Shown here: piece by piece, positions 1-64,000 of the stretch
How the letters are laid out: every line of letters begins with the position of its first letter
Position numbering within the stretch: the stretch's first letter is position 1
NCBI GenBank assembly: GCA_017615595.1
Contig: JAFZZT010000014.1
Span: forward strand, 1 to 64,000
Direction of reading: 5' to 3'
Length of the DNA stretch: 64,000 bases
Origin: Bacteroidales bacterium
GTDB taxonomy: Bacteria > Bacteroidota > Bacteroidia > Bacteroidales > WCHB1-69
The notes under the pieces: generated by a model
The model's input: the letters and a program-made list of their open reading frames with translations, nothing else
The model's database searches: none
What the model was told of the DNA's origin: nothing
Made by a program: the position numbers and the translations under genes

Positions 1-647
1 CAGCGCATGATGTGCTCCGGAGCAGCCTTCTTCCACAAGGCGAAATCGGCGGGATTGTGCTTCTCGCTTTGGCCGTCCAGCTCGCGGGTGTTGGCGATCA
101 GCTCCGACAGCACCCGGCCGGAGAGCTTGCCGTAGCCGAAGTCGCGGTCGAACTTCTCCACGTCGAAATAGACGGAACCCTCTGACACGTAGGCATAGCC
201 TTTGTCCAGGATTCGCTGCACCATCTCGATCTGCTCGATGATGTGGCCGGAGGCGCGGGGCTCGATGGAGGGGCCCTTCACGTTGAGGGCGTCCATGGCC
301 TTGTGGTAGCTGTCCATATAATATTGTGCCACCTCCATAGGCTCCAGCTGCTCCAAACGGGCCTTCTTGGCGATTTTGTCCTCGCCTTCGTCTGCATCGT
401 GCTCCAGATGGCCCACATCGGTGATGTTGCGCACATAGCGGACCTTGTAGCCGATGTGCGTCAGATAGCGGAACACCACGTCGAAGGTCACTGCCGGACG
501 AGCGTGGCCAAGATGGGGCTCGCCATAGACGGTGGGACCGCAGACATACAGACCCACATGGTCGGGAACGATGGGGGTCAACAGCTCTTTTCTTTTTGAT
601 AAAGTGTTGAATAATAAAACTTTGCCTTTGTTGTCGGTAGGTTGCAT
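1..647 (-). CDS. cysS: Cysteinyl-tRNA synthetase, N-terminal part (runs off left edge)
   Basis: Charges tRNA-Cys with cysteine in the cytoplasm. About 215 N-terminal residues are present, and the rest lies beyond the left edge (family members are usually about 460-500 residues). Seen: YVCGPTVY near residue 34, whose Cys is a zinc ligand in the family; the class I HIGH motif as HLGH at 45-48; and DFALWKKA plus EHIMRW at the edge, a pattern typical of this enzyme. The start at 647 gives the N-terminus MQPTDNKGK and lies about 30 bp downstream of a TATCTTTG box. It stands apart from the leftward acyl-CoA synthetase behind it, which has its own terminator. Confidence 0.95.
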
Positions 648-679
648 TATCTTTGTATTTAAATATTGTAATAGGGGTG

Positions 680-687
680 CAAAGATA
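680..687 (-). promoter_or_regulatory. cysS: Bacteroidota -7 box of cysS
   Basis: On the minus strand this reads TATCTTTG followed by CACCCC, an exact match to the TAnnTTTG box recognised by the primary sigma factor of this phylum. It sits 33 bp before the cysS ATG. Confidence 0.7.
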
Positions 688-705
688 CGCATTTTTTCTA
701 ACACT

Positions 706-740
706 AAAAAGAGGCTATGCATCTCTGATGCGTAGCCTCT
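706..740 (-). terminator. Intrinsic terminator after the acyl-CoA synthetase
   Basis: Inverted repeat GAGGCTAtGCATC / GATGCgTAGCCTC with a 3-nt loop. On the minus strand it is followed by TTTTT. It lies just past the acyl-CoA synthetase stop and upstream of the cysS promoter, insulating the two leftward genes. Confidence 0.85.
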
Positions 741-762
741 CTAAATCATGATGGTAGATCTT

Positions 763-2523
763 CTATGCGAACAGCTTCTCGATCTGCTCTTCATATTTCT
801 TGATGAGCACGTTGCGCTTGAGCTTGAGGGTGGGGGTGAGCTCGCCCGTCTGGATGGACCACTCATAGCCCACGAGCGAGAAGCTCTTGACCTTCTCAGT
901 GTCGCCGAAGAATTTGTTGTATTGATCTACAATCTTCTTGAACTTCTTCACTACATCGGGATGGTGAATCATCTCCTCGTTGGTGGTGTATTCGATCTCG
1001 TGGTGATGACACCAGCTCCGGAGGTCGGTGAAGTTGGGGACGATCAGGGCGGCGGCGAACTTCTTGTTTTCGCCCACCACGAGGATGTTGTCAATCAAGG
1101 GATCCTCAGCGAACTTGTTCTCAATAATGGTAGGGACCACATACTTGCCGAAGGCGGTCTTGAACATCTCTTTCTTGCGCCCGGTGATCTTGAGACGCCC
1201 GCCAGGGGTGAGCTTGCCAAGGTCGCCCGTGTGAAGCCAGCCATCCTCGTCAATTGCCTCTGCAGTGAGGTCTGGGGCGTTGTAGTAGCCCTTCATCACA
1301 TGCTTGCCTTTGGTCAGGATCTCGCCGTCATCGGCAATACGGACTCGTGTGCCGGGGAGCACATGACCCGCGGCGCCGAACTCCAGTCCGCCTTTGAAGA
1401 AGTCACTGACCGCAATGACCGGTGCGGACTCCGTGGTGCCGTATCCTTCCAAGATAGGAACGCCCATGGCCCAGAAAATACGCGAGATGCGTGGCTGGAT
1501 GGCCGCACCACCGGAGACGATGACCTTGAAGTTGCCGCCCAGGGCCTCGTGCCATTTGTTCAAGACCAGTTTGCGAGCTATCTTGAGTCTGCGCTGGTAG
1601 GCTTTATTGGCGTTGAACTCATAATTTAAAGCCACATCGTTAGCCCAGAAGAAGATTTTCTTCTTGATACCCGTCAGCTTGTTGCCCTGCGCCAAGATCT
1701 TGTCATACACCTTCTCCAACAGCCTGGGAACGGTGGTGAAGATGTCGGGTCTCAAGTCTGCCATGTCCTGCTGGATCTTCGCAATGCTTTCCGTGTAGTA
1801 GATAGGGAGTCCTAATGATTGGAAGGCATAGTTCAACATGCGCTCATACACATGACAAAGAGGCAGATAGCTGAGTATTCTATTGTTTTTCTCGGTAGGA
1901 ATGATGGGCAGTACGCCCCGGATGTTGGTCAGGAAGTTCTCGTGGGTCAGCATCACGCCTTTGGGATTGCCTGTGGTGCCGGATGTGTAAACGAGTGAGA
2001 CCACGTCATCGGGGGTGATGCTGTCTTTGATCTCCTGGAGGTATTGGGGACTCGGGTTGGAACGACCTACTTCTATGAGCTCGTTCAAGTGTCTATATCC
2101 CAATAGATTACGGAATGTATATACGCGGTCGTTGAGCTCGGGAATGTTGGAGATGATGTTGGTGATTTTTCGCAACAGTTCCCAGCCGGAGACGAAGATC
2201 AGCTTCACATTGGCATGGTGCAGAATATAGTCGTAGTCGCTTTCGCTGATGGTCGGGTAGATGGCGACATGGATGGCGCCAATCTGCATGATGGCCATGT
2301 CGAGAAAGTTCCATTCGGGACGGTTCGCAGTGATGGTGGCCACGCAATCTCCCTTCTTGATGCCCAGCTGAAGCAGGCCGTAGGAGATGTTGTTTACAAT
2401 CTGAATATACTTCTGGGTGCTGTATTTGACCCAGACACCGTTTTCTTTACCGCAGAGGGCGTCCTCGATAGGGAATTCCTTCAAATTTCTATCCAGGATA
2501 TCAAACAATCGAGTAATTTCCAT
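763..2523 (-). CDS. Long-chain fatty acid--CoA ligase (AMP-forming)
   Basis: Adenylate-forming enzyme that activates fatty acids to acyl-CoA with ATP. Seen: the AMP-binding signature LVYTSGTTGNPKGV at about residues 177-190, GYGTTESAP in the second half, GWLHTGDLG and a C-terminal GRKKEMFK hinge. The length of 586 residues fits the FadD15/LACS-like group common in Bacteroidota. The longer reading from 2583 would overlap the sigma-factor gene and cross a TATTTTTG box at 2541-2548, so the start at 2523 (MEITRLFDIL) is preferred. Chain length specificity cannot be read from the sequence. The gene follows the ECF sigma gene by 31 bp but seems to have its own promoter. Confidence 0.93.
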   Translation of the reverse strand: MEITRLFDILDRNLKEFPIEDALCGKENGVWVKYSTQKYIQIVNNISYGLLQLGIKKGDCVATITANRPEWNFLDMAIMQIGAIHVAIYPTISESDYDYILHHANVKLIFVSGWELLRKITNIISNIPELNDRVYTFRNLLGYRHLNELIEVGRSNPSPQYLQEIKDSITPDDVVSLVYTSGTTGNPKGVMLTHENFLTNIRGVLPIIPTEKNNRILSYLPLCHVYERMLNYAFQSLGLPIYYTESIAKIQQDMADLRPDIFTTVPRLLEKVYDKILAQGNKLTGIKKKIFFWANDVALNYEFNANKAYQRRLKIARKLVLNKWHEALGGNFKVIVSGGAAIQPRISRIFWAMGVPILEGYGTTESAPVIAVSDFFKGGLEFGAAGHVLPGTRVRIADDGEILTKGKHVMKGYYNAPDLTAEAIDEDGWLHTGDLGKLTPGGRLKITGRKKEMFKTAFGKYVVPTIIENKFAEDPLIDNILVVGENKKFAAALIVPNFTDLRSWCHHHEIEYTTNEEMIHHPDVVKKFKKIVDQYNKFFGDTEKVKSFSLVGYEWSIQTGELTPTLKLKRNVLIKKYEEQIEKLFA

Positions 2524-2540
2524 AATAATAAAAAATCCGG

Positions 2541-2548
2541 CAAAAATA
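2541..2548 (-). promoter_or_regulatory. Bacteroidota -7 box before the acyl-CoA synthetase
   Basis: TATTTTTG then CCGG on the minus strand, 17 bp before the chosen start. The short leader supports the downstream start. It lies in the gap after the sigma-factor stop. Confidence 0.5.
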
Positions 2549-2554
2549 CAATTT

Positions 2555-3166
2555 TTATATTGCGTAGCGCATGTTGCCGACAATCTGAGACAACATATTC
2601 TTGGCCCGGAGCAACTGAATCTTGACGTTGGAGAGGGATATGTTGAGCGTTTGGGCTATCTCTTCGTAAGAAAGCTCGTCGTAGTAGCGCAACTCAACCA
2701 CCTTGCGGTATTTCTCGGGCAGCCTTTGCACGGCTGTTCTGAGCAGAGAAATGCGTTGCTTGTCAATCACCACGTCCTCAGGGGTCTGCGACTGATTCGA
2801 CTGTGTGCGGTCGATGATCTGTTCCGTGGTGCTGCTGAACAGGTCCTCGTCAATACATTGCGGCGAGTTGTGCTTGTGGCGGATGTAGTCGATGCTGTTG
2901 TTGACCGCGATGCGATACAGCCAGGTGGAGAAGGCATACTGCGGAGAATAAGCATGCAGATTGCGGAATGCCTTGCCGAAGGTCTCCTGGGTCAAGTCTT
3001 CCGCATCATCGCTGTTTTTCACGATTTTCATCATCAGATAATAGATGCTGTCGCGATAGAGACTCATCAGCTCGGCGTATGCCCGCTGATCGTTGAAGTC
3101 CAACGCCTTGCGCAAAAGGATGTAGTCCCGTTTTGCCTTTTCGGTAGAGTATTGTAAATTTCCCAT
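2555..3166 (-). CDS. ECF-type RNA polymerase sigma factor
   Basis: Directs RNA polymerase to a specific promoter set. It is 203 residues long. The region 2 part (about 25-95) contains DAEDLTQETFGKAF and STWLYRIAVNNSIDYIR, and the region 4 helix-turn-helix part (about 135-190) contains YRKVVELRYYDELSYEEIAQTL followed by IQLLRAK. No linked anti-sigma factor is seen: the upstream gene is a glycosyltransferase whose TAA overlaps this ATG by one base (TAATG), and the downstream gene is an acyl-CoA synthetase. The regulon is unknown. Confidence 0.93.
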   Translation of the reverse strand: MGNLQYSTEKAKRDYILLRKALDFNDQRAYAELMSLYRDSIYYLMMKIVKNSDDAEDLTQETFGKAFRNLHAYSPQYAFSTWLYRIAVNNSIDYIRHKHNSPQCIDEDLFSSTTEQIIDRTQSNQSQTPEDVVIDKQRISLLRTAVQRLPEKYRKVVELRYYDELSYEEIAQTLNISLSNVKIQLLRAKNMLSQIVGNMRYAI

Positions 3167-4302
3167 TATTTGAATCTTTGATGATGTAAATGTGCGCTAA
3201 TGTAATATAAAGGATTCATGACGGCAAATGTCAGATCGTAGAGGAGTAGGGCAGGGATGGTCTGCTTCTCGTTGAGTCGTTTGGCGGAGAAGCCATACAC
3301 CAGATACATACTGATGAAGCGCAGGCAAGCGATGCCTAAAACGACCGCAAGCAATGGCAGGTTTTTGCATGTCAGGATGATGGCAAAGGCCAGCGCAATA
3401 TAGAACAAGAGGTTGACAATGCCATACGCGTTGAGCAGGAATCTGTTCTTGACTGTGTTGTATTTGCGGGTGAACAACAATCCTTCTTTATGATGACACC
3501 AATAATTGTAGTAGGCAGAACGCTGCAGAACGGTGAATGATTCCGGCGAATAGACTATCGCGGTGTTCTTCTGGTTGGAGGCTTTGCTGATAAAGATGTC
3601 CTCATCTCCATAGACCAGATGGTTGTGAGCTGCGAAACCTTTCTGCTTGTAGAAAAGGGTTTTGGAGAATCCGATGTTTTTGTGGTCGCCGCGATAGGTG
3701 GAGTGGGCGAGAGCTAGGGAGAAATACTGCATGGCAGCAACCATGGTGTCGAAGTGCAAAAGCCTGTTGAATGGGTTGTTGCGTTTCTGGTAGGTGCTGT
3801 AACCCAATACAATATGGGTGTTGTCGGAGAATTGTCCCGCTACATGCTCCAGCCAATGAACCGAGGTCGGGGCGCATTCAGCATCGGTAAATACCAGGTT
3901 CTCGTACTTGGCGCATCGGATGCCGATGGACATGGCATATTTGTTGCCTCGGATGCTGGTCACGGCGGAGTCAAGGTTGACAACGTGAATGTTGGGGTAT
4001 TGCTGTTGATATTCCAACAATAAGAGCTGCGTGTCGTCCTTGGAGTTGTCGTTCACAATGACCAGCTCAAAGTTGGGGTAGTGTTGGTTCAGAAGACGGG
4101 GGAGCGTTTTCAGGAGGGCGGCGGCGGCATCTTTCACCACCATGATGACCGATACCGGTGGCGCGTCCAGGCCAATCTCGGGCATGGCAGGCGTCCGTCT
4201 AAAAGCGAACCGCGCATACAACAGATAGTAATACAGTAACTCTATGAAAGTTATGGCTGCAAATAATACAAAAACAACGAGCGATATAGTATCGTCGAAC
4301 AT
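3166..4302 (-). CDS. Membrane-anchored family 2 glycosyltransferase
   Basis: Probably transfers a sugar from an activated donor to a lipid or polysaccharide at the inner membrane. The 378 residues show an N-terminal membrane segment (about 7-27), a GT-A core with VSVIMVVKDAA, VIVNDNSKDDT and the acidic FTDAEC motif, and a C-terminal pair or trio of hydrophobic segments (about 285-345). Acceptor and donor are not deducible. It is translationally coupled to the downstream sigma-factor gene and divergent from tgt. A -7 box lies at 4331-4338. Confidence 0.88.
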   Translation of the reverse strand: MFDDTISLVVFVLFAAITFIELLYYYLLYARFAFRRTPAMPEIGLDAPPVSVIMVVKDAAAALLKTLPRLLNQHYPNFELVIVNDNSKDDTQLLLLEYQQQYPNIHVVNLDSAVTSIRGNKYAMSIGIRCAKYENLVFTDAECAPTSVHWLEHVAGQFSDNTHIVLGYSTYQKRNNPFNRLLHFDTMVAAMQYFSLALAHSTYRGDHKNIGFSKTLFYKQKGFAAHNHLVYGDEDIFISKASNQKNTAIVYSPESFTVLQRSAYYNYWCHHKEGLLFTRKYNTVKNRFLLNAYGIVNLLFYIALAFAIILTCKNLPLLAVVLGIACLRFISMYLVYGFSAKRLNEKQTIPALLLYDLTFAVMNPLYYISAHLHHQRFK

Positions 4303-4330
4303 AGGTTGGTTTGGTTAAGGTTTCAGTTTG

Positions 4331-4338
4331 CAAAAATA
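4331..4338 (-). promoter_or_regulatory. -7 box of the glycosyltransferase/sigma operon
   Basis: TATTTTTGC on the minus strand, about 29 bp before the glycosyltransferase ATG. It lies back-to-back with the tgt promoter only 25 bp away. Confidence 0.55.
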
Positions 4339-4363
4339 ATTTTTTTTGCATCGTAAAATGTAG

Positions 4364-4371
4364 TATTTTTG
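4364..4371 (+). promoter_or_regulatory. tgt: -7 box of tgt
   Basis: TATTTTTG followed by CCGC on the plus strand, 18 bp before the chosen ATG at 4390. The upstream in-frame start codon at 4369 lies inside this box and so cannot be in the transcript, which fixes the start. Confidence 0.6.
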
Positions 4372-4389
4372 CCGCAATTTACTAACAAA

Positions 4390-5523
4390 ATGAAGTTTAT
4401 AATTAATCGTAAGGACGAGAAGAGCCATGCCAGAGCGGGTGTCATCACTACAGCACATGGTGAGATAGAAACCCCCATATTCATGCCCGTGGGTACGCTC
4501 GGCGCTGTCAAAGCATTGCATATCAAAAATTTATATGAGGATGTCAAGGCCCAAATCATATTGGGAAACACCTATCATCTCTATCTGCGACCGGGCACGG
4601 ATGTGCTGAAAGCGGTTGGCGGACTGCACAAATTCAACGGGTGGAACCGGCCGATTCTGACGGACAGTGGCGGGTTTCAGGTGTTTTCTTTGAGCCATCG
4701 CCGCAAGATCAACCCCGAAGAGGGCGTCTGGTTCCTGTCCCATATCGATGGCTCCAAGCATCTGTTCAGCCCGGAAAATGTGATGGACACGGAGCGTGCC
4801 ATCGGTGCCGACATCATTATGGCTTTCGATGAGTGCATTCCGTATCCTTGTGATTATCAATATGCTAAGAAGTCTATGGAGACCACCTTCAAGTGGCTGA
4901 AACGCTGTGTGAAACGTCTGGAGGAGACGGAGCCGCTCTATGGCTACGAGCAGACACTTTTCCCCATAGTGCAAGGTGGTGTATATCACGATCTTAGAAT
5001 TAAATCTGCAGAATATTGCGACTCGGTGAACCCGGATGGAATCGCCATCGGTGGGGTAGCGGTCGGGGAGCCCGTGGAGCAGATGTATGAGATCGCAGAC
5101 CTCTGCTGCAGAGCCCTGCCGGAGAACAAGCCCCGTTATCTGATGGGTGTAGGCACACCCGCCAATATCATCGAGAATATCGCGCTGGGCGTGGATATGT
5201 TCGACTGTGTGATGCCTACACGCAACGGCCGCAACGGCATGATCTTTACCTGGGACGGAATACTCAATATGCGCAATGAGAAATGGAAATACGATTTCAC
5301 GCCGATTGACGCCAACAGCGATCTTTTCGCCGACCAGCAATACACACGCGCATATCTGCGTCATTTGTATGTTGCGGATGAAATGCTCGGCCCGATGATC
5401 GGCAGCATCCATAATTTGCATTTTTATCTGGATCTCGTTCAGACTGCGCGTAAAAAAATTCTCGATGGTACGTTCGCATCCTGGAAAAACGAAATTCTCC
5501 CGAAGATATCTCAGCGACTCTGA
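4390..5523 (+). CDS. tgt: tRNA-guanine transglycosylase (queuosine pathway)
   Basis: Exchanges guanine 34 for preQ1 in tRNAs with GUN anticodons. It is 377 residues long. Seen: the FMPVGTLGAVKAL substrate region, TDSGGFQVFSL with the general acid/base Asp at about 92, LPENKPRYLMGVGTP, and the second catalytic Asp in VDMFDCVMPTR. Odd feature: the usual CxCxxC zinc cluster before the tRNA-binding part is replaced by SDLFAD at 5301-5346, although the following YTRAYLRHL is kept. This Zn-less form is, as I recall, usual in Bacteroidota. It stands alone here; the lptG-type permease gene often beside tgt is absent. Confidence 0.96.
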   Translation: MKFIINRKDEKSHARAGVITTAHGEIETPIFMPVGTLGAVKALHIKNLYEDVKAQIILGNTYHLYLRPGTDVLKAVGGLHKFNGWNRPILTDSGGFQVFSLSHRRKINPEEGVWFLSHIDGSKHLFSPENVMDTERAIGADIIMAFDECIPYPCDYQYAKKSMETTFKWLKRCVKRLEETEPLYGYEQTLFPIVQGGVYHDLRIKSAEYCDSVNPDGIAIGGVAVGEPVEQMYEIADLCCRALPENKPRYLMGVGTPANIIENIALGVDMFDCVMPTRNGRNGMIFTWDGILNMRNEKWKYDFTPIDANSDLFADQQYTRAYLRHLYVADEMLGPMIGSIHNLHFYLDLVQTARKKILDGTFASWKNEILPKISQRL

Positions 5524-5684
5524 TTTTCTCTTAACTCGCCGAGATTTCCTTTTTCTCATTTTCCTCACACACGGTCGGTCTAGCCCCGAATATTCAATTC
5601 TCAGGTCGATATCGTTATTCAATCTCTCCGGTTTTATTTTGTCCGATAATTTATATTATGTTAAATAGAGAAAGTGGAGCAAAG

Positions 5685-5712
5685 AAAAAAGGCAGACGAA
5701 ACGGATCTGCCC
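5685..5712 (-). terminator. Intrinsic terminator after the Dpm1-like gene
   Basis: GGCAGA / TCTGCC stem with a 9-nt loop, followed on the minus strand by six T. It ends the leftward unit containing the polyprenol-phosphate glycosyltransferase. Confidence 0.75.
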
Positions 5713-5737
5713 TTTCTGTTGGGATTACAATAAAAGA

Positions 5738-6487
5738 TTAGACTTCGTAGGTATGCTCCACGCGTTCCCATTTTCTGAACCAGCTGCGAATACGGAGCCC
5801 TATCACACCGAAGATGGCTTCCTTAAAAATGCCGGAGCTCATCTTGGAGATTCCTGCTTCGCGGTCTTTGAAAATGATCGGAACTTCCACGACTTTATAT
5901 TTCAATTTGTACATGTTGAACTTCATCTCAATCTGGAATCCGTAACCAATATGTTTGATTTTGTCAAAATCCACGCATTTCAAGGCGGATGCTCTATAAC
6001 ATTTGAATCCGGCCGTGGTATCCATAATCGGCATGCCGAGCATGATTCTGACGTACATGGAGCCATAATACGACATCAGCAGTCGTCCCATGGGCCAATT
6101 CAGCACATTCACGCCTTTGCAGTAGCGGGAACCGATGGCCAGATCGGCATTCTGCTCCACGCATGCGTTGTAAAGTCGCTGTAAATCAGCGGGATCGTGG
6201 CTAAAATCAGCATCCATCTCAAAGATGAAGTCATAATGGCGGGCCAATCCCCACTTGAAACCATGGATATAGGCCGTGCCCAATCCCAACTTGCCGCTTC
6301 TCTGCTCCAGGAAGAGTCTGTCGGGGAACTCCTGCATGAGGGTCTTCACGATATCGGCGGTGCCGTCAGGCGAATTGTCGTCGATGATCAAGATATGCAC
6401 GTCAATCTCCTTATAGATGGCGCGGATGATGTTCTCGATATTCTCCTTTTCCTTGTATGTAGGAATAATTACCAGTCTTTTATCCAT
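5738..6487 (-). CDS. Polyprenol monophosphomannose synthase-like glycosyltransferase
   Basis: GT2 enzyme that likely moves mannose or glucose from a nucleotide sugar to a polyprenyl phosphate at the cytoplasmic membrane face. Its 249 residues match the compact, membrane-segment-free Dpm1 type. Seen: PTYKEKENIENI, IIDDNSPDGT, FEMDADFSHDP (metal-binding acidic motif), GSRYCKGVNV, and GYGFQIEMK near the end. It follows the EEP-family gene by 12 bp and is probably co-transcribed with it. Mannose rather than glucose is an inference from family resemblance. Confidence 0.9.
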   Translation of the reverse strand: MDKRLVIIPTYKEKENIENIIRAIYKEIDVHILIIDDNSPDGTADIVKTLMQEFPDRLFLEQRSGKLGLGTAYIHGFKWGLARHYDFIFEMDADFSHDPADLQRLYNACVEQNADLAIGSRYCKGVNVLNWPMGRLLMSYYGSMYVRIMLGMPIMDTTAGFKCYRASALKCVDFDKIKHIGYGFQIEMKFNMYKLKYKVVEVPIIFKDREAGISKMSSGIFKEAIFGVIGLRIRSWFRKWERVEHTYEV

Positions 6488-6499
6488 GATGTCAGCAAA

Positions 6500-7519
6500 T
6501 TATTTAGTCAAAGTAATATATACGGGCAGGTGGTCGCTGTAGCCGCCTTGATAGATGCCACCGGCGTACATGCGCCAAGGATAGTTCATGTAAGATCCTG
6601 ATTTAGTGAGCATATAGTCTTTGCGGAAAATATGGGCCATAAAGAACTTATAACCATGAGTCGGATTTACTAAACCTGCAGAGACAATGATGTTGTCGAT
6701 GAGTTCCCAGGAGTCGCGGTATGCGTAGGACCCTACCCCATTTCTATACATTTGCCACATCGGATTGTAGAGATCGTCAGGTGCCAGGTCTTTCGTGTTG
6801 GTTCTTGTGCGAAGACATTCCATCAAGCTCTTGGCATTCGGATTGTCATTCAAGTCACCCATGATGATGATTTTGGCATTGGGAGAAGCATACATGATGG
6901 AGTCTGCAATATATCGGGCCAGTTTGCCGGCACCCAAACGATACGGCAACGATCTCTTTTCACCGCCACTTTTGGAGGGCCAGTGGTTGACGATAATATG
7001 CAGGGTGTCTGTGCCATCGAGGATACCCGTCATCAGCCATTGGTCACGGGTGATGAAGTCGGGATTCTCCGGGAATTTGAGCGGAAAAGCTTTGGTGGAG
7101 AGCACTTTGAAGCGACTCGGGTTGTAGATGAACGACACGTCCACACCTCTTCTGTCCGGAGATTCGTGGTGGCATACTTCCAATTTGTAAGGGGCCAACC
7201 GTTCCGTGGCAATCAGATCGCGCAACACCTGCTCGTTTTCCACCTCCGAGACACCCAGCACGGCCAAGCCGCCAGGCATCTGTGCCATATCCGAGATGAC
7301 TTGCGAGAGCATCTGCAACTTGAGAAGATATCTTTCTGACGTCCATTGATAATCGCCATTAGGCAAAAACTGTTCGTCATTTTTTTCAGGGTCATTGATG
7401 GTATCAAACAGATTCTCAACATTATAGAATCCAATGTTGACTCTGTTTTGAATGCTTTGGGCCTGTGTCAACCCCCATATCAATAAGGTGAAGAGAACAA
7501 TTAAACTGGTACGTTTCAT
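6500..7519 (-). CDS. Secreted endonuclease/exonuclease/phosphatase family protein
   Basis: Metal-dependent phosphodiesterase fold, substrate unknown. The start at 7519 gives MKRTSLIVLFTLLIWGLTQAQ, a clean signal peptide, and the -7 box at 7540-7547 excludes the longer reading. The mature protein has FYNVENLFD near its N-terminus, LGVSEVEN (metal-binding Glu), IIVNHWPSKSGG (catalytic His), IMGDLNDNP and YSDHLPVY (terminal Asp-His pair), in the order expected of an active EEP enzyme. Length is 339 residues. It probably acts in the periplasm or outside the cell. Confidence 0.9.
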   Translation of the reverse strand: MKRTSLIVLFTLLIWGLTQAQSIQNRVNIGFYNVENLFDTINDPEKNDEQFLPNGDYQWTSERYLLKLQMLSQVISDMAQMPGGLAVLGVSEVENEQVLRDLIATERLAPYKLEVCHHESPDRRGVDVSFIYNPSRFKVLSTKAFPLKFPENPDFITRDQWLMTGILDGTDTLHIIVNHWPSKSGGEKRSLPYRLGAGKLARYIADSIMYASPNAKIIIMGDLNDNPNAKSLMECLRTRTNTKDLAPDDLYNPMWQMYRNGVGSYAYRDSWELIDNIIVSAGLVNPTHGYKFFMAHIFRKDYMLTKSGSYMNYPWRMYAGGIYQGGYSDHLPVYITLTK

Positions 7520-7539
7520 TTTTCTAAAAAATTGAGATG

Positions 7540-7547
7540 CAAAAATA
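7540..7547 (-). promoter_or_regulatory. -7 box of the EEP-family gene
   Basis: TATTTTTGCATC on the minus strand, 21 bp before the chosen start codon. Confidence 0.55.
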
Positions 7548-7610
7548 ATAAAAAAAAGGGATTTCAAGGCCACCAAACTCTTTTTTTAGGGTGGGGCCCC
7601 CTACCCCACT

Positions 7611-8702
7611 TTATGGCCGTTTGATTTCAATGATTTGATGGGCAATATGATGTTCGTCCAAAATCTGATGAACCCGATGCTCGTCCGTGTCGGAGATGAA
7701 GACTTGTCCAAAATGGTCATGACCCACCATGTTGAGCAGCTCTGCGATACGGATACGGTCCAATTTGTCGAATATATCATCCAACAGCAGTATGGGCTTG
7801 ATCTGTTTTCTTTCGTAACAGTAGTCGAACTGAGCCAGCCGCATGGCCAGGGAAAATGATTTCTGCTGCCCTTGTGAACCAAAGCGTTTGACCGGTTGGC
7901 CGTTGATGAGGAAGAGGAATTCGTCTTTGTGAACACCAAAGTTGGAAAAGCCGGTTTTCGTGTCTAGAGAAAGATTCTGCCGTAGTCCCGCATCGAAAGA
8001 CAGTTCGAAAAGTCCTGATTGATAGATGATTTCCACCCGCTCCGCCTCTTTGGAGAGTTGGGCGTAGTGTTTCTGGAAAATGGGTTGTATCTGGTCAATG
8101 AAGTCCCGTCGGCGTTCAAAAATAGACTGTCCCAGGGGGATCATCTGTTCGTCGAAGATGGTGAGCAGCGTGTCCTCGACACGATGGCTCTCCTGCATCT
8201 GCTTGAGGAGCGTGTTGCGTTGTTGGAGCAGCTTGCGATAGGAGATCAGCTGTTGCAGGTATTCTGCATCGAATTGGGAGATGACGGCATCGAAAAACTT
8301 GCGCCGCACCTCACTGCCGCCGTGGATGATCTCGCTGTCGTACGGGGAGACCATCACCACAGGATACTGACCGATATGGGCGCTGAGCCGTGGATATTCT
8401 TTCTTGTTGGCCCTCATGGATTTATGTCCGTTGCGGTAGGTGCAGCTGATGAGCGCGTTGTTGTCGGTTTCCCGCTGGCAGAAGGTGCCATGGATGGCGA
8501 AGAAGTCGGTGTCGAAGCGTACCGAGAAGATGTCTTGGGCCGAGAAATAGCTTTTGCAGAACGAGAGATAATAGATAGCATCGAGGAGATTGGTCTTCCC
8601 GCTGCCGTTCTTGCCGACAATGGCATTCACGTTCTCGTTGAAAGAAAACTCAGCCTCCTCGTAGCTTTTGAAATTCGACAGTTGTATGTTTTTAAGATAC
8701 AT
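7611..8702 (-). CDS. recF: DNA replication and repair protein RecF
   Basis: SMC-like ATPase that helps load RecA at single-strand gaps together with RecO and RecR. It is 363 residues long, standard for the family. Seen: MYLKNIQLSNFKSYEEAEFSF, Walker A GKNGSGKTN at about 30-38, the GSQGQQKSFSLAMRLA signature, and Walker B ILLLDDIFDKLD. It is not next to dnaA/dnaN here, as is common in this phylum. A GC-rich hairpin without a T-run lies just after the stop (7590-7608). Confidence 0.96.
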   Translation of the reverse strand: MYLKNIQLSNFKSYEEAEFSFNENVNAIVGKNGSGKTNLLDAIYYLSFCKSYFSAQDIFSVRFDTDFFAIHGTFCQRETDNNALISCTYRNGHKSMRANKKEYPRLSAHIGQYPVVMVSPYDSEIIHGGSEVRRKFFDAVISQFDAEYLQQLISYRKLLQQRNTLLKQMQESHRVEDTLLTIFDEQMIPLGQSIFERRRDFIDQIQPIFQKHYAQLSKEAERVEIIYQSGLFELSFDAGLRQNLSLDTKTGFSNFGVHKDEFLFLINGQPVKRFGSQGQQKSFSLAMRLAQFDYCYERKQIKPILLLDDIFDKLDRIRIAELLNMVGHDHFGQVFISDTDEHRVHQILDEHHIAHQIIEIKRP

Positions 8703-8716
8703 CTACGGTAAAATAT

Positions 8717-8744
8717 GTAGAGACGGTATGCATACCGTCTCTAC
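8717..8744. repeat. 28-bp perfect palindrome
   Basis: GTAGAGACGGTATG followed directly by its exact reverse complement, in the 60-bp gap between recF and the M49 peptidase gene (both leftward). There is no adjacent T-run, so a classical terminator is unlikely. The outer GTAGAGACG / CGTCTCTAC arms resemble a palindromic repeat I recall as dispersed in Bacteroidota and Cyanobacteria genomes; this is from memory and unchecked. Confidence 0.75.
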
Positions 8745-8762
8745 CAGGATACATGCAATTTC

Positions 8763-10412
8763 TTATAGACCAATAACATTCAGACCTTGATTGAAGCGGA
8801 TGTCTCTGGGGATGCCGGCCTTGTTGATGCGGTCCAGATCTTTTTGCAGGTTGCTGCCAACGGTGCCGTGCTTCTTGCTGAACTGTTGGGCAAACTCGAA
8901 GTCGCCTTCTGCCTGAGTCTTCAAGATGAGGGCAATCCAGCTGTTCATCGCCTCGCGGGCTTTGTCATAGTCGATATGATAGGTGCCGTTGCCGGTGCGT
9001 TTGAAGGCGCCGTTCTCCTCGAAGTAGTTGTAGCACATCATATTGGCGATGCCGTGAGCCTCCTTTGCGCCGAAACGGACTGAGCGGAGCAGACCCACGA
9101 TATAGGTGGTGATGGCATCCTCCACGGAGATGTCGGTGATTTCGCCTTTCTCAATCAGGCTGCATACGAGATAGAGTCCGATGATGTCGGCCTTAGCCTC
9201 TTCCCAGCTGGTATTCTCGGTCTGCATGGCGTCATCCACGGAACCTTTCCCGTTGATGGTCTGCTTGACGCCCAGGCCATGCGCCACCTCATGGAAAGTC
9301 ACGTTCCAGAAGAAAGCGTCAAAGGTGATGTGGCTCTGCTCAGACGGTTCGATGACGATCTCGCCGATGGGCTTCATGATCTTGTCGAATTTGGCATGCA
9401 TAGCGTTGCGCAGTTGGAAGCGGCGGGAGCCCTTCTCCTCCTGGATCTTGTCGTCATTCGGCAAGTTGATGGCGATGGTCTTGCCACCCGCATTGCAGTC
9501 GCCACCGTAGAAGATGACATCATAGATGTTCATGTCGGAAGAGGTGCCCGGCACATAGTTCTTCTTATGCTGGGGCTCGCAAGGCAATTCCTTCTGGAGC
9601 TGAGGCAGCATGGCGACGAATTTGTCCAATTTGCCACTCTCTTCCTCATCTTTAACCAACACAAATGCCTCGTAGGAGGTCTTGACGCTGTTCAGCTCGT
9701 CGTCATAGTTCTCGATGGGTCCCAGGACAAAGTCCAGCTTGGTGTTTTTCATGTCCATCCAAGCAAGGTCGGATTTGTAGTAATCGTCTGTCTGCAGAGC
9801 TTTCTTGCGCAGGGTGAGATATTTCTTCATGGACGGGTTTTCGGCGATGGCGATGGCCTTGTCGAGCAGTTCGCATACCTTGTCGATCTTCTCCTTGTAC
9901 ATCTCATGATACCAGAGCGTCTTCAAGTTGTTGTTCTCGTCGCGCACCAGCACGGTGTAATGGGAGTTCTTGTTCTCATCTTCGTAAGCGTCAAACTCCT
10001 CTTTGGTCAGGTCGTGGGGATAGTAATTAGCCGTAACAGGCTTCTCGCCAAACCCTTTGACAAAGGGCTTGTTGCCTCTCAGGCGATCCCAAGGACCGTA
10101 GTTGATCATGACGTAATCCTTGACCCACGGGTCGCTGATGGTGTCCAGAATGGACTTGTCGCCGAAGGTCTGCTCCCAGAACAGCTCGTCCATGATCTCT
10201 CCGATTTCGAAGAAGATGGGGAGCAGCTGTTTGTCGTTCTCACTCAGTTTGGAGATGTCGGTGGTGAGGTCGAAGTAGGCGTACTCTTCCACCTTCTGTT
10301 GCATCTCGCTGATGGTTTCGCCCGTAACCGGGTCTGTTTTCTTCTTGCTACATTGCGTTGACATCAGCAGGATGCCGCCAAGCAGGATAACCATAGTGAT
10401 AGATTTTTTCAT
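8763..10412 (-). CDS. M49 (dipeptidyl-peptidase III-like) metallopeptidase
   Basis: Zinc peptidase of the DPP III family, 549 residues from the start at 10412. The N-terminus MKKSITMVILLGGILLMSTQC is a lipoprotein-like signal, though Gln before the Cys is unusual. The zinc site reads HEVAH at residues 374-378 (9279-9293) followed by EEAKAD at 404-409. Most DPP III enzymes have the hexapeptide HExxGH; the pentapeptide form is known from Caldithrix abyssi DPP III (HEISH) and related bacterial members. Probably anchored in an envelope membrane, acting on short peptides. A 5' leader with an 8-bp stem precedes it. Confidence 0.85.
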   Translation of the reverse strand: MKKSITMVILLGGILLMSTQCSKKKTDPVTGETISEMQQKVEEYAYFDLTTDISKLSENDKQLLPIFFEIGEIMDELFWEQTFGDKSILDTISDPWVKDYVMINYGPWDRLRGNKPFVKGFGEKPVTANYYPHDLTKEEFDAYEDENKNSHYTVLVRDENNNLKTLWYHEMYKEKIDKVCELLDKAIAIAENPSMKKYLTLRKKALQTDDYYKSDLAWMDMKNTKLDFVLGPIENYDDELNSVKTSYEAFVLVKDEEESGKLDKFVAMLPQLQKELPCEPQHKKNYVPGTSSDMNIYDVIFYGGDCNAGGKTIAINLPNDDKIQEEKGSRRFQLRNAMHAKFDKIMKPIGEIVIEPSEQSHITFDAFFWNVTFHEVAHGLGVKQTINGKGSVDDAMQTENTSWEEAKADIIGLYLVCSLIEKGEITDISVEDAITTYIVGLLRSVRFGAKEAHGIANMMCYNYFEENGAFKRTGNGTYHIDYDKAREAMNSWIALILKTQAEGDFEFAQQFSKKHGTVGSNLQKDLDRINKAGIPRDIRFNQGLNVIGL

Positions 10413-10450
10413 AAGAACCGTATTTTGATGAATAATAAACAAAGAAAGAA

Positions 10451-10500
10451 CCCTCTATAGGATGCGTTTCACTTGCCATCACATAGAGGGTGCAAATATA
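10451..10500 (-). promoter_or_regulatory. M49 gene promoter and leader stem-loop
   Basis: On the minus strand TATATTTG (10493-10500) is a TAnnTTTG box. Directly after it the leader contains CCCTCTAT (10483-10490) and its exact complement ATAGAGGG (10451-10458), able to form an 8-bp stem with a 24-nt loop about 40 nt before the ATG. Confidence 0.5.
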
Positions 10501-10533
10501 ATTAATTTATGGATGTCTGTTGGAAGAAAAATC

Positions 10534-10650
10534 TCAATCGAGGACGCAGCGGACCGAGAAGCCGCTCTGGCGATCGGAGACGATGTCAATGCCGAGAGCT
10601 GAATTGCCATTAATCACCCCCACAGATTGAGCACTGGGGCCGTTGGCTTG
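10534..10650 (-). pseudogene. Out-of-frame C-terminal end of the FISUMP protein
   Basis: Reads FRLQANGPSAQSV, then GNSALGIDIVSDRQSG and FSVRCVLD before a TGA at 10534-10536. This matches the GYSVRCVKD ending of the intact FISUMP lipoprotein at 26477-27268, so it is the displaced 3' end of the gene upstream. Confidence 0.75.
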
Positions 10651-11942
10651 CAACCTAAAGTGGTGCTCCATAAAGATCCCGCACCTCCAGGGGCAAAATA
10701 TACCGCATAGGTGTAATGACCCGCTGGCAGTATTGAGAAACCCGTGGCGTCATTGGTGGAAGGGTTGTTGCCTGGGGCACAAGACCAACCTGTGAAATTC
10801 CAATAATTTTGAGAAGACAATGCTTTGGCAGTATTGTAAGAGTTGTTGTTGCAGAAGTATTGGCTCTGGCTTCGCACATAGTTGTTCAGTTGGTTCCATT
10901 CCGCTATACTGGGCACATGCCAGCCCTCTGGGCAAATACCCTGCACGCCCGAAGGATTGCTGTCGCTCCCGTTGGCGCCGTGCATCACGGCAGGCCAGTT
11001 GTAAAAATATCCAAAGACCGCCACGTTGGCACTGTCATTATTGGGATAATAGCGGTAAGCGTCTGAATTGCTGGCGTTAACTCCCAAAGGGATCATCGTT
11101 CCATCAGTGTATCTGACAGAGCGGAGATTTTCTTTCGTCCAGCATTGGTTGCCGATCTGGACCGTGTTGTAAACATTGCCGTCGTAGTCATACACATACG
11201 GGAGTCGCTTACAAGGAAAGCCGTCATTAATCCCTTGCTGGAAAGCAAAATAAAGCTTGATAAACTCTGTGCCACTCTGTTCCTGCACCAGACTCAAAGA
11301 TATCTCGTCAGATCCGTTGATGGTGGCATAACCGATATATTCCATCTGGTCACCTTGATGGAACGGTTGGTAAGAATTGCCCTTGGGCGACAAGCCGTCA
11401 AGATCTTCTTGGGAAGAAAGTCCATGGTATTTGATTCCATTCTTTCCCCCATTTCCCTGGTTTACAATCTTGACAGATGCAGATTTGCCGTTCTGCTTTG
11501 CCGTGAGAAAATAGATGCCTGCCGCAGCAAACGACACGTCCAGCTGGTGGGTACCAGGGAGAACAGATGTCATACGGGATGACTCTACGACACGTCCCGT
11601 CATATCCGTGATGTCAATCATCACATCGCCAGCTTCCTGCACAAGTAGGGTTGTCAGAGCGTTTCCTTGGCACGGGTTGGGACTGCAAGACCAGTGGAGA
11701 GGCTCGGCCGCCTGCCATGTTTCCACGCCATTGGGTCCGGGGGTGGCATGCAGTTGCAAGACGGTATCGGGCCAATAGAGGGTCTCCTGCCAGCCTTGGG
11801 AGAGGTTCTTCACCTGAATATGGTCAAGACGCACATAGCGGTTGCTGGTATCCCGCCCCGAAAAATACAAATACACGGTCTGGGCGTAAAACACCGTAGC
11901 GGTCATAACTATCACAAGGGAAAGTAAAAGTTTCTTCATCAT
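10614..11942 (-). CDS. FISUMP-domain secreted protein, frameshifted near the C-terminus
   Basis: Signal peptide (MMKKLLLSLVIVMTATVFYAQ), a middle segment resembling a T9SS sorting-type beta domain (about 85-165, NPCQGNALTTLLV to SASVKIV), then a FISUMP domain starting at YDYDGNVYNTVQIGNQCWTK with the hallmarks YYNWPAVM and GICPEGWHVPS. The frame stops at 10614 after an unmatched tail, but the expected ending SGFSVRCVLD continues in another frame and stops at 10534. A single-base loss near 10655-10668 explains this. It is either a decayed gene or a sequencing error; see findings. Function is unknown, likely cell-surface. Confidence 0.8.
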   Translation of the reverse strand: MMKKLLLSLVIVMTATVFYAQTVYLYFSGRDTSNRYVRLDHIQVKNLSQGWQETLYWPDTVLQLHATPGPNGVETWQAAEPLHWSCSPNPCQGNALTTLLVQEAGDVMIDITDMTGRVVESSRMTSVLPGTHQLDVSFAAAGIYFLTAKQNGKSASVKIVNQGNGGKNGIKYHGLSSQEDLDGLSPKGNSYQPFHQGDQMEYIGYATINGSDEISLSLVQEQSGTEFIKLYFAFQQGINDGFPCKRLPYVYDYDGNVYNTVQIGNQCWTKENLRSVRYTDGTMIPLGVNASNSDAYRYYPNNDSANVAVFGYFYNWPAVMHGANGSDSNPSGVQGICPEGWHVPSIAEWNQLNNYVRSQSQYFCNNNSYNTAKALSSQNYWNFTGWSCAPGNNPSTNDATGFSILPAGHYTYAVYFAPGGAGSLWSTTLGCKPTAPVLNLWG

Positions 11943-11976
11943 AAATGATTATATTTGTTGTCAATAAAAGATGGTG

Positions 11977-11984
11977 CAAACATA
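11977..11984 (-). promoter_or_regulatory. -7 box of the frameshifted FISUMP gene
   Basis: TATGTTTGCACC on the minus strand, 34 bp before the start codon. An A8/T8 inverted run and a G8 tract lie 50-75 bp further upstream (12031-12057). Confidence 0.5.
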
Positions 11985-12082
11985 CATAATATAAGACGAA
12001 TAAACACCCATTTTATTACACTTTTCCAACAAAAAAAATCATTTTTTTTGGGGGGGGTAATATATTGATTTTTAATGTGTTA

Positions 12083-12793
12083 TTATAAAAATTTCACCAC
12101 ATCTTTCATGCTCTCCATTTCCTCCAAATTGATCTCGATATTCTCGGTAATGAAGTCGTTGAAGGGCTTCATGGCCTGGCAATAACCGGTGATGATCTGT
12201 ACGGCATCTTTGCGCTGGAGAATATCGTCGGGCAGGTCGAAGGCGATGGTATATTCTTTGGGGAGAAGATATTCCGGATAGGGAAAGTCTTTGGGGTATC
12301 CGTTGGGAATGCGTTTGTAGTAGTTCAATCCCAAGGTGGGTTTCCGCTTTTGCAGTTCCGGGGCTTGCATGATGCCATGGAACAGTTCCGCCTGGTCCAC
12401 GATGGCGTGGCGCAGGGCGTGCATCTCCTTGGACGGGAGCCACCAGACGCCACCGCCTAAGAAGACCTTGTAAGGCTCAATCTGCACATAGTATCCGCCA
12501 TAGTAGGCCTTCTTGCCTCGCTCGTTGATAAAGGCGCCGAAATGTCCTTTGTAAGGCGTTTTGTCTTGCGAGAAACGGATGTCCCGGTAAATGCGATAGA
12601 TGCAATCCTTAGGGGTCAGATAGCTGACGCCGGGGTCGAAAGCGGCGGTCTCCCCTATCAGCTTGGCAACCAACTCTTGGAATTCCGACCATGCCTCGTC
12701 AAACCAGGCTTTGTTGGCCTTGAACCACTCGCGATTGTTGTGTGAGACCAATTCGCGAAGAAAAACTTGCATGTTGTTGTCAGGCTTTTTCAT
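12083..12793 (-). CDS. DUF2461 family protein
   Basis: Conserved protein of unknown function, 236 residues, matching the TIGR02453/DUF2461 family. Seen: FLRELVSHNNREWFKANKAWFD, IYRDIRFSQDKTPYKGHFGA and GGYYVQIEP, all characteristic. The start at 12793 forms an ATGA overlap with the TlyA stop; the longer reading from 12829 would run 40 bp into that gene. It is the last gene of the leftward series that begins with the CoA-transferase. Confidence 0.9.
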   Translation of the reverse strand: MKKPDNNMQVFLRELVSHNNREWFKANKAWFDEAWSEFQELVAKLIGETAAFDPGVSYLTPKDCIYRIYRDIRFSQDKTPYKGHFGAFINERGKKAYYGGYYVQIEPYKVFLGGGVWWLPSKEMHALRHAIVDQAELFHGIMQAPELQKRKPTLGLNYYKRIPNGYPKDFPYPEYLLPKEYTIAFDLPDDILQRKDAVQIITGYCQAMKPFNDFITENIEINLEEMESMKDVVKFL

Positions 12794-13587
12794 GACATGG
12801 CCTTTTTCAGAGATTTTACATCCGCGCATATCTGGTTGAGGTTCAGTAAGAAACCATTGTCTTGGCGGCTGAACAGCGCCAGGAACTCCACATTCTTGTG
12901 CACTTCTGCCAGCGTGGAGACGGTGAGGTTGTTCAGGTAGAAATGTTGGTTGAGGGCCTCGTTAACCACTTTCTGGATGGCGATCTTGTAGCCTTTCTCG
13001 TCTTTGACGATGCCGTTCTTGTTGAGGAATGAGGGACCCGCCTCAAACTGCGGCTTGATGAGGAGCACCATGCGGCCGTCAGGTTTCAGGAAGGGCTGGC
13101 AGTACGGGAGGATGTAGGTCAAGGAGATGAAAGAGACATCGGAGACGATCATGTCGAAGGGCTCGTTCCCGGTCTCTGCCAAGGTCAGCTCGCGGAAGTC
13201 GCGGTTCTCGATGGAGAGCACCCGGCTGTCGGCGCGGAGTGTGTCGGCGAGCTGGCGTGTGCCCACATCGACAGCCACTACCCCACTCGCCCCGTGCTGG
13301 AGCGCACAGTCGGTGAATCCGCCCGTGGAGGCGCCAATGTCCAGGACGCGAAGGCCGGACAGCTGCAGTCCGAAATCCTCAATAGCCTTCTCTAATTTCA
13401 AACCGCCCATGCTGACATATTTATTGTAGATATCGATGACCTCTACCTCCATGGCATCGTTGATGTCCATGGAGGACTTGGTGACCACCTGGCCGTTCAC
13501 CTTGACCGTCTGGTGCTTGATGGCCGCCTGAGCCTTCTCACGCGACTGGAAATGGCCGTTATCCACAAGAAACTTGTCTAAGCGCAT
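12790..13587 (-). CDS. TlyA family rRNA 2'-O-methyltransferase
   Basis: 265 residues with an N-terminal S4 RNA-binding domain (MRLDKFLVDNGHFQSREKAQ, about 1-60) and an FtsJ-like methyltransferase domain with the SAM-binding motif VLDIGASTGGFTDC at about 80-93, plus MIVSDVSFISLTYIL. In mycobacteria TlyA methylates cytidines in 16S and 23S rRNA; that activity is inferred here. The hemolysin name used for the family is historical. It overlaps the following DUF2461 gene by 4 bp. Confidence 0.9.
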   Translation of the reverse strand: MRLDKFLVDNGHFQSREKAQAAIKHQTVKVNGQVVTKSSMDINDAMEVEVIDIYNKYVSMGGLKLEKAIEDFGLQLSGLRVLDIGASTGGFTDCALQHGASGVVAVDVGTRQLADTLRADSRVLSIENRDFRELTLAETGNEPFDMIVSDVSFISLTYILPYCQPFLKPDGRMVLLIKPQFEAGPSFLNKNGIVKDEKGYKIAIQKVVNEALNQHFYLNNLTVSTLAEVHKNVEFLALFSRQDNGFLLNLNQICADVKSLKKAMS

Positions 13588-13599
13588 GGCCGTGATGTT

Positions 13600-14091
13600 T
13601 TAGCGAAGACGGTCTGCGCTTCTCACCAGAGCCTCGTCCTTTTTGATGAACTTGTTGGCGAGGTACAAGCATACAGCTTCCACGGCAATCAAGATGATCA
13701 GGAGGATCTGGTTGGCAAAATGGAATCCGGTGATCGTCTCACCGCGCAAGGAGAAGAACTTCTTGATGATGATGTCCGGACAAACCCAGAGCATCAGCAA
13801 CAGGGCGATCAGATAGACGATCATCGTGATGGAGACGATATTGCTTTGACGGACACGGTTTTTGTAGGTGAACAGTGCGATAGTGCAGAGAATGGCGCAG
13901 AGAGCCAAGGTGAAAGCCAGATAATAGAGGCGTAACACTGCGATGCCATCGGGGATGTTCATCTTCACACATAGGGAATTATATATATATTGTGCATTGG
14001 CCGTGTCGAAGATGCCAATGGGGAGGATGATCAACACGATAGGGACAATGATACCTATAAGTAGAAACAGGGATTGGATTCTTTGAATCAT
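13600..14091 (-). CDS. DUF4293 membrane protein
   Basis: Small Bacteroidota-specific integral membrane protein of 163 residues. It begins MIQRIQSLFLLIGIIVPIVLII and contains about four hydrophobic segments (roughly 7-25, 50-68, 80-105, 120-142) with a charged C-terminal tail. Function unknown. It sits between the lipoprotein gene and tlyA in the same direction with short gaps. Confidence 0.87.
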   Translation of the reverse strand: MIQRIQSLFLLIGIIVPIVLIILPIGIFDTANAQYIYNSLCVKMNIPDGIAVLRLYYLAFTLALCAILCTIALFTYKNRVRQSNIVSITMIVYLIALLLMLWVCPDIIIKKFFSLRGETITGFHFANQILLIILIAVEAVCLYLANKFIKKDEALVRSADRLR

Positions 14092-14114
14092 GATAAATGT
14101 TTTTTTAATGATGA

Positions 14115-14720
14115 TTATTCTTTATTGCCGACAGTCTTGCTTAAAATGAAAGGCGGGAATTTCTGCACTTTCTTGCCAACCGTGAACTTCGGTGAGAATT
14201 TGATTTTGACGTTGGAAGGGTCGCCGTTGCCGTAGTCTTTCAGGTTTTTGACAAACTTGACCACGCTGTTGAGTTCGCCCTCCTGGTTTCTGAATATTTT
14301 GACCAGATCCACAGAGACGGGGACCTTGATCTGGGTGGTGGTGTTGGGCTTGATGAGGAAGGACTGTTCATCGTAGGAACCGGTGGCGACAGAGGCGTTG
14401 TCGAGGAACAGCTCGTATTCATAGGCGATCATCTTGGCATCGCGCGGAGTGCTGTTCTTGACGTTGACCTTGATGTTGCAGCCGATGTTGAAGTCCTTGT
14501 TTTTGAGCGCTGTGGCTGCCGACTTGAGGTCGTTGATGCTCAGGTCGGAGACGCTCTTGATGTTGCTCATGTTGACGCCCGCCCAGGTGATGTCTGTGAT
14601 GCCGTCCATGTCGAAGGAGCAGCGCAGCAGGTTGACCACTTTAGAGAGTCCGCAGCTGCTCACGGCCACGGCGATACAGAGCATCGTGATGTAGATAAGG
14701 CTTTTGTGAAATTTTTTCAT
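14115..14720 (-). CDS. LEA14-like lipoprotein
   Basis: 201-residue lipoprotein: MKKFHKSLIYITMLCIAVAVSSC carries a clear SSC lipobox. The rest resembles the LEA type 2 (water stress and hypersensitive response) beta-sandwich: CNIKVNVKNSTPRDAKM, YEYELFLDN, IKPNTTTQIKVPVSVDL. The family assignment is from pattern only. The start at 14720 is required because the open frame further upstream overlaps lolD in a non-coding frame. Confidence 0.75.
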   Translation of the reverse strand: MKKFHKSLIYITMLCIAVAVSSCGLSKVVNLLRCSFDMDGITDITWAGVNMSNIKSVSDLSINDLKSAATALKNKDFNIGCNIKVNVKNSTPRDAKMIAYEYELFLDNASVATGSYDEQSFLIKPNTTTQIKVPVSVDLVKIFRNQEGELNSVVKFVKNLKDYGNGDPSNVKIKFSPKFTVGKKVQKFPPFILSKTVGNKE

Positions 14721-14730
14721 TGTTGTAAGA

Positions 14731-15387
14731 TTAAGAATGGATAAGGCGGCCATCCTGCAGCTGGATTTTGCAGTCTGACAGGGCGGCGAGTTCCTCATTG
14801 TGGGTGACGATGACAAAGGTCTGCTTGAACTGGTCGCGCAGCTCGAAGAAGAGCTGGTGCAGTTTGCGGGCGTTGTCGGTGTCGAGGTTGCCGGAGGGCT
14901 CGTCCGCGAGGATGATCTCGGGCTTGTTGATGAGGGCACGGGCCACGGCAACACGTTGTTGCTCTCCTCCTGACAGCTCGGATGGCTTGTGGGTGATCCG
15001 CTCCTTGAGGTGGAGGAAGTCCAGAAGCTCGGTGGCGCGCACGAGAGCCTCCTTCTTCGGGAGTCCCGCGATCATCGCCGGCAGGGCCACGTTCTCCGCC
15101 GCCGTGAACTCCGGCAGCAGATGGTGGAACTGGAAGACGAAGCCGATATGGTGGTTGCGGAAGTCGGAAAGCTGGTTGTCGGACAGTCGGCTGATGTCCG
15201 TGCCTTGGATCAGGATACTGCCTTTGTCAGCACGGTCCAATGTGCCCATCAAATGCAACAAGGTGGACTTGCCCGCCCCGGAAGGGCCGACAATAGAGAC
15301 CACCTTGCTGTCATCTATGGAGAGGGTTATGTCCTTCAAGACGTGAAGGGAGCCATAACTCTTATGTACATGTTGTACCTCGATCAT
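14731..15387 (-). CDS. lolD: ABC transporter ATP-binding protein, LolD-like
   Basis: 218-residue ATPase of the MacB/LolD class, which powers release of lipoproteins from the inner membrane or related export. Walker [10 protein letters not shown] at about 34-42, signature [15 protein letters not shown] at about 139-153, Walker [13 protein letters not shown], and the late His in VTHNEEL. Its ATG overlaps the etfA stop by one base (TAATG). No permease gene is adjacent; the neighbour is a lipoprotein, so LolD is likely but not proven. Confidence 0.87.
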
Positions 15388-16391
15388 TATTTTTGGGTTT
15401 CCTTAGCCAGGCGAGCAGTCAGCATCGGCACGATCTTGTGCAGGTCGCCCACGATACCCACGTCTGCCACGCCAAAGATAGGAGCGAACTTGTCCTTGTT
15501 GATGGCGATGATGAAGTCGGACTCCTCCATGCCGGCTAGGTGCTGGATGGCACCGCTGATACCGCAGGCAAGATAGAGGTTGGGACGCACGGTCTTGCCG
15601 GTCTGGCCGACCTGCAGGTTGTGGTCCATGACGCCGGCATCCACCATGGCACGGGAGGAAGCCACCTGGCCGCCTAATACGTCGGCGAGCTCGCGCAGCT
15701 TGTCAAAGCCCTGCGTGTTGCCTACGCCACGGCCGCCGGAGACGAGCACCTTGGCCTCGGTGATATCGACACAGTCCTTGCACTCTTTGACGGTCTTCAC
15801 CAAGCGTACCTTGAAACGGCTGCTGTCGAAGGTGGGCTTGAAGTCGATGACATCGCCTTGGCGGGTGGCATCGGGAGCCATCTTCTGCATCACGCCCGGA
15901 CGTACCGTGCTCATCTGCGGACGATGCTCGGTATTCAAGATCGTGGCCATCAGGTTGCCGCCGAAGGCGGGACGCGTGCTGGCCAGCTGCTTGTCCTCCG
16001 TGATCTCCAACTTGGTGCAGTCGGCGGTGAGACCCGTGTTCAGACGGGCGGCCAAGCGCGGCGCCAAGTCACGACCGATGGTGGAGGCACCGATCAGCAT
16101 CATGTTGGGCAGATATTTGGAAACCACCTGGAAAAGGGCCTGGGTGTATTGCTCTGTGAGATAGTCCTTCAACTCGGGCTCATCGACACAGATCACCTCA
16201 TCGGCACCGTATTCAATCAGTTTGGGAGCCTGTGCTTTGACCTGGTAGCCCAGCAAAACGGCCACCACCTTCTCGTTGAGGTCCAAGGAGAGCTTGTGAG
16301 CCTCTCCCAAGAGCTCCAAGGCCACAGGTTGAATGTTACCTTCGCGTTGCTCCGCAAAGACAAATATATTCTTATAATCAGATTTTTCCAT
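15387..16391 (-). CDS. etfA: Electron transfer flavoprotein subunit alpha
   Basis: FAD-binding subunit of the ETF dimer, 334 residues. Seen: the N-terminal ETF domain with [23 protein letters not shown], and the C-terminal FAD domain with [44 protein letters not shown] and [11 protein letters not shown], which is the strongest family signature. It follows etfB and the acyl-CoA dehydrogenase gene, so it probably works with them, possibly as an electron-bifurcating Bcd-EtfAB complex. Confidence 0.96.
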
Positions 16392-16399
16392 AGCGATCG

Positions 16400-17182
16400 T
16401 TAAATAATGTGTTTCTCTTTCAGTTTGTTGACAATGATTTCGACAGCCTCTTCGGGATCCACCTCAAAGACTTCGCCAGCGCCTTTCTGCGGCTTGGTGA
16501 AGGATTTCTTGACGCGGGTCGGGGAACCGGAGAGACCCAGGCGGTTGACATCCACATCGAGCTTGTCGGCGCCCCACACTTCCACCTCTTTGTCGTACGC
16601 TTCCATGATGCCTTTGACGGTCATGTAGCGCGGCTTGATGGCGGAAGAGAGCACGGTAAGCACGCAGGGAGTCTCCACTTCGAGGATCTGGTAACCGTCC
16701 TCCATCTCTTTGGTCAGCGTCAGCAATGCCTTGCCGTCATATTCGAGGTTGGTCACATAGGTCACCTGCGGCAGGTCGAGGTGTTGAGCCAAGGACACGG
16801 GGGTCTGGGCGGTGTCGCCGTCGATGGCCTGGCGTCCGGAGAGGATCAGGTCGTAGTCGAGCATGCGCATGGCGCCAGAGAGCGCGTAGGAGGTGGCCAA
16901 GGTGTCGGCGCCGGCGAACTTGCGGTCTGACAACAGGATGGCACGGTCAGCACCCATGGCGAAGGCCTCGCGGCAGATGGCGTCGGCTTGCGGAGGACCC
17001 ATCGTGATGACGGTCACATGTGCGCCGTATTGGTCTTTCAGACGCAGGGCCAGCTCCAGCGCGGAGGCATCGTCCGGATTCAGAATGCTGGGCACTCCGT
17101 CACGGATGAGCGTACCTGTCTCCGGATTGATTTTAATAACATTGGTATTCGGAACCTGTTTTATCGTTACAATAATATTCAT
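16400..17182 (-). CDS. etfB: Electron transfer flavoprotein subunit beta
   Basis: Partner of EtfA, 260 residues. Seen: MNIIVTIKQVPNTNVIKINPETGTL, NPDDASALELALRLKD, the ETF-beta signature around YDLILSGRQAIDGDTAQTPVSLA, and PRYMTVKGIM. It lies between bcd and etfA with 8-14 bp gaps. In butyrate fermenters EtfB takes electrons from NADH; whether this complex bifurcates to ferredoxin cannot be read here. Confidence 0.96.
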   Translation of the reverse strand: MNIIVTIKQVPNTNVIKINPETGTLIRDGVPSILNPDDASALELALRLKDQYGAHVTVITMGPPQADAICREAFAMGADRAILLSDRKFAGADTLATSYALSGAMRMLDYDLILSGRQAIDGDTAQTPVSLAQHLDLPQVTYVTNLEYDGKALLTLTKEMEDGYQILEVETPCVLTVLSSAIKPRYMTVKGIMEAYDKEVEVWGADKLDVDVNRLGLSGSPTRVKKSFTKPQKGAGEVFEVDPEEAVEIIVNKLKEKHII

Positions 17183-17196
17183 AAGTCTCTAAGTTT

Positions 17197-18336
17197 TTAT
17201 TTGAACAATTTACCGGCGATAACCATTCTCTGGACCTCGGAGGTGCCTTCGTAGATCTCGGTGATCTTGGCGTCGCGCATCATACGTTCGATGTCATACT
17301 CGCGGGTGTAGCCGTAGCCACCGTGGAACTGCACGCACTTGGTGGTCGTCTCCATCGCGGTCTCGGCGCAATAGAGCTTGGCCATGGCAGCGTCCACCGT
17401 GTAGGGCTGCTTGTTGTCTTTCTTCCAGGCGGCCTGGCGGACGAGCAGACGGGCGGCCTGCACTTTGGTCTCCAGGTTGGCCATCTGGAACTGGGTGTTC
17501 TGGAAGGCGCTGATGGAGCGGCCGAACTGCTTGCGCTCTTTGGTGTATTTGACGGTCACGTCAAGGGCGCCCTGGGCGATGCCCAATGCCTGTGCGGCGA
17601 TGCCGATACGGCCGCCGTCGAGGGTCATCATGGCGATCTTGAAGCCCTTGCCGAGGTCACCCAACAGGTTCTCCTTCGGGATGCGGCAGTTTTCAAAGAT
17701 CAGCTCGCAGGTGGCGGAGCCGCGGATACCCATCTTCATCTCCTTCTTGCCGATGGAGAAGCCTGGGGTGTCCTTCTCCACGATGAAGGCGGAGATGCCA
17801 CGGGTGCCCTGCGATTTGTCGGTCATGGCCATCACGACATAGACGTGGGCGTAGCCGGCGTTGGTGATGAATATCTTGGAGCCGTTGAGGACCCACTCGT
17901 CACCGTCCAGCACGGCGGTCGTCTGCTGCATGGCAGCGTCTGTGCCGGCGTTGGGCTCGGTGAGACCGAAGGCGCCGATCCACTCGCCAGAGACCAGCTT
18001 CGGCAGGTACTTCATCTTCTGCTCCTCAGTGCCGAACTCCAGGATGGGGTTCATACAGAGGGAGGTGTGGGCGCTGACAACCACGGCGGTGGTGGCGCAT
18101 ACTCTCGCCAGCTCTTCCACGGCCATGATGTACATCTGGTTGGTACCACCCTGTCCACCATACTGCGTGGGGATGGGGATGCCCATAATGCCGATCTTGG
18201 CCATCTTTTCAACCGTCTCCGCAGGGAAACGTTCTTGCTCATCTATTTCGGCAGCCAAAGGCTTCACTTCCTCTTCCGCAAACTTACGAATCATCTGCAA
18301 GAAGAGTTCTTCTTTCTTGTTTAAACTAAAATCCAT
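17197..18336 (-). CDS. bcd: Acyl-CoA dehydrogenase, probably butyryl-CoA dehydrogenase
   Basis: Flavoenzyme of 379 residues that likely reduces crotonyl-CoA to butyryl-CoA using ETF. Seen: GAFGLTEPNAGTDAA (FAD-binding region), ATCELIFENCRIP, QFGRSISAFQNTQFQMANL, and the catalytic Glu in IYEGTSEVQRM at about residue 363. The etfB-etfA genes directly downstream and the divergent crotonase/Hbd genes support the short-chain butyryl role over long-chain oxidation. Confidence 0.93.
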   Translation of the reverse strand: MDFSLNKKEELFLQMIRKFAEEEVKPLAAEIDEQERFPAETVEKMAKIGIMGIPIPTQYGGQGGTNQMYIMAVEELARVCATTAVVVSAHTSLCMNPILEFGTEEQKMKYLPKLVSGEWIGAFGLTEPNAGTDAAMQQTTAVLDGDEWVLNGSKIFITNAGYAHVYVVMAMTDKSQGTRGISAFIVEKDTPGFSIGKKEMKMGIRGSATCELIFENCRIPKENLLGDLGKGFKIAMMTLDGGRIGIAAQALGIAQGALDVTVKYTKERKQFGRSISAFQNTQFQMANLETKVQAARLLVRQAAWKKDNKQPYTVDAAMAKLYCAETAMETTTKCVQFHGGYGYTREYDIERMMRDAKITEIYEGTSEVQRMVIAGKLFK

Positions 18337-18355
18337 TGTCTTTTAAGTGTATTAA

Positions 18356-18405
18356 TTCTAACTAAAAACTTCTAACTACTAACTTCAAACTCCCAACTGT
18401 TAATC
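18356..18405. repeat. Junction repeat of ctaact/aactt units
   Basis: Degenerate short-unit repeat (TTCTAACT, TTCTAACTACTAACTTC, AACTCCCAACTG) filling the gap between the CoA-transferase stop and the acyl-CoA dehydrogenase start. Similar low-complexity spacers occur at other gene junctions in this window. Confidence 0.5.
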
Positions 18406-19059
18406 GATCTCCATCGGTTTGAGGTCGGGGGACACGATGAAGTCGGCCTCGGTGGCAGCCTTCACGTCCTCCACGGTGAACTCGGGATAGAGCTCTGTCA
18501 GGGTCAGGCCTTCGGGCTTGAACTCCATGACGCACATCTCGGTGATGATCATGTTGACCTTGCCTTTGGCGGTGAGGGGCAGGTTGCATTTATGCAGGAT
18601 CTTGGGAGCACCCTTCTGGGTGTGGATCATGGCGATGATCACGCGGGCGTTGGTGAGCAGGTCCATAGCGCCGCCCATGCCGGCGACCAGCTTGCCGGGA
18701 ACCATCCAGTTGGCCAGGTCGGCGTTCTCGTCAACCTGCATGGCGCCCAAGACGGTGGCGTCCACATGTCCGCCTCTGATCAGCGCGAAAGAGTCGGCAG
18801 AACTGAAAGAGGCTGCACCCGGCTGTGCGGTGATGTAGCCGCCGCCGGAGTTCGTCAAGAACGGATCCTCCTTGCCCTCTTCAGGGGTCGGACCAAAGCC
18901 CAACATGCCGTTCTCGGTCTGCAAGATGACGTGCACGTCTTTCGGTAAATAATTGACTGCCATGGTGGGAAGACCAATACCCAGGTTCACCACATCGCCG
19001 TCGTGCAACTCTTTAGCCACACGCTTGGCGATAATTTGCTGCATTTGTTGTTTATCCAT
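18400..19059 (-). CDS. CoA-transferase subunit B (acetate/butyrate-acetoacetate type)
   Basis: Beta subunit of a 3-oxoacid CoA-transferase, 219 residues. The catalytic Glu lies in QTENGMLGFGP (about residue 49). GIGLPTMAVNYLP, NSGGGYITAQPGAASFSSADSF and GAMDLLTNARVIIAM also match. Partner subunit A (AtoD/ScoA-like), normally adjacent, is not found anywhere in the window, so it must be encoded elsewhere or this subunit is orphaned. It heads the leftward series with bcd and etfBA and is divergent from the crotonase gene. Confidence 0.93.
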   Translation of the reverse strand: MDKQQMQQIIAKRVAKELHDGDVVNLGIGLPTMAVNYLPKDVHVILQTENGMLGFGPTPEEGKEDPFLTNSGGGYITAQPGAASFSSADSFALIRGGHVDATVLGAMQVDENADLANWMVPGKLVAGMGGAMDLLTNARVIIAMIHTQKGAPKILHKCNLPLTAKGKVNMIITEMCVMEFKPEGLTLTELYPEFTVEDVKAATEADFIVSPDLKPMEID

Positions 19060-19103
19060 ATCTCTAAGTTTTAATAAAAATTATCCTTATAAAATAAGCG
19101 GGG

Positions 19104-19111
19104 CAAAGATA
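19104..19111 (-). promoter_or_regulatory. -7 box of the CoA-transferase/bcd/etf series
   Basis: TATCTTTGCCCC on the minus strand, 44 bp before the CoA-transferase start. Only 11 bp separate it from the divergent crotonase box. Confidence 0.7.
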
Positions 19112-19122
19112 CAAAAAATGTT

Positions 19123-19130
19123 TATCTTTG
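19123..19130 (+). promoter_or_regulatory. -7 box of crotonase/hbd
   Basis: TATCTTTGCACC on the plus strand, with a leader of about 90 nt before the crotonase ATG at 19228. It is back-to-back with the minus-strand box at 19104-19111. Confidence 0.7.
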
Positions 19131-19227
19131 CACCCGACTTTTTTCACGAATTGAAAAAGGACGCAATTCTCACTGGAAAATGTCGATGTTTTTTCGCTAA
19201 GTTATTATAAGTCCGAATAAAAACTTT

Positions 19228-20022
19228 ATGGAACAGACCTACACACAGGAATACGAATTTTTAAAGGTCAGCAGACAGGACCGGATTGCCGTGGTCGCTA
19301 TCTCCGCACCGAAGTCATTAAATGCGCTGAACTCTGTCATCATTGGCGAGCTGACGCACTTTATCTCCAATATCGATGAAGATACCCGGGCGCTCATCAT
19401 CACGGGCGATGGGGAAAAATCCTTTGTGGCGGGTGCCGACATCTCCGAGATGGCGACGCTGGACCGCATTGGCGGGTGTGCTTTCGGGCAGGCGGGCGCC
19501 GACCTCTTCCGCATGATCGAGACGTTGCCGATTCCCGTCATCGCGGCTGTCAACGGCTTCGCGCTGGGCGGCGGCTGTGAGCTGGCCATGGCCTGCGACA
19601 TCCGGCTGGCCTCCAACAAGGCCAAGTTCGGCCAGCCTGAGGTGGGACTGGGCATCATCCCCGGATTCTCCGGCACGGTGCGCCTCGCGCGTACGGTGGG
19701 CATGGGATACGCCAAGGAGATGATCTATACCGGCAAAATCATCCGCGCTGACGAAGCATTGCGCATTGGACTCGTCAACGCCATCTACGAGCCGGAAGCA
19801 CTGATGGACGCCGCCATGGAGATGGCCAAAAAGATCGCCGCCAACGCTCCCATCGCGGTACGCTACGCCAAGACCTGCATCAACGAGGAGTGGGATATGA
19901 ACGCCGATGACGCCATCGAGTTCGAGACCGAATTCTTCGGCAGATGCTTCGACACCGAAGACCAGAAAGAGGGCATGCAGGCCTTCCTGAACAAGACCCC
20001 TGTGGAATTCAAAAATCGATAA
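19228..20022 (+). CDS. crt: Crotonase: 3-hydroxybutyryl-CoA dehydratase / enoyl-CoA hydratase
   Basis: 264-residue crotonase-fold enzyme that interconverts 3-hydroxybutyryl-CoA and crotonyl-CoA. The oxyanion hole region FVAGADISEM and the signature VNGFALGGGCELAMACD are present, and both catalytic glutamates are visible (about E118 in GGCELA and E138 in GQPEVGLGIIPG). The pair with hbd immediately downstream and the divergent bcd/etf genes define a C4 acyl-CoA module. Confidence 0.94.
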   Translation: MEQTYTQEYEFLKVSRQDRIAVVAISAPKSLNALNSVIIGELTHFISNIDEDTRALIITGDGEKSFVAGADISEMATLDRIGGCAFGQAGADLFRMIETLPIPVIAAVNGFALGGGCELAMACDIRLASNKAKFGQPEVGLGIIPGFSGTVRLARTVGMGYAKEMIYTGKIIRADEALRIGLVNAIYEPEALMDAAMEMAKKIAANAPIAVRYAKTCINEEWDMNADDAIEFETEFFGRCFDTEDQKEGMQAFLNKTPVEFKNR

Positions 20023-20036
20023 AAAACTGATCTCTG

Positions 20037-20058
20037 ATCACTGTTCACGGATCACTAA
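20037..20058. repeat. 22-bp repeat, copy 1 (crt-hbd junction)
   Basis: ATCACTGTTCAC, one variable base, GATCACTAA. A copy differing at that single base lies at 31280-31301, just before the HAD-like gene. Both copies sit in short gaps ahead of a start codon. Confidence 0.7.
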
Positions 20059-20084
20059 CTTAATCACATAAAAATAATTACAGT

Positions 20085-20921
20085 ATGAAAATTTGTGTTA
20101 TTGGAACAGGTACTATGGCCAAGGGCATCGTGAAGGCTTTCGCCGCCAAGATGCCGGTCGTTATGAAAAGTAGAACCCAAGAGAGCCTCGACAAAGCCAT
20201 GGGCTCCTTTGCCAAAGGCTATGGCAAACTCGTGGAGAAGGGCAAGCTGACCCAAGAGGCCGTTGACGCCATCCTCGCCAACATCACCACCACGACCGAT
20301 TACGCCACGTTTGCAGATGCAGACCTGGTGATTGAGGCTGCCGTGGAGGATATGCAACTCAAGAAGGATGTCTTCACCGAGCTGGACAAGATCTGCAAGC
20401 CGGAGACTATCTTCGCCACCAACTCCTCTTCACTCTCCATCACGGAGATCGCTGCCTGCACCAGCCGTCCGAGCCAGTTCATCGGCATGCACTTCTTCAA
20501 CCCTGCCGACAGAATGGCCTTGGTGGAAGTCATCAAAGGTCAGGTTACCTCTGACGAGGTGTGCAAGCTGATCGTGGATCTGGCCACCTCCATCGGCAAG
20601 ACCCCGGTGCTGGTGAATGAGGCTCCCGGTTTCGTGGTGAACCGCATCCTCATCCCGATGATCAACGAGGCTGTGGGTATCTTAGCCGACGGCATCGCTT
20701 CCGCCGAGGATATCGACAAGTGCATGATGCTGGGTGCCAACCATCCGATGGGCCCGCTCGCCTTGGCCGACCTGATCGGCAACGATGTGAACCTCGCCAT
20801 CATGGAGGTTCTGTACAACGAGTTCGGCGACCCGAAATACCGTCCGCATCCGCTGCTCCGCAAGATGGTGCGCGCCGGTTTGCTCGGCCGCAAGACCGGT
20901 GAGGGATTCTACAAATACTAA
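20085..20921 (+). CDS. hbd: 3-hydroxybutyryl-CoA dehydrogenase
   Basis: NAD(P)-dependent enzyme of 278 residues, reducing acetoacetyl-CoA to 3-hydroxybutyryl-CoA. The Rossmann motif is GTGTMAKGI at the N-terminus, the catalytic His is in [19 protein letters not shown], and [16 protein letters not shown] plus [16 protein letters not shown] mark the C-terminal domain. The size is that of the stand-alone clostridial-type Hbd, not the long FadB fusion. It is followed by a strong bidirectional terminator. Confidence 0.95.
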
Positions 20922-20943
20922 TAGTATCTTGGACACCTTAACC

Positions 20944-20979
20944 AAAAATAGGATGATCCTGCGGGGTCATCCTATTTTT
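20944..20979. terminator. Bidirectional terminator between hbd and the XRE regulator
   Basis: Perfect 13-bp inverted repeat (AAAAATAGGATGA and its complement) with a 10-nt loop. T-runs form on both strands, serving the converging hbd (+) and XRE regulator (-) genes. Confidence 0.9.
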
Positions 20980-20999
20980 ATTTGCTGAAAATCTGTTCG

Positions 21000-21563
21000 T
21001 TACGAGGGTCTATATTCCTCAAAACTCCTGTCTTCGTAGAAGAAGATGATCTTGACAATTTTCTTATCTCCCTGAGAATTCAATATTCGCTCGCGTTTCG
21101 GGCGCTCGGGTGCAGGATGCGATTCTGCATTTCGGGCACGTCCGCGCGGTGCTGTCGCCTTTACCGGCGCCGGGACCACGGGGACTTCCTCCACAACCTG
21201 TTCAACGATAGGTTCGGGATCGGGTTCGACCACGGGTTCCTCAACAGAGACGGGCTCTTCGTCAAAGGCATCAAAGAGGTCTGTCTGTCGCAACTCCAGA
21301 TCTGTCTTGACCGGCTTGGATGCTGACTCAACGGGAGGCGCAGGCACCTCTTCAGACTTGATCATCTCACCCATACCCATGACCAACCACTCGGAGCTGA
21401 TCTCCGGGAAGGCTGTTACAATCTTCTTGACAATATCCAGACTGGGTTGGTTACGACCATTTAATATATGCGTAAGACCGGAAGGGTTGATGCCAATCTT
21501 TTCCGCAAAGCTGGATTTTGACAATTGTAAATACTCTAAAACTTGAATAATACGATTCAGCAT
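21000..21563 (-). CDS. XRE-family helix-turn-helix regulator
   Basis: 187 residues. The N-terminal HTH (about 10-65) reads LSKSSFAEKIGINPSGLTHI followed by LNGRNQPSLDIVKKI. Then comes a long Pro/Glu/Val-rich linker (about 75-150, rich in EEPVSVEEPVVEPDPEP-type sequence) and a short conserved tail ending FFYEDRSFEEYRPS. Probably a DNA-binding repressor; target genes are unknown. Two identical -7 boxes lie upstream, and the AT-rich spacer beyond may hold operators. Confidence 0.85.
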   Translation of the reverse strand: MLNRIIQVLEYLQLSKSSFAEKIGINPSGLTHILNGRNQPSLDIVKKIVTAFPEISSEWLVMGMGEMIKSEEVPAPPVESASKPVKTDLELRQTDLFDAFDEEPVSVEEPVVEPDPEPIVEQVVEEVPVVPAPVKATAPRGRARNAESHPAPERPKRERILNSQGDKKIVKIIFFYEDRSFEEYRPS

Positions 21564-21621
21564 AGATATTGATTTTTACATTTTACAAATAAGCAAATCA
21601 ACGTGTTTAATAATGACACGG

Positions 21622-21651
21622 CAAAGATACATTTTATTTTTTACAAAGATA
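21622..21651 (-). promoter_or_regulatory. Tandem -7 boxes of the XRE regulator
   Basis: On the minus strand the 11-mer ATGTATCTTTG occurs twice, with TATCTTTG at 21644-21651 and 21622-21629, 22 bp (two helical turns) apart. This could be two promoters or a promoter plus an operator copy. Confidence 0.5.
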
Positions 21652-22250
21652 CATCAAAAATCACCAAAATAAAGATTGTTCATAACATACCAATTTTTTA
21701 ATGTAGATAGTTGTTGTAATTCATTTAATTTTAAGATAATACGATATATATGAGTAGATTGTCCAAGATGTTAATTATAATTATCCGTATATTTTATGAT
21801 ATGCTTTATATGAAACATATATTTATATTGGAAATCAATTATTTAATTTGAGTTGAAAACAAAGATGAACTAGATATTGTGAGGTGGTGGCATAGAATAA
21901 TAGGATGGTTGTTTTAATGAGTAGAAGAATGTAAAAACTGGACGATTGAATATTGTAATTGCATAATACAGTCTTCCACTTAAGTATATTTACAAAAATA
22001 AAATCAAATGAAGATTGATTTTTACAAGGTTGAAAATATATGAATAATTGACAAATGTAAATCCAAGTATGAGAACATTTTTTTTGTGATATGGGTGTGT
22101 CTAGGGTGTCTGTTGCTTGAAAACGTTTTTTCATATTTCGAGCAAGGATGAGGAGATTGGGGCAATATGCAAATCTCGGCGGGTTATGCTTCCCTACCCT
22201 GTTTTGATTAATTTTATCCTACGAATCGATGTTTTGGTGTCAGTTTTTTC
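21652..22250. other. AT-rich intergenic spacer
   Basis: About 600 bp of markedly AT-rich DNA between the XRE regulator and tpiA. A 99-codon minus-strand frame (21835-22134) has an odd Cys/Phe/Ile/Tyr-rich composition and no promoter or family motif, so I do not call it a gene. I see no tRNA or clear riboswitch. Confidence 0.6.
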
Positions 22251-22252
22251 TA

Positions 22253-22260
22253 TATCTTTG
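22253..22260 (+). promoter_or_regulatory. tpiA: -7 box of tpiA-porE-murC
   Basis: TATCTTTGCCACC on the plus strand, with a T-rich block and TTTTGG about 16 bp upstream as a possible -33 element. The leader to the tpiA ATG is about 40 nt. Confidence 0.7.
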
Positions 22261-22306
22261 CCACCATATTTTTATCAAGAATAATCATCAATAAATCAAG
22301 AACAAT

Positions 22307-23089
22307 ATGAAACCTAAAATCGTCATTGGAAACTGGAAAATGAACAAAGGCTTTGAAGAGGCCGAGGAACTGATTAGTGAAATTGAAGAGAAGTTGCAAG
22401 ATTACAACTTCGAAACAGAGATTGTGTTGTGTCCGCCCATGCTCTATGCAGAGTTGGTGACAGATCATGCCAACGAAGAGGGCAGCCAGTTCTATGCCGG
22501 TGTTCAGAATGTCAGTGAGTTTGAGAATGGCGCCTATACGGGCGAAGTGTCTGCCGAGATGTTGGCCGAGATGGATGTCTCCTTCTGTATCGTGGGCCAC
22601 TCCGAGCGCAGAAAATACTTTGGGGAAACCAACGAGATCGTCCTCAAGAAAATGCTCCGTCTGTTGACGAACGACATTGTGCCGGTCATGTGCTGCGGCG
22701 AGACCTTGGAAGAGCGCAAGTCTGGAAAGCACTTTGATGTGGTGCAGAAACAGATTGAAGAGACCATCTACCAGCTGACTCCCAAACAGTTGGAGTCCAC
22801 CATGATTGCCTACGAGCCTATCTGGGCCATCGGTACGGGCGAAACAGCCACTCCGGACCAGGCTCAGGAGATGCTCTCCTTCATCCGTTCTCTCATAGAG
22901 AAGAAGTTCGGCACCGAAATGGCGGTCAACACCTATATATTATATGGTGGCAGCTGCAACGGCAAGAATGCACTCGAGCTCTTCAGTCAGCCCGATGTGG
23001 ATGGCGGCCTTATCGGTGGCGCCTCTCTCAAGGCAGACGAATTCCTGAAGATCATCGAGGCGGGCGAGACCGTCATCAAAGACAACTAA
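22307..23089 (+). CDS. tpiA: Triosephosphate isomerase
   Basis: Glycolytic interconversion of dihydroxyacetone phosphate and glyceraldehyde 3-phosphate. 260 residues. The active-site Lys is in GNWKMNKG (about 11), the His in IVGHSERRKYFGE, and the Glu in AYEPIWAIGTGETA. The phosphate-binding LYGGSCNGKNA and GLIGGASL are present. One base separates its stop from the PorE-like start, so translation is probably coupled. Confidence 0.97.
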   Translation: MKPKIVIGNWKMNKGFEEAEELISEIEEKLQDYNFETEIVLCPPMLYAELVTDHANEEGSQFYAGVQNVSEFENGAYTGEVSAEMLAEMDVSFCIVGHSERRKYFGETNEIVLKKMLRLLTNDIVPVMCCGETLEERKSGKHFDVVQKQIEETIYQLTPKQLESTMIAYEPIWAIGTGETATPDQAQEMLSFIRSLIEKKFGTEMAVNTYILYGGSCNGKNALELFSQPDVDGGLIGGASLKADEFLKIIEAGETVIKDN

Positions 23090-23090
23090 T

Positions 23091-25127
23091 ATGCGCAACT
23101 GGCTGAATATATGGCTTCTGCTGATTCTCCTCTTCTGTGGTGGCAATCTGTTTGCCCAAGAAGAGGAGGATCCTTGCGTGCAGACCATGGACAAGGCCAG
23201 TGAGAAACTCTTCAAGAAAGCCCGGGAGTTTCAAAAGAGTGGCAAGAAAGCGGAAGCCTTTGAGCTTTACGATGAGATCTTGGAAGATCATCCCGAGTAT
23301 CTGGAGGTCAACTATTACTACGCATTTGGTTTGTACAGTCCGCTGGTGGACAACAACTATCGTGCGATCAAAGCCGACAAATCGGATGTGAAGCGGGCGT
23401 TGGCAGCCTTCAACCGAATGTACAATGTGTGTCCTTACTACAAGGTACACTGCAACTTATATGCGGCGAGGATAGCCTATTTCAACGAGATGTTCTCGGA
23501 GGCCATCAAGTTCGCCTCTGTCATTGTGGAGAATCCCGACCTCTTTACGAAGGCCACGGACACGGCCAAGCTGGCGGAGGCGCAGCTCATTATCCGCAAG
23601 GCGCGCTTCTACGACAATATCCTCAACCATCCGGTTCCTTTTGACCCCAAGCCGGTGTCGGGCATCTCCACCAAATATGACGAGTATCTGGGCACCTTGT
23701 CGCCAGACGGCTCCCTGTTCTATTTCACCCGCCGCAAGGAAGTGCCGGTGCAGAATGCCTTTGGCGCTAGTGATGGCGAGACCGAGCGCCGTGAGTTCTT
23801 CTCACAGAGCTCTTTGAAGAATGGACAGTTCCAGACAGGTGCACCCCTCCCCGACCCTTTCAACCACTCCAAGAGCGAGGGCAGTCCTACCATCAACATC
23901 ACCAACGACCTGCTTATCTTCACCCGTCTGATGCCCACCAACGATTCCCGTGGAGTTGTCTATCAGAACTATGACCTCTACTATTCAGAGCGTATTGGTG
24001 ACGAATGGACCGAGCCTAAGAGTCTGGGATCCAATATCAACAATCCTAACACCTGGGAGTCGCAGGCCTCTCTTAGCTCTGATGGACGGATATTGTTCTT
24101 CGCCTCCGACAGACCCGGCGGCTTTGGCGGCTCCGACATCTGGTACTCCCAGCGCAACAGCGACGGGTCCTGGCGCAAGCCCATCAACTTAGGACCGAAG
24201 ATCAACACCGAGGGGAACGAGCGTTCGCCCTTCCTGCATACCGACAGCAAGACCCTTTACTTCTCCTCCTCCGGTTTCGATGGCATCGGCGGACAGGACA
24301 TCTTCTTCTCCAAACTTGACCCCAATGGCAAATGGAGCGATCCTGTCAACATCGGCTATCCCATCAACACAGAGAATGACGAAGTGGATTTCTTTGTCAG
24401 CCTGGATGGAAAAACCGGCTACTTCTCCTCCAACCATTATGGAAATAAGGACTGGAACATCTACGAATTTGAGCTGTATGAGGATGCGCGTCCTCACAAG
24501 ATGCTCATCGTAAAGGGTTCTGTCACAGCGGATGATGACGAATTGGAGAATGCCGTGGTGGAGATCCGCGACACGTCTGCCAAGGTCATCGCCACGGGTG
24601 TGGTCAGTAGCAACAACAAACAGTATGCTGTGGCCACCGAGGTGCCCAAAGAGGATGCCGCACCGCTCATCGTGACCGTCAAGAAGGAGGGCCACTCCTT
24701 TGATGCACAAGTCATCACGGCCGAACAAGTCGCCACGCAACCCATCATCACCAAGGATGCGGAGATCAAGGCCATCGAGACCGGCAAAGTGTGCGACCTG
24801 AAGGATATCTACTACCAGACCAACTCCTACACGCTGACACAAGCCTCGCAGGTCATCATCAACCTCTTTGTGGAGTTCCTGCGCGACAACCCGACCGTCA
24901 AGGTGGAGATCCAGGGCCACACCGATGACGTCGGCAACGACAAAGACAACCAGATCTTGTCGGAGCGCCGTGCCAAGGCGGTCTATGACCTGGTCATCAG
25001 CAAGGGTGTCTCGGCCGATCGTTTACGTTACAAAGGTTATGGCGAGTCGCAGCCCATCGCGGACAACAGCACGGCTGCCGGTCGCGCCAAGAACAGAAGA
25101 ACCGTTTTCCTGATTTATGAGCAATAA
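23091..25127 (+). CDS. porE: PorE-like T9SS outer-membrane protein (TPR, beta-propeller, OmpA)
   Basis: 678 residues with the domain order known for Porphyromonas gingivalis PorE (PG1058): N-terminal export signal (LLLILLFCGGNLFAQ), TPR-like helices (about 30-160), a PD40/WD40-type propeller with repeated LSPDGSLFYFTRR, SSDGRILFFASDRPGGFGGSDIW and FSSSGFDGIGGQDIFFSKL motifs (about 190-460), a carboxypeptidase-regulatory-like beta domain (about 470-545), and an OmpA peptidoglycan-binding domain ending IQGHTDDVGNDKDNQ...LSERRAKAVYDL. In PorE the OmpA part ties the type IX machinery to peptidoglycan. The symbol rests on architecture, not alignment. Its end overlaps murC by 11 bp. Confidence 0.83.
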   Translation: MRNWLNIWLLLILLFCGGNLFAQEEEDPCVQTMDKASEKLFKKAREFQKSGKKAEAFELYDEILEDHPEYLEVNYYYAFGLYSPLVDNNYRAIKADKSDVKRALAAFNRMYNVCPYYKVHCNLYAARIAYFNEMFSEAIKFASVIVENPDLFTKATDTAKLAEAQLIIRKARFYDNILNHPVPFDPKPVSGISTKYDEYLGTLSPDGSLFYFTRRKEVPVQNAFGASDGETERREFFSQSSLKNGQFQTGAPLPDPFNHSKSEGSPTINITNDLLIFTRLMPTNDSRGVVYQNYDLYYSERIGDEWTEPKSLGSNINNPNTWESQASLSSDGRILFFASDRPGGFGGSDIWYSQRNSDGSWRKPINLGPKINTEGNERSPFLHTDSKTLYFSSSGFDGIGGQDIFFSKLDPNGKWSDPVNIGYPINTENDEVDFFVSLDGKTGYFSSNHYGNKDWNIYEFELYEDARPHKMLIVKGSVTADDDELENAVVEIRDTSAKVIATGVVSSNNKQYAVATEVPKEDAAPLIVTVKKEGHSFDAQVITAEQVATQPIITKDAEIKAIETGKVCDLKDIYYQTNSYTLTQASQVIINLFVEFLRDNPTVKVEIQGHTDDVGNDKDNQILSERRAKAVYDLVISKGVSADRLRYKGYGESQPIADNSTAAGRAKNRRTVFLIYEQ

Positions 25128-26439
25128 GACCATCTATTTTCTCGGCATCGGCGGCATCGGCATGAGTGCCCTGGCGCAATATTATCTGCACGAAGGGGCT
25201 ATCGTGCATGGCTACGACCTGACGCCCTCCCCTATCACCGAACGGCTCTCGCAGATGGGCGCTGTGATTCATTATGAGGAGGACTGCTCTAAGATCCCCG
25301 CTCAGGTGGATATGGTCGTTGTTACGCCCGCTATTCCCAAGGAGCATGCCGAATACCAATATTTTCTGAAGAGTGGTGTCAAGATGCACAAGCGCTCCGA
25401 GGTGTTGGGGCACATTGCCGATGCGCTCCCCACCATCGCGGTGGCGGGCACGCATGGCAAGACGACCACCACTTCGCTGGTGGCCCACCTGCTCTCGCCC
25501 CAAGTGCCCATCGCTGGCTTCATCGGGGGCGTCGCCAAGAACTTCGACAACAACTTCGTCTATAACGATCCGCCTCAATATGCGGTGGTCGAGGCGGACG
25601 AGTACGACCGTTCCTTCCTGACGCTGCACCCTGCCGCCGCCATCATCACCTCCATGGATGCCGACCATCTCGACATCTACGGTACACGCGAGAATCTGAT
25701 CGCCGCCTTCGGGCAGTTTGCACAGCAGAGCCGCTATCTCATAGCAGAACAACGTATTGCGCCACTGCTGACGCATCCTGATATGGTCACTTATGGTTTT
25801 CAGCCGGAGGCCGACTTCTATGCCTATAACGTGGATGTAAAGCCCAACGCCCTGACTTTCGACCTGCGGATGCCTGACGGAGAGTGGAAAGCGTTGCGCT
25901 TGCGGGCCAACGGACTCTACAACGTCTTGAACGCCACTGCCGCCATCGCCGCGGTGCGCCATTCCACGAATATCTCGGAAGACATTATCCGGGAGAAGTT
26001 AGCCTCCTTCTTGGGGGTCAAGCGCCGTTTCGAATATGTGGTGGAGCGTCCCGACTTCATCTATATCGACGATTACGCCCATCATCCCCAGGAGATCCAG
26101 TCGGTGCTGACGGCCGTGCGGGAGCTCTATCCCGACAGAAAGCTCACCTGCATCTTCCAGCCGCATCTGTACAGTCGCACCCGCGATTTGGCCGATGGTT
26201 TCGCCACCGTGTTGTCGATGGCCGACAAGGTCATCCTCTTGCCCATCTACCCGGCCCGGGAGCTGCCCATCGAGGGCATCACCTCGGAGTGGTTGTTAGG
26301 CAAGGTCACCCAACCCGACAAACTCCTGTTGCAGAAATCTGAACTTATCCCCTACCTGCAACAACACCCGCAGGAGTTGCTCTTGACGGTAGGCGCCGGC
26401 GACATCGACCGGCTGGTGCCGCAGATTGGGGAGTTGTGA
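25117..26439 (+). CDS. murC: UDP-N-acetylmuramate--L-alanine ligase
   Basis: Adds the first amino acid of the peptidoglycan stem peptide. 440 residues. Seen: FLGIGGIGMSALAQYY (UDP-binding Rossmann), the ATP loop AGTHGKTTTTS at about 110-120, EADEYDRSF, and DDYAHHPQEI. It lies outside any mur/fts cluster, overlapping the PorE-like gene. MurC is preferred over Mpl because of length and the IGGIGMS pattern, but the two are related. Confidence 0.92.
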   Translation: MSNKTIYFLGIGGIGMSALAQYYLHEGAIVHGYDLTPSPITERLSQMGAVIHYEEDCSKIPAQVDMVVVTPAIPKEHAEYQYFLKSGVKMHKRSEVLGHIADALPTIAVAGTHGKTTTTSLVAHLLSPQVPIAGFIGGVAKNFDNNFVYNDPPQYAVVEADEYDRSFLTLHPAAAIITSMDADHLDIYGTRENLIAAFGQFAQQSRYLIAEQRIAPLLTHPDMVTYGFQPEADFYAYNVDVKPNALTFDLRMPDGEWKALRLRANGLYNVLNATAAIAAVRHSTNISEDIIREKLASFLGVKRRFEYVVERPDFIYIDDYAHHPQEIQSVLTAVRELYPDRKLTCIFQPHLYSRTRDLADGFATVLSMADKVILLPIYPARELPIEGITSEWLLGKVTQPDKLLLQKSELIPYLQQHPQELLLTVGAGDIDRLVPQIGEL

Positions 26440-26476
26440 CGATCCGCACATCTACGGCGTGCAAGAATAGAGGCAC

Positions 26477-27268
26477 TCAATCCTTCACACAGCGGACAGA
26501 ATAACCTACGTCCTTGTCGTTACTGCCGCGACTCAATGTATTGCTTGTGTTAAACATGTAATGATCATAGGCGTAAGTGCAACCATCGCATCCTGTGGCT
26601 CCCCAAAAACATGCTTTGGTCCCTACAGGAACGTATCCATCGTGTCCAAAATGATTACCCGCAGGAAATGCATTGAAGCCAGAGGCATTGTTGGAACTTA
26701 ATTCATGACCGGGAGAACAATTCACATTACTAGATTCCCATTCAGAATTGGACGCCAAGCAACTGGCATAAGTACGGAAAAAAGTGAATGTGTCGCACAC
26801 AAATTCATCCTTATTAGCACAATAATCTTTAAGTTGCTCCCACTCCGCATCACTGGGCAGGTGCCAACCATCAGGACAAACACCCTGTCTGCCACTGGGA
26901 TTCGCTTCCGAGGAACCAGCTCGATTCATGGCTGCCGGCCAGTTGTAATAATAACCGTATTTGGCCACATCAAAATCCTCGTCTGGACAATAGATAAAGG
27001 GTTGTGTCAGACTTGTGTTGGTGCCGCCGAAAGGGATATCCTCACCATTGGGAAAGTGCTTGACATGAAGGTTGGAGGCCATCCACACCTGTTGGCCTAT
27101 GCGTACCGCATCATAGACATTGCCATCGTAGTCGGTTACCGCATGGGGGATCAGTCCATCCATTTCAGTGACGGGATCATCTCCCGGAGTAGGTTCTGGT
27201 TCGGGCTCCCGGTCGCAGGCCAAGGCCACCAAGGCTGCCACGCATAACAAAGTGAAAATCTTTTTCAT
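26477..27268 (-). CDS. FISUMP-domain lipoprotein
   Basis: 263 residues: lipoprotein signal MKKIFTLLCVAALVALAC (ALAC lipobox), an acidic Pro/Glu linker, then a complete FISUMP domain (about 45-263): VTDYDGNVYDAVRIGQQVWMAS, YYYNWPAAM, GVCPDGWHLPSDAEWEQL, ending GYSVRCVKD. The name derives from a paralogous family of Fibrobacter succinogenes; the biochemical role is unknown. It is intact, unlike the paralogue at 10534-11942. Likely on the outer membrane. Confidence 0.87.
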   Translation of the reverse strand: MKKIFTLLCVAALVALACDREPEPEPTPGDDPVTEMDGLIPHAVTDYDGNVYDAVRIGQQVWMASNLHVKHFPNGEDIPFGGTNTSLTQPFIYCPDEDFDVAKYGYYYNWPAAMNRAGSSEANPSGRQGVCPDGWHLPSDAEWEQLKDYCANKDEFVCDTFTFFRTYASCLASNSEWESSNVNCSPGHELSSNNASGFNAFPAGNHFGHDGYVPVGTKACFWGATGCDGCTYAYDHYMFNTSNTLSRGSNDKDVGYSVRCVKD

Positions 27269-28026
27269 AGGAATTGATATTTAGGTTTTTAATAAATGTG
27301 TATGAAATGATGATAATCGTTTATAATCCGAAACGTATAACCCGCGTCAAAATACGACGCCACATTTTGTTAGACGAATAGGTGCTGAAATTATTGCACT
27401 AACATAATAGTGATTTTATACCTGATGGCACCATTGAGGTTGTTTGCAATTGCAACTCGATTATTAATTGTTATTAGTATAGAGAGGAAAACGTGCTGTT
27501 CAACAACAACATTCTTATACACAATATTTTTTTCAACTTTTCTCTTGAAGAAAAAGTTGACAAAAGATCAAGCCGACATGAACGCCACCCGCTCTGTCCG
27601 CCCTCTGACAGCGGCGGCAAACGGGAACAAAAATGCAGCGTTAAGCATAAGGAAAGAATTTCCGAAGGCGTGCATTTTTGTAAACGCAAGCGCCTTTGCA
27701 CGCCGCTGTTGGAGACCGGCCATTCACACCGCGTCCACACCGCATGTCGGCATCCCCGCCCGCGTGCTCCATGGGAATGTGCCTCAGGAAAGCATTGTGA
27801 GATTAAATGAGAAAGTATGTATTTGTCTTTGTTCTCTTCAATACTATACCCTTCCCTACAGGCCGGCGGCCTGCCTGGGTGTGTAGAACGATGCGGGCGG
27901 CACGAAAAACCGTACGCCGGAGGTGTGCGGGGTCGCAAATATCGAAAACCACCATGCCACACCTTTCAATTTTTAACAATCAATATTAAATATTTAAAAA
28001 TATTTGACAATTAAAAACTATTATCG
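27269..28026. other. Non-coding region with GC-rich, repeat-like insert
   Basis: AT-rich flanks enclose a GC-rich block (about 27580-27960). The block's left border is the hairpin TCAACTTTT / AAAAGTTGA (27533-27560). Frames of 100-160 codons exist on both strands but are rich in Arg, His, Cys and Pro and match no family, so I treat them as chance. I recall similar blocks next to AACTTTTC/GAAAAGTT hairpins in other Bacteroidota genomes; this needs a search. Confidence 0.45.
27858..27880 (+). repeat. Direct repeat, left copy, flanking the orphan gene
   Basis: ACAGGCC, five bases, CCTGCCTGGGT. The right copy at 28599-28621 has the same outer 18 bases and a different 5-base centre. Confidence 0.6.
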
Positions 28027-28034
28027 TATTTTTG
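28003..28034 (+). promoter_or_regulatory. Full Bacteroidota promoter of the orphan gene
   Basis: TTTG at 28003-28006 and TATTTTTG at 28027-28034, 20 bp apart: both elements of the phylum consensus at ideal spacing. The leader to the ATG at 28069 is about 27 nt. Confidence 0.7.
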
Positions 28035-28068
28035 CAGTCTAAAATAGCGAACCGAAAAACGAACTGGC

Positions 28069-28599
28069 ATGAAACAAAAAAGTCATCTTCCTGAACTGAT
28101 AAGCAGACCTTTAGTCACTACGGCTTCTCAAGAAGATGACGCGGCAAAAATACAAATTATATCTGAAAATGCAAGAAAAAATTTATTAACAGTCTCAGAA
28201 AAATACAAAGGGATCCATGATCCCGAAGGGTTTATCACCAATTTAAAAAGAGCCTTAGGCATGGGGGCTGACAAAGCTAGTAATTATAAAGTCTTTAAGA
28301 TAGCGCTAACTGGTCACCGCGTTTCCATACGGGTCAGTAACCACCATGCAAACGCGGACAAGTATTTGGAGCATGAAGCCAATGACTTCAATTTGAGCAT
28401 CATGGTGTCGAAGCGATACAGGAAAAACACGTTCCGACCGCATCCAGATGTGGTGCTGACAGAGTATGTCTATATGGGGCGGCAGTTGGAAAATGTAGAG
28501 AGTCCTTATTCTCAAATTGCCAAATCCATAGCAGGTTTTCTGGAAACCGGCAAGTACGTTGACACCACCGGCGTGGTCAAGGTAAACGTGTCGCCGTGA
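28069..28599 (+). CDS. Orphan protein with phage/polyvalent-type C-terminal domain
   Basis: 176 residues, no firm family. The N-terminal third is basic and AT-rich in codon use. The C-terminal part (about 75-176) contains HRVSIRVSNHHAN, LSIMVSKRYRKNTFRPHPDV, VLTEYVYMG and FLETGKYVDTTG, a pattern I associate with small domains in phage and mobile-element polyproteins (large polyvalent-associated or barnase/RelE-like). That is recall, not a search. It has a near-perfect promoter of its own, is flanked by 23-bp direct repeats, and is lower in GC than ddh next door, so recent acquisition is plausible. Confidence 0.75.
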   Translation: MKQKSHLPELISRPLVTTASQEDDAAKIQIISENARKNLLTVSEKYKGIHDPEGFITNLKRALGMGADKASNYKVFKIALTGHRVSIRVSNHHANADKYLEHEANDFNLSIMVSKRYRKNTFRPHPDVVLTEYVYMGRQLENVESPYSQIAKSIAGFLETGKYVDTTGVVKVNVSP

Positions 28600-28621
28600 C
28601 AGGCCAGACACCTGCCTGGGT
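28599..28621 (+). repeat. Direct repeat, right copy, flanking the orphan gene
   Basis: ACAGGCC, AGACA, CCTGCCTGGGT. It begins on the last base of the orphan gene's TGA. Partner of 27858-27880, 741 bp away. Confidence 0.6.
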
Positions 28622-28682
28622 AAGCACCTCATATTTTTGCATAACAGCCGCAAAAATGGTGATTCCCAATCCGAAAAAATAC

Positions 28683-28690
28683 TATCTTTG
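28683..28690 (+). promoter_or_regulatory. ddh: -7 box of ddh
   Basis: TATCTTTGCGC on the plus strand, 21 bp before the ddh ATG. A second look-alike, TATTTTTG, is at 28632-28639. Confidence 0.65.
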
Positions 28691-28711
28691 CGCTTCTAAA
28701 AATCAGAGCGT

Positions 28712-29572
28712 ATGCAAACGAGAATCGCCATCATCGGATATGGCAACATTGGAAAGGCCGTGGAACAGGCCGTGCTGGCTGCCGAAGACATGCAACTGGT
28801 GGGCATCTACCATCATAACGACAATCTGGACAACATAGAGGCGGACGTGGTCGCCTTGTGCACCCCCACCCGTGAGGTGCCGCTCTTTGCGGAGAAGCTG
28901 CTGAGTCGCGGCATCGCCACCGTGGACAGTTTTGACATCCACGGACAGATCTACGACCTCCGTTCCCATTTGACCCCCATCGCCAAGGAACATCAGGCGG
29001 TCAGCATCATTGCTGCCGGTTGGGATCCCGGTTCCGACTCCATGGTGCGTGCCCTCCTGCAGGCCATAGCCCCCAAGGGCATCACCTACACCAACTTCGG
29101 TCCGGGCCGCAGCATGGGCCATACCGTGGCCGCCAAGGCCATCCCTGGCATCAAGGACGCCCTCTCCATGACCATCCCCTTGGGCACCGGCATCCACCGC
29201 CGCATGGTCTATGTGGAGCTGGAAGAAGGAGCCGACTTCGCTACCGTGGAGAAGCTGCTGTTAGCCGATGACTACTTTGCACATGATGAGACGCACGTCA
29301 TCCCCGTGCCTTCCATCGATGCTCTCAACAATGTGGCGCACGGCGTCCACCTGGTCCGTGACGGTGTCAGTGGCGAGACCCACAACCAGCGTTTCGAGTT
29401 CAATATGAGCATCAACAACCCGGCTCTTACCGGTCAGGTGCTGGTGGCCTGCGCCCGCGCCGCCGTTAAGATGCGCGCAGAACAACGTCATGGCGCCTTC
29501 ACCATGATCGAGATCCCGCCCATCTATCTCTTGCCGGGCGACGAAGAGCAGCTCATCCGTTCATTAGTATAA
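28712..29572 (+). CDS. ddh: meso-diaminopimelate dehydrogenase
   Basis: NADPH-dependent one-step conversion of tetrahydrodipicolinate to meso-diaminopimelate for lysine and peptidoglycan. 286 residues. Seen: the Rossmann motif IAIIGYGNIGKAV, VALCTPTREVP, VDSFDIHG, AAGWDPGSDSMVRAL (substrate region), NFGPGRSMGHTVAAKA and GIHRRMVYVEL, which together are specific for this family. This dehydrogenase variant is common in Bacteroidota. It is followed by pckA after 30 bp, perhaps in one transcript. Confidence 0.95.
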   Translation: MQTRIAIIGYGNIGKAVEQAVLAAEDMQLVGIYHHNDNLDNIEADVVALCTPTREVPLFAEKLLSRGIATVDSFDIHGQIYDLRSHLTPIAKEHQAVSIIAAGWDPGSDSMVRALLQAIAPKGITYTNFGPGRSMGHTVAAKAIPGIKDALSMTIPLGTGIHRRMVYVELEEGADFATVEKLLLADDYFAHDETHVIPVPSIDALNNVAHGVHLVRDGVSGETHNQRFEFNMSINNPALTGQVLVACARAAVKMRAEQRHGAFTMIEIPPIYLLPGDEEQLIRSLV

Positions 29573-29602
29573 CCCTTGATTATCAATTATAAACAACTCA
29601 AT

Positions 29603-31225
<1,623 letters not shown>

Positions 31226-31227
31226 TA

Positions 31228-31301
31228 TAGATGGCCATTAGCTATTAGCTATTGGCCATTAGCTTTTTACTGATCACTAATCACTGTTCACTGATCACTA
31301 A
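31228..31301. repeat. Short-unit junction repeats and 22-bp repeat copy 2
   Basis: ATTAGCT units (GGCCATTAGCTATTAGC, then GGCCATTAGC) are followed by TGATCACTAA and copy 2 of ATCACTGTTCAC-N-GATCACTAA at 31280-31301. It fills the pckA-to-HAD gap and ends 1 base before the ATG. Copy 1 is at 20037-20058. Confidence 0.65.
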
Positions 31302-31302
31302 T

Positions 31303-31719
31303 ATGAGTATCACCAACGCCTTTCGCAACGCCTTTGAGCGCAAGATGGAGAAGAACTGGGACAAGATCTATGTCCTGGTGGATATCCACGACACCATCCT
31401 CAAGGCTTGTTATGAGCACGTGGAGAGCTACGACTATTTCCCGATGGCTAAAGAGGCCCTGCAAGAGCTCTCTGCCCGTCAGGATATCTGTCTCATCCTG
31501 TGGTCGAGTTGTTATCCCGAGAAACTGGATAGCTACCTGGGCAAGTTTGAGCATGACGGCATCCACTTCGACTATGTCAACAGGAACCCGGAGGTGGTCA
31601 ACACCTCCCTCGCCTGCTTTGACGACAAGCTCTATTTCAACGTCGGCATCGACGACAAGTTTGGCTTTGACGCCGACACCGACTGGTATGAGGTGGCGGA
31701 AGTCTTGAATCAGCAGTGA
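31303..31719 (+). CDS. Small HAD-like protein with altered catalytic motif
   Basis: 138 residues. A HAD-type first strand and loop YVLVDIHDTIL holds the nucleophile position Asp, but the second Asp of DxDxT is His (DIHDT). ICLILWSSCYPEKL fits motif II (Ser after a hydrophobic strand), and YFNVGIDDKFGFDADTDW fits the acidic motif IV. The fold assignment is reasonable; phosphatase activity is doubtful because the usual acid/base residue is missing. The start at 31303 (MSITNAFRNAF) is chosen because the upstream frame consists of repeat DNA. A strong terminator follows. Confidence 0.72.
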   Translation: MSITNAFRNAFERKMEKNWDKIYVLVDIHDTILKACYEHVESYDYFPMAKEALQELSARQDICLILWSSCYPEKLDSYLGKFEHDGIHFDYVNRNPEVVNTSLACFDDKLYFNVGIDDKFGFDADTDWYEVAEVLNQQ

Positions 31720-31740
31720 TCATATCCTCAGCGGACATTA

Positions 31741-31776
31741 AAAAAATCCCGACATCTTTCGATGTCGGGATTTTTT
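31741..31776. terminator. Bidirectional terminator between HAD-like and adhesin genes
   Basis: AAAAAATCCCGACATC, TTTC, and the exact complement: a 16-bp stem including the A/T runs. It serves the converging HAD-like (+) and T9SS adhesin (-) genes. Confidence 0.92.
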
Positions 31777-31795
31777 GTGTTATGGAATCGGGAAA

Positions 31796-34162
31796 TTAGC
31801 GGGCAACCGTGAATTTTTGGTTGATCACGCCATTCTCGGTGTTCACTTTCACCATATAGACACCGTTAGCAAGGCTGCTGACGTTGACCTGGGTGTGAGT
31901 GTCGTTAGCATTCTGGCTCATAACAATCTGCCCCATCATGTTCAACACTTCAACGGATTGGATATTGGAGTTAGCGGTTACATTCAGCATGTTGGAAGCG
32001 GGGTTCGGATAAACCACGATGTTGTTCTCCACATCCTCAATGCCAGCGCCTTCCGTCACTTGGAAGTTGTCGAAGTAGATGTAATACATGTCAGCATTGG
32101 ACTCCACCTTGATGGCAACTTTGACAGTCTGGTTGGAGTAAGCACTGAGATCCACGCTCTTGGTTTGCAGACCAGTGGTGGAGACTGCTTGTGTAGGTGA
32201 AACATTGACAGCAGAAGAAACAGAGCCGCCTTCCGGAATCACCCAAACAGAGAATTTCTCAGGATAGCTAGCCGAAGCAATAGCATACTCAAAGCCAGCG
32301 TGCGCATCGTTAGGCAGCGTGATTTCCGGAGAAATCAGCCAATCCTCGGCACTGTTGTCGGAATTGTAGAAGTAAGCAGCGACACCGGTGTTCTCGCTGT
32401 CGTATGCCATGAATTGAATGGTTCTACCATCGTTGTTAGCATCTACAATCTCCCAGCAAGGACGAGTGCTGGAATTCACGTCAAAGGTCTCGTAGAACGG
32501 GAAGGTGTTGATTACATTGCACTCCACAGCAGTACCAGTCAAGGTGACAGTCTCGGAGGTGCCCGTAGTGGCGATGGTCACAGTTCCGTTGTGAGTACCA
32601 ACAGTTGTCGGAGCATACTTCACTGTAACGGTCGTAGAGATTAAAGATGTCGTGGCAGGGATGGTAACTGATGTGGAGTAGCTATTGCCATCCAATGAGA
32701 GAGAATACGGAGCATCCGTGGTGATGGTGACATCGCTGGAAGCGTTGACAACGTCAAGGGAGAAGGATGCTTCAGAGCTGGTGGCAACCTTGATGGTACC
32801 GAAATCTACGGCATCAGGATCGACTGTCATGATCTCAGAAGCGATGACGACAGAGAAGTTGTCCACATACAGTCTGTATTCGTCGGCATCGGAGGTACAT
32901 TTAATGGCGATTCTATAGTTACCGACAAGATCGCTCAGTCCGATATATTGAGTCATAGGAGCTGTAGAGGTGTTCGTGACATTCACGGTGTTTACCAGCA
33001 CGGAAGTGTCAGCGCCAAATGCGTAAACCATGAAAGACTCAGGCCAAGTGGCAGAGGAGCACCAGTAGTCGAAAGATGCCATCTCATTGCCCGTTAACAC
33101 GAATTCCGGGGAAATCAGATAATCGTTGGCTGCATTGGAGCTATTGTAAGTATAGTAAGCGTATCCTGCAGAAGGATCCATTGAAAAGGTAGAGCCGTCT
33201 TCGTTAGCATCCACAACGCTCCAGCAGTTGGCCATGCCAGCATTATCGAAACTGAAGTTATAGGGGAAAGTGGATACGGTACAATCAATGCCGTTACCAA
33301 CGAGAGCAACCGTAGCAGAGGTGACACCCGTGGAGGCGATGGTCATGCTGCCATTGCTGACACCTACAGCGGTAGGAGTGTAACGGACATACAAAGGAGC
33401 GCTCGTGGTGCTGCCAGTACCTGTGGTAGCGGTAAGGGTAGCCGTGGTACCGAAGGTGATGCCGTCAGCAGACACAGAGAAGGGAGCAGCGGTGGTAACC
33501 GTGATGTCGTTGGTGAGGGAGTAAGCCGTCACCGTCATGGACTGATCAGCGTTCATGCCTACAGGTGTCATGCCCAGGTCAAGAGTGTCGGGCATGCTGG
33601 CTAAAGTAGGAGCGCTGGGAACAGAACCAAACATGAAATCATCAATGTTCAACCAGAACATATCCGTTACATTGTAGTGGCGAATAGCCACATAGATGTT
33701 CTGACCTGCATAAGCGTTCAAGCTGATGGCCAAACGTTGATAATCGCTGGTGGAAACACCTTGATACACAGAGGTGAAATCCGTAGTGGCAGTTCCCGTG
33801 GTGGATACATACACACCAAACACCTCAGCAGAATAACTGGCATCCTGACCTCTGTACCAGAAGGAGACAGAGTCGCCGGCGCTCACTGCCAGTTGGGGAG
33901 TGATCAACCAGTTGTCGGGGGTCAACGCACCTACATAATTCACATAGGATGCAGAAGTGATACAAGCACTTCCTGAATGTGCATTGAAAGTACCAACGGT
34001 AGTTGAAGAAACCCAGTTGTAACCGTCGCCGTCCGCATCGATGGCGGTCCAGCCGGCAGGAACGGTAGCTCCTTCAAAATCCTCATTCAGGAATGAAACC
34101 TGTGCCTTGGCACAGAAACTCATCACAAATAAAGCGATGAACAATGTGAAAATCTTTTTCAT
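31796..34162 (-). CDS. Large T9SS-secreted adhesin with choice-of-anchor J domains
   Basis: 788 residues: signal peptide MKKIFTLFIALFVMSFCAKAQ, then three related modules that begin like cleaved-adhesin/choice-of-anchor J domains (LNEDFEGATVPAGW, FPYNFSFDNAGMANCW, FPFYETFDVNSSTRPCW). They are separated by beta-sandwich repeats of about 90 residues with VTVKYAPTTVGTHNGTVTI-type motifs. The end, VVYPNPASNMLNV to GVINQKFTVAR, is a type A T9SS sorting domain. Exported by the type IX system and probably displayed on or released from the surface; ligand unknown. Confidence 0.9.
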   Translation of the reverse strand: MKKIFTLFIALFVMSFCAKAQVSFLNEDFEGATVPAGWTAIDADGDGYNWVSSTTVGTFNAHSGSACITSASYVNYVGALTPDNWLITPQLAVSAGDSVSFWYRGQDASYSAEVFGVYVSTTGTATTDFTSVYQGVSTSDYQRLAISLNAYAGQNIYVAIRHYNVTDMFWLNIDDFMFGSVPSAPTLASMPDTLDLGMTPVGMNADQSMTVTAYSLTNDITVTTAAPFSVSADGITFGTTATLTATTGTGSTTSAPLYVRYTPTAVGVSNGSMTIASTGVTSATVALVGNGIDCTVSTFPYNFSFDNAGMANCWSVVDANEDGSTFSMDPSAGYAYYTYNSSNAANDYLISPEFVLTGNEMASFDYWCSSATWPESFMVYAFGADTSVLVNTVNVTNTSTAPMTQYIGLSDLVGNYRIAIKCTSDADEYRLYVDNFSVVIASEIMTVDPDAVDFGTIKVATSSEASFSLDVVNASSDVTITTDAPYSLSLDGNSYSTSVTIPATTSLISTTVTVKYAPTTVGTHNGTVTIATTGTSETVTLTGTAVECNVINTFPFYETFDVNSSTRPCWEIVDANNDGRTIQFMAYDSENTGVAAYFYNSDNSAEDWLISPEITLPNDAHAGFEYAIASASYPEKFSVWVIPEGGSVSSAVNVSPTQAVSTTGLQTKSVDLSAYSNQTVKVAIKVESNADMYYIYFDNFQVTEGAGIEDVENNIVVYPNPASNMLNVTANSNIQSVEVLNMMGQIVMSQNANDTHTQVNVSSLANGVYMVKVNTENGVINQKFTVAR

Positions 34163-34250
34163 TTTTGAATAGATTTAGTTAATAAAAATGTTGATAATTA
34201 GTGTTTTAAAAAAGTATTTCCGTTTTTATTTTTCCTGTAAAAACAAGTGG

Positions 34251-34258
34251 CAAAAATA
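34251..34258 (-). promoter_or_regulatory. -7 box of the T9SS adhesin
   Basis: TATTTTTGCCAC on the minus strand, with a leader of about 85 nt before the ATG at 34162. Confidence 0.5.
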
Positions 34259-34329
34259 ACATTTTATAGTTAAAAATGCGAGGCTTTTTCCTGGATTTTT
34301 TTTGTATCTTGGGAAGCGCTAAAAAAATG

Positions 34330-34337
34330 TATTTTTG
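34330..34337 (+). promoter_or_regulatory. mnmE: -7 box of mnmE
   Basis: TATTTTTGCTCCC on the plus strand, with TTGG about 18 bp upstream. It lies 24 bp before the mnmE ATG. Confidence 0.6.
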
Positions 34338-34361
34338 CTCCCTATTTAGAGAAGAGAAACT

Positions 34362-35738
34362 ATGGATACCATCTGTGCCATATCAACCGCCCAGGGAGTC
34401 GGCGCCATCGCGGTGGTGAGGGCTTCCGGACCGCAGGCCTTTGCCATTGCCGACACGCTGTTCCATCAGGAGAGCGGCTTTGCCTCCTTGCCACCCCAGC
34501 AAGCCAAGTTCGCCCATCTGTATGACGGCGAGCAGTTGGTGGACCAGGTGGTGGTGCTCAAATATGCCGCCCCCCACTCTTACACGGGCGAAGACATGGT
34601 GGAGATCTCCTGTCATGGTTCTCTCTACATCCAAAAGAAGATTCTGGAGATGCTGATAGAGGGTGGCTGTCGCATGGCCCTCCCAGGAGAGTTCACCCAG
34701 CGCGCCTTCATGAACGGCAAGCTAGACCTGCCCCAGGCGGAAGCAGTCGGAGACCTGATCAGCTCCCAGAGCGAGACATCGCACCATCTGGCCATCAACC
34801 AGCTGCAAGGAGGCATCTCCAAGAAGCTGCATCTGCTGAGGGATTCTCTCGTTCAGGTAGCCTCGCTGCTGGAGTTGGAGCTGGACTTCAGCGAGGAGGA
34901 TGTCACCTTTGCCAACCGGGAGGAACTCGACCGCCTGCTGACGGATATCGGCACGGAGGCTGAGCAACTCGCCCAGTCGTTCAAGATCGGCAATCTGCTG
35001 AAGACGGGCATACCGGTTGCCATCGTGGGCAAGCCCAACGTGGGCAAGTCCACCCTGCTGAACGCGCTGCTGCAACACGAGCGCGCCATCGTCTCGCAGG
35101 TGCCCGGCACCACGCGCGACACCATTGAGGACACGCTGACCTTGGGGGGTACCCTCTTCCGCTTTATCGATACCGCCGGACTGCGTACCACCAGTGACGA
35201 GGTGGAACAATACGGCATAGAGCGATCCTACGAGGCCGCCCGCAGAGCTGCCATCATCCTCTATCTCTGTGACAACACCCAGCAATCACTCCCCGAAATC
35301 TTGGATGACTTTCACCAGCTACAACAACATGTAGATACACAAGACAAGCATATTATCTTTATTTTCAACAAAATAGATCTTGACCAAAACATCTCGGGCG
35401 GCCATATAGACATGATGGCAGATCATTATCCCGCCATCGCCATCTCCGCCAAAAATCGACAATATATAGATTTGGTAGAAGATGCCTTGCTGGACTTCGT
35501 GGAGTCCCATCGTGTGCAAGATATGGCCCTGCTGACCAATGAGCGCCACTATGGCCTCCTGACGAGCATCGTCCAATCTATCGCTGATGCGCGTCAAGGT
35601 CTCGCTGGCAACATCCCCACCGACCTTTTAGTGGAGGACATCCGCGCCGCGCTCACCGACATCGGCACCCTGACTGGAGCAATCTCCACGGATGATATCT
35701 TAAACAATATTTTCGGACATTTCTGCATAGGAAAATAA
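34362..35738 (+). CDS. mnmE: tRNA modification GTPase MnmE
   Basis: Works with MnmG on the wobble uridine (cmnm5U34). 458 residues. The N-terminal formyl-THF-binding domain (MDTICAISTAQGVGAIAVVRASG), helical domain with GEFTQRAFMNGKLDL, inserted G domain with GKPNVGKSTLLNALL (G1), PGTTRDT (G2) and DTAGL (G3), and the C-terminal CIGK tetrapeptide with the essential Cys are all present. The mnmG partner is not in the window. Confidence 0.97.
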   Translation: MDTICAISTAQGVGAIAVVRASGPQAFAIADTLFHQESGFASLPPQQAKFAHLYDGEQLVDQVVVLKYAAPHSYTGEDMVEISCHGSLYIQKKILEMLIEGGCRMALPGEFTQRAFMNGKLDLPQAEAVGDLISSQSETSHHLAINQLQGGISKKLHLLRDSLVQVASLLELELDFSEEDVTFANREELDRLLTDIGTEAEQLAQSFKIGNLLKTGIPVAIVGKPNVGKSTLLNALLQHERAIVSQVPGTTRDTIEDTLTLGGTLFRFIDTAGLRTTSDEVEQYGIERSYEAARRAAIILYLCDNTQQSLPEILDDFHQLQQHVDTQDKHIIFIFNKIDLDQNISGGHIDMMADHYPAIAISAKNRQYIDLVEDALLDFVESHRVQDMALLTNERHYGLLTSIVQSIADARQGLAGNIPTDLLVEDIRAALTDIGTLTGAISTDDILNNIFGHFCIGK

Positions 35739-35748
35739 ATTTGAACAG

Positions 35749-36444
35749 ATGACAGAGAATAAAAAATATGAATATGACTATTGGCGTCCGGCGGTGACCG
35801 TGGACAATGTGGTATTGAACTTTGACGGTACCCACCTGCGCATGCTCCTCATCCGCAGGAAAAACGAGCCTTACAAAGACCAGTGGGCTTTTCCTGGTGG
35901 GTTCCTTGATGAAGACGAGTCGCTGGAGGAAGCGGCCCAGCGGGAGCTTAAAGAGGAGACCGGTGTCAACAAGAAACCCTTCATCCAAATCGGTTCCTTC
36001 AGTCGGGTGGACCGCGACCCCCGGGGGCGCACCATCACCACCGCTTTCCTCACGCTGACCCGTTCTAACGAGACAAAGATCAAAGCCCAGGACGATGCGA
36101 AAGAGGTCAGCTGGTTCCCCGTCCACAACATGCCGGCGTTAGCTTTCGACCATGAGGAGATTTTCCAGAAAGCCAAACTCATCTTGAAAATACTCTTCAA
36201 CCTCTCCCCCATTCCATTCCTGCTGATGAACGACCTCTTCACGCTTCCCGAGATGCAACGGCTCTACGCGGAAGTCTATGAGCATGACTTTGACCGGCGG
36301 AATTTCCAAAAGAAGTTCATCTCTTCGGGCATGCTGGCACCTGTCGCCCACGACAGCAAGGAGCGTGGCAATGCCCCCACCTTCTATCGTTTCAACCAAG
36401 GCGGGTTTTATGCTTACCAAAAGAAAAAATTCCATATTGGGTAG
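35749..36444 (+). CDS. Nudix hydrolase with C-terminal winged helix (NrtR-like)
   Basis: 231 residues. The N-terminal Nudix domain (about 1-145) has a complete Nudix box, GGFLDEDESLEEAAQRELKE followed by ETGV, so hydrolysis is possible. The C-terminal part (about 150-231), LFTLPEMQRLYAEVY and RRNFQKKFISSGMLAP, resembles the winged helix of NrtR-type regulators that sense ADP-ribose or sugars in Bacteroidota. Either enzyme or regulator; no obvious target operon is adjacent. It lies 10 bp after mnmE, so it may share its transcript. Confidence 0.85.
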   Translation: MTENKKYEYDYWRPAVTVDNVVLNFDGTHLRMLLIRRKNEPYKDQWAFPGGFLDEDESLEEAAQRELKEETGVNKKPFIQIGSFSRVDRDPRGRTITTAFLTLTRSNETKIKAQDDAKEVSWFPVHNMPALAFDHEEIFQKAKLILKILFNLSPIPFLLMNDLFTLPEMQRLYAEVYEHDFDRRNFQKKFISSGMLAPVAHDSKERGNAPTFYRFNQGGFYAYQKKKFHIG

Positions 36445-36448
36445 CAGA

Positions 36449-37939
36449 CTACAGCTCTTTGCGTAATCTTGCCACCGGGATGTTTAACTGGTCGCGGTAC
36501 TTGGCCACTGTCCGCCGCGCCACCGCATAGCCTTTCTCCTGCAAGGCGGCGCACAAGGCCTCGTCAGATAGCGGTTTCTGTTTGCTCTCATGCTGCACCA
36601 GCTGCGTCAAGATGCTCTTGATCTCTTTGGAAGAGACCTCGTCATCATTCACCGCCTCTGAAAAGAGATGCTTGACCGGGATGATGCCGAAATCCGTCTG
36701 CACATACTTGCTGTTGGAGAAACGGGAGATGGTCGAGACATCCAACTTCACCTCAGCGGCTATCGTCTTGAGCACCATGGGCTTTAGCTGGCTGTCATCG
36801 CCGGTGAGGAAATAATCCAGTTGATGCTGCATGATGGCATACATGGTGTTGTACATGATCTTCTCCCTCAAACTCAACGTGTTGATGAAGAGTTCTCCCT
36901 TCTCCACATAGTCTTTGAGGAACTGTACGGCATCGGCTTCCTTGCGCGACATCAATTTGCGGTTCTGCAATGGTTGGACAATTTCCTTGTTGATACGCAC
37001 TTTTGGGATGTATTGATTGTTGAGGGTCAGGGTCAGCTTGTCGTCCACCGCGGTGATGATGAAATCGGGGGTGATATGGCTGCCCGACTTCTCCAGGTCG
37101 GTGTCGGAATCTACCGGTTTGGGATCCAGCGATCGTATCATCTTGAGAACCTGTTGCATGACATCATCATGGATGCCGAGGAGACTCATTATCTTGGCAT
37201 AATGTTTCTTGGTGAAGAGATCAAAATATTGTTCCAGGATTAGGATAGCCAGGCGGGTGATCTCGGTCGGCTTCGATTGGCGACGCAATTGGATCAGCAG
37301 ACACTCCTGAAGATTGCGGGCGCCCGTGCCGGGTGGGTCCAGCTCCTGCACATATTGCACCAGGATCCGTTCAACCTCAGCCACTGTCGTGTCGATGTTA
37401 TGGTTATAGAGCAACTCGTTGGTCACCGCTTGCATGTCGAGGGTGAAATAACCGTCATCGTCTAAATTACCCATCAGATAGCAGGCTATTTTGCTCTCTT
37501 CGTCCGTCATGACCATCTCTCCCAGCTGGAGCATCCACTGTTCTCTGATGGACTCCTGATAAACGCCCACACTGTCGCGTCTGGGACGGTCTTCGGGGGC
37601 GTTGAGCCGTTGCAGCGTCCGCTCCGTCATGAAGTCGTCCATCTCCTCCTCATTGTAATACTCCTCGTTGAAGATCTCATCATTGTTCAGCGGCTCGGAG
37701 ACTTCAAAGGGAACCCCGTTTTCATCGTATTCCGGTTCCGCGGCCTCTTCCTGCTGGGCATAGTCGTCTTCCACCGGGTCGCTCACGATCTCCAAGGCAG
37801 GATTCTCGTCCACCTCTTTCAGGATTTCCTGTTCCAAAGAGAGATAAGGCATCTCCACGAGTTGCATCAAGCGGATAGTCTGCTGGGTGGCTATCTGCTT
37901 TTGTTCGATTTTCTGCTGCAGTGTCTGCTTTGTCGGCAT
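36449..37939 (-). CDS. rpoN: RNA polymerase sigma-54 factor
   Basis: Enhancer-dependent sigma factor, 496 residues from the start at 37939. Seen: the N-terminal Gln-rich activator-binding region (QKIEQKQIATQQTIRLMQLVEMPYLSL), an acidic region II (about 50-110), the core-binding part, and the RpoN box ARRTVAKYRDQLNI near the end. The alternative start at 37963 lies inside a terminator stem. No sigma-54 activator is encoded in the window. Confidence 0.95.
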   Translation of the reverse strand: MPTKQTLQQKIEQKQIATQQTIRLMQLVEMPYLSLEQEILKEVDENPALEIVSDPVEDDYAQQEEAAEPEYDENGVPFEVSEPLNNDEIFNEEYYNEEEMDDFMTERTLQRLNAPEDRPRRDSVGVYQESIREQWMLQLGEMVMTDEESKIACYLMGNLDDDGYFTLDMQAVTNELLYNHNIDTTVAEVERILVQYVQELDPPGTGARNLQECLLIQLRRQSKPTEITRLAILILEQYFDLFTKKHYAKIMSLLGIHDDVMQQVLKMIRSLDPKPVDSDTDLEKSGSHITPDFIITAVDDKLTLTLNNQYIPKVRINKEIVQPLQNRKLMSRKEADAVQFLKDYVEKGELFINTLSLREKIMYNTMYAIMQHQLDYFLTGDDSQLKPMVLKTIAAEVKLDVSTISRFSNSKYVQTDFGIIPVKHLFSEAVNDDEVSSKEIKSILTQLVQHESKQKPLSDEALCAALQEKGYAVARRTVAKYRDQLNIPVARLRKEL

Positions 37940-37946
37940 TTTTTTG

Positions 37947-37974
37947 AAAAATAGGGGCGTCAAAAACGCCCCTA
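37947..37974 (-). terminator. Terminator between asnS and rpoN
   Basis: TAGGGGCGT / ACGCCCCTA stem with a 5-nt loop, followed on the minus strand by ATTTTT. It ends only 8 bp before the rpoN start codon, leaving almost no room for a separate rpoN promoter. Confidence 0.85.
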
Positions 37975-37994
37975 ATGATTAATATGGATTATGT

Positions 37995-39392
<1,398 letters not shown>

Positions 39393-39401
39393 GCTTCCCT
39401 C

Positions 39402-40268
39402 CTAGTTCAAATATGATTGTAAAACGCGACATTTCGGGTTGTGACGCAGCTTGCGGATCGCCTTCTCTTTGATCTGGCGTACGCGCTCACGGGTGAGGTC
39501 GAACTGCTCGCCAATCTCGTCCAGCGTCATGGGGTGCTTATATCCCAAACCATAATAGAGCTTGAGGATGTCAGCTTCACGCTGCGGCAATGTCTCGATG
39601 ATGCTGCCGATCTCGTGTTGCAGAGACTCGTGAATCAAGGCAGTGTCTGGCGGTTCCACGCTCTCGGACGGATATACGTCGTAGAGGTTGGAATCATCGT
39701 CTTTGGTCAGCGTGGCGTCCATAGAGAGGTGACGCGGCGCATTCTTCAGCGACTCCTTCACCTCCGACTCGGTAAGGTCGAGACGCTCGGCAATCTCGGA
39801 AAGACGCGGTTCGCGCTGGAACTCTTGCTCCAAGATGGCGATAGTCTTGGTGATCTTGCTGATAGTGCCCACCTTGTTCATAGGCAGACGCACGATACGG
39901 GATTGTTCGGCGATAGCTTGCAGGATTGCCTGGCGGATCCACCATACCGCAAAAGAGATGAATTTGAAACCGCGGGTCTCGTCAAAACGGCGTGCAGCCT
40001 TGATCAAACCCAGATTGCCCTCGTTGATGAGGTCTGAGAGCGTGATACCCTGGTTTTGATACTGCTTGGCCACAGACACAACGAAACGCAAGTTCGCATT
40101 TGTCAACTTCTCCAACGCATCCTCATCGCCCGCCTTGATCTTGCGGGCCAGCTCCGCCTCCTCATCTGCCGTCAACAACGGAACCTTTCCAATCTCATGC
40201 AGATATTTGTCTAACGAAGCAGTCTCGTTTCGGTTTGTAACCTGTTTGGTAATGTGTAATTGTCTCAT
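39402..40268 (-). CDS. rpoD: Primary sigma factor RpoD (short Bacteroidota type)
   Basis: 288 residues, lacking the long region 1.1 and non-conserved insert of E. coli sigma-70, as in the Bacteroides sigma-ABfr. Seen: [18 protein letters not shown] (1.2), [16 protein letters not shown] and [18 protein letters not shown] (2.1-2.2), [19 protein letters not shown] (2.3-2.4), region 3, and region 4.2 [23 protein letters not shown]. Presumably it recognises the TAnnTTTG boxes seen all over this window. Confidence 0.95.
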
Positions 40269-40334
40269 CTATATTCTTAGATTTTAAAGTCACGGCTTAT
40301 CTTTACGAAAAAACCTTGTCAATTGTTACACTTT

Positions 40335-41312
40335 TTAGAAGCTGTAGCCAATACCCAGGCCAACCACTTCTTTGAATTGTACGCGCGCGCGAGGGCCTTC
40401 GGAGTATTTACGCCATCCGGCACCGTCAATCTTCACCTGATCGTAGTACTTCAGAGAGGTCATCAAGCTGACGCTGAACACTTTCAAGAAGTTGTAGGTG
40501 ACAGCCACATCCCAGTCCACGTCAAAGTTGCCGAATTTTTGCTGCTTGGAGGTGTACGGCGTAAACAACGTAACAGTGGAGATGACTTTCAGGTTCTTTG
40601 TCAGCGTGTAGTTGATGCCGCCATGGATACGGAGACCTAAGGCAGCCATCACGGACTTGTATGTGCCGTCTTCATTCTGGGGAAGACCATAGTTGGGACG
40701 CAGCTCCTCTTCCAAGCAGGTGGTCAAACGACCCGCCACAGGATACACACCGACTGTGAAGATGTCGTTGGGGCGGTATTCAACACCAAGGGCCAAATCC
40801 GTGTAGGACGGTGACAGCCATTTGGAAATCAAAGTCTTGTCACCTGCTTCATTGTTGGCATAGGTATAGCCTGGGGCATATTGAGACTTGAAACTTCCCA
40901 ACAGTGTCAGATACCATTGTGGATGCATCTGGAAACCGCCTTTGGTTGTCAGGTTCAACTTGTCGTTGGACTTTCTCCACTTCGGATTCAGGTCAGAGGC
41001 GAACATCTCACCCAGTTCGGTGTCGAGGTTGGTGTCCCATGTCCATTTGTCTTTCTTGAAAGAGAGCGTCATATTGGCAAAGACAAAACCGGTTACGTTA
41101 TTGTTACCACCGGCAGCCCAGTTGAAGAGAGCGGTCTGGGCGGCGTTCAACCCCACCGTACCTGTGAATTTCCAGTTTTTGGCACTGTCAATCTCAGCTG
41201 CTTTTACCGTTGTGGCCACGGCTGCGTCAGCGGCGGCTTTTTCTTCCACCTGAGCATTCAAAAGCACCATGGTGCTCAAACTCATGACAATAAGTAAAAA
41301 TAGTTTTCTCAT
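40335..41312 (-). CDS. DUF3078 outer-membrane beta-barrel protein
   Basis: 325 residues with signal peptide MRKLFLLIVMSLSTMVLLNAQ. The rest is rich in alternating aromatic/polar beta strands, begins with the family pattern WKFTGTVGLNAAQTALFNWAAGG, and ends in Phe (GLGIGYSF), as expected for an outer-membrane barrel. Bacteroidota family of unknown function. It follows the arginase-fold gene by 24 bp. Confidence 0.87.
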   Translation of the reverse strand: MRKLFLLIVMSLSTMVLLNAQVEEKAAADAAVATTVKAAEIDSAKNWKFTGTVGLNAAQTALFNWAAGGNNNVTGFVFANMTLSFKKDKWTWDTNLDTELGEMFASDLNPKWRKSNDKLNLTTKGGFQMHPQWYLTLLGSFKSQYAPGYTYANNEAGDKTLISKWLSPSYTDLALGVEYRPNDIFTVGVYPVAGRLTTCLEEELRPNYGLPQNEDGTYKSVMAALGLRIHGGINYTLTKNLKVISTVTLFTPYTSKQQKFGNFDVDWDVAVTYNFLKVFSVSLMTSLKYYDQVKIDGAGWRKYSEGPRARVQFKEVVGLGIGYSF

Positions 41313-41335
41313 ACGAATTATTGTTTAGTGATTAA

Positions 41336-42511
41336 TTAATGATTCAGTTTGTTATAGGTTTTCCACCATTTGTCGGGAATGATGTCCTGACAGGCAAGGT
41401 TGTAATCTTTCTCCGAACAGGGAAGATAGTATTTTTGTACGATCTGGCTGTCCTGCGACATGATGGGCACCACCATCCACCATCTGTTGGTCTTGCGGCT
41501 GCAATAGAAGACCATCTCGTCAAAGGCGCCGGAGACCTCGATGCTGTACTGGCGGTAGTGCTGCTTGTTGGAGAAGTCACTCTCCTTCTGACGATGCAGA
41601 TAACCTTCCACAAAGTACCAGAGAATATGGCCTATCAGCTGGGCAGTCTGCTTGTTGTAGTCCATAGTCGGATCAAACTCGAAGATGCCGAAGGAGGAGA
41701 GCTTGTCGCTCACACCTGCATATTTGGCAATCTGACAGATCTCTTCTCCGTAGAAGCCGTTGGAGGAAGCGTGGGGACACCCTGGAGCATCGGGGCGGCG
41801 CACCGCGGAGATGTCGATGGACATCATGTCCGCATTCCGGACCAAAGGCTCGATGTCCTCCATGTTCTTGCGCATGGTACCGACACGATAGACCTCGAAA
41901 AGCAGATCCTCCATCAGCTTGGTGTTGGCAGGACTGTTCATGTAGATCTGATAGCCGATGTTGGCGTAATTCATCAAAAAGTTGGGCTGTTGCAGTACGA
42001 TCTTATTCAGATAGGCGTCTGAGCGGATCTCTTGATCCTCTTGGCCCAGATCGAAGCGTGGATCCACAGCCACCAGATTGACCACCCGTTCCAACTTCTC
42101 GTAAGCTTTGTAGTTGGCGAAGACCAAGTCGTTGCTTCCACCCAAGATGATGGGTATCACCTGGTTGGAAAGCATGTCGGCGATGATGTCCGTGAGAATG
42201 CTGTAGGTGTCTTCCACGGTATCGCCGACTTTCAGGTTGCCCATGTCGATGATGCGCACGTTCTGGTTCCAGCGGTAGAGCTCATAGAAGGAACGGCGGA
42301 TCTCGTCCGGGCCCAGGGAACAGTCGTCATTAAGGTAACTGTTGCGCGCCTCGGGCACACCGATGATGGCCAGCTCGGCATCTCCAATCTCCAACGGCTC
42401 CTCCGGATTGTAAAACAACACGGTATTCGCCAGCAGGTCGGGATGGATCATAGCCTCGCTAAAACCCAGCGTGTCAATATCAACCGGTTCAAACAGCAGT
42501 GAATAATCCAT
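41336..42511 (-). CDS. Arginase-fold protein with degenerate metal site
   Basis: 391 residues of the ureohydrolase (arginase/formimidoylglutamase) fold: IGVPEARNSYLNDDCSLGPDEIR, VIPIILGGSND, VNLVAVDPRFDLG, DMMSIDISAVRRPDAPG. The metal-binding motifs GGDH, DAHxD and DxDxxDP appear here as GGSND, DPRFD and DISAVRRP, so both metal-binding His and one Asp are lost. Probably not a working binuclear manganese enzyme. The topA-arginase-fold gene order is, as I recall, conserved in Bacteroidota, which suggests a retained non-catalytic role. Confidence 0.82.
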   Translation of the reverse strand: MDYSLLFEPVDIDTLGFSEAMIHPDLLANTVLFYNPEEPLEIGDAELAIIGVPEARNSYLNDDCSLGPDEIRRSFYELYRWNQNVRIIDMGNLKVGDTVEDTYSILTDIIADMLSNQVIPIILGGSNDLVFANYKAYEKLERVVNLVAVDPRFDLGQEDQEIRSDAYLNKIVLQQPNFLMNYANIGYQIYMNSPANTKLMEDLLFEVYRVGTMRKNMEDIEPLVRNADMMSIDISAVRRPDAPGCPHASSNGFYGEEICQIAKYAGVSDKLSSFGIFEFDPTMDYNKQTAQLIGHILWYFVEGYLHRQKESDFSNKQHYRQYSIEVSGAFDEMVFYCSRKTNRWWMVVPIMSQDSQIVQKYYLPCSEKDYNLACQDIIPDKWWKTYNKLNH

Positions 42512-42514
42512 GAC

Positions 42515-45004
42515 TTATGATTTTTTGGATGATCTTCTCTTGGCAGTCGGGGCCGTACTGGCGATGATAGCCTGACAGTCGGAATATGACAAGTTGTCGG
42601 CCAACATCCCTTTCGGGATCTTGTAGTTGTTGGTGCCATCCGTGATATAGGCGCCGTAGCGGCCGTTCATCACGCGCACGGAAGCATTCTCGTCAAACTT
42701 GCGAATCACATTCTTGTTGTCAACGTTCTTCAGATAGTCGATGGCCATCTCTTCCGTGATGGTGGAGATGTCGGTGTTCTTGTCGAGCGTATAGTTCTTG
42801 TTGTCATACTTCAGATAAGGACCGTAACGACCTACTGCAGCGGAGATTTCCTTCCCTTCCCAGGTGCCGATGATCTTGGGGGCACGCGCTTCTGTCTCGC
42901 TCTTCTTGGCATTAATCAGTTCCACGCAACGTTCATAGGTGACGCTGAGCGGGTCCTCGTTCTTCGGGATCGTGACAAAGACATTGTTGTGTTTCACGTA
43001 TGGGCCGAAACGTCCGGAGCCGACTACCACGTCACTGCCCTCGTATTGTCCGAGATTTCTCGGCAGCTGGAACAGCGACAGAGCCTCTTCCAGCGTGATG
43101 GTCTCAATGAACTGGTTGGGTTGCAGTCGGGCGTAGCGCGGTTTCGTGTCCGCATAGTTCTCCCCTATCTGGACCATCGGACCGTATTTACCCAGCTTGG
43201 CAAACACCTTCTCGTTGGTTTTCGGGTCATAGCCCAGCAAACGCTCTCCGCTGGCTTTGGCGGAATAGTTCAAGGCATTGTCAACAGAATGGTGGAAGTC
43301 GTTGTAGAAATGGTCGATCATATCCTGCCACTTCTCTTTTCCCTCGGCGATTTCGTCAAAGTCCTTCTCCACATCTGCGGTGAAGCCGTAGTCCATGATC
43401 TTGTCGAAGTTCTCTTGCAGGTAGCCATTCACCACCATGCCCACATCTGTCGGGAAGAGTTTGTCTTTCTCAAAGCCGTATTTCTCTTTCTTCTCGTCTG
43501 TTTTGATCGTATCGTCTTTCAAGGTGATGAGCTCGTACTTGCGTTCCTTGCCGGGGCGCGAAGCTCTGCCCACATAACCTCTCTTCTGAATCGTGGTGAT
43601 GGTAGGTGCGTATGTGGAAGGACGTCCGATGCCAAGCTCCTCCATCTTCTTCACCAGGCTGGCTTCCGTATAGCGCGCCGGCGGTTGGGCGAAGCGCTGG
43701 GTGGCGGTGATGCTCTTGGAGATCAGCACATCATCCACCTGCACGGAAGGCAGCAAGCCCTTGATCTCTTCCTGCTCCTCGTCTTTGGATTCCGTATAGA
43801 CTCTGAGGAAACCAGGGAAGAGGACCACCTCTCCCGTGGCCACGAACTTCTCGGGACGATTGGAGATCGGGATGTTGATGGTGGTCTTCTCGGTCTTGGC
43901 GTCACTCATCTGGGAAGCGATGGTACGTTTCCAGATCAGATTGTAGAGATTCTTGAGGAAGGTGTCGCCCGGGACCGTCTGTCTGGACATGTCGGTAGGA
44001 CGGATGGCTTCGTGGGCCTCCTGAGCTCCTTTGGTCTTGGTCACATACTTGTGCGGGTGGGCGTATTCAGCGCCATATTGCTCGGTGATCACCTCTTTGG
44101 CAGATGCCAGGGCAAGGGCGGAGAGGTTGACAGAGTCGGTTCTCATGTAGGTGATGTATCCGGACTCGTACAGTTGCTGAGCCACCACCATGGTCTTGCT
44201 GACGGTGAAGCCCAGTTTGCGGGCAGCCTCCTGTTGCAAGGTGGAAGTGGTGAATGGCGGTGCGGGACTCTTCTTGCCAGGAGTCTTCTCAATAGCATCG
44301 ATGTGGAAAGAGGCGCTCTTGCAATCCTCCAAGAAGGCGACAGTCTCCTCGTGATTGGTAAAACGCTTGTTCAGCTCAGCAGACAGCTCCAGCTTCTTGT
44401 CGCGCTCGGGGAAGAAATTGCCCTCCACCTTGTAGGAAGAGGACGTGTTGAACTTCTCGATCTCATGCTCCCGTTCCACGATGAGCTTGACAGCCACCGA
44501 CTGCACACGTCCGGCAGACAGCTGCGGTTTCACTTTGCGCCACAGCACGGGCGACAACTCAAAACCAACCAGGCGGTCCAAGATGCGGCGGGCCTGTTGC
44601 GCATTGACCACGTTCATATCCAACTCGCGGGGATTGCTCAAGGCATTCTCGATGGCGTTTTTCGTGATCTCGTGGAAGACGATTCTCTTCACCTTGGCGG
44701 GATCCATGCCCGTCACCTCCATCAGATGCCAGGAGATAGCTTCACCCTCGCGGTCATCATCAGTCGCCAGCCAGATGGTGTCTGCCTCTTTGGCCAACTT
44801 CTTAATGTCCGCAATCAATGATTTCTTGTCGTCCAAGATCTGATAGTTGGGCTCGAAATTCTTGGTCACATCAATACCGATGTCCTTCAAAGGGAGATCC
44901 CGGACATGGCCTTTGCTGGAAATAACCGTAAAGTCCTTTCCGATGAACTTCTGGATGGTTTTCGCCTTCGCGGGAGACTCTACAATAATTAAATTTTTGC
45001 TCAT
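42515..45004 (-). CDS. topA: DNA topoisomerase I
   Basis: Type IA enzyme that relaxes negative supercoils. 829 residues: Toprim domain (MSKNLIIVESPAKAKTIQKF, DDDREGEAISWHL), the active-site Tyr in SGYITYMRTDSVNL, and a C-terminal half made of repeats with YGPYLKYDNKNYTL and GRYGAYITDGTNNYKIPKGM. These replace the Cys4 zinc fingers of the E. coli enzyme. Lys/Arg/Ser-rich tail. It lies 12 bp after ribF and 3 bp before the arginase-fold gene. Confidence 0.97.
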   Translation of the reverse strand: MSKNLIIVESPAKAKTIQKFIGKDFTVISSKGHVRDLPLKDIGIDVTKNFEPNYQILDDKKSLIADIKKLAKEADTIWLATDDDREGEAISWHLMEVTGMDPAKVKRIVFHEITKNAIENALSNPRELDMNVVNAQQARRILDRLVGFELSPVLWRKVKPQLSAGRVQSVAVKLIVEREHEIEKFNTSSSYKVEGNFFPERDKKLELSAELNKRFTNHEETVAFLEDCKSASFHIDAIEKTPGKKSPAPPFTTSTLQQEAARKLGFTVSKTMVVAQQLYESGYITYMRTDSVNLSALALASAKEVITEQYGAEYAHPHKYVTKTKGAQEAHEAIRPTDMSRQTVPGDTFLKNLYNLIWKRTIASQMSDAKTEKTTINIPISNRPEKFVATGEVVLFPGFLRVYTESKDEEQEEIKGLLPSVQVDDVLISKSITATQRFAQPPARYTEASLVKKMEELGIGRPSTYAPTITTIQKRGYVGRASRPGKERKYELITLKDDTIKTDEKKEKYGFEKDKLFPTDVGMVVNGYLQENFDKIMDYGFTADVEKDFDEIAEGKEKWQDMIDHFYNDFHHSVDNALNYSAKASGERLLGYDPKTNEKVFAKLGKYGPMVQIGENYADTKPRYARLQPNQFIETITLEEALSLFQLPRNLGQYEGSDVVVGSGRFGPYVKHNNVFVTIPKNEDPLSVTYERCVELINAKKSETEARAPKIIGTWEGKEISAAVGRYGPYLKYDNKNYTLDKNTDISTITEEMAIDYLKNVDNKNVIRKFDENASVRVMNGRYGAYITDGTNNYKIPKGMLADNLSYSDCQAIIASTAPTAKRRSSKKS

Positions 45005-45016
45005 ATACTTAAGATT

Positions 45017-45610
45017 TTATTTTTCAGCACTATGATTTGGATGGGGTTCATACGCATATCCGAGCAGCTCGTTGACGGTTTTCCAGTCTTCCTTTCGGAT
45101 AGCCTCACGGATGGCCGCGGAATGGACGCCGGACTCACGCATCATATACTCAGGAATCGGGAGCACCTGCACCTGACGTTCAGCACAGAAGTGGGCTATG
45201 GACTCGCCGTTGCCTCCCTTGTGGTAGCCGACAGTGTGGTTGGGGCCCATCAGCAGACATTTGGCATGCAGGGCATCGATGACATATCGCTGCAGGAAAT
45301 CGCGGTAGTCGCATGATGCCAGTGCTTGAGTGAAAGGCAGCACTAGGGCCGCGTCAACGCCTTGCTCCTCCATCAACGACAGGTTCTTCTGCAAGGTGTT
45401 GATGGTGAAGAAAGCGGGGTCGTGTTGCAGTACCTCACGGGGATGTGGGTCGAAGGTGATCACCACGCTACGCAGGTTCTTTTCCCGTGCGGTGGCGCAA
45501 AGCCATTGGAGGATGTGGCGATGCCCCAGATGGACACCGTCAAAAGATCCGATGGCAACCACGGAATCCCGGACTTCGGTGAGTGCTTCTATGTCCCTGT
45601 AAACCTGCAT
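45017..45610 (-). CDS. ribF: FAD synthetase domain protein, RibF-like without flavokinase domain
   Basis: 197 residues covering only the nucleotidyltransferase domain of RibF (usually about 300-320). Seen: VVAIGSFDGVHLGHRHIL (nucleotide-binding HxGH), VITFDPHPREVL, GPNHTVGYHKGG and the HSAAIREAI counterpart of SSTxIR. Translation stops right after ELLGYAYE, where riboflavin kinase should begin, and topA starts 12 bp later. So it can at most adenylylate FMN, and another flavokinase must exist. The stop looks genuine, as no flavokinase sequence follows in other frames. Confidence 0.85.
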   Translation of the reverse strand: MQVYRDIEALTEVRDSVVAIGSFDGVHLGHRHILQWLCATAREKNLRSVVITFDPHPREVLQHDPAFFTINTLQKNLSLMEEQGVDAALVLPFTQALASCDYRDFLQRYVIDALHAKCLLMGPNHTVGYHKGGNGESIAHFCAERQVQVLPIPEYMMRESGVHSAAIREAIRKEDWKTVNELLGYAYEPHPNHSAEK

Positions 45611-45616
45611 GAACCG

Positions 45617-48085
45617 TTAGCTTCTCAATGTTGCACTCACCTCGCGCTCGTAAGCGGCAATCAGTTTGTTCATCACCTTGTTGATCTCTTCATCTGTCAA
45701 GGTCTTGTCTGGATGCTGCAACACAAAGTTGAGCGCGTATGATTTCTTGTCATGACCGACCTTTTCGCCTTCATAGACATCAAACAAGGAGATCTTCTTG
45801 ACCAGCTTGGAACCGAATTTATATCCGATCTGTACCAGCGTTTCATAAGTGACAGACTTGTCAACCACCAAAGCCAGATCGCGCTTAACTGCCGGATAGG
45901 TGGCAATCTTGGTGTATTCAACGCTTGTATTGACGTTCCGGACGATGGCCGGCCAGTTCAATTCGGCATAACAGACGGGTTTCTTCAACGACACTGCTTT
46001 CAGGACAGCGGGAGAAACCACGCCGAAGGTGGCGATTCTTTCATCTTTCAGATAATAGGAATAGTGGTCTGAGAACATGCGGGCGTTCTCCTCCACCCTG
46101 CCCGTCAGCTGTTCCACCGGGAAGTTCAGGCGATTCAGCATATTGACAATCATATTCTTCAAATAGAAGACATCCAGATCCTCGGCACGATGGTTCCAGG
46201 AATCATCGCCCATCTTGCCCGTCACGAACAGCGCCAACTCCTCTTTCTCCTGATAGCGTACCGTCACATCGGCGCCCTGCTCGGCAGCGGGATTCAGCGA
46301 ATAGGTCTTGCCAAACTCAAAAAGACGGAGGTTGGCATTCTTGTTGTTCACATTGCGGGCCACATTCTCCAAGCCGCCGAAGAGGAGCGTCTGACGCATC
46401 ACATTCAACTCGGTGCTCAACGGATTCAACAGCTTGACTGTCTCGTTGGCCGGGATGAAGTCGAATTGCTCGGCATAGTCGCCACGCGTCAGAGAATTGT
46501 TCACCACCTCATAGAAGCCGTTGTCAGCCAGATAGCGGGAAGCCGTCATCTGCATCTGATAGGCCAGGTTCTGTCCTTGGCATGATGAGAGCTTGAACTG
46601 GATGGTGTCCGGAATCTCGATGTTGTTATATCCGTAAATACGGAGCACTTCCTCTATCAAGTCGATCGGGCGGGTCACATCCACCTTGTTCAACGGGACC
46701 GTGACGACGCAGAAGTCTTCTTCAAAAGAGTTCAGCTTGATATTCAGCAGTTGCAAGATCTTGATCACCTCGTCCTTGGGGATGACCTTGCCAGCGATCT
46801 TGTTGACCTCATCATAGTGAAGGGTGATGCAGGCGGGTTCGATCTTGACGGGGTAGATGTCATTGATGTCGGCCAGCATGTTGGCGCCCGTGAGGGACTG
46901 GATCAGGTTGGCGGCTCTCTTCAACGCGTAGATGGTGATGTCGGGGTCGCAACCGCGCTCATAGCGGAAGGAGGCGTCCGTCTTCAGTCCGTGACGTTTG
47001 GCCGTCTTGCGGATGGAGACCGGGTTGAAATAGGCGCTCTCCAAGAAGACGCGGGTGGTCTCGCGGGTGATACCGGAATGCAGGCCGCCATAGACGCCGG
47101 CGATGCACATGCCCTCCTCTTCGTTGCAGATCATCAAGTCCTCTTCGTGAAGCTTGATCTCATTGCCGTCCAACGTGACAAAAGGCGTGTCCTTGGGCAA
47201 GTTCTTGACGATGACCTTGTTGCCCTTGATCTTGTCGGCGTCAAAAGCGTGCATCGGCTGCCCCACCTCGAGCATGACATATTGGGTTACGTCCACCACA
47301 TTGTTGATGGGACGGATGCCCACAGATCTGAGCTTGGTTTGGAGCCACTCGGGGGAATCTGCCACTTTCACGTTATCCAGATACAGGGAAGAATAACGCG
47401 GACAGGCCTTGGTGTTCTCGACCGTGACGTCGATATGGAATTTCACATTGGAGATGGGCTTGATGTCGTGGGCAGAAGGAAGCACCAGCGGGGAGCATTC
47501 CACGCCGTTGCGCACCAGCGAGGCATAGAGGTCGCGCGCCACGCCCACATGGGAGATGGCATCACAACGGTTAGGGGTAAGGCCGATCTCAAAGACCGTG
47601 TCAGACTCCACGTTGAAATACTGGGAGGCGGGAGTGCCTGGCACTGCTTCCGGGTCCAGCACCATGATGCCGTCATGGGAAGAGCCAAGTCCGATTTCAT
47701 CTTCAGCACAGATCATGCCCTCGGAAGGCTCGCCGCGCAATTTGGATTTCTTGATGGTAAAAGACTCATCGCCGGAATAGAGCACGGTGCCGATGGTGGC
47801 CACCACGACCTTTTGTCCGGCCGCGACATTGGGAGCGCCACAAACAATATGGAGGGGCTCTTCAGCGCCTACATTCACAGTGGTCACATGCAGATGGTCG
47901 GAATTGGGATGTGCTTCACACGTCAGCACCTCGCCAATAACCAGTCCGCGCAGACCGCCCTTGACCGTCTCAAACGTCTCCATGCCTTCAACTTCCAGAC
48001 CACAATTGGTCAGATATACGGCCGTTTCTTCAGCAGATAAATCAAATGACAGAAGGTCTTTTAACCATTTGTAAGAAATCTTCAT
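45617..48085 (-). CDS. pheT: Phenylalanyl-tRNA synthetase beta subunit
   Basis: 822 residues. Domain order: N-terminal B1 plus EMAP-like tRNA-binding domain (VIGEVLTCEAHPNSDHLHVTTV, about 49-150), B3/B4 editing region (GVYGGLHSGITRETTRVFLESAYF), B5, catalytic-like core, and the C-terminal ferredoxin-fold anticodon-binding domain (YPAVKRDLALVVDKSVTYE onward). The alpha subunit pheS is not adjacent, as often in Bacteroidota. Its promoter overlaps the yidD terminator. Confidence 0.96.
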   Translation of the reverse strand: MKISYKWLKDLLSFDLSAEETAVYLTNCGLEVEGMETFETVKGGLRGLVIGEVLTCEAHPNSDHLHVTTVNVGAEEPLHIVCGAPNVAAGQKVVVATIGTVLYSGDESFTIKKSKLRGEPSEGMICAEDEIGLGSSHDGIMVLDPEAVPGTPASQYFNVESDTVFEIGLTPNRCDAISHVGVARDLYASLVRNGVECSPLVLPSAHDIKPISNVKFHIDVTVENTKACPRYSSLYLDNVKVADSPEWLQTKLRSVGIRPINNVVDVTQYVMLEVGQPMHAFDADKIKGNKVIVKNLPKDTPFVTLDGNEIKLHEEDLMICNEEEGMCIAGVYGGLHSGITRETTRVFLESAYFNPVSIRKTAKRHGLKTDASFRYERGCDPDITIYALKRAANLIQSLTGANMLADINDIYPVKIEPACITLHYDEVNKIAGKVIPKDEVIKILQLLNIKLNSFEEDFCVVTVPLNKVDVTRPIDLIEEVLRIYGYNNIEIPDTIQFKLSSCQGQNLAYQMQMTASRYLADNGFYEVVNNSLTRGDYAEQFDFIPANETVKLLNPLSTELNVMRQTLLFGGLENVARNVNNKNANLRLFEFGKTYSLNPAAEQGADVTVRYQEKEELALFVTGKMGDDSWNHRAEDLDVFYLKNMIVNMLNRLNFPVEQLTGRVEENARMFSDHYSYYLKDERIATFGVVSPAVLKAVSLKKPVCYAELNWPAIVRNVNTSVEYTKIATYPAVKRDLALVVDKSVTYETLVQIGYKFGSKLVKKISLFDVYEGEKVGHDKKSYALNFVLQHPDKTLTDEEINKVMNKLIAAYEREVSATLRS

Positions 48086-48116
48086 AATTCTATAGTTTTG
48101 TATGATAATAAGTTAC

Positions 48117-48144
48117 AAAAAAATGCCCATTCTTGGAAATGGGC
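48117..48144 (-). terminator. yidD terminator overlapping the pheT leader
   Basis: GCCCATT / AATGGGC stem with a 6-nt loop, followed by T7 on the minus strand. The pheT -7 box is at 48147-48154, so pheT transcripts start inside the stem. Confidence 0.85.
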
Positions 48145-48146
48145 TG

Positions 48147-48154
48147 CAAATATA
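48147..48154 (-). promoter_or_regulatory. pheT: -7 box of pheT
   Basis: TATATTTGCAGCC on the minus strand, about 62 bp before the pheT ATG. It fits TAnnTTTG. Confidence 0.55.
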
Positions 48155-48196
48155 TAATATATATAATAAAAGTGGTAGGGGAATGATAGATTTTTT

Positions 48197-48439
48197 TTAC
48201 GGGACTGGGTCGTAGCCGCTGCCGCCCCATGGATTGCACGACAAAATCCGCTTCAAGGTGAGCCATCCACCTTTGATCGGACCATGCTTGCGGATAGCCT
48301 CGATGCCGTAGTTGGAGCAGGTGGGCGTATAGCGACAAGAGCGACCTATCAGCGGCGAGAGCGTCCATTGATACACCTTGATGAAGAAGATCATCACGGA
48401 AGCAACACCCTTGGATATCCACCCCAGCACCTTTTTCAT
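48197..48439 (-). CDS. yidD: Membrane protein insertion efficiency factor YidD
   Basis: 80 residues. The family pattern is complete: [40 protein letters not shown], and [17 protein letters not shown] with the conserved cysteines. It is an amphipathic inner-membrane-associated helper of Sec/YidC insertion. It overlaps rnpA by 4 bp (ATGA), the classical rnpA-yidD pair. Confidence 0.95.
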
Positions 48440-48801
48440 CGCGACTCCTTGATTTTATCGTGAATATGTATGACAGCCTTGCAGACATCCGCGTAGCTGG
48501 ACATCTCCTTGCCCACATACACCCAACACATTTGCAATGCGAAGTCTTGGAACTTGTGGGTGCGATATGCCTCGCGCATCAACCGTTTGAGGCGGTTGCG
48601 ATCTACTGCATGACGGAAACGGCGTTTGGGCACGACCACCGCCAATGAAGTCTCCGGCGCGTCCTCAGGGGCTCGCCTGTAATAACATTTGATAGGATGG
48701 GAAAAGACAGTTTCACCACTCGTCACGATGTCGTGAATCAGCAGCGATGATTTGATACGATTGCGGCGCGAGAATGTCTGGTTAGCGTCTGCGAGTGGCA
48801 T
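48436..48801 (-). CDS. rnpA: Ribonuclease P protein component
   Basis: 121 residues, protein cofactor of the RNase P ribozyme that matures tRNA 5' ends. The RNR motif region is visible as [15 protein letters not shown], preceded by [14 protein letters not shown]. The N-terminus [13 protein letters not shown] is typical. It overlaps hemD by 20 bp and yidD by 4 bp. No rpmH is seen upstream; instead it follows hemD, a common Bacteroidota order. Confidence 0.95.
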
Positions 48802-49546
48802 AGTCCTTCAAATATGCGTCCATGGCATCCGTGATGGACGGGAACTCCTTGGTGGGAGCGGTCACCTGCGCCGTGAACCCCTGCTCCTCCAAAGCGGCCA
48901 CCACTGAATGACCCAATGCCGCGAAAACCACTTCACCCTGCTCAAAGTCAGGATAGTTCTCTTTCAAGGAGTGCACACCGTTAGGACTGAACAGCGCAAT
49001 CATGTCATACTTCTTGATATCAATGTCTTCTTTTAAGTTCGCAGACAGAGTCTCAAAAACCGTGGCCTCGTGAAAACAGATCTCATGCTGCTGCAAGAAG
49101 TCAACCAACTCTTTGTTGGCACCCGTCTGGCCACACGGAATCAACATAGCCAAGTCCTTGTTCTTGAGAAGAATATCATGGAAGTTCGACATGGAAGAGT
49201 CTTTGGAGAAGAAAATCTTCCGCTTGCGGAATTGAATGTATTTCTGAAGATAAACCGCAACCGCCTCTGTTGAACAGAAGTATTTCATGGACTCCGGCAT
49301 CACGACACGCATCTCCTTGCACAAATCAAAGAAGCTGTCAATCGTGTTTTTACTGTAAAATATGATAGCCTGATGCTCCAATATATTGACCTTGGTCTTT
49401 CGGAAGTCAATGGCAGAGACATGTCTGATCTGGAAAAACTTGTAGAAGTCGATATTGATACTGTACTTCTTTTTCAGCTCTCCGTATGGTGATTTCTCTA
49501 TTTCTGCCGGTGCATTTTGCGAAATCAAAATGTTCTTGATCTTCAT
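48782..49546 (-). CDS. hemD: Uroporphyrinogen-III synthase
   Basis: Cyclises hydroxymethylbilane in tetrapyrrole synthesis. 254 residues of the highly divergent HemD family. Family-like features are KVNILEHQAIIFYSKNTIDSFF in the first lobe, YDMIALFSPNGVHSLKE in the second, and the C-terminal AALGHSVVAALEEQGF. Its position between a DUF4271 gene and rnpA supports it. No other heme gene is in the window. Confidence 0.85.
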   Translation of the reverse strand: MKIKNILISQNAPAEIEKSPYGELKKKYSINIDFYKFFQIRHVSAIDFRKTKVNILEHQAIIFYSKNTIDSFFDLCKEMRVVMPESMKYFCSTEAVAVYLQKYIQFRKRKIFFSKDSSMSNFHDILLKNKDLAMLIPCGQTGANKELVDFLQQHEICFHEATVFETLSANLKEDIDIKKYDMIALFSPNGVHSLKENYPDFEQGEVVFAALGHSVVAALEEQGFTAQVTAPTKEFPSITDAMDAYLKDYATRRR

Positions 49547-49570
49547 TTCAGTCTTATAATTATCTATCTT

Positions 49571-50275
49571 TTAATACTTTACAACAAAGCTTACCATGAT
49601 TACCCATGGTAAAATTTCAAGGGTGCAAAAATAGATAAAAAATTGAAACAAATTGAATCCTCTGGGATTTATTTTACACAGGTTATAGAAGAAGAGTATG
49701 GTAATAAGCGCTAAAACAACAAAATATATGTTTATCAGGGGCAAAAAGCGGCTGAAAATCACCAGTGCAAGGAAGACATACAGAATCAGCGCGGCGACCG
49801 TGGTATAGATGAACTTATGCAGGAGAAGATGGTAACGCTCCTTCTGGCGGTCGAAGAGGTAAACATAGAGATTCTGGAACAGCACTTTGAGTGCGTGGAG
49901 TGTGAGCAACGCGGCAATCGCGATACCGTAGCAGCCCGGATAGGTGAACTGCTCAATCAGTTCCGGCTTGTAGAGCTCCACCAGGGTTGTCACGCCCAGC
50001 GCGATGGTCATTAGGTCGAAGATCAACAGGAAGCGGAAGGCTCTCTGCTCCATGATCTTCCCCTCCCGGAGCACCAACGAGAAATGTCGCGGGACCACCA
50101 GGGCCTTCACGAGTTGCAATACCTTTCCTCTGGAGGAGGCTACCACAACAGAAAGAAGCATCAGCAATACGAGCATGATGCCTATATTCCAATTGCTCGG
50201 CTGTGTCACCGAAGCTTCATCAAAGGAGGTAAAGGCTAGTTGATTTTGATAGAATATGGATGAAAGGATCGTCAC
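49571..50275 (-). CDS. DUF4271 membrane protein
   Basis: 234 residues with about six hydrophobic segments and a basic stretch between the first and second. Bacteroidota-specific family, function unknown, usually next to hemD. The start is GTG at 50275, overlapping the TAG of the preceding T9SS protein gene by one base (TAGTG). An internal Met would remove the first membrane segment. Confidence 0.8.
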   Translation of the reverse strand: MTILSSIFYQNQLAFTSFDEASVTQPSNWNIGIMLVLLMLLSVVVASSRGKVLQLVKALVVPRHFSLVLREGKIMEQRAFRFLLIFDLMTIALGVTTLVELYKPELIEQFTYPGCYGIAIAALLTLHALKVLFQNLYVYLFDRQKERYHLLLHKFIYTTVAALILYVFLALVIFSRFLPLINIYFVVLALITILFFYNLCKINPRGFNLFQFFIYFCTLEILPWVIMVSFVVKY

Positions 50276-50988
50276 TATTTCACCAATAACTTCTTAGAAG
50301 ACAACATGCGTCCGTCGCTCTCTATGCCATAGAAATAGACGCCTGCTCTAAAGGAAGACACATCAACGGTGCTCTTGCCAGAAATGGAGACTGGAGTTCT
50401 ATAGACCTCCATGCCCGTGAGGTTGCGAATCACCAAGAAGGCATTATGTACGTTGCTGGCGGAATATTCTAATGTGACGGAAGAGGAGGCCGGGTTCGGG
50501 TAAGCGGAAAGCTTCGTGACGGAAGGCACGTCCTGAACACCCGTTGTCGTGGTATAGTGAATAATGAAACTGATGGTGTCGTTGGCGTCGTCACTGTTCA
50601 CAATCGTAAAGCGGACTCGCTGGTTGCCAGCTGCCTGATGCGAATAAGAGGCGTGAAAAACATTCGTCTCGTCATCCAGCCCCCAAGTCTGTCCGGGATT
50701 CAGATAGAGTTCTTGAGACAAATTGCCGGTATAACAGGTTCCTCCAACACAGAAGGTGATGGCGTCACTGCTGACGGATGTCAACACTTGCTTGCGGATG
50801 CGGAAAAAGACTGCATCCTGCTGATCATTGGTAAATTCAATGTATGTATTGGTGGAGACACCTTCCGTTGACGTAACATATATGGTGCCGTCATTGGGGA
50901 TGACTGCATTGTCATATTTCAATGTAAGTGGCTGTGCGCCAAGAACTATGGCGAACAAGCACAATAAGATCGTAAGAATATTTTTCAT
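50275..50988 (-). CDS. T9SS type A sorting-domain protein
   Basis: 237 residues: signal peptide MKNILTILLCLFAIVLGAQ, one beta-rich domain (about 20-150, with FRIRKQVLTSVSSDAITFCVGG and an Ig-like pattern), then SAYPNPASSSVTLEYS to GVYFYGIESDGRM and SSKKLLVK, a complete type A T9SS sorting domain. Small secreted or surface protein; function unknown. First gene of the leftward hemD-rnpA-yidD unit, with a TATTTTTG box at 51015-51022. Confidence 0.87.
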   Translation of the reverse strand: MKNILTILLCLFAIVLGAQPLTLKYDNAVIPNDGTIYVTSTEGVSTNTYIEFTNDQQDAVFFRIRKQVLTSVSSDAITFCVGGTCYTGNLSQELYLNPGQTWGLDDETNVFHASYSHQAAGNQRVRFTIVNSDDANDTISFIIHYTTTTGVQDVPSVTKLSAYPNPASSSVTLEYSASNVHNAFLVIRNLTGMEVYRTPVSISGKSTVDVSSFRAGVYFYGIESDGRMLSSKKLLVK

Positions 50989-51014
50989 TTTTTTATAATT
51001 TTCGTTTTAGGCTA

Positions 51015-51022
51015 CAAAAATA
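51015..51022 (-). promoter_or_regulatory. -7 box of the T9SS protein/hemD/rnpA unit
   Basis: TATTTTTGTAGCC on the minus strand, 27 bp before the ATG at 50988. Confidence 0.5.
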
Positions 51023-51061
51023 CAAAAAAAATGAATTGTCTAGGAGAAGTGAGGATTTTTT

Positions 51062-51769
51062 TTATTCTGCTTGCAATAACTTCATAAACAGCATGTTGAA
51101 TGGAGGCGCCTCCACTATGATTTCCTGATGCTGAACCGGGTGCTCGAAGCGCAGTTTGCGGGCATGGAGCGAGATGCTTCCGTCCTCATTGGATCTTTTG
51201 GCCCCGTATTTGAGGTCGCCCTTGATCGGACAGCCCATGGCGGATAGTTGCGCACGGATCTGGTGGTGCCTGCCTGTATGCAGATCGACCTCCAGCAGTG
51301 CGTACTTATCCCCGGCGGCCAGCAAGCGATACGACAGCTCGGCACGCTGCCAGCCGGCCTTCTCCGTGCTGGAGACCTCGGAAGTGTTGGTGCGCTCGTT
51401 CTTGCGCATATAGTGGACGAGCGTGCCCTCCGGCTCTTCAGGAATCCGCTCCACAATAGCCCAGTAAGTCTTTTGTATGGCCCGCTCCTTGACAAGCGCA
51501 TTCATCCGCGCCAACGCCTTGGAGGTCTTGGCAAAGACCACCGCGCCGCTGACAGGCCTGTCGATGCGGTGTACCAGCCCGCAGAAGACATTGCCCGGCT
51601 TGTTGGCACTGACCTTTATATAATGGCGCACCATCTCCAGCAAGGGCTCGTCACCGGTCTTGTCGCCCTGCACAATCTCACCCGCCCGCTTGTTCACGAT
51701 GAGCAGGTGGTTGTCCTCATAGAGGATGCGGTTGCTGAGGTCGGTGATATCAGTATTGCTCTGATTCAT
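51062..51769 (-). CDS. RluA-family RNA pseudouridine synthase
   Basis: 235 residues. The catalytic Asp is in [54 protein letters not shown] and [21 protein letters not shown] are the other RluA hallmarks. There is no N-terminal S4 domain. The target (rRNA or tRNA) is not deducible. The start at 51769 overlaps the panB end by 20 bp; an alternative ATG at 51793 would add eight residues. Confidence 0.93.
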
Positions 51770-52571
51770 TGGGGAAATTACGACTCTTGACATCGTCGAT
51801 ATAGTGCTCGATGGCTCCCACGATCTCTTCGCTGAGATTCAGGTAACGGCGCAGGAAGCGGGGCGAGAACTGCTGGGTGATGCCCATCATGTCGTGGAAG
51901 ACGAGCACCTGACCGCTGGTCTCCCTGCCGGCACCGATGCCGATGGTCGGGATGTGCAAGGTCTCCGTGACCTTGGCGGCCAGCGTGGCGGGGATCTTCT
52001 CCAGCACCAAGGCGAAACAGCCGTGCTCTTCCAGCAGCTTGGCATTCTCCATCAGCTGGTCGGCCTCTTCCTCGCTGGTGGCACGCACCGCGTAGGTGCC
52101 GAACTTGTTGATGGATTGCGGCGTCAGGCCGAGATGGCCCATCACGGGGATGCCGGCACTGAGGATACGGTCAATGGACTCGATGACCTCTGCCCCACCT
52201 TCCAACTTGACGGCGTCGGCGCCCGACTCTTTCATGATGCGGATGGCGGAGGCAAGTGCCTGCTTGGAGTTGCCCTGATAGGTGCCGAAAGGCAAATCCA
52301 CAACCACCAGCGCGCGCTTGACGGCACGCACCACGGAAGAGGCATGGTAGATCATGTCGTCCAGCGTGATGGGCAAGGTGGTCTTGTAGCCCGCCATCAC
52401 ATTGGCAGCGGAGTCGCCCACCAAAATGACATCGATCTTCGCCATGTCCAACAAGGTGGCGATGGAATAGTCGTAGGCCGTCAGCATGGCGATACGCTCG
52501 TTGGCGTTGCGCATCTTCTGCAGCGTGTTGGTCGTGATTTTTGTAATGTTCTCTGTTAAATATCCAGACAT
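51750..52571 (-). CDS. panB: 3-methyl-2-oxobutanoate hydroxymethyltransferase
   Basis: First step of pantothenate (coenzyme A) synthesis: ketopantoate from 2-oxoisovalerate and methylene-THF. 273 residues. Seen: [38 protein letters not shown] (metal-binding), [32 protein letters not shown] and [21 protein letters not shown]. It has its own -7 box at 52593-52600. panC and panD are not adjacent. Confidence 0.97.
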
Positions 52572-52592
52572 TTCTTATAGATTTTGAACGCG

Positions 52593-52600
52593 CAAAAATA
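52593..52600 (-). promoter_or_regulatory. panB: -7 box of panB
   Basis: TATTTTTGCGCG on the minus strand, 22 bp before the panB ATG. Confidence 0.55.
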
Positions 52601-52611
52601 AAAAAAATATT

Positions 52612-52714
52612 GCTGAAAAACGCCGAAAATACGGAAACCATGCGGAAACACAAGGTCAGGATATTTATTCATCTATTTCCGCGCATTTCCGTTTATTCCG
52701 CATATTTCCGCATT
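52612..52714. repeat. CGGAAA/TTTCCG repeat cluster
   Basis: Several CGGAAA or CGAAAA units (52620-52650) face four ATTTCCG/ATTCCG units spaced about 10 bp (52675-52712: ATTTCCGCG, ATTTCCGTT, ATTCCGCAT, ATTTCCGCA). Inverted arrangement in the panB-transporter gap. Confidence 0.55.
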
Positions 52715-52746
52715 AAAAAAGGGAGAACCCTTGAGGCCCTCCCTTC
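52715..52746 (-). terminator. Terminator of the galactose operon
   Basis: AAGGGAG / CTCCCTT stem with an inner CCC/GGG pairing, followed by T6 on the minus strand, 24 bp after the transporter stop. Confidence 0.8.
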
Positions 52747-52769
52747 TAATCGTTCCAAACACCACCCTT

Positions 52770-54068
52770 CTACTCTACCGGAATATCGGTATTGACATTC
52801 TTGGAGCCCCAAAGGGCATAGAAGAGGATGTAGGCGGCGCAAGCCAGCACCACGAAGAAGCTGGTCATGTAGCTGCCTGTAATGTCGGCGAGCCAGCCCT
52901 GGAGACCCAGCACGATGGCGAAACCGAACACCATAGTCATGAAGGCACCGGAAGCGATAGCCGTGTATTTACCCAGTCCTTCGGTAGCCAGGTTGAAGAT
53001 GGCTCCCCACATCACAGAGGAGCACAGGCCCACGAGGATGAAGGCGAAGATGCCAATTGGCACTTGCGCCCAGATCACGGAGAGATTGGCCCAGTCAATA
53101 CCGGGAACCTTGACCATGATGGAGCTGGGGGCGAACATACCAAAGGCAACGAGCGCCACGGCCAAGCCGGACACGGTAGCCAACATGGTCTTCGTGGAGA
53201 CCTTTCCGCCGACGGCACCACCGATAAAGCGGCCAATGAGCATCATCAGCCAATAGACAGCCACAATGAGGCCAACCACAGTGCCATCCATACCAAGTCC
53301 TGGCGTGGCGGCATCCGGGGCAGCTGTCATATACTGCATCATGTAGGTGGGAGGACCCACTTCCACAGAGCCATACAAGAAAATGGCCAGAATGCCCAGC
53401 TTGAAATGACGGAAGGAGAAGGCGCTGTACTTGTCTTTCGGCGCGTTGGCGTCCTTCAGTTCCACCGGTTGTTGCGGCTCCTCAATTTTAGTGAAGAGGA
53501 TCACGATGAAGGCGACCACAAAGATGGCCAGGGCAATCATCAACGCGGGGGTGGCATCGGCGATCTTAGCCTTGGTGGCCTCACCGATCAGAGCGCCCAT
53601 GATGATATATACAGCCACGGCTGCAGCGGAGTTGAAGACACCGCCGATCTGGATCAGCTGGTTGCCTTTGTTGCCGCCACCGCCTAAGAGGTTGAGCATC
53701 GGGTTGACGACCGTGTTCAGCATGCACATGCAGAAGCCGGCGATGAAGGCACCCACGAGATAGACGGCAAAGCTGCCGACCTGGCCGCTGAGCCATTGTA
53801 CCAGGATACCGAGAATACCCACGGCCAACGCCATCAAGGCGGTCTTCTTATAGCCAAACCGCTTGATCAGCATACCCGAAGGGATACCCATCACCAGGTA
53901 GGCGATGAAGTTGCCGTAGTTGCCAATCTGGGACAGGAAGTTGGAGGCCCCGAACTGGTTCTTGACGATAACAGCCATCGGAGAACAGAGGTTGGTCACG
54001 AAGGCGATCATCGCAAAGAGGGCTATCATCACAATAATAGCACCCCATTGTTTTGTTTTAGTACTCAT
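52770..54068 (-). CDS. MFS sugar transporter, probably galactose/glucose
   Basis: 432 residues with about twelve membrane segments. FucP/GluP-like features include GNYGNFIAYLVMGIPSGMLIKRFGYKKTALM (cytoplasmic loop 2-3), NTVVNPMLNLLGGGGNKG, and the later LSSVMWGAIFNLATEGLGKYTAIASG, typical of the fucose/galactose/glucose:proton symporter group. Position after galM and galK points to galactose or glucose. Last gene of the operon. Confidence 0.9.
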   Translation of the reverse strand: MSTKTKQWGAIIVMIALFAMIAFVTNLCSPMAVIVKNQFGASNFLSQIGNYGNFIAYLVMGIPSGMLIKRFGYKKTALMALAVGILGILVQWLSGQVGSFAVYLVGAFIAGFCMCMLNTVVNPMLNLLGGGGNKGNQLIQIGGVFNSAAAVAVYIIMGALIGEATKAKIADATPALMIALAIFVVAFIVILFTKIEEPQQPVELKDANAPKDKYSAFSFRHFKLGILAIFLYGSVEVGPPTYMMQYMTAAPDAATPGLGMDGTVVGLIVAVYWLMMLIGRFIGGAVGGKVSTKTMLATVSGLAVALVAFGMFAPSSIMVKVPGIDWANLSVIWAQVPIGIFAFILVGLCSSVMWGAIFNLATEGLGKYTAIASGAFMTMVFGFAIVLGLQGWLADITGSYMTSFFVVLACAAYILFYALWGSKNVNTDIPVE

Positions 54069-54078
54069 TGTTGTTGTA

Positions 54079-55131
54079 TTAGAATGTTAAAAAATAAAAA
54101 ATGATAGATTCGTGGTAAGTCTCACCTTCTCGTAAGATGGTGCTGTGAAAATGGGCGTGGTTGGGCGCATCGGGCAATGCCTGGCACTCCAAGGCCACAC
54201 CGGAGTAGTCGTGATAGCGATGGCCGTTCTTGCCTTGCGGACAGCCCTCCAGCCAGTTGCCGGTATAGACCTGCAGACCTCGCTGGGTGGTGGCGATGCC
54301 TACCAGACGGCCAGTCCCTTCGTGAGACAGTTGGGCCGCCATCGTCATCGTGTTGTCGTCTTTGTCGAGCACCCAGCAGCTGTCATAGCCCTTGCCGGCG
54401 CGCAGTGCGTCAAAGTCCGCGTTGATGTCCCGCCCGATGCGTTTCTCTTCGCGGAAGTCCATGGGCGTGCCCTCTACGGAGCACATCTCGCCCGTGGGGA
54501 CCAGATCGTCGTCGGTGGCCAGATATTGTCCTGCGAAAACCCTCAAGTCGTGATCCAGGATGTCGCCGTCCCCCTCCCCTTTCAGGTTGAAGTAGGTGTG
54601 GTTGGTCAGATTCACGACGGTCGGCTTGTCGGTGACAGCTTGCAGGTCCACACAGAGTGTGTTAAAATCCGTTAATGTGTAGCGCACCGTGGCGGTCAGT
54701 TTGCCGGGATAGCCTTGCTCGCCGTCTGCCGCGGTGTAGGTGAAGACCACACTGTCGTCCACCACCTCGCCTTTCCACAGACGGTTGGCAAAACCCATTG
54801 CGCCGCCATGGAGGTGGTGCTTGCCACCGGCGGTGTTCAAGTCCAGCTGATAGGTCTCGCCATCGAGGCAGAAGCGGCCATGGGCGATACGGTTGGCACT
54901 GCGCCCGGGCACCTTGCCCATGCAGGGTCCATCGCCGAAGTAGTCTTCCGGCTTGGCATAGCCCAGGACGATATCCGCCATACGGCCATCCCGGTCGGGT
55001 GTCCAGAGGCTGACAATGCCCGCCCCGATCTCGCACAGCTGCACGCGCACGCCATGCTCGTTCTCCATCGTGAACAGCCGCACATCCTCCCCATCAGGAC
55101 CCTTCCCCCAGATTTTTGTTTCAATATGCAT
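54079..55131 (-). CDS. galM: Aldose 1-epimerase (galactose mutarotase)
   Basis: Interconverts beta- and alpha-galactose before phosphorylation. 350 residues from the start at 55131 (MHIETKIWG). Catalytic His in VVNLTNHTYFNLKG and catalytic Glu in GVALECQALPDAPNH are both present; GRSANRIAHGRF and GGKHHLHGGAMGF also match. The upstream in-frame ATG at 55191 would translate a simple repeat (NNSTIQQINSST), so I reject it. 10 bp before the transporter. Confidence 0.95.
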   Translation of the reverse strand: MHIETKIWGKGPDGEDVRLFTMENEHGVRVQLCEIGAGIVSLWTPDRDGRMADIVLGYAKPEDYFGDGPCMGKVPGRSANRIAHGRFCLDGETYQLDLNTAGGKHHLHGGAMGFANRLWKGEVVDDSVVFTYTAADGEQGYPGKLTATVRYTLTDFNTLCVDLQAVTDKPTVVNLTNHTYFNLKGEGDGDILDHDLRVFAGQYLATDDDLVPTGEMCSVEGTPMDFREEKRIGRDINADFDALRAGKGYDSCWVLDKDDNTMTMAAQLSHEGTGRLVGIATTQRGLQVYTGNWLEGCPQGKNGHRYHDYSGVALECQALPDAPNHAHFHSTILREGETYHESIIFYFLTF

Positions 55132-55137
55132 TGATAG

Positions 55138-55236
55138 AATTGTTGAACTGTTGATTTGTTGAATTGTTGAATTGTTGAGAATCCCCTCCAACCCCTCAAC
55201 TATTATCTATTATCTATAATCTATTATCTAATATCT
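55138..55236. repeat. Simple repeats between galM and the nucleotidyltransferase
   Basis: GTTGAATT-type units (TTGTTGAA repeated, 55138-55183) followed by TCTATTA/TAATCTA units (55200-55236). Low-complexity junction DNA inside the operon. Confidence 0.7.
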
Positions 55237-56146
55237 ACCTGTCCCACAGTTTCTCCGGATACACTCCCCGCTCAATCAACTCCCGCACCTTGCGCATCAC
55301 CTCGGGCTTGTCCTCCTTGTAGGTGACACCGAACCAGGAGGCGTTGCTCGACAGCACTTTCAGCTTCGCAGTACCGTCGTGAATGGCGTTGTTGACCATC
55401 AATGGGATATAGAACTCGGCCTTGATATTGGTCTGGGCAGGGCCTTTCAGAAACTCCACAAATCCCTTCTCCGAGTACTCGAAGAAGTCGGGGGTGAAGC
55501 CGAAGAAGTTCATGGAGACCAGCGAGTCCATGTCGAGTGGATGCGAGCCTGTCTCGTCGGTATAAGCCGCGCCACCGTCTTCGGTATGGCCGATGGCGGT
55601 GCGCTCCACGATGGTCAGCAGGTTGTCGTCATCGTCGGCGGTGCAGATGCCGCGCGACACGGTGCCGTAGTCGGACATGGTGTTGCGCAGTTTGTAGGCG
55701 ACCATGCTGTAGGCGCCCTTCTTGTCCTCGCACTCCCGCAGATATTGGGCCAGCACCTCGTAGGCCTCCTTGCCGTAGAAGTCGTCGGCGTTGATGGCGG
55801 CGAAGGGCTCGTGGATCACGTCCTTGGCCATGAGCACGGCATGACACGTGCCCCAGGGTTTCACGCGCCCCTCCGGGACCGTGAAGCCCGCCGGCAGCTT
55901 GTCCAGTGACTGATAGACATACTCAACGGGGATGCCGAACTTCTCGGAGTTGTTGACCTTCTGGAACGCCTCGGCGAAGTCCTCGCGGATCACGAAGACC
56001 ACCTTGCCAAAACCGGCACGTTTGGCGTCATAAATGGAATAATCGAGGATAGCCTCATTGTTGGGACCGATGCCGTCCATCTGCTTCAAAGCCCCATAAC
56101 GGGAACCCAAGCCCGCGGCGAGAACTAATAGTGTGGGAGAAAACAT
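55235..56146 (-). CDS. Sugar-phosphate nucleotidyltransferase
   Basis: 303 residues of the NTP_transferase fold. The nucleotide-binding loop is LVLAAGLGSRYGALKQMDGIG, the metal site lies in FAAINADDFYGKEAY, and WGTCHAVLMAKDVI is the expected third motif. Placed between galK and galM, so it may join hexose 1-phosphate to UTP. With no galT in the operon it could supply the missing uridylylation step, but substrate specificity is inferred only from context. Confidence 0.87.
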   Translation of the reverse strand: MFSPTLLVLAAGLGSRYGALKQMDGIGPNNEAILDYSIYDAKRAGFGKVVFVIREDFAEAFQKVNNSEKFGIPVEYVYQSLDKLPAGFTVPEGRVKPWGTCHAVLMAKDVIHEPFAAINADDFYGKEAYEVLAQYLRECEDKKGAYSMVAYKLRNTMSDYGTVSRGICTADDDDNLLTIVERTAIGHTEDGGAAYTDETGSHPLDMDSLVSMNFFGFTPDFFEYSEKGFVEFLKGPAQTNIKAEFYIPLMVNNAIHDGTAKLKVLSSNASWFGVTYKEDKPEVMRKVRELIERGVYPEKLWDR

Positions 56147-56154
56147 GGTGAAAG

Positions 56155-56208
56155 TTAATAGTTAACAGATAATAGATAATAGTTGATAGATAATAGATAC
56201 AATAGGAA
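56155..56208. repeat. gataatag-type repeat between galK and the nucleotidyltransferase
   Basis: GTTAATAGTTAACAG, then GATAATA/GATAGATAATAG units. Same low-complexity type as at 55200-55236 and 59248-59300. Confidence 0.65.
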
Positions 56209-56209
56209 A

Positions 56210-57355
56210 TTAGATTTTACGGCTTCCATCGGAGATTATTACGTCATAGATCTTGGGTGAATGGTGGAAGCGGGCGGTGAAGAGTTCTTTGGCGGTGGCG
56301 ATGAAGGTGTCGTACAGTTCCTCTTTGACCAGGTTGATGGTGCAGCCGCCGAAACCGCCGCCCATGACGCGCGAGCCGGTGACGCCGCACTCCTTGGCCA
56401 CATCGTTGAGGAAGTCCAGTTCTTCGCAGCTGACCTCGTAGAGTTTGCTCATGCCATGATGCGTGCCGTACATCTTCTCGCCCACGGTCTCATAGTCGCC
56501 TCTCTCCAGCGCCTCGCACACATCCAACACGCGCTGTTTCTCGCCAATCACATACTCCGCACGAAGGAAGTCCTCATCGGAAATCTCGTCCCTAACCTCT
56601 TCGAGCATAGCCATGTCCGCGTCGCTCAAGTATTGCACTTCCGGGTGACGGGCCGCAATGTGACGACAGGCATTTTCGCATGACTCCCTGCGTTTGTTAT
56701 AGGCTGAAGAGGCCAATTCGTGTTTCACCACCGTATCTAACAGCACCACCTTATATCCTTTCGGATTGAATGGGAAATATTCATACTCCATCGTAGCGCA
56801 GTTGAGCCGCATCAGATGACCGGCCTTGCCGAACAGGGAAGCGAACTGGTCCATGATGCCGCATTTCACCCCGCAGTAGTTGTGTTCGGTGGACTGCCCG
56901 ATACGCGCCAGCTCGAACTTGTCGATGCCTAGGGCAAGCAGGTCGTTCAGCGCGAAGGCGAAGGTGCTCTCCAATGCTGCCGACGACGACATGCCCGCAC
57001 CCAGGGGAACGTCACCATAGAAGCAGGTGTCGAACCCTTGCACCGCATAACCGCGCTTCTGGATCTCACGGCACACACCGAAGATGTAGCGTGCCCATGC
57101 CTCGGCAGGTTTGTCCTCCTCCCGCAAGCCGAACTCGCAAAATTCATCATAATCGGCGGAATAGGCGCGCACACGGTCGGTTCCATTCAAGGCGATACAA
57201 GCATAGATGCCCTTGTCGATGGCGCCGGGGAAGACAAAGCCTCCATTGTAGTCAGTATGCTCGCCAATCAGGTTGATACGGCCGGGGGAAGTGTACAGCA
57301 CACCCTCTCCTCCAAACCGTTGAAGAAAAAGAGATTGTAACGTTTCTATATTCAT
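56210..57355 (-). CDS. galK: Galactokinase
   Basis: GHMP kinase making galactose 1-phosphate. 381 residues from the start at 57355 (MNIETLQSLF). Signature GRINLIGEHTDYNGGFVFPG near the N-terminus, the ATP loop VPLGAGMSSSAALE, and GSRVMGGGFGGCTINLV near the end. First gene of the leftward operon galK-nucleotidyltransferase-galM-transporter. Confidence 0.96.
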   Translation of the reverse strand: MNIETLQSLFLQRFGGEGVLYTSPGRINLIGEHTDYNGGFVFPGAIDKGIYACIALNGTDRVRAYSADYDEFCEFGLREEDKPAEAWARYIFGVCREIQKRGYAVQGFDTCFYGDVPLGAGMSSSAALESTFAFALNDLLALGIDKFELARIGQSTEHNYCGVKCGIMDQFASLFGKAGHLMRLNCATMEYEYFPFNPKGYKVVLLDTVVKHELASSAYNKRRESCENACRHIAARHPEVQYLSDADMAMLEEVRDEISDEDFLRAEYVIGEKQRVLDVCEALERGDYETVGEKMYGTHHGMSKLYEVSCEELDFLNDVAKECGVTGSRVMGGGFGGCTINLVKEELYDTFIATAKELFTARFHHSPKIYDVIISDGSRKI

Positions 57356-57431
57356 TATCTGTGTTAATTTCAAACGAGGGCGCAAATTAACAAAAATTTG
57401 AATTGAATGAACTCCTTATGATAAAAAAAGC

Positions 57432-57477
57432 TATCTTTGCCACTCTCAAAATCAGCAATGGCATTCTGGCCATTGCC
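57432..57477 (+). promoter_or_regulatory. Promoter and leader hairpin of rhodanese/nqrA
   Basis: TATCTTTGCCAC at 57432-57439 is a clear -7 box. In the roughly 90-nt leader, GCAATGGC (57455-57462) pairs with GCCATTGC (57469-57476) around a 6-nt loop, followed by a short CTTTT. Confidence 0.6.
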
Positions 57478-57532
57478 TTTTGAATGATTCACCTGGTTAA
57501 TACTGATTTATCTTTCTAAAAACAAGTTATTT

Positions 57533-57910
57533 ATGAAAAGAATCATCCCTACCCTCTTCATGCTGCTTTTGATAGCATGCACTGGTTGCGCCCAGACCAA
57601 AGGTTTCACCTCCATGAGCAACGAGCCCTTCGCCAAACTTATCAAGAAGAAGAGTGTCCAGCTCATCGATGTGCGCGATGCGAGACAGTACGAGAAGAGT
57701 CATATCAAAGGAGCCATCAACATCGAATACTCCTCCAAAGGCTTCGACCGCAAACTCATGGAACTCAACAAGAGAAAACCGGTTGCCGTCTATTGCAACG
57801 CCGGAAGAAGCAGCAAATCGGCCGCCAAGAAGCTGGTGGAGATGGGCTTCAAGAAGGTGTACGAGTTGGACAAAGGATTCAAGTCGTGGGATGGCGAGAA
57901 AGAACCATAA
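57533..57910 (+). CDS. Rhodanese-domain lipoprotein
   Basis: 125 residues: a lipoprotein-type signal MKRIIPTLFMLLLIACTGC, then one rhodanese domain (about 28-122) with VQLIDVRDARQYEKSHIKGAINIEY and the active loop VYCNAGRSSKSAA, whose Cys is the persulfide carrier. Likely periplasmic and membrane-anchored; sulfur donor or acceptor unknown. 19 bp before nqrA. Confidence 0.92.
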   Translation: MKRIIPTLFMLLLIACTGCAQTKGFTSMSNEPFAKLIKKKSVQLIDVRDARQYEKSHIKGAINIEYSSKGFDRKLMELNKRKPVAVYCNAGRSSKSAAKKLVEMGFKKVYELDKGFKSWDGEKEP

Positions 57911-57929
57911 CAACCTATAGAACAACACT

Positions 57930-59270
57930 ATGCAATATCATATCACCCAAGGATTAGACCTGAAGATAGCGGGCGCCGCGTCAGATGTGATGCTCGAATT
58001 GCCACTGTCTGACCAATTCCGTGTGTCTCCCAGCGACTTCCGCTGGCTGAAGGCCAAGCTGTTGGTCCAGCCCGGCGACCGGGTGGAGATCGGCACCCCG
58101 CTCTTTTGCGACAAGCAAGACGAGCGCATCGTGGTTGTCTCTCCCGTAACGGGCACCGTGAAGGAGGTCGTGCGTGGCGAGAAGCGCGTCATCGAGGCCA
58201 TCACCATCGACCGTGATCTGGATGCGCCCATGTCTGCCACAGTGGATTTCGAGGAGCCCGCTGATGGCGACTCCGTCCGCCGACTGCTGTTGCAGCATGG
58301 CTTGTGGTCCTGTCTGCGCCAGCGGCCCTTTGCGGTAATCCCCCAGCCGGATGTCCTGCCCAAATCGGTCTTTGTCCCCTGCTTCGACAGCAATCCCCTC
58401 GCGCCCGACTACAACGTTTTGTTGCACGGTCAGGAGGAGAACTTCCTATATGGGTTGAAGATGCTACAACGCGCTGCAGGCACCGCACCCACGCACCTGT
58501 GCATGCGTGAAGGTGCTGACAACCAGATCTTTGAAAAAGCGAAAGCGGTAGAAAAACACTACTTCAGCGGTCCGCACCCCGCCGGCAACGTGGGCACGCA
58601 CATCCATCTGGTGGACCCCATTGACAAGGGCGACACCGTCTGGTTCATCCATCCGCAGGAGGTGGCTCGTATTGGGCAGTTCTTTGCGAAGCGAGTGCTG
58701 CAATTTAAGAAGACGGCGGCCCTGACGGGTCCAGAAGTCAGCAACACCGGCTATTTTCGCACGGTGTATGGCGCGGACCTCTCGGCGCTGTTGGCGAACA
58801 ATCTCCGACAGGAGAAGGTGCGCATCATCAGCGGCAGCGTGTTGAGCGGACGTCAATGCCAGCAGCCGCCCGTGTTGGGTTTCTACGATCAGCAGATGAC
58901 GGTCATTGCGGAAGGCGGAAAGCGTGAAATTCTCGGGTGGCTGTTGCCCGGGTTGAAGAAGTGGAGCTTGTCGCGCACCTTCCTCGCCTGGCTCACGCCC
59001 AAGCGCACCTACGGCGTGGACACGACGCTGCATGGCGGCCGCCGCGCCTTCATGATGACGGACGTCTATGACAAAGTCTTCCCCCTGGACCTCCTACCCT
59101 TGCAGCTGCTCAAAGCCTGCGAGATCAAAGACATAGAGCAGATGGAGTCCCTCGGCATCTACGAAGTGGACAGCGAGGACTTCGCCCTCTGCGAGCTCGT
59201 CTGCCCCTCCAAGAAGGAGTGCCAAAGGATCGTGGAGGAAGGGATGAAAGAGATAATAGATAATAGATAA
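57930..59270 (+). CDS. nqrA: Na+-translocating NADH:quinone reductase subunit A
   Basis: Cytoplasmic quinone-binding subunit of the Na+-NQR respiratory complex. 446 residues, full length: ITQGLDLKIAGA at the N-terminus, KLLVQPGDRVEIGTPLFCDK, SPVTGTVKEVVRGEKR, GPHPAGNVGTHIHLVDPI, and the C-terminal ELVCPSKKECQRIVEEGMK. Normally followed at once by nqrB-F, but here repeats and gene remnants follow instead and no other nqr gene is in the window. Confidence 0.95.
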   Translation: MQYHITQGLDLKIAGAASDVMLELPLSDQFRVSPSDFRWLKAKLLVQPGDRVEIGTPLFCDKQDERIVVVSPVTGTVKEVVRGEKRVIEAITIDRDLDAPMSATVDFEEPADGDSVRRLLLQHGLWSCLRQRPFAVIPQPDVLPKSVFVPCFDSNPLAPDYNVLLHGQEENFLYGLKMLQRAAGTAPTHLCMREGADNQIFEKAKAVEKHYFSGPHPAGNVGTHIHLVDPIDKGDTVWFIHPQEVARIGQFFAKRVLQFKKTAALTGPEVSNTGYFRTVYGADLSALLANNLRQEKVRIISGSVLSGRQCQQPPVLGFYDQQMTVIAEGGKREILGWLLPGLKKWSLSRTFLAWLTPKRTYGVDTTLHGGRRAFMMTDVYDKVFPLDLLPLQLLKACEIKDIEQMESLGIYEVDSEDFALCELVCPSKKECQRIVEEGMKEIIDNR

Positions 59271-59335
59271 TAGTTAATAGTTAAGAGTTAAGAATTAGAA
59301 GTTTGGAGTTTGGAGTTGGTGGGAGGTGGAAGTAT
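59248..59335. repeat. Junction repeats after nqrA
   Basis: GATAATA units (three), GTTAATAGTTAAGAG, then TTTGGAG units. They begin within the last codons of nqrA and continue into the spacer, marking the change to accessory DNA. Confidence 0.6.
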
Positions 59336-59388
59336 TTTGAGCTTTTTCATACCTTTGCAACTAATGTAGTATCTATTTGAAGGGGCTA

Positions 59389-59490
59389 TCAAAAAGGCAG
59401 ATTTGTTTTAGCGTCACCGCGATGGTTTACGCCGGTGTAGGCCAAGAAAGAATCCTCGTAGCGGCGGAATTTCAAGATGGAGTCGTTCAT
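59389..59490 (-). pseudogene. 33-codon remnant containing YTGVN
   Basis: Short minus-strand frame, MNDSILKFRRYEDSFL then AYTGVNHRGDAK. The segment around YTGVN repeats DNA near 60455-60490. It is probably a leftover piece of the gene represented by the other copies; the original product is not recognised. Confidence 0.4.
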
Positions 59491-59532
59491 TTTATAAAAA
59501 GGCAATTATTTTAATTTATTGACGAAAATTAG

Positions 59533-59742
59533 TATATCTGTACTGAGAAAGTCATCTTGTCAGCGGCCAAAGCGTATTATTTTGTATCCCTGATTGAGAA
59601 TGATGGCATCACAATCGAGAAATACAACAGTCGGCAACTGGAGCGCATGAGAGATTGGTTGTTCACGGACTACGGATACACGAAACTCAACAAGCTAAAG
59701 AAGTCAAATCCAGAGGCGTTCTTCTATTTGTATTTGGCATAA
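59533..59742 (+). pseudogene. 5'-truncated small gene
   Basis: Frame open from 59533 with no ATG; the first usable start is TTG at 59557 (61 codons). The protein AYYFVSLIENDGITIEKY, then LERMRDWLFTDYGYTKL and NPEAFFYLYLA looks like a real C-terminal domain, not a random frame. No family recognised. Possibly a broken toxin-antitoxin or restriction-associated gene. Confidence 0.4.
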
Positions 59743-59825
59743 CATAAATCATGCTTGTAGGCATGATTTTTCAAGCAAGCCTTGGACAGTTTTTGTGACA
59801 CTAATGTACAATAAACTTTAATCTA

Positions 59826-59885
59826 CCAACGCCTCTATGGGCACGGTGCTGTCCATCAGGCCGATGCGGGTATCGGTGGCGTGGC
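59826..59885. repeat. Copy of the DSTVPIEALVD segment
   Basis: About 60 bp nearly identical to 60397-60456. On the minus strand both encode SDTRIGLMDSTVPIEALVD or a close variant and then a stop. Confidence 0.7.
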
Positions 59886-59930
59886 AAACGCTCTTATGCA
59901 GAAATGCTCAGGAGAGAAAACTAATAATTC

Positions 59931-60122
59931 TTATACCTCGGGATGATAGAACTTGTAGATCTTTTCAGTTAACCGACGACGAGACTCTTCGAGTGGAATA
60001 CATTGTGCCATTTCTTCATCGGAGATTATCCGATAAGCGGTTTCTGCAGCAACTCCATATTCTGTGGATGGTTCATTAACCATCGGAGTTTCAGGTTCTT
60101 CTATAGGATAATCTTTTGCCAT
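59931..60122 (-). CDS. Small acidic protein, unknown
   Basis: 63 residues: MAKDYPIEEPETPMV, YRIISDEEMAQCIPLEESRRRL, TEKIYKFYHPEV. The acidic N-terminus and basic helical C-terminus recall small antitoxin-like or regulatory proteins of Bacteroidota, but no family is recognised. A good -7 box (60143-60150) lies 21 bp upstream, so it is probably expressed. No toxin-like gene overlaps it. Confidence 0.6.
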   Translation of the reverse strand: MAKDYPIEEPETPMVNEPSTEYGVAAETAYRIISDEEMAQCIPLEESRRRLTEKIYKFYHPEV

Positions 60123-60142
60123 ATAATTGTTTTTTTACAAGG

Positions 60143-60150
60143 CAAAGATA
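60143..60150 (-). promoter_or_regulatory. -7 box of the small acidic protein gene
   Basis: TATCTTTGCC on the minus strand, an exact TAnnTTTG match. Confidence 0.6.
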
Positions 60151-60194
60151 CATATTTTTTTAACACCTCGTCAGTTCCGCCCGATCCCTACTTC

Positions 60195-60390
60195 GCCCAA
60201 GCCCGTCAGGGCTTCCATCTCTGTAGCACGAGGACGTTCCTGTCCGCGTCCCACAACCCCGTATGGGGTTGCACATTGGGCACGACAATGTTTCGGCACC
60301 CCGTTGGATATGAATCTCCTACGGAGATTTGGCACCGCACACGGGCATCCGTTTTTTCTATAGAGATGTATCCCCTGACGGGGATATGTC
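60195..60390. repeat. Array of four small hairpins at about 57-bp spacing
   Basis: GCCC-GTCA-GGGC type core at 60201-60212, CAACCCC-GTAT-GGGGTTG at 60254-60271, AATCTCC-TAC-GGAGATT at 60313-60329, TATCCCC-TGAC-GGGGATA at 60369-60386. Centres are 56-58 bp apart. The 39-41 bp between hairpins share a GCAC-containing degenerate core. No reading frame of substance. Confidence 0.75.
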
Positions 60391-60396
60391 ACCCAT

Positions 60397-60500
60397 CCAC
60401 CAACGCCTCAATCGGCACGGTGCTGTCCATCAGGCCGATGCGGGTGTCGGAGGCGTGGCGGTTTACACCGGTGTAGGACAGAGAGGTGCGTGACAGCGAT
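60397..60500 (-). pseudogene. Remnant encoding YTGVN...DSTVPIEALVDG
   Basis: The minus strand reads LSRTSLSYTGVNRHA, SDTRIGLMDSTVPIEALVDG, then TGA. No start codon is near and the frame is closed by a stop shortly upstream. Parts recur at 59826-59885 and near 59424-59450, so this is the fullest of three fragments of one lost gene. Confidence 0.45.
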
Positions 60501-60556
60501 TTAGGATTGAGTATTCGGTGGAAGGAGAAGATGTGAAAGTTATTTATGATTCCTCG

Positions 60557-61564
60557 TTATCTTAAATCATTGTCCATACAATATTTTTCAACAACAGGAA
60601 TAAAACTCTCATACCAATACCATGTTTTTGCAACTTTAACACCATACGTGTTGTCTCTTTTGGCATTATTAGATTTCCAACATTGTACAAAATGATGCAT
60701 ATTCATTTTGGCGAAACCATTATCTTTCATTATTCTCACAATGTCTCCAGGCAGCAGTTTCTTTTTTTCTCTTTCTTTAATTAGAACGTACTCCGTATTT
60801 ATTTTATCTGCCTCCTTGCTTCCTTCTTTTATGAAAGTCACAACCCTATCAGCTTGTCCTTGATTATTTGCAATTTTAGGCACATAAAAAATACGGTAAG
60901 AGTAATTTGTACTTTTGTATATATCTTCATCAAGAGATTTGTCAAATTCATCTATAAACATTGCAATATTAGTTGGAATTCCTTTTAGGTCTTTAAGCAT
61001 TTCTATCTGTGGTTCAGAAAGACTCGTGAATTGAATAGACATACTCAGTTGATTTGAAATGCTATATTTTTTACCAAATAATTTCGTTATTACTTGTTCA
61101 TAGTTGATGCAACACGCCTGGAATTTTGCAGATACAGCATCATCAATTTTCGTGGTCATTTGATGCTCTATTTCATGCCGTAACCCAATTAAAAAACGAA
61201 GGTTTGCCTTTGTTGGATTATTAAAAGGACATTGGGTTTCATTTAAACAACGTTCAAGTTCCCATGCTTTTAATGCACCGTACTTAGTTTTATCAAACAA
61301 TCTTTTTTTCCCAGATTGCTTGAAATAGTGATATTCTATTTTCTTTTCCCTGTAATATGCGTGGCAAAGGTATGTCCATGATATTATTGCAAGGACACAA
61401 AAAGATTCTGCTTTGAAAGTTATGGCTGGATTGTTGTACATCTGAACTGCGCACAACATTGATTCTCTTGATTTTTGCAGAAGTTCAAGCTTTATTGATC
61501 CTATTTTCTTCTTTGGCATGTTATTGTACAGTCTAAAAACATTTATAATCTCGGATTGAATCAT
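60557..61564 (-). CDS. DUF3644 protein with HEPN RNase motif
   Basis: 335 residues from the ATG at 61564, whose first base is the last base of the AbiH stop (TGATG). The N-terminal domain matches DUF3644: LLQKSRESMLCAVQMYNNP, ITFKAESFCVLAIISWTYLC, HAYYREKK. FLIGLRHEIEHQM contains R129-x4-H134 (61163-61180), the Rx4-6H catalytic signature of HEPN ribonucleases. The C-terminal half (about 230-335) includes a basic, possibly DNA/RNA-binding part (GDIVRIMKDNGFAKMNMHHFV). AT-rich compared with the core genome. Probably a defence effector coupled to AbiH. Confidence 0.85.
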   Translation of the reverse strand: MIQSEIINVFRLYNNMPKKKIGSIKLELLQKSRESMLCAVQMYNNPAITFKAESFCVLAIISWTYLCHAYYREKKIEYHYFKQSGKKRLFDKTKYGALKAWELERCLNETQCPFNNPTKANLRFLIGLRHEIEHQMTTKIDDAVSAKFQACCINYEQVITKLFGKKYSISNQLSMSIQFTSLSEPQIEMLKDLKGIPTNIAMFIDEFDKSLDEDIYKSTNYSYRIFYVPKIANNQGQADRVVTFIKEGSKEADKINTEYVLIKEREKKKLLPGDIVRIMKDNGFAKMNMHHFVQCWKSNNAKRDNTYGVKVAKTWYWYESFIPVVEKYCMDNDLR

Positions 61565-62526
61565 CAAACACGAAATGCTTCAGTTTTTCTTACTTTCCAA
61601 AGGCTTAATGCTTCTTTTGTTTTGGAAACAGCATCAGTAAGACTGCAATCAATTGGAACTATTTCATTTTTGTTGTCAATCTGGTATGGGTTTATACCAC
61701 CGGTATAGGCACCTACGTTGTCCATTACATCGCTTAAAGCTTTCTCTCCATAGCCGTATATTATAAAAAGTTTATTCTTCTTGCCTTCGAATAATTTACG
61801 AAAGTAAAAATCATCCGTTGATCCCATTGAACACCCATAGATGATATATACGTCTTTCATGTTTATGTAATTCATCAAATCAGTAATATTAAAAATTTTT
61901 TGTCGAGATTTATACAAGAACGAGTGTGCCTTTTCCACCTTTTGAATGTCATCTATTCCAAGCACAATATAATCACTAGGATTGTCTGTCCCTTTTTCTG
62001 GATTATAGATTGAACCATGCTGAAATATGATTTTTTCTTTGTTGAAAGATAAATTTGAATTGTATAGTTTTGCATCCGCCGAATAGGCAGCGACGATATG
62101 AGTATAATTGAATGAAACTATTTGATAATCTAAACAGTTCCACTCTTGGGATATTTTCCCCACCCAATACCCTGGATTGCCAGATTTAGAAGTGCTTATC
62201 TCTTCTTTTAAATACAGGAATAAGGCATTTTTCAACTCCTTAAACTCTGTTTTGAATTGTTCTGAAGATTGTTTGTTGCCAATTCCATCATTAGCTGTTA
62301 TTTGTTTAGAATATTCATATAAACCATATTCCAAATCCATCCATAACTCACCATCAACATTGTCAATAATGTGTTTGCATAATCGATTGCCTTGTTGAGA
62401 CAATCTTTTAAGTTCCTTGCTTTTTTCGTAAAAATTCTTATAACTTGTTTTGTAGCCATGAGCTATGTCAAAACCATTTCCTAAGAAAACCATTGCTTTA
62501 AATGTTTGTCTTGCAAGTTTATCCAT
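61564..62526 (-). CDS. AbiH-family abortive phage infection protein
   Basis: 320 residues. Seen: AMVFLGNGFDIAHGYKTSYKNF (nucleotide-binding-like GNGFD at 16-20), QIVSFNYTH at 136-143, FQHGS at 168-172, and IIYGCSMGSTDDFYF at 228-242. All are AbiH hallmarks, and the pattern resembles SIR2-type NAD-binding folds. AbiH of Lactococcus gives phage resistance by abortive infection; the mechanism is not well known. The start at 62526 is fixed by a -7 box at 62546-62553. It overlaps the DUF3644 gene by one base. Confidence 0.88.
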   Translation of the reverse strand: MDKLARQTFKAMVFLGNGFDIAHGYKTSYKNFYEKSKELKRLSQQGNRLCKHIIDNVDGELWMDLEYGLYEYSKQITANDGIGNKQSSEQFKTEFKELKNALFLYLKEEISTSKSGNPGYWVGKISQEWNCLDYQIVSFNYTHIVAAYSADAKLYNSNLSFNKEKIIFQHGSIYNPEKGTDNPSDYIVLGIDDIQKVEKAHSFLYKSRQKIFNITDLMNYINMKDVYIIYGCSMGSTDDFYFRKLFEGKKNKLFIIYGYGEKALSDVMDNVGAYTGGINPYQIDNKNEIVPIDCSLTDAVSKTKEALSLWKVRKTEAFRV

Positions 62527-62545
62527 CGTTTTTTTCTTTTTTTTG

Positions 62546-62553
62546 CAAAAATA
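62546..62553 (-). promoter_or_regulatory. -7 box of the AbiH-DUF3644 operon
   Basis: TATTTTTGC on the minus strand, 20 bp before the AbiH ATG, in the 56-bp gap after the restriction-modification gene. It allows expression independent of that gene. Confidence 0.6.
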
Positions 62554-62582
62554 CAAAAATCCTCAAAATAGAAAAAGATACA

Positions 62583-64000
62583 TCATTCACTCTTTTCAAT
62601 TACCGCAATTTCCTCCTCCGTCAACCCATACAACTCATACACCAACGCGTCAATTTCCCGCTCCAAAGTCGAAGTATCGGCATTAGGATTGGATTTCTTT
62701 GCGGAAAGGATTTGGTCAACCAATGCGATAATGGGTTGTTGCTTGTCTTTGCTCGCTTTTAGTATAGGTAATTTCTTCGCTTGGGCTATTCGTATTTTCG
62801 GAAAGAGTTCTGTCTCACCTTTGAACATTGTTGAATAATACCATTGAAGTAGAGAAGAGTTTAGCAATGCTAACACATACTTTGTACTCAATCGATCATC
62901 CGTGATTAGAATTGAATATAGGCTTCTATTTGAATATATTGTTTCATTCCCAAGATATACCGCAATGAGAAAGCTACCTGCTTCCCGCAATAATATTCTT
63001 TCTTTGCTAAAAAATATCTTATCCTTAGAAAAAGCATCTAAAACAGTTTGGCTTATATATGACAGCTTTGTATAGTGATATTTGGAAACATCTGATCCTG
63101 TAAGAAATTTGTGTTGACCGTTGCGTCCAACCATATTTCGTCCAATTTCAAAGCCTCGCATAATTGAAGAAACAGATGAGAGTGGAACGGTTCCCGAAAT
63201 AATATGTTCAATGATATTACCATCTGCATAAAAATCCTCAAAACGCCAACTCGACTTGCATTTTTTTGCTATAAATGTTGCTGTCGGGATTTTTGCATTC
63301 TTGAAGACATTATCTCCTTCTATTCTGAATGCAATCACGGTAACATTTTCTTGCAAGAAATCGCGAAGTAAATGAAATTTCATGCCTTTGACAAAAAGAG
63401 ATGAAGTGATAAATGATAGAATACCATTTTTACTTAATAAGTTGACAGCCCGTTCATAAAAGAAAGCGTATAAATCCAAACATGATGCGGTTTTATATGT
63501 GCTGTATGTTCCGTCTGCACCGATAACCACATACGGCGGGTTCCCGATCACAATGTCAAACCCACCCTTGTCGAAGATGTCCTTGAACCACGTGTGCCAG
63601 AGGAAGAACTCCTGGTTGGCGGAGGGGTCGAGGGCGGAGAGGCGGACTTCGGCGGAGGACGTGAGACCCTGCTGGGCGATGTACCGCTTCACGTTACCGT
63701 TGATAGTACTGCGGGCTGCCACCTTTTTGGCGTGGTCTGTGAGCGAGAAGTACTCCTGCAACAGCAAGCGCAGATTGTGCTTGGTTTCGTCAGAAGTGTA
63801 TTCCATCGCCAACTGGTTCGCGCCTGCCTTGTTCTTCCCCTTGCCAAGACCGCTCATCATCCCCTCCTGATCCATCATCCGGCTTAAATCCACCCCTTCG
63901 AAGCTCTCTATCAGACTGTTGCCCTGCATAAATTTGTAGTCGAAGTTGGGCAATGCCTCGGGTACTTCACTGTCAACCACGATGCTAAGCCAAAAACGCA
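62583..64000 (-). CDS. Eco57I-type restriction-modification enzyme, C-terminal part (runs off right edge)
   Basis: 471 C-terminal residues of a large type IIG enzyme (family often 900-1300). The reading frame is open to the edge, beginning RFWLSIVVDSEVPEALPNFDYKF. The adenine methyltransferase motif IV is DIVIGNPPYVV. After it come YAFFYERAVNLLSKNG, the FITSSLFVKGMKFHLLRDFL region, a target-recognition domain with TaqI-like C-terminal features (SGTVPLSSVSSIMRGFEIGRN), and the tail DALVYELYGLTEEEIAVIE. The nuclease domain would be at the missing N-terminus. Sequence 62770-63490 is far more AT-rich than the rest of the gene. Confidence 0.9.
   Translation of the reverse strand, partial: RFWLSIVVDSEVPEALPNFDYKFMQGNSLIESFEGVDLSRMMDQEGMMSGLGKGKNKAGANQLAMEYTSDETKHNLRLLLQEYFSLTDHAKKVAARSTINGNVKRYIAQQGLTSSAEVRLSALDPSANQEFFLWHTWFKDIFDKGGFDIVIGNPPYVVIGADGTYSTYKTASCLDLYAFFYERAVNLLSKNGILSFITSSLFVKGMKFHLLRDFLQENVTVIAFRIEGDNVFKNAKIPTATFIAKKCKSSWRFEDFYADGNIIEHIISGTVPLSSVSSIMRGFEIGRNMVGRNGQHKFLTGSDVSKYHYTKLSYISQTVLDAFSKDKIFFSKERILLREAGSFLIAVYLGNETIYSNRSLYSILITDDRLSTKYVLALLNSSLLQWYYSTMFKGETELFPKIRIAQAKKLPILKASKDKQQPIIALVDQILSAKKSNPNADTSTLEREIDALVYELYGLTEEEIAVIEKSE

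Follow-up and report, generated by a model that had tools for sequence, protein, structure and literature searches.

AbiH and DUF3644 (HEPN) genes in tandem behind a type IIG restriction-modification gene: probably two appended effectors, with a pairing seen in one Bacteroidales genome

The Locus

The window, as the term is used here, is the whole stretch of DNA analysed, i.e., 64,000 nucleotides of a Bacteroidales bacterium (GenBank assembly GCA_017615595.1, contig JAFZZT010000014.1, positions 1 to 64,000). Its last 4 kb hold three genes in a row on the minus strand, that is, a type IIG restriction-modification (R-M) gene, then an AbiH gene, and then a DUF3644 gene:

60557..61564, minus strand: DUF3644 protein, 335 aa (Pfam PF12358, PADLOC PDC-S19, R/H conservation, HEPN structures)
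61564..62526, minus strand: AbiH protein, 320 aa, SIR2-like fold, with motifs GNGFD, FNYT (N140), HG (H170) and GxSxGxxD
61564..61566, minus strand: stop/start overlap of the AbiH TGA (61566-61564) and the DUF3644 ATG (from 61564), seen in the sequence
62527..62582, minus strand: 56-bp gap from the IIG stop to the AbiH ATG, with one weak TANNTTTG match
62583..63998, minus strand: type IIG restriction enzyme/methyltransferase, C-terminal part, open towards the end of the contig (Eco57I and TaqI_C; Pfam, PADLOC)

An earlier note on this DNA had proposed that the latter two genes form a phage-defence system, spanning 60557 to 62553. Both genes indeed lie there, with the start of AbiH to be placed, however, at the ATG at 62526 or instead at a TTG further upstream at 62556, rather than at 62553. 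The one-base coupling (TGATG) holds, the AbiH TGA and the DUF3644 ATG sharing a single base (GTTTGATGATT, minus strand). The type IIG neighbour is likewise confirmed, by PADLOC (REase_MTase_IIG, 3.1e-43) as well as by Pfam (Eco57I and TaqI_C); it is found on the same strand, 56 bp upstream of AbiH, and is incomplete, with the contig ending at 64328.

Less can be made of the single -7 box that was suggested to serve both genes. The box is present (TATTTTTG, beginning 27 bases ahead of the AbiH ATG), but is weak evidence because TANNTTTG also appears in 7.8% of cases when the 56-bp gap is shuffled base by base 5000 times, and it is for this reason rejected as proof of a private promoter. Transcription of AbiH and DUF3644 may equally well occur by read-through from the IIG gene.

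The AbiH Protein

The first of the two proteins matches Pfam AbiH (PF14253) at 84.8 bits versus a gathering cut-off of 30.9, with the match to the PADLOC AbiH model being weak (18.9 bits, E 2.2e-4, residues 12-34 only). All four of the motifs previously pointed out, i.e., GNGFD, SFNYT, HGS and GCSMGSTDDF, are found in it, and its description as SIR2-like is borne out by the predicted structure, which displays a SIR2 fold. Asparagine 140 and histidine 170 are invariant in 22/22 rows of one alignment; in a second alignment, of 20 rows, N140 is invariant and H170 is conserved in at least 90%. Judging from the motif rather than from superposition, these two residues would be the catalytic Asn/His pair expected of SIR2 NADases. 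Sequence searches of solved structures returned no credible relative of AbiH or of DUF3644 (best E 0.12 and 0.89).

Relatives of AbiH occur in 21 of the 393 genomes of the order. With AbiH as single query no relative was found among viral contigs, and the plasmid search gave one record, in which an AbiH 24% identical stands among phage genes. As a separate observation, viral contigs L168 (2635-5284) and L159 carry two AbiH genes each, in tandem in L168 and on opposite strands in L159.

The DUF3644 Protein

The second protein matches Pfam DUF3644 (PF12358) at 198.1 bits (cut-off 27.6) and the PADLOC model PDC-S19 (DUF3644) at 490 bits over residues 18-332. It consists of a HEPN domain (about residues 22-167), which includes R129-x4-H134, and of a C-terminal region (about residues 250-331). 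In the structure model the former shows the HEPN helical-bundle fold, with HEPN structures topping the ranked list. The latter is possibly winged-helix-like, and towards the C-terminus there is a weak similarity to a portion of a partition protein.

That DUF3644 carries an intact HEPN RNase signature, RHEIEH, with R129 and H134 correctly numbered from the ATG, is upheld. Both residues are invariant in 91/91 aligned rows, window included, these rows having been drawn from 107 hits with those under 280 aa and duplicates left out. The residue following the arginine, H130, is polar and is invariant in a 71-row alignment, so that the protein displays the signature by which HEPN RNases are recognised, i.e., Rx4-6H in which R is followed by a polar residue. 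A C-terminal restriction endonuclease-fold domain was looked for as well: Pfam gives only DUF3644, and in the model pLDDT falls below 50 at residues 225-248 and 255-263. Assignment to the EC042_2821-type HEPN proteins (PMC3710099) was not adopted, as their endonuclease tail was not seen.

DUF3644 is spread over many phyla, and is patchy in occurrence (18/393 genomes of the order and 8/395 of the phylum). It is absent from 39/39 other genomes of the genus and from 103/103 other genomes of the family, counts to be read in light of many of the searched genomes being incomplete, with 23 of 40 genus genomes reaching at least 90% completeness at no more than 5% contamination. Both AbiH and DUF3644 do come, as had been stated, from defence-linked families.

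Does the Pair Recur?

That the two genes are rarely adjacent in other genomes is among the findings which the earlier note itself named as refuting a two-gene system. Profiles of both families were run over 192 loci, 120 of them with DUF3644 and 66 with AbiH, and the two families were found together only in three records, each a copy of the window. With distinct proteins counted and the window excluded, AbiH was found in the fetched flank of 0/104 other DUF3644 loci, and DUF3644 in that of 0/46 other complete AbiH genes. Flanks were 1.5 to 6 kb, with some contigs short; the upstream gene was in view in 99 of the 104 DUF3644 loci, and 7 had less than 1000 bp upstream. As the AbiH profile rests on 24 sequences, all from the order to which the window belongs and including that of the window, it could miss a very distant AbiH. 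That gap is filled in part by a Pfam scan, at E up to 1e-4, of tightly adjoining DUF3644 neighbours, which found AbiH in 0/81 (44 upstream, 37 downstream). The DUF3644 relatives taken from a pattern scan were the best 80 of 173, and 5 of 27 plasmid DUF3644 records plus the one plasmid AbiH record were looked at, some of these plasmid DUF3644 genes standing without a close partner.

The pairing is thus seen, among the loci examined, in this genome only. That it was not seen again speaks against the two-gene reading; AbiH plus DUF3644 as a defence system is not supported, and as a conserved pair it is rejected, a second case being missing. A claim of a new two-gene system, tempting as that was, accordingly is corrected here. 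The HEPN half was not unknown, as a 2013 paper (Anantharaman et al., PMC3710099) already names DUF3644 among the HEPN families, and PADLOC lists it as a candidate.

Each Gene Has Restriction-Modification Genes as Its Recurrent Partner

What does recur, for each gene without the other, is linkage to R-M genes. Tight neighbours of DUF3644, defined as lying on the same strand with a gap of up to 40 bp, exist upstream in 44/99 loci and downstream in 37/99 (55 and 62 of the 99, respectively, have none). Methylase_S, a domain of HsdS, is present in 18 of those 44 upstream neighbours, and HSDR_N, a domain of HsdR, in 18 of the 37 downstream.

In a tree of 89 DUF3644 proteins, chosen by score, length and completeness, the window protein groups with those of loci L022, L024 and L023 at 100/99, and all three of these sister genes lie directly behind R-M genes. 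The L022 gene is 18 bp behind a type IIG gene, one split into two ORFs, and the L024 gene is 11 bp behind a type IIG gene. That of L023 overlaps, at -17 bp, a LlaJI-type restriction gene, itself preceded by genes for an AAA_5 protein and a C5 DNA methylase; this locus is confirmed as an R-M cluster.

For AbiH a tree of 47 proteins was chosen in the same manner, i.e., by score, length and completeness. Nearest to the window, by alignment and tree both, is the AbiH of L104/L140, at 32% identity the highest in alignment A3 and sister at 98/95, a grouping that joins two long branches. In L140 this AbiH is found 69 bp behind a IIG gene, which matches that of the window at 63% identity across residues 384-693 of the latter and at 33% in the C-terminal part, and which is preceded by a SNF2-type helicase. 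Directly behind the L140 AbiH is a different gene, encoding a 317-aa protein without a Pfam match. No IIG-AbiH pair was seen other than this one and the window's; it amounts to 1 of 22 complete AbiH genes in the order, for most of which flanks of 1.5 kb were covered. Ranked by E-value, moreover, the top AbiH hit in the order is that of genome G368 (5.3e-14 versus 1.3e-12 for G349), and beside it an R-M gene was not recognised.

A toxin-like gene positioned directly behind or inside R-M genes, on the same strand, is seen in the window and in L140, L022, L024, L138 and L023. In L140 and L138 the R-M operon also has a SNF2-type helicase; no helicase of the L140 type was found in the window's incomplete genome, in a search run without a positive control.

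Other genes at these loci may be mentioned separately. A short DprA-like gene (PF02481) comes after IIG-linked DUF3644 in L022 (6978-7409), L024 (6956-7378) and L138 (5566-5967), directly behind or one gene later, and is over the cut-off only in L138, a locus whose DUF3644 scores far lower than those of L022 and L024. The products of L140:4215-5168, directly behind AbiH, and of L138:6033-6842, directly behind DUF3644, appear by eye to have an N-terminal membrane segment, have no Pfam match, and possibly are membrane accessory proteins.

The Position behind the IIG Gene

Viewed from the IIG gene, what follows the methylase is a variable slot, with many conflict-type genes among its occupants. 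In 15 of 20 fetched IIG relatives the IIG gene is followed within 170 bp by another gene on the same strand, and 0/20 have AbiH or DUF3644 in the fetched stretch. Fourteen of those 15 slot genes were scanned, with six lacking a Pfam match and eight matching DUF4062, NACHT-like (with a TIR match as well, below cut-off), PRTase-CE, HNH, RecF/SMC ATPase, Mrr, AAA_14 and DnaJ, respectively. The fifteenth, in L240, is a housekeeping gene, DAHP synthase.

Composition and History

Both genes are AT-rich, as the note had said, with AbiH at 33% and DUF3644 at 32% G+C, versus 43% for the IIG part and 52% for positions 1-59300 of the window; that is, they are some 19-20 points below the latter. Shared low G+C is not, however, proof of joint arrival, since the cargo is likewise AT-rich relative to the R-M gene where the partner differs (33 versus 49% in L140, 32 versus 38% in L022, 34 versus 41% in L024 and 32 versus 46% in L138). 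The one-base overlap together with equal G+C nevertheless leaves room for the two genes having arrived together, as they may have.

Alignment of the sister genome G805 with the window extends through nqrA (57930-59270), beyond which G805 has other genes, the first being an alpha-L-fucosidase. Over 17 kb nothing in it matches the IIG-AbiH-DUF3644 stretch at the nucleotide level, nor does that genome have DUF3644. Two observations on the surrounding DNA may be added. The window's nqrA, so identified by Pfam, has no obvious nqrB behind it, and neither do, by eye, the sister loci L203 and L206. A 65-bp stretch is present in two copies, 92% identical (window 59821-59885 and 60390-60500), the only two found in the genome, with similar copies near the same gene in sister genomes (one place in L203, three in L207).

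Interpretation

We consider it probable, with some reserve, that AbiH and DUF3644 are two effector genes occupying a variable slot right behind a type IIG R-M methylase gene, where they would supply a second, abortive layer of defence. Gene order, folds, conserved active-site residues, the recurrent R-M linkage of each gene without the other, the AT-rich cargo behind a less AT-rich R-M gene, and the absence of DUF3644 from the 39 other genus genomes are what computation supplies here; the enzymatic activities, the trigger, and the independence of the two proteins we infer from these. The R-M enzyme would be the first line of defence. Upon an infection escaping restriction, AbiH would hydrolyse NAD+, by SIR2 chemistry involving N140 and H170, and/or RNA would be cleaved, by means of R129 and H134, by a HEPN protein that probably acts as a dimer. 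Loss of NAD+ or cleavage of RNA then would halt the cell prior to phage release. AbiH and the HEPN gene would have been loaded together here by recombination, with translational coupling resulting in similar amounts of their products, but neither would be expected to need the other. Against this reading count the single other IIG-AbiH pair, the better E-value of the G368 AbiH, the long branches joined in the AbiH tree, the lack of both genes behind the 20 fetched IIG relatives, the 55/99 DUF3644 loci with no tight upstream neighbour, the plasmid genes standing apart, and the helicase not found in this genome.

The mutual independence of the two proteins is what distinguishes the proposed effector reading from a true two-component system, in which AbiH, as a sensor of infection or of a nucleotide, releases or activates the HEPN RNase, or in which one protein restrains the other in a toxin-antitoxin-like manner. 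The one-base overlap, the near-equal low G+C of the genes, and folds that each are plausible as sensor or effector all are consistent with such a system. It nonetheless is an improbable reading given the lack of a second instance, whether among the 104 DUF3644 loci, the 46 complete AbiH genes or the 81 tight neighbours, and given that AbiH elsewhere (PMC12322248) is treated as its own system and restricts phages. More improbable still would be that one or both genes are non-catalytic, the HEPN protein for example regulating the R-M operon by binding RNA or DNA. The weak resemblance of the DUF3644 C-terminal part to a portion of a partition protein would suit such a role, but R129 and H134 are retained in all 91 rows, and in the HEPN superfamily an RNase is predicted from Rx4-6H (PMC3710099).

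From a different perspective, the genes might be unlinked neighbours, standing side by side in a defence island with no functional tie between them and none to the R-M enzyme. This would suit a position that in relatives is held by many kinds of variable genes, and families as patchy as these (the order and phylum counts given above). The closest tree kin of each gene, however, immediately follow R-M genes and share their orientation, which hardly should come about by chance twice, and thus we view mere neighbourhood as unlikely, if the least so of these three alternatives. The reading of AbiH and DUF3644 as appended effectors can also be taken further. Helicase-IIG operons may, that is, be a dock for interchangeable abortive effectors (SIR2-like, HEPN, NACHT-like, DUF4062, PRTase-CE, RecF-like) that are licensed by the R-M complex, such that stalled or evaded restriction fires whichever effector is loaded; here it would be two of different chemistry, NAD+ and RNA, in tandem, as a translationally coupled fail-safe. 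This elaboration is speculative and, as a whole, rather doubtful.

The better question would seem to be what brings HEPN and SIR2-like genes to a place right behind restriction genes, and whether they are under the control of the restriction enzyme. A direct test would be worthwhile for DUF3644 in particular, being found in many phyla, with the R/H pair in every aligned row, and often beside R-M genes.

Relationship to Known Systems

AbiH of lactic acid bacteria is a single-gene abortive infection system. The window AbiH is of the same Pfam family and has the same motifs, but is fitted weakly by the PADLOC AbiH model (18.9 bits). AbiH, there treated as its own system, restricted Vansinderenvirus phages in S. 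thermophilus (PMC12322248), and a downstream HEPN gene is not mentioned in the passages on AbiH that were read. Where AbiH and NADase occur together in the literature searched, AbiH is only listed. Compared with SIR2-HerA, DSR2 and ThsA, the window AbiH is without a fused HerA-like or sensor domain, its adjacent gene being instead DUF3644.

The window DUF3644 fits PADLOC PDC-S19 (490 bits), but here the gene is coupled to AbiH. The 'PDC-S' naming we take to denote a single-gene candidate. A literature search for PDC-S19 gave no match, and a word search of the PADLOC 2022 paper found no mention of PDC. By name, a word search found DUF3644 in computational work only. A 2026 BREX paper mentions HEPN and hsdS (PMC12839542).

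Closest are R-M systems carrying mutually replacing HEPN and Sir2 toxins, as proposed by Makarova et al. in 2012 (PMC3506569). In the passages available of that paper and of PMC3710099, the arrangement is the same as here in consisting of R-M genes plus an appended HEPN or Sir2-superfamily gene, serving as a suicide or dormancy back-up, and AbiH is named there as a predicted Sir2 enzyme. The difference is that here both kinds stand in tandem, and behind a type IIG gene, whereas the toxin passage names types I and III. A tandem of two toxins behind an R-M gene is, that is, an uncommon arrangement within the known R-M-with-toxin category.
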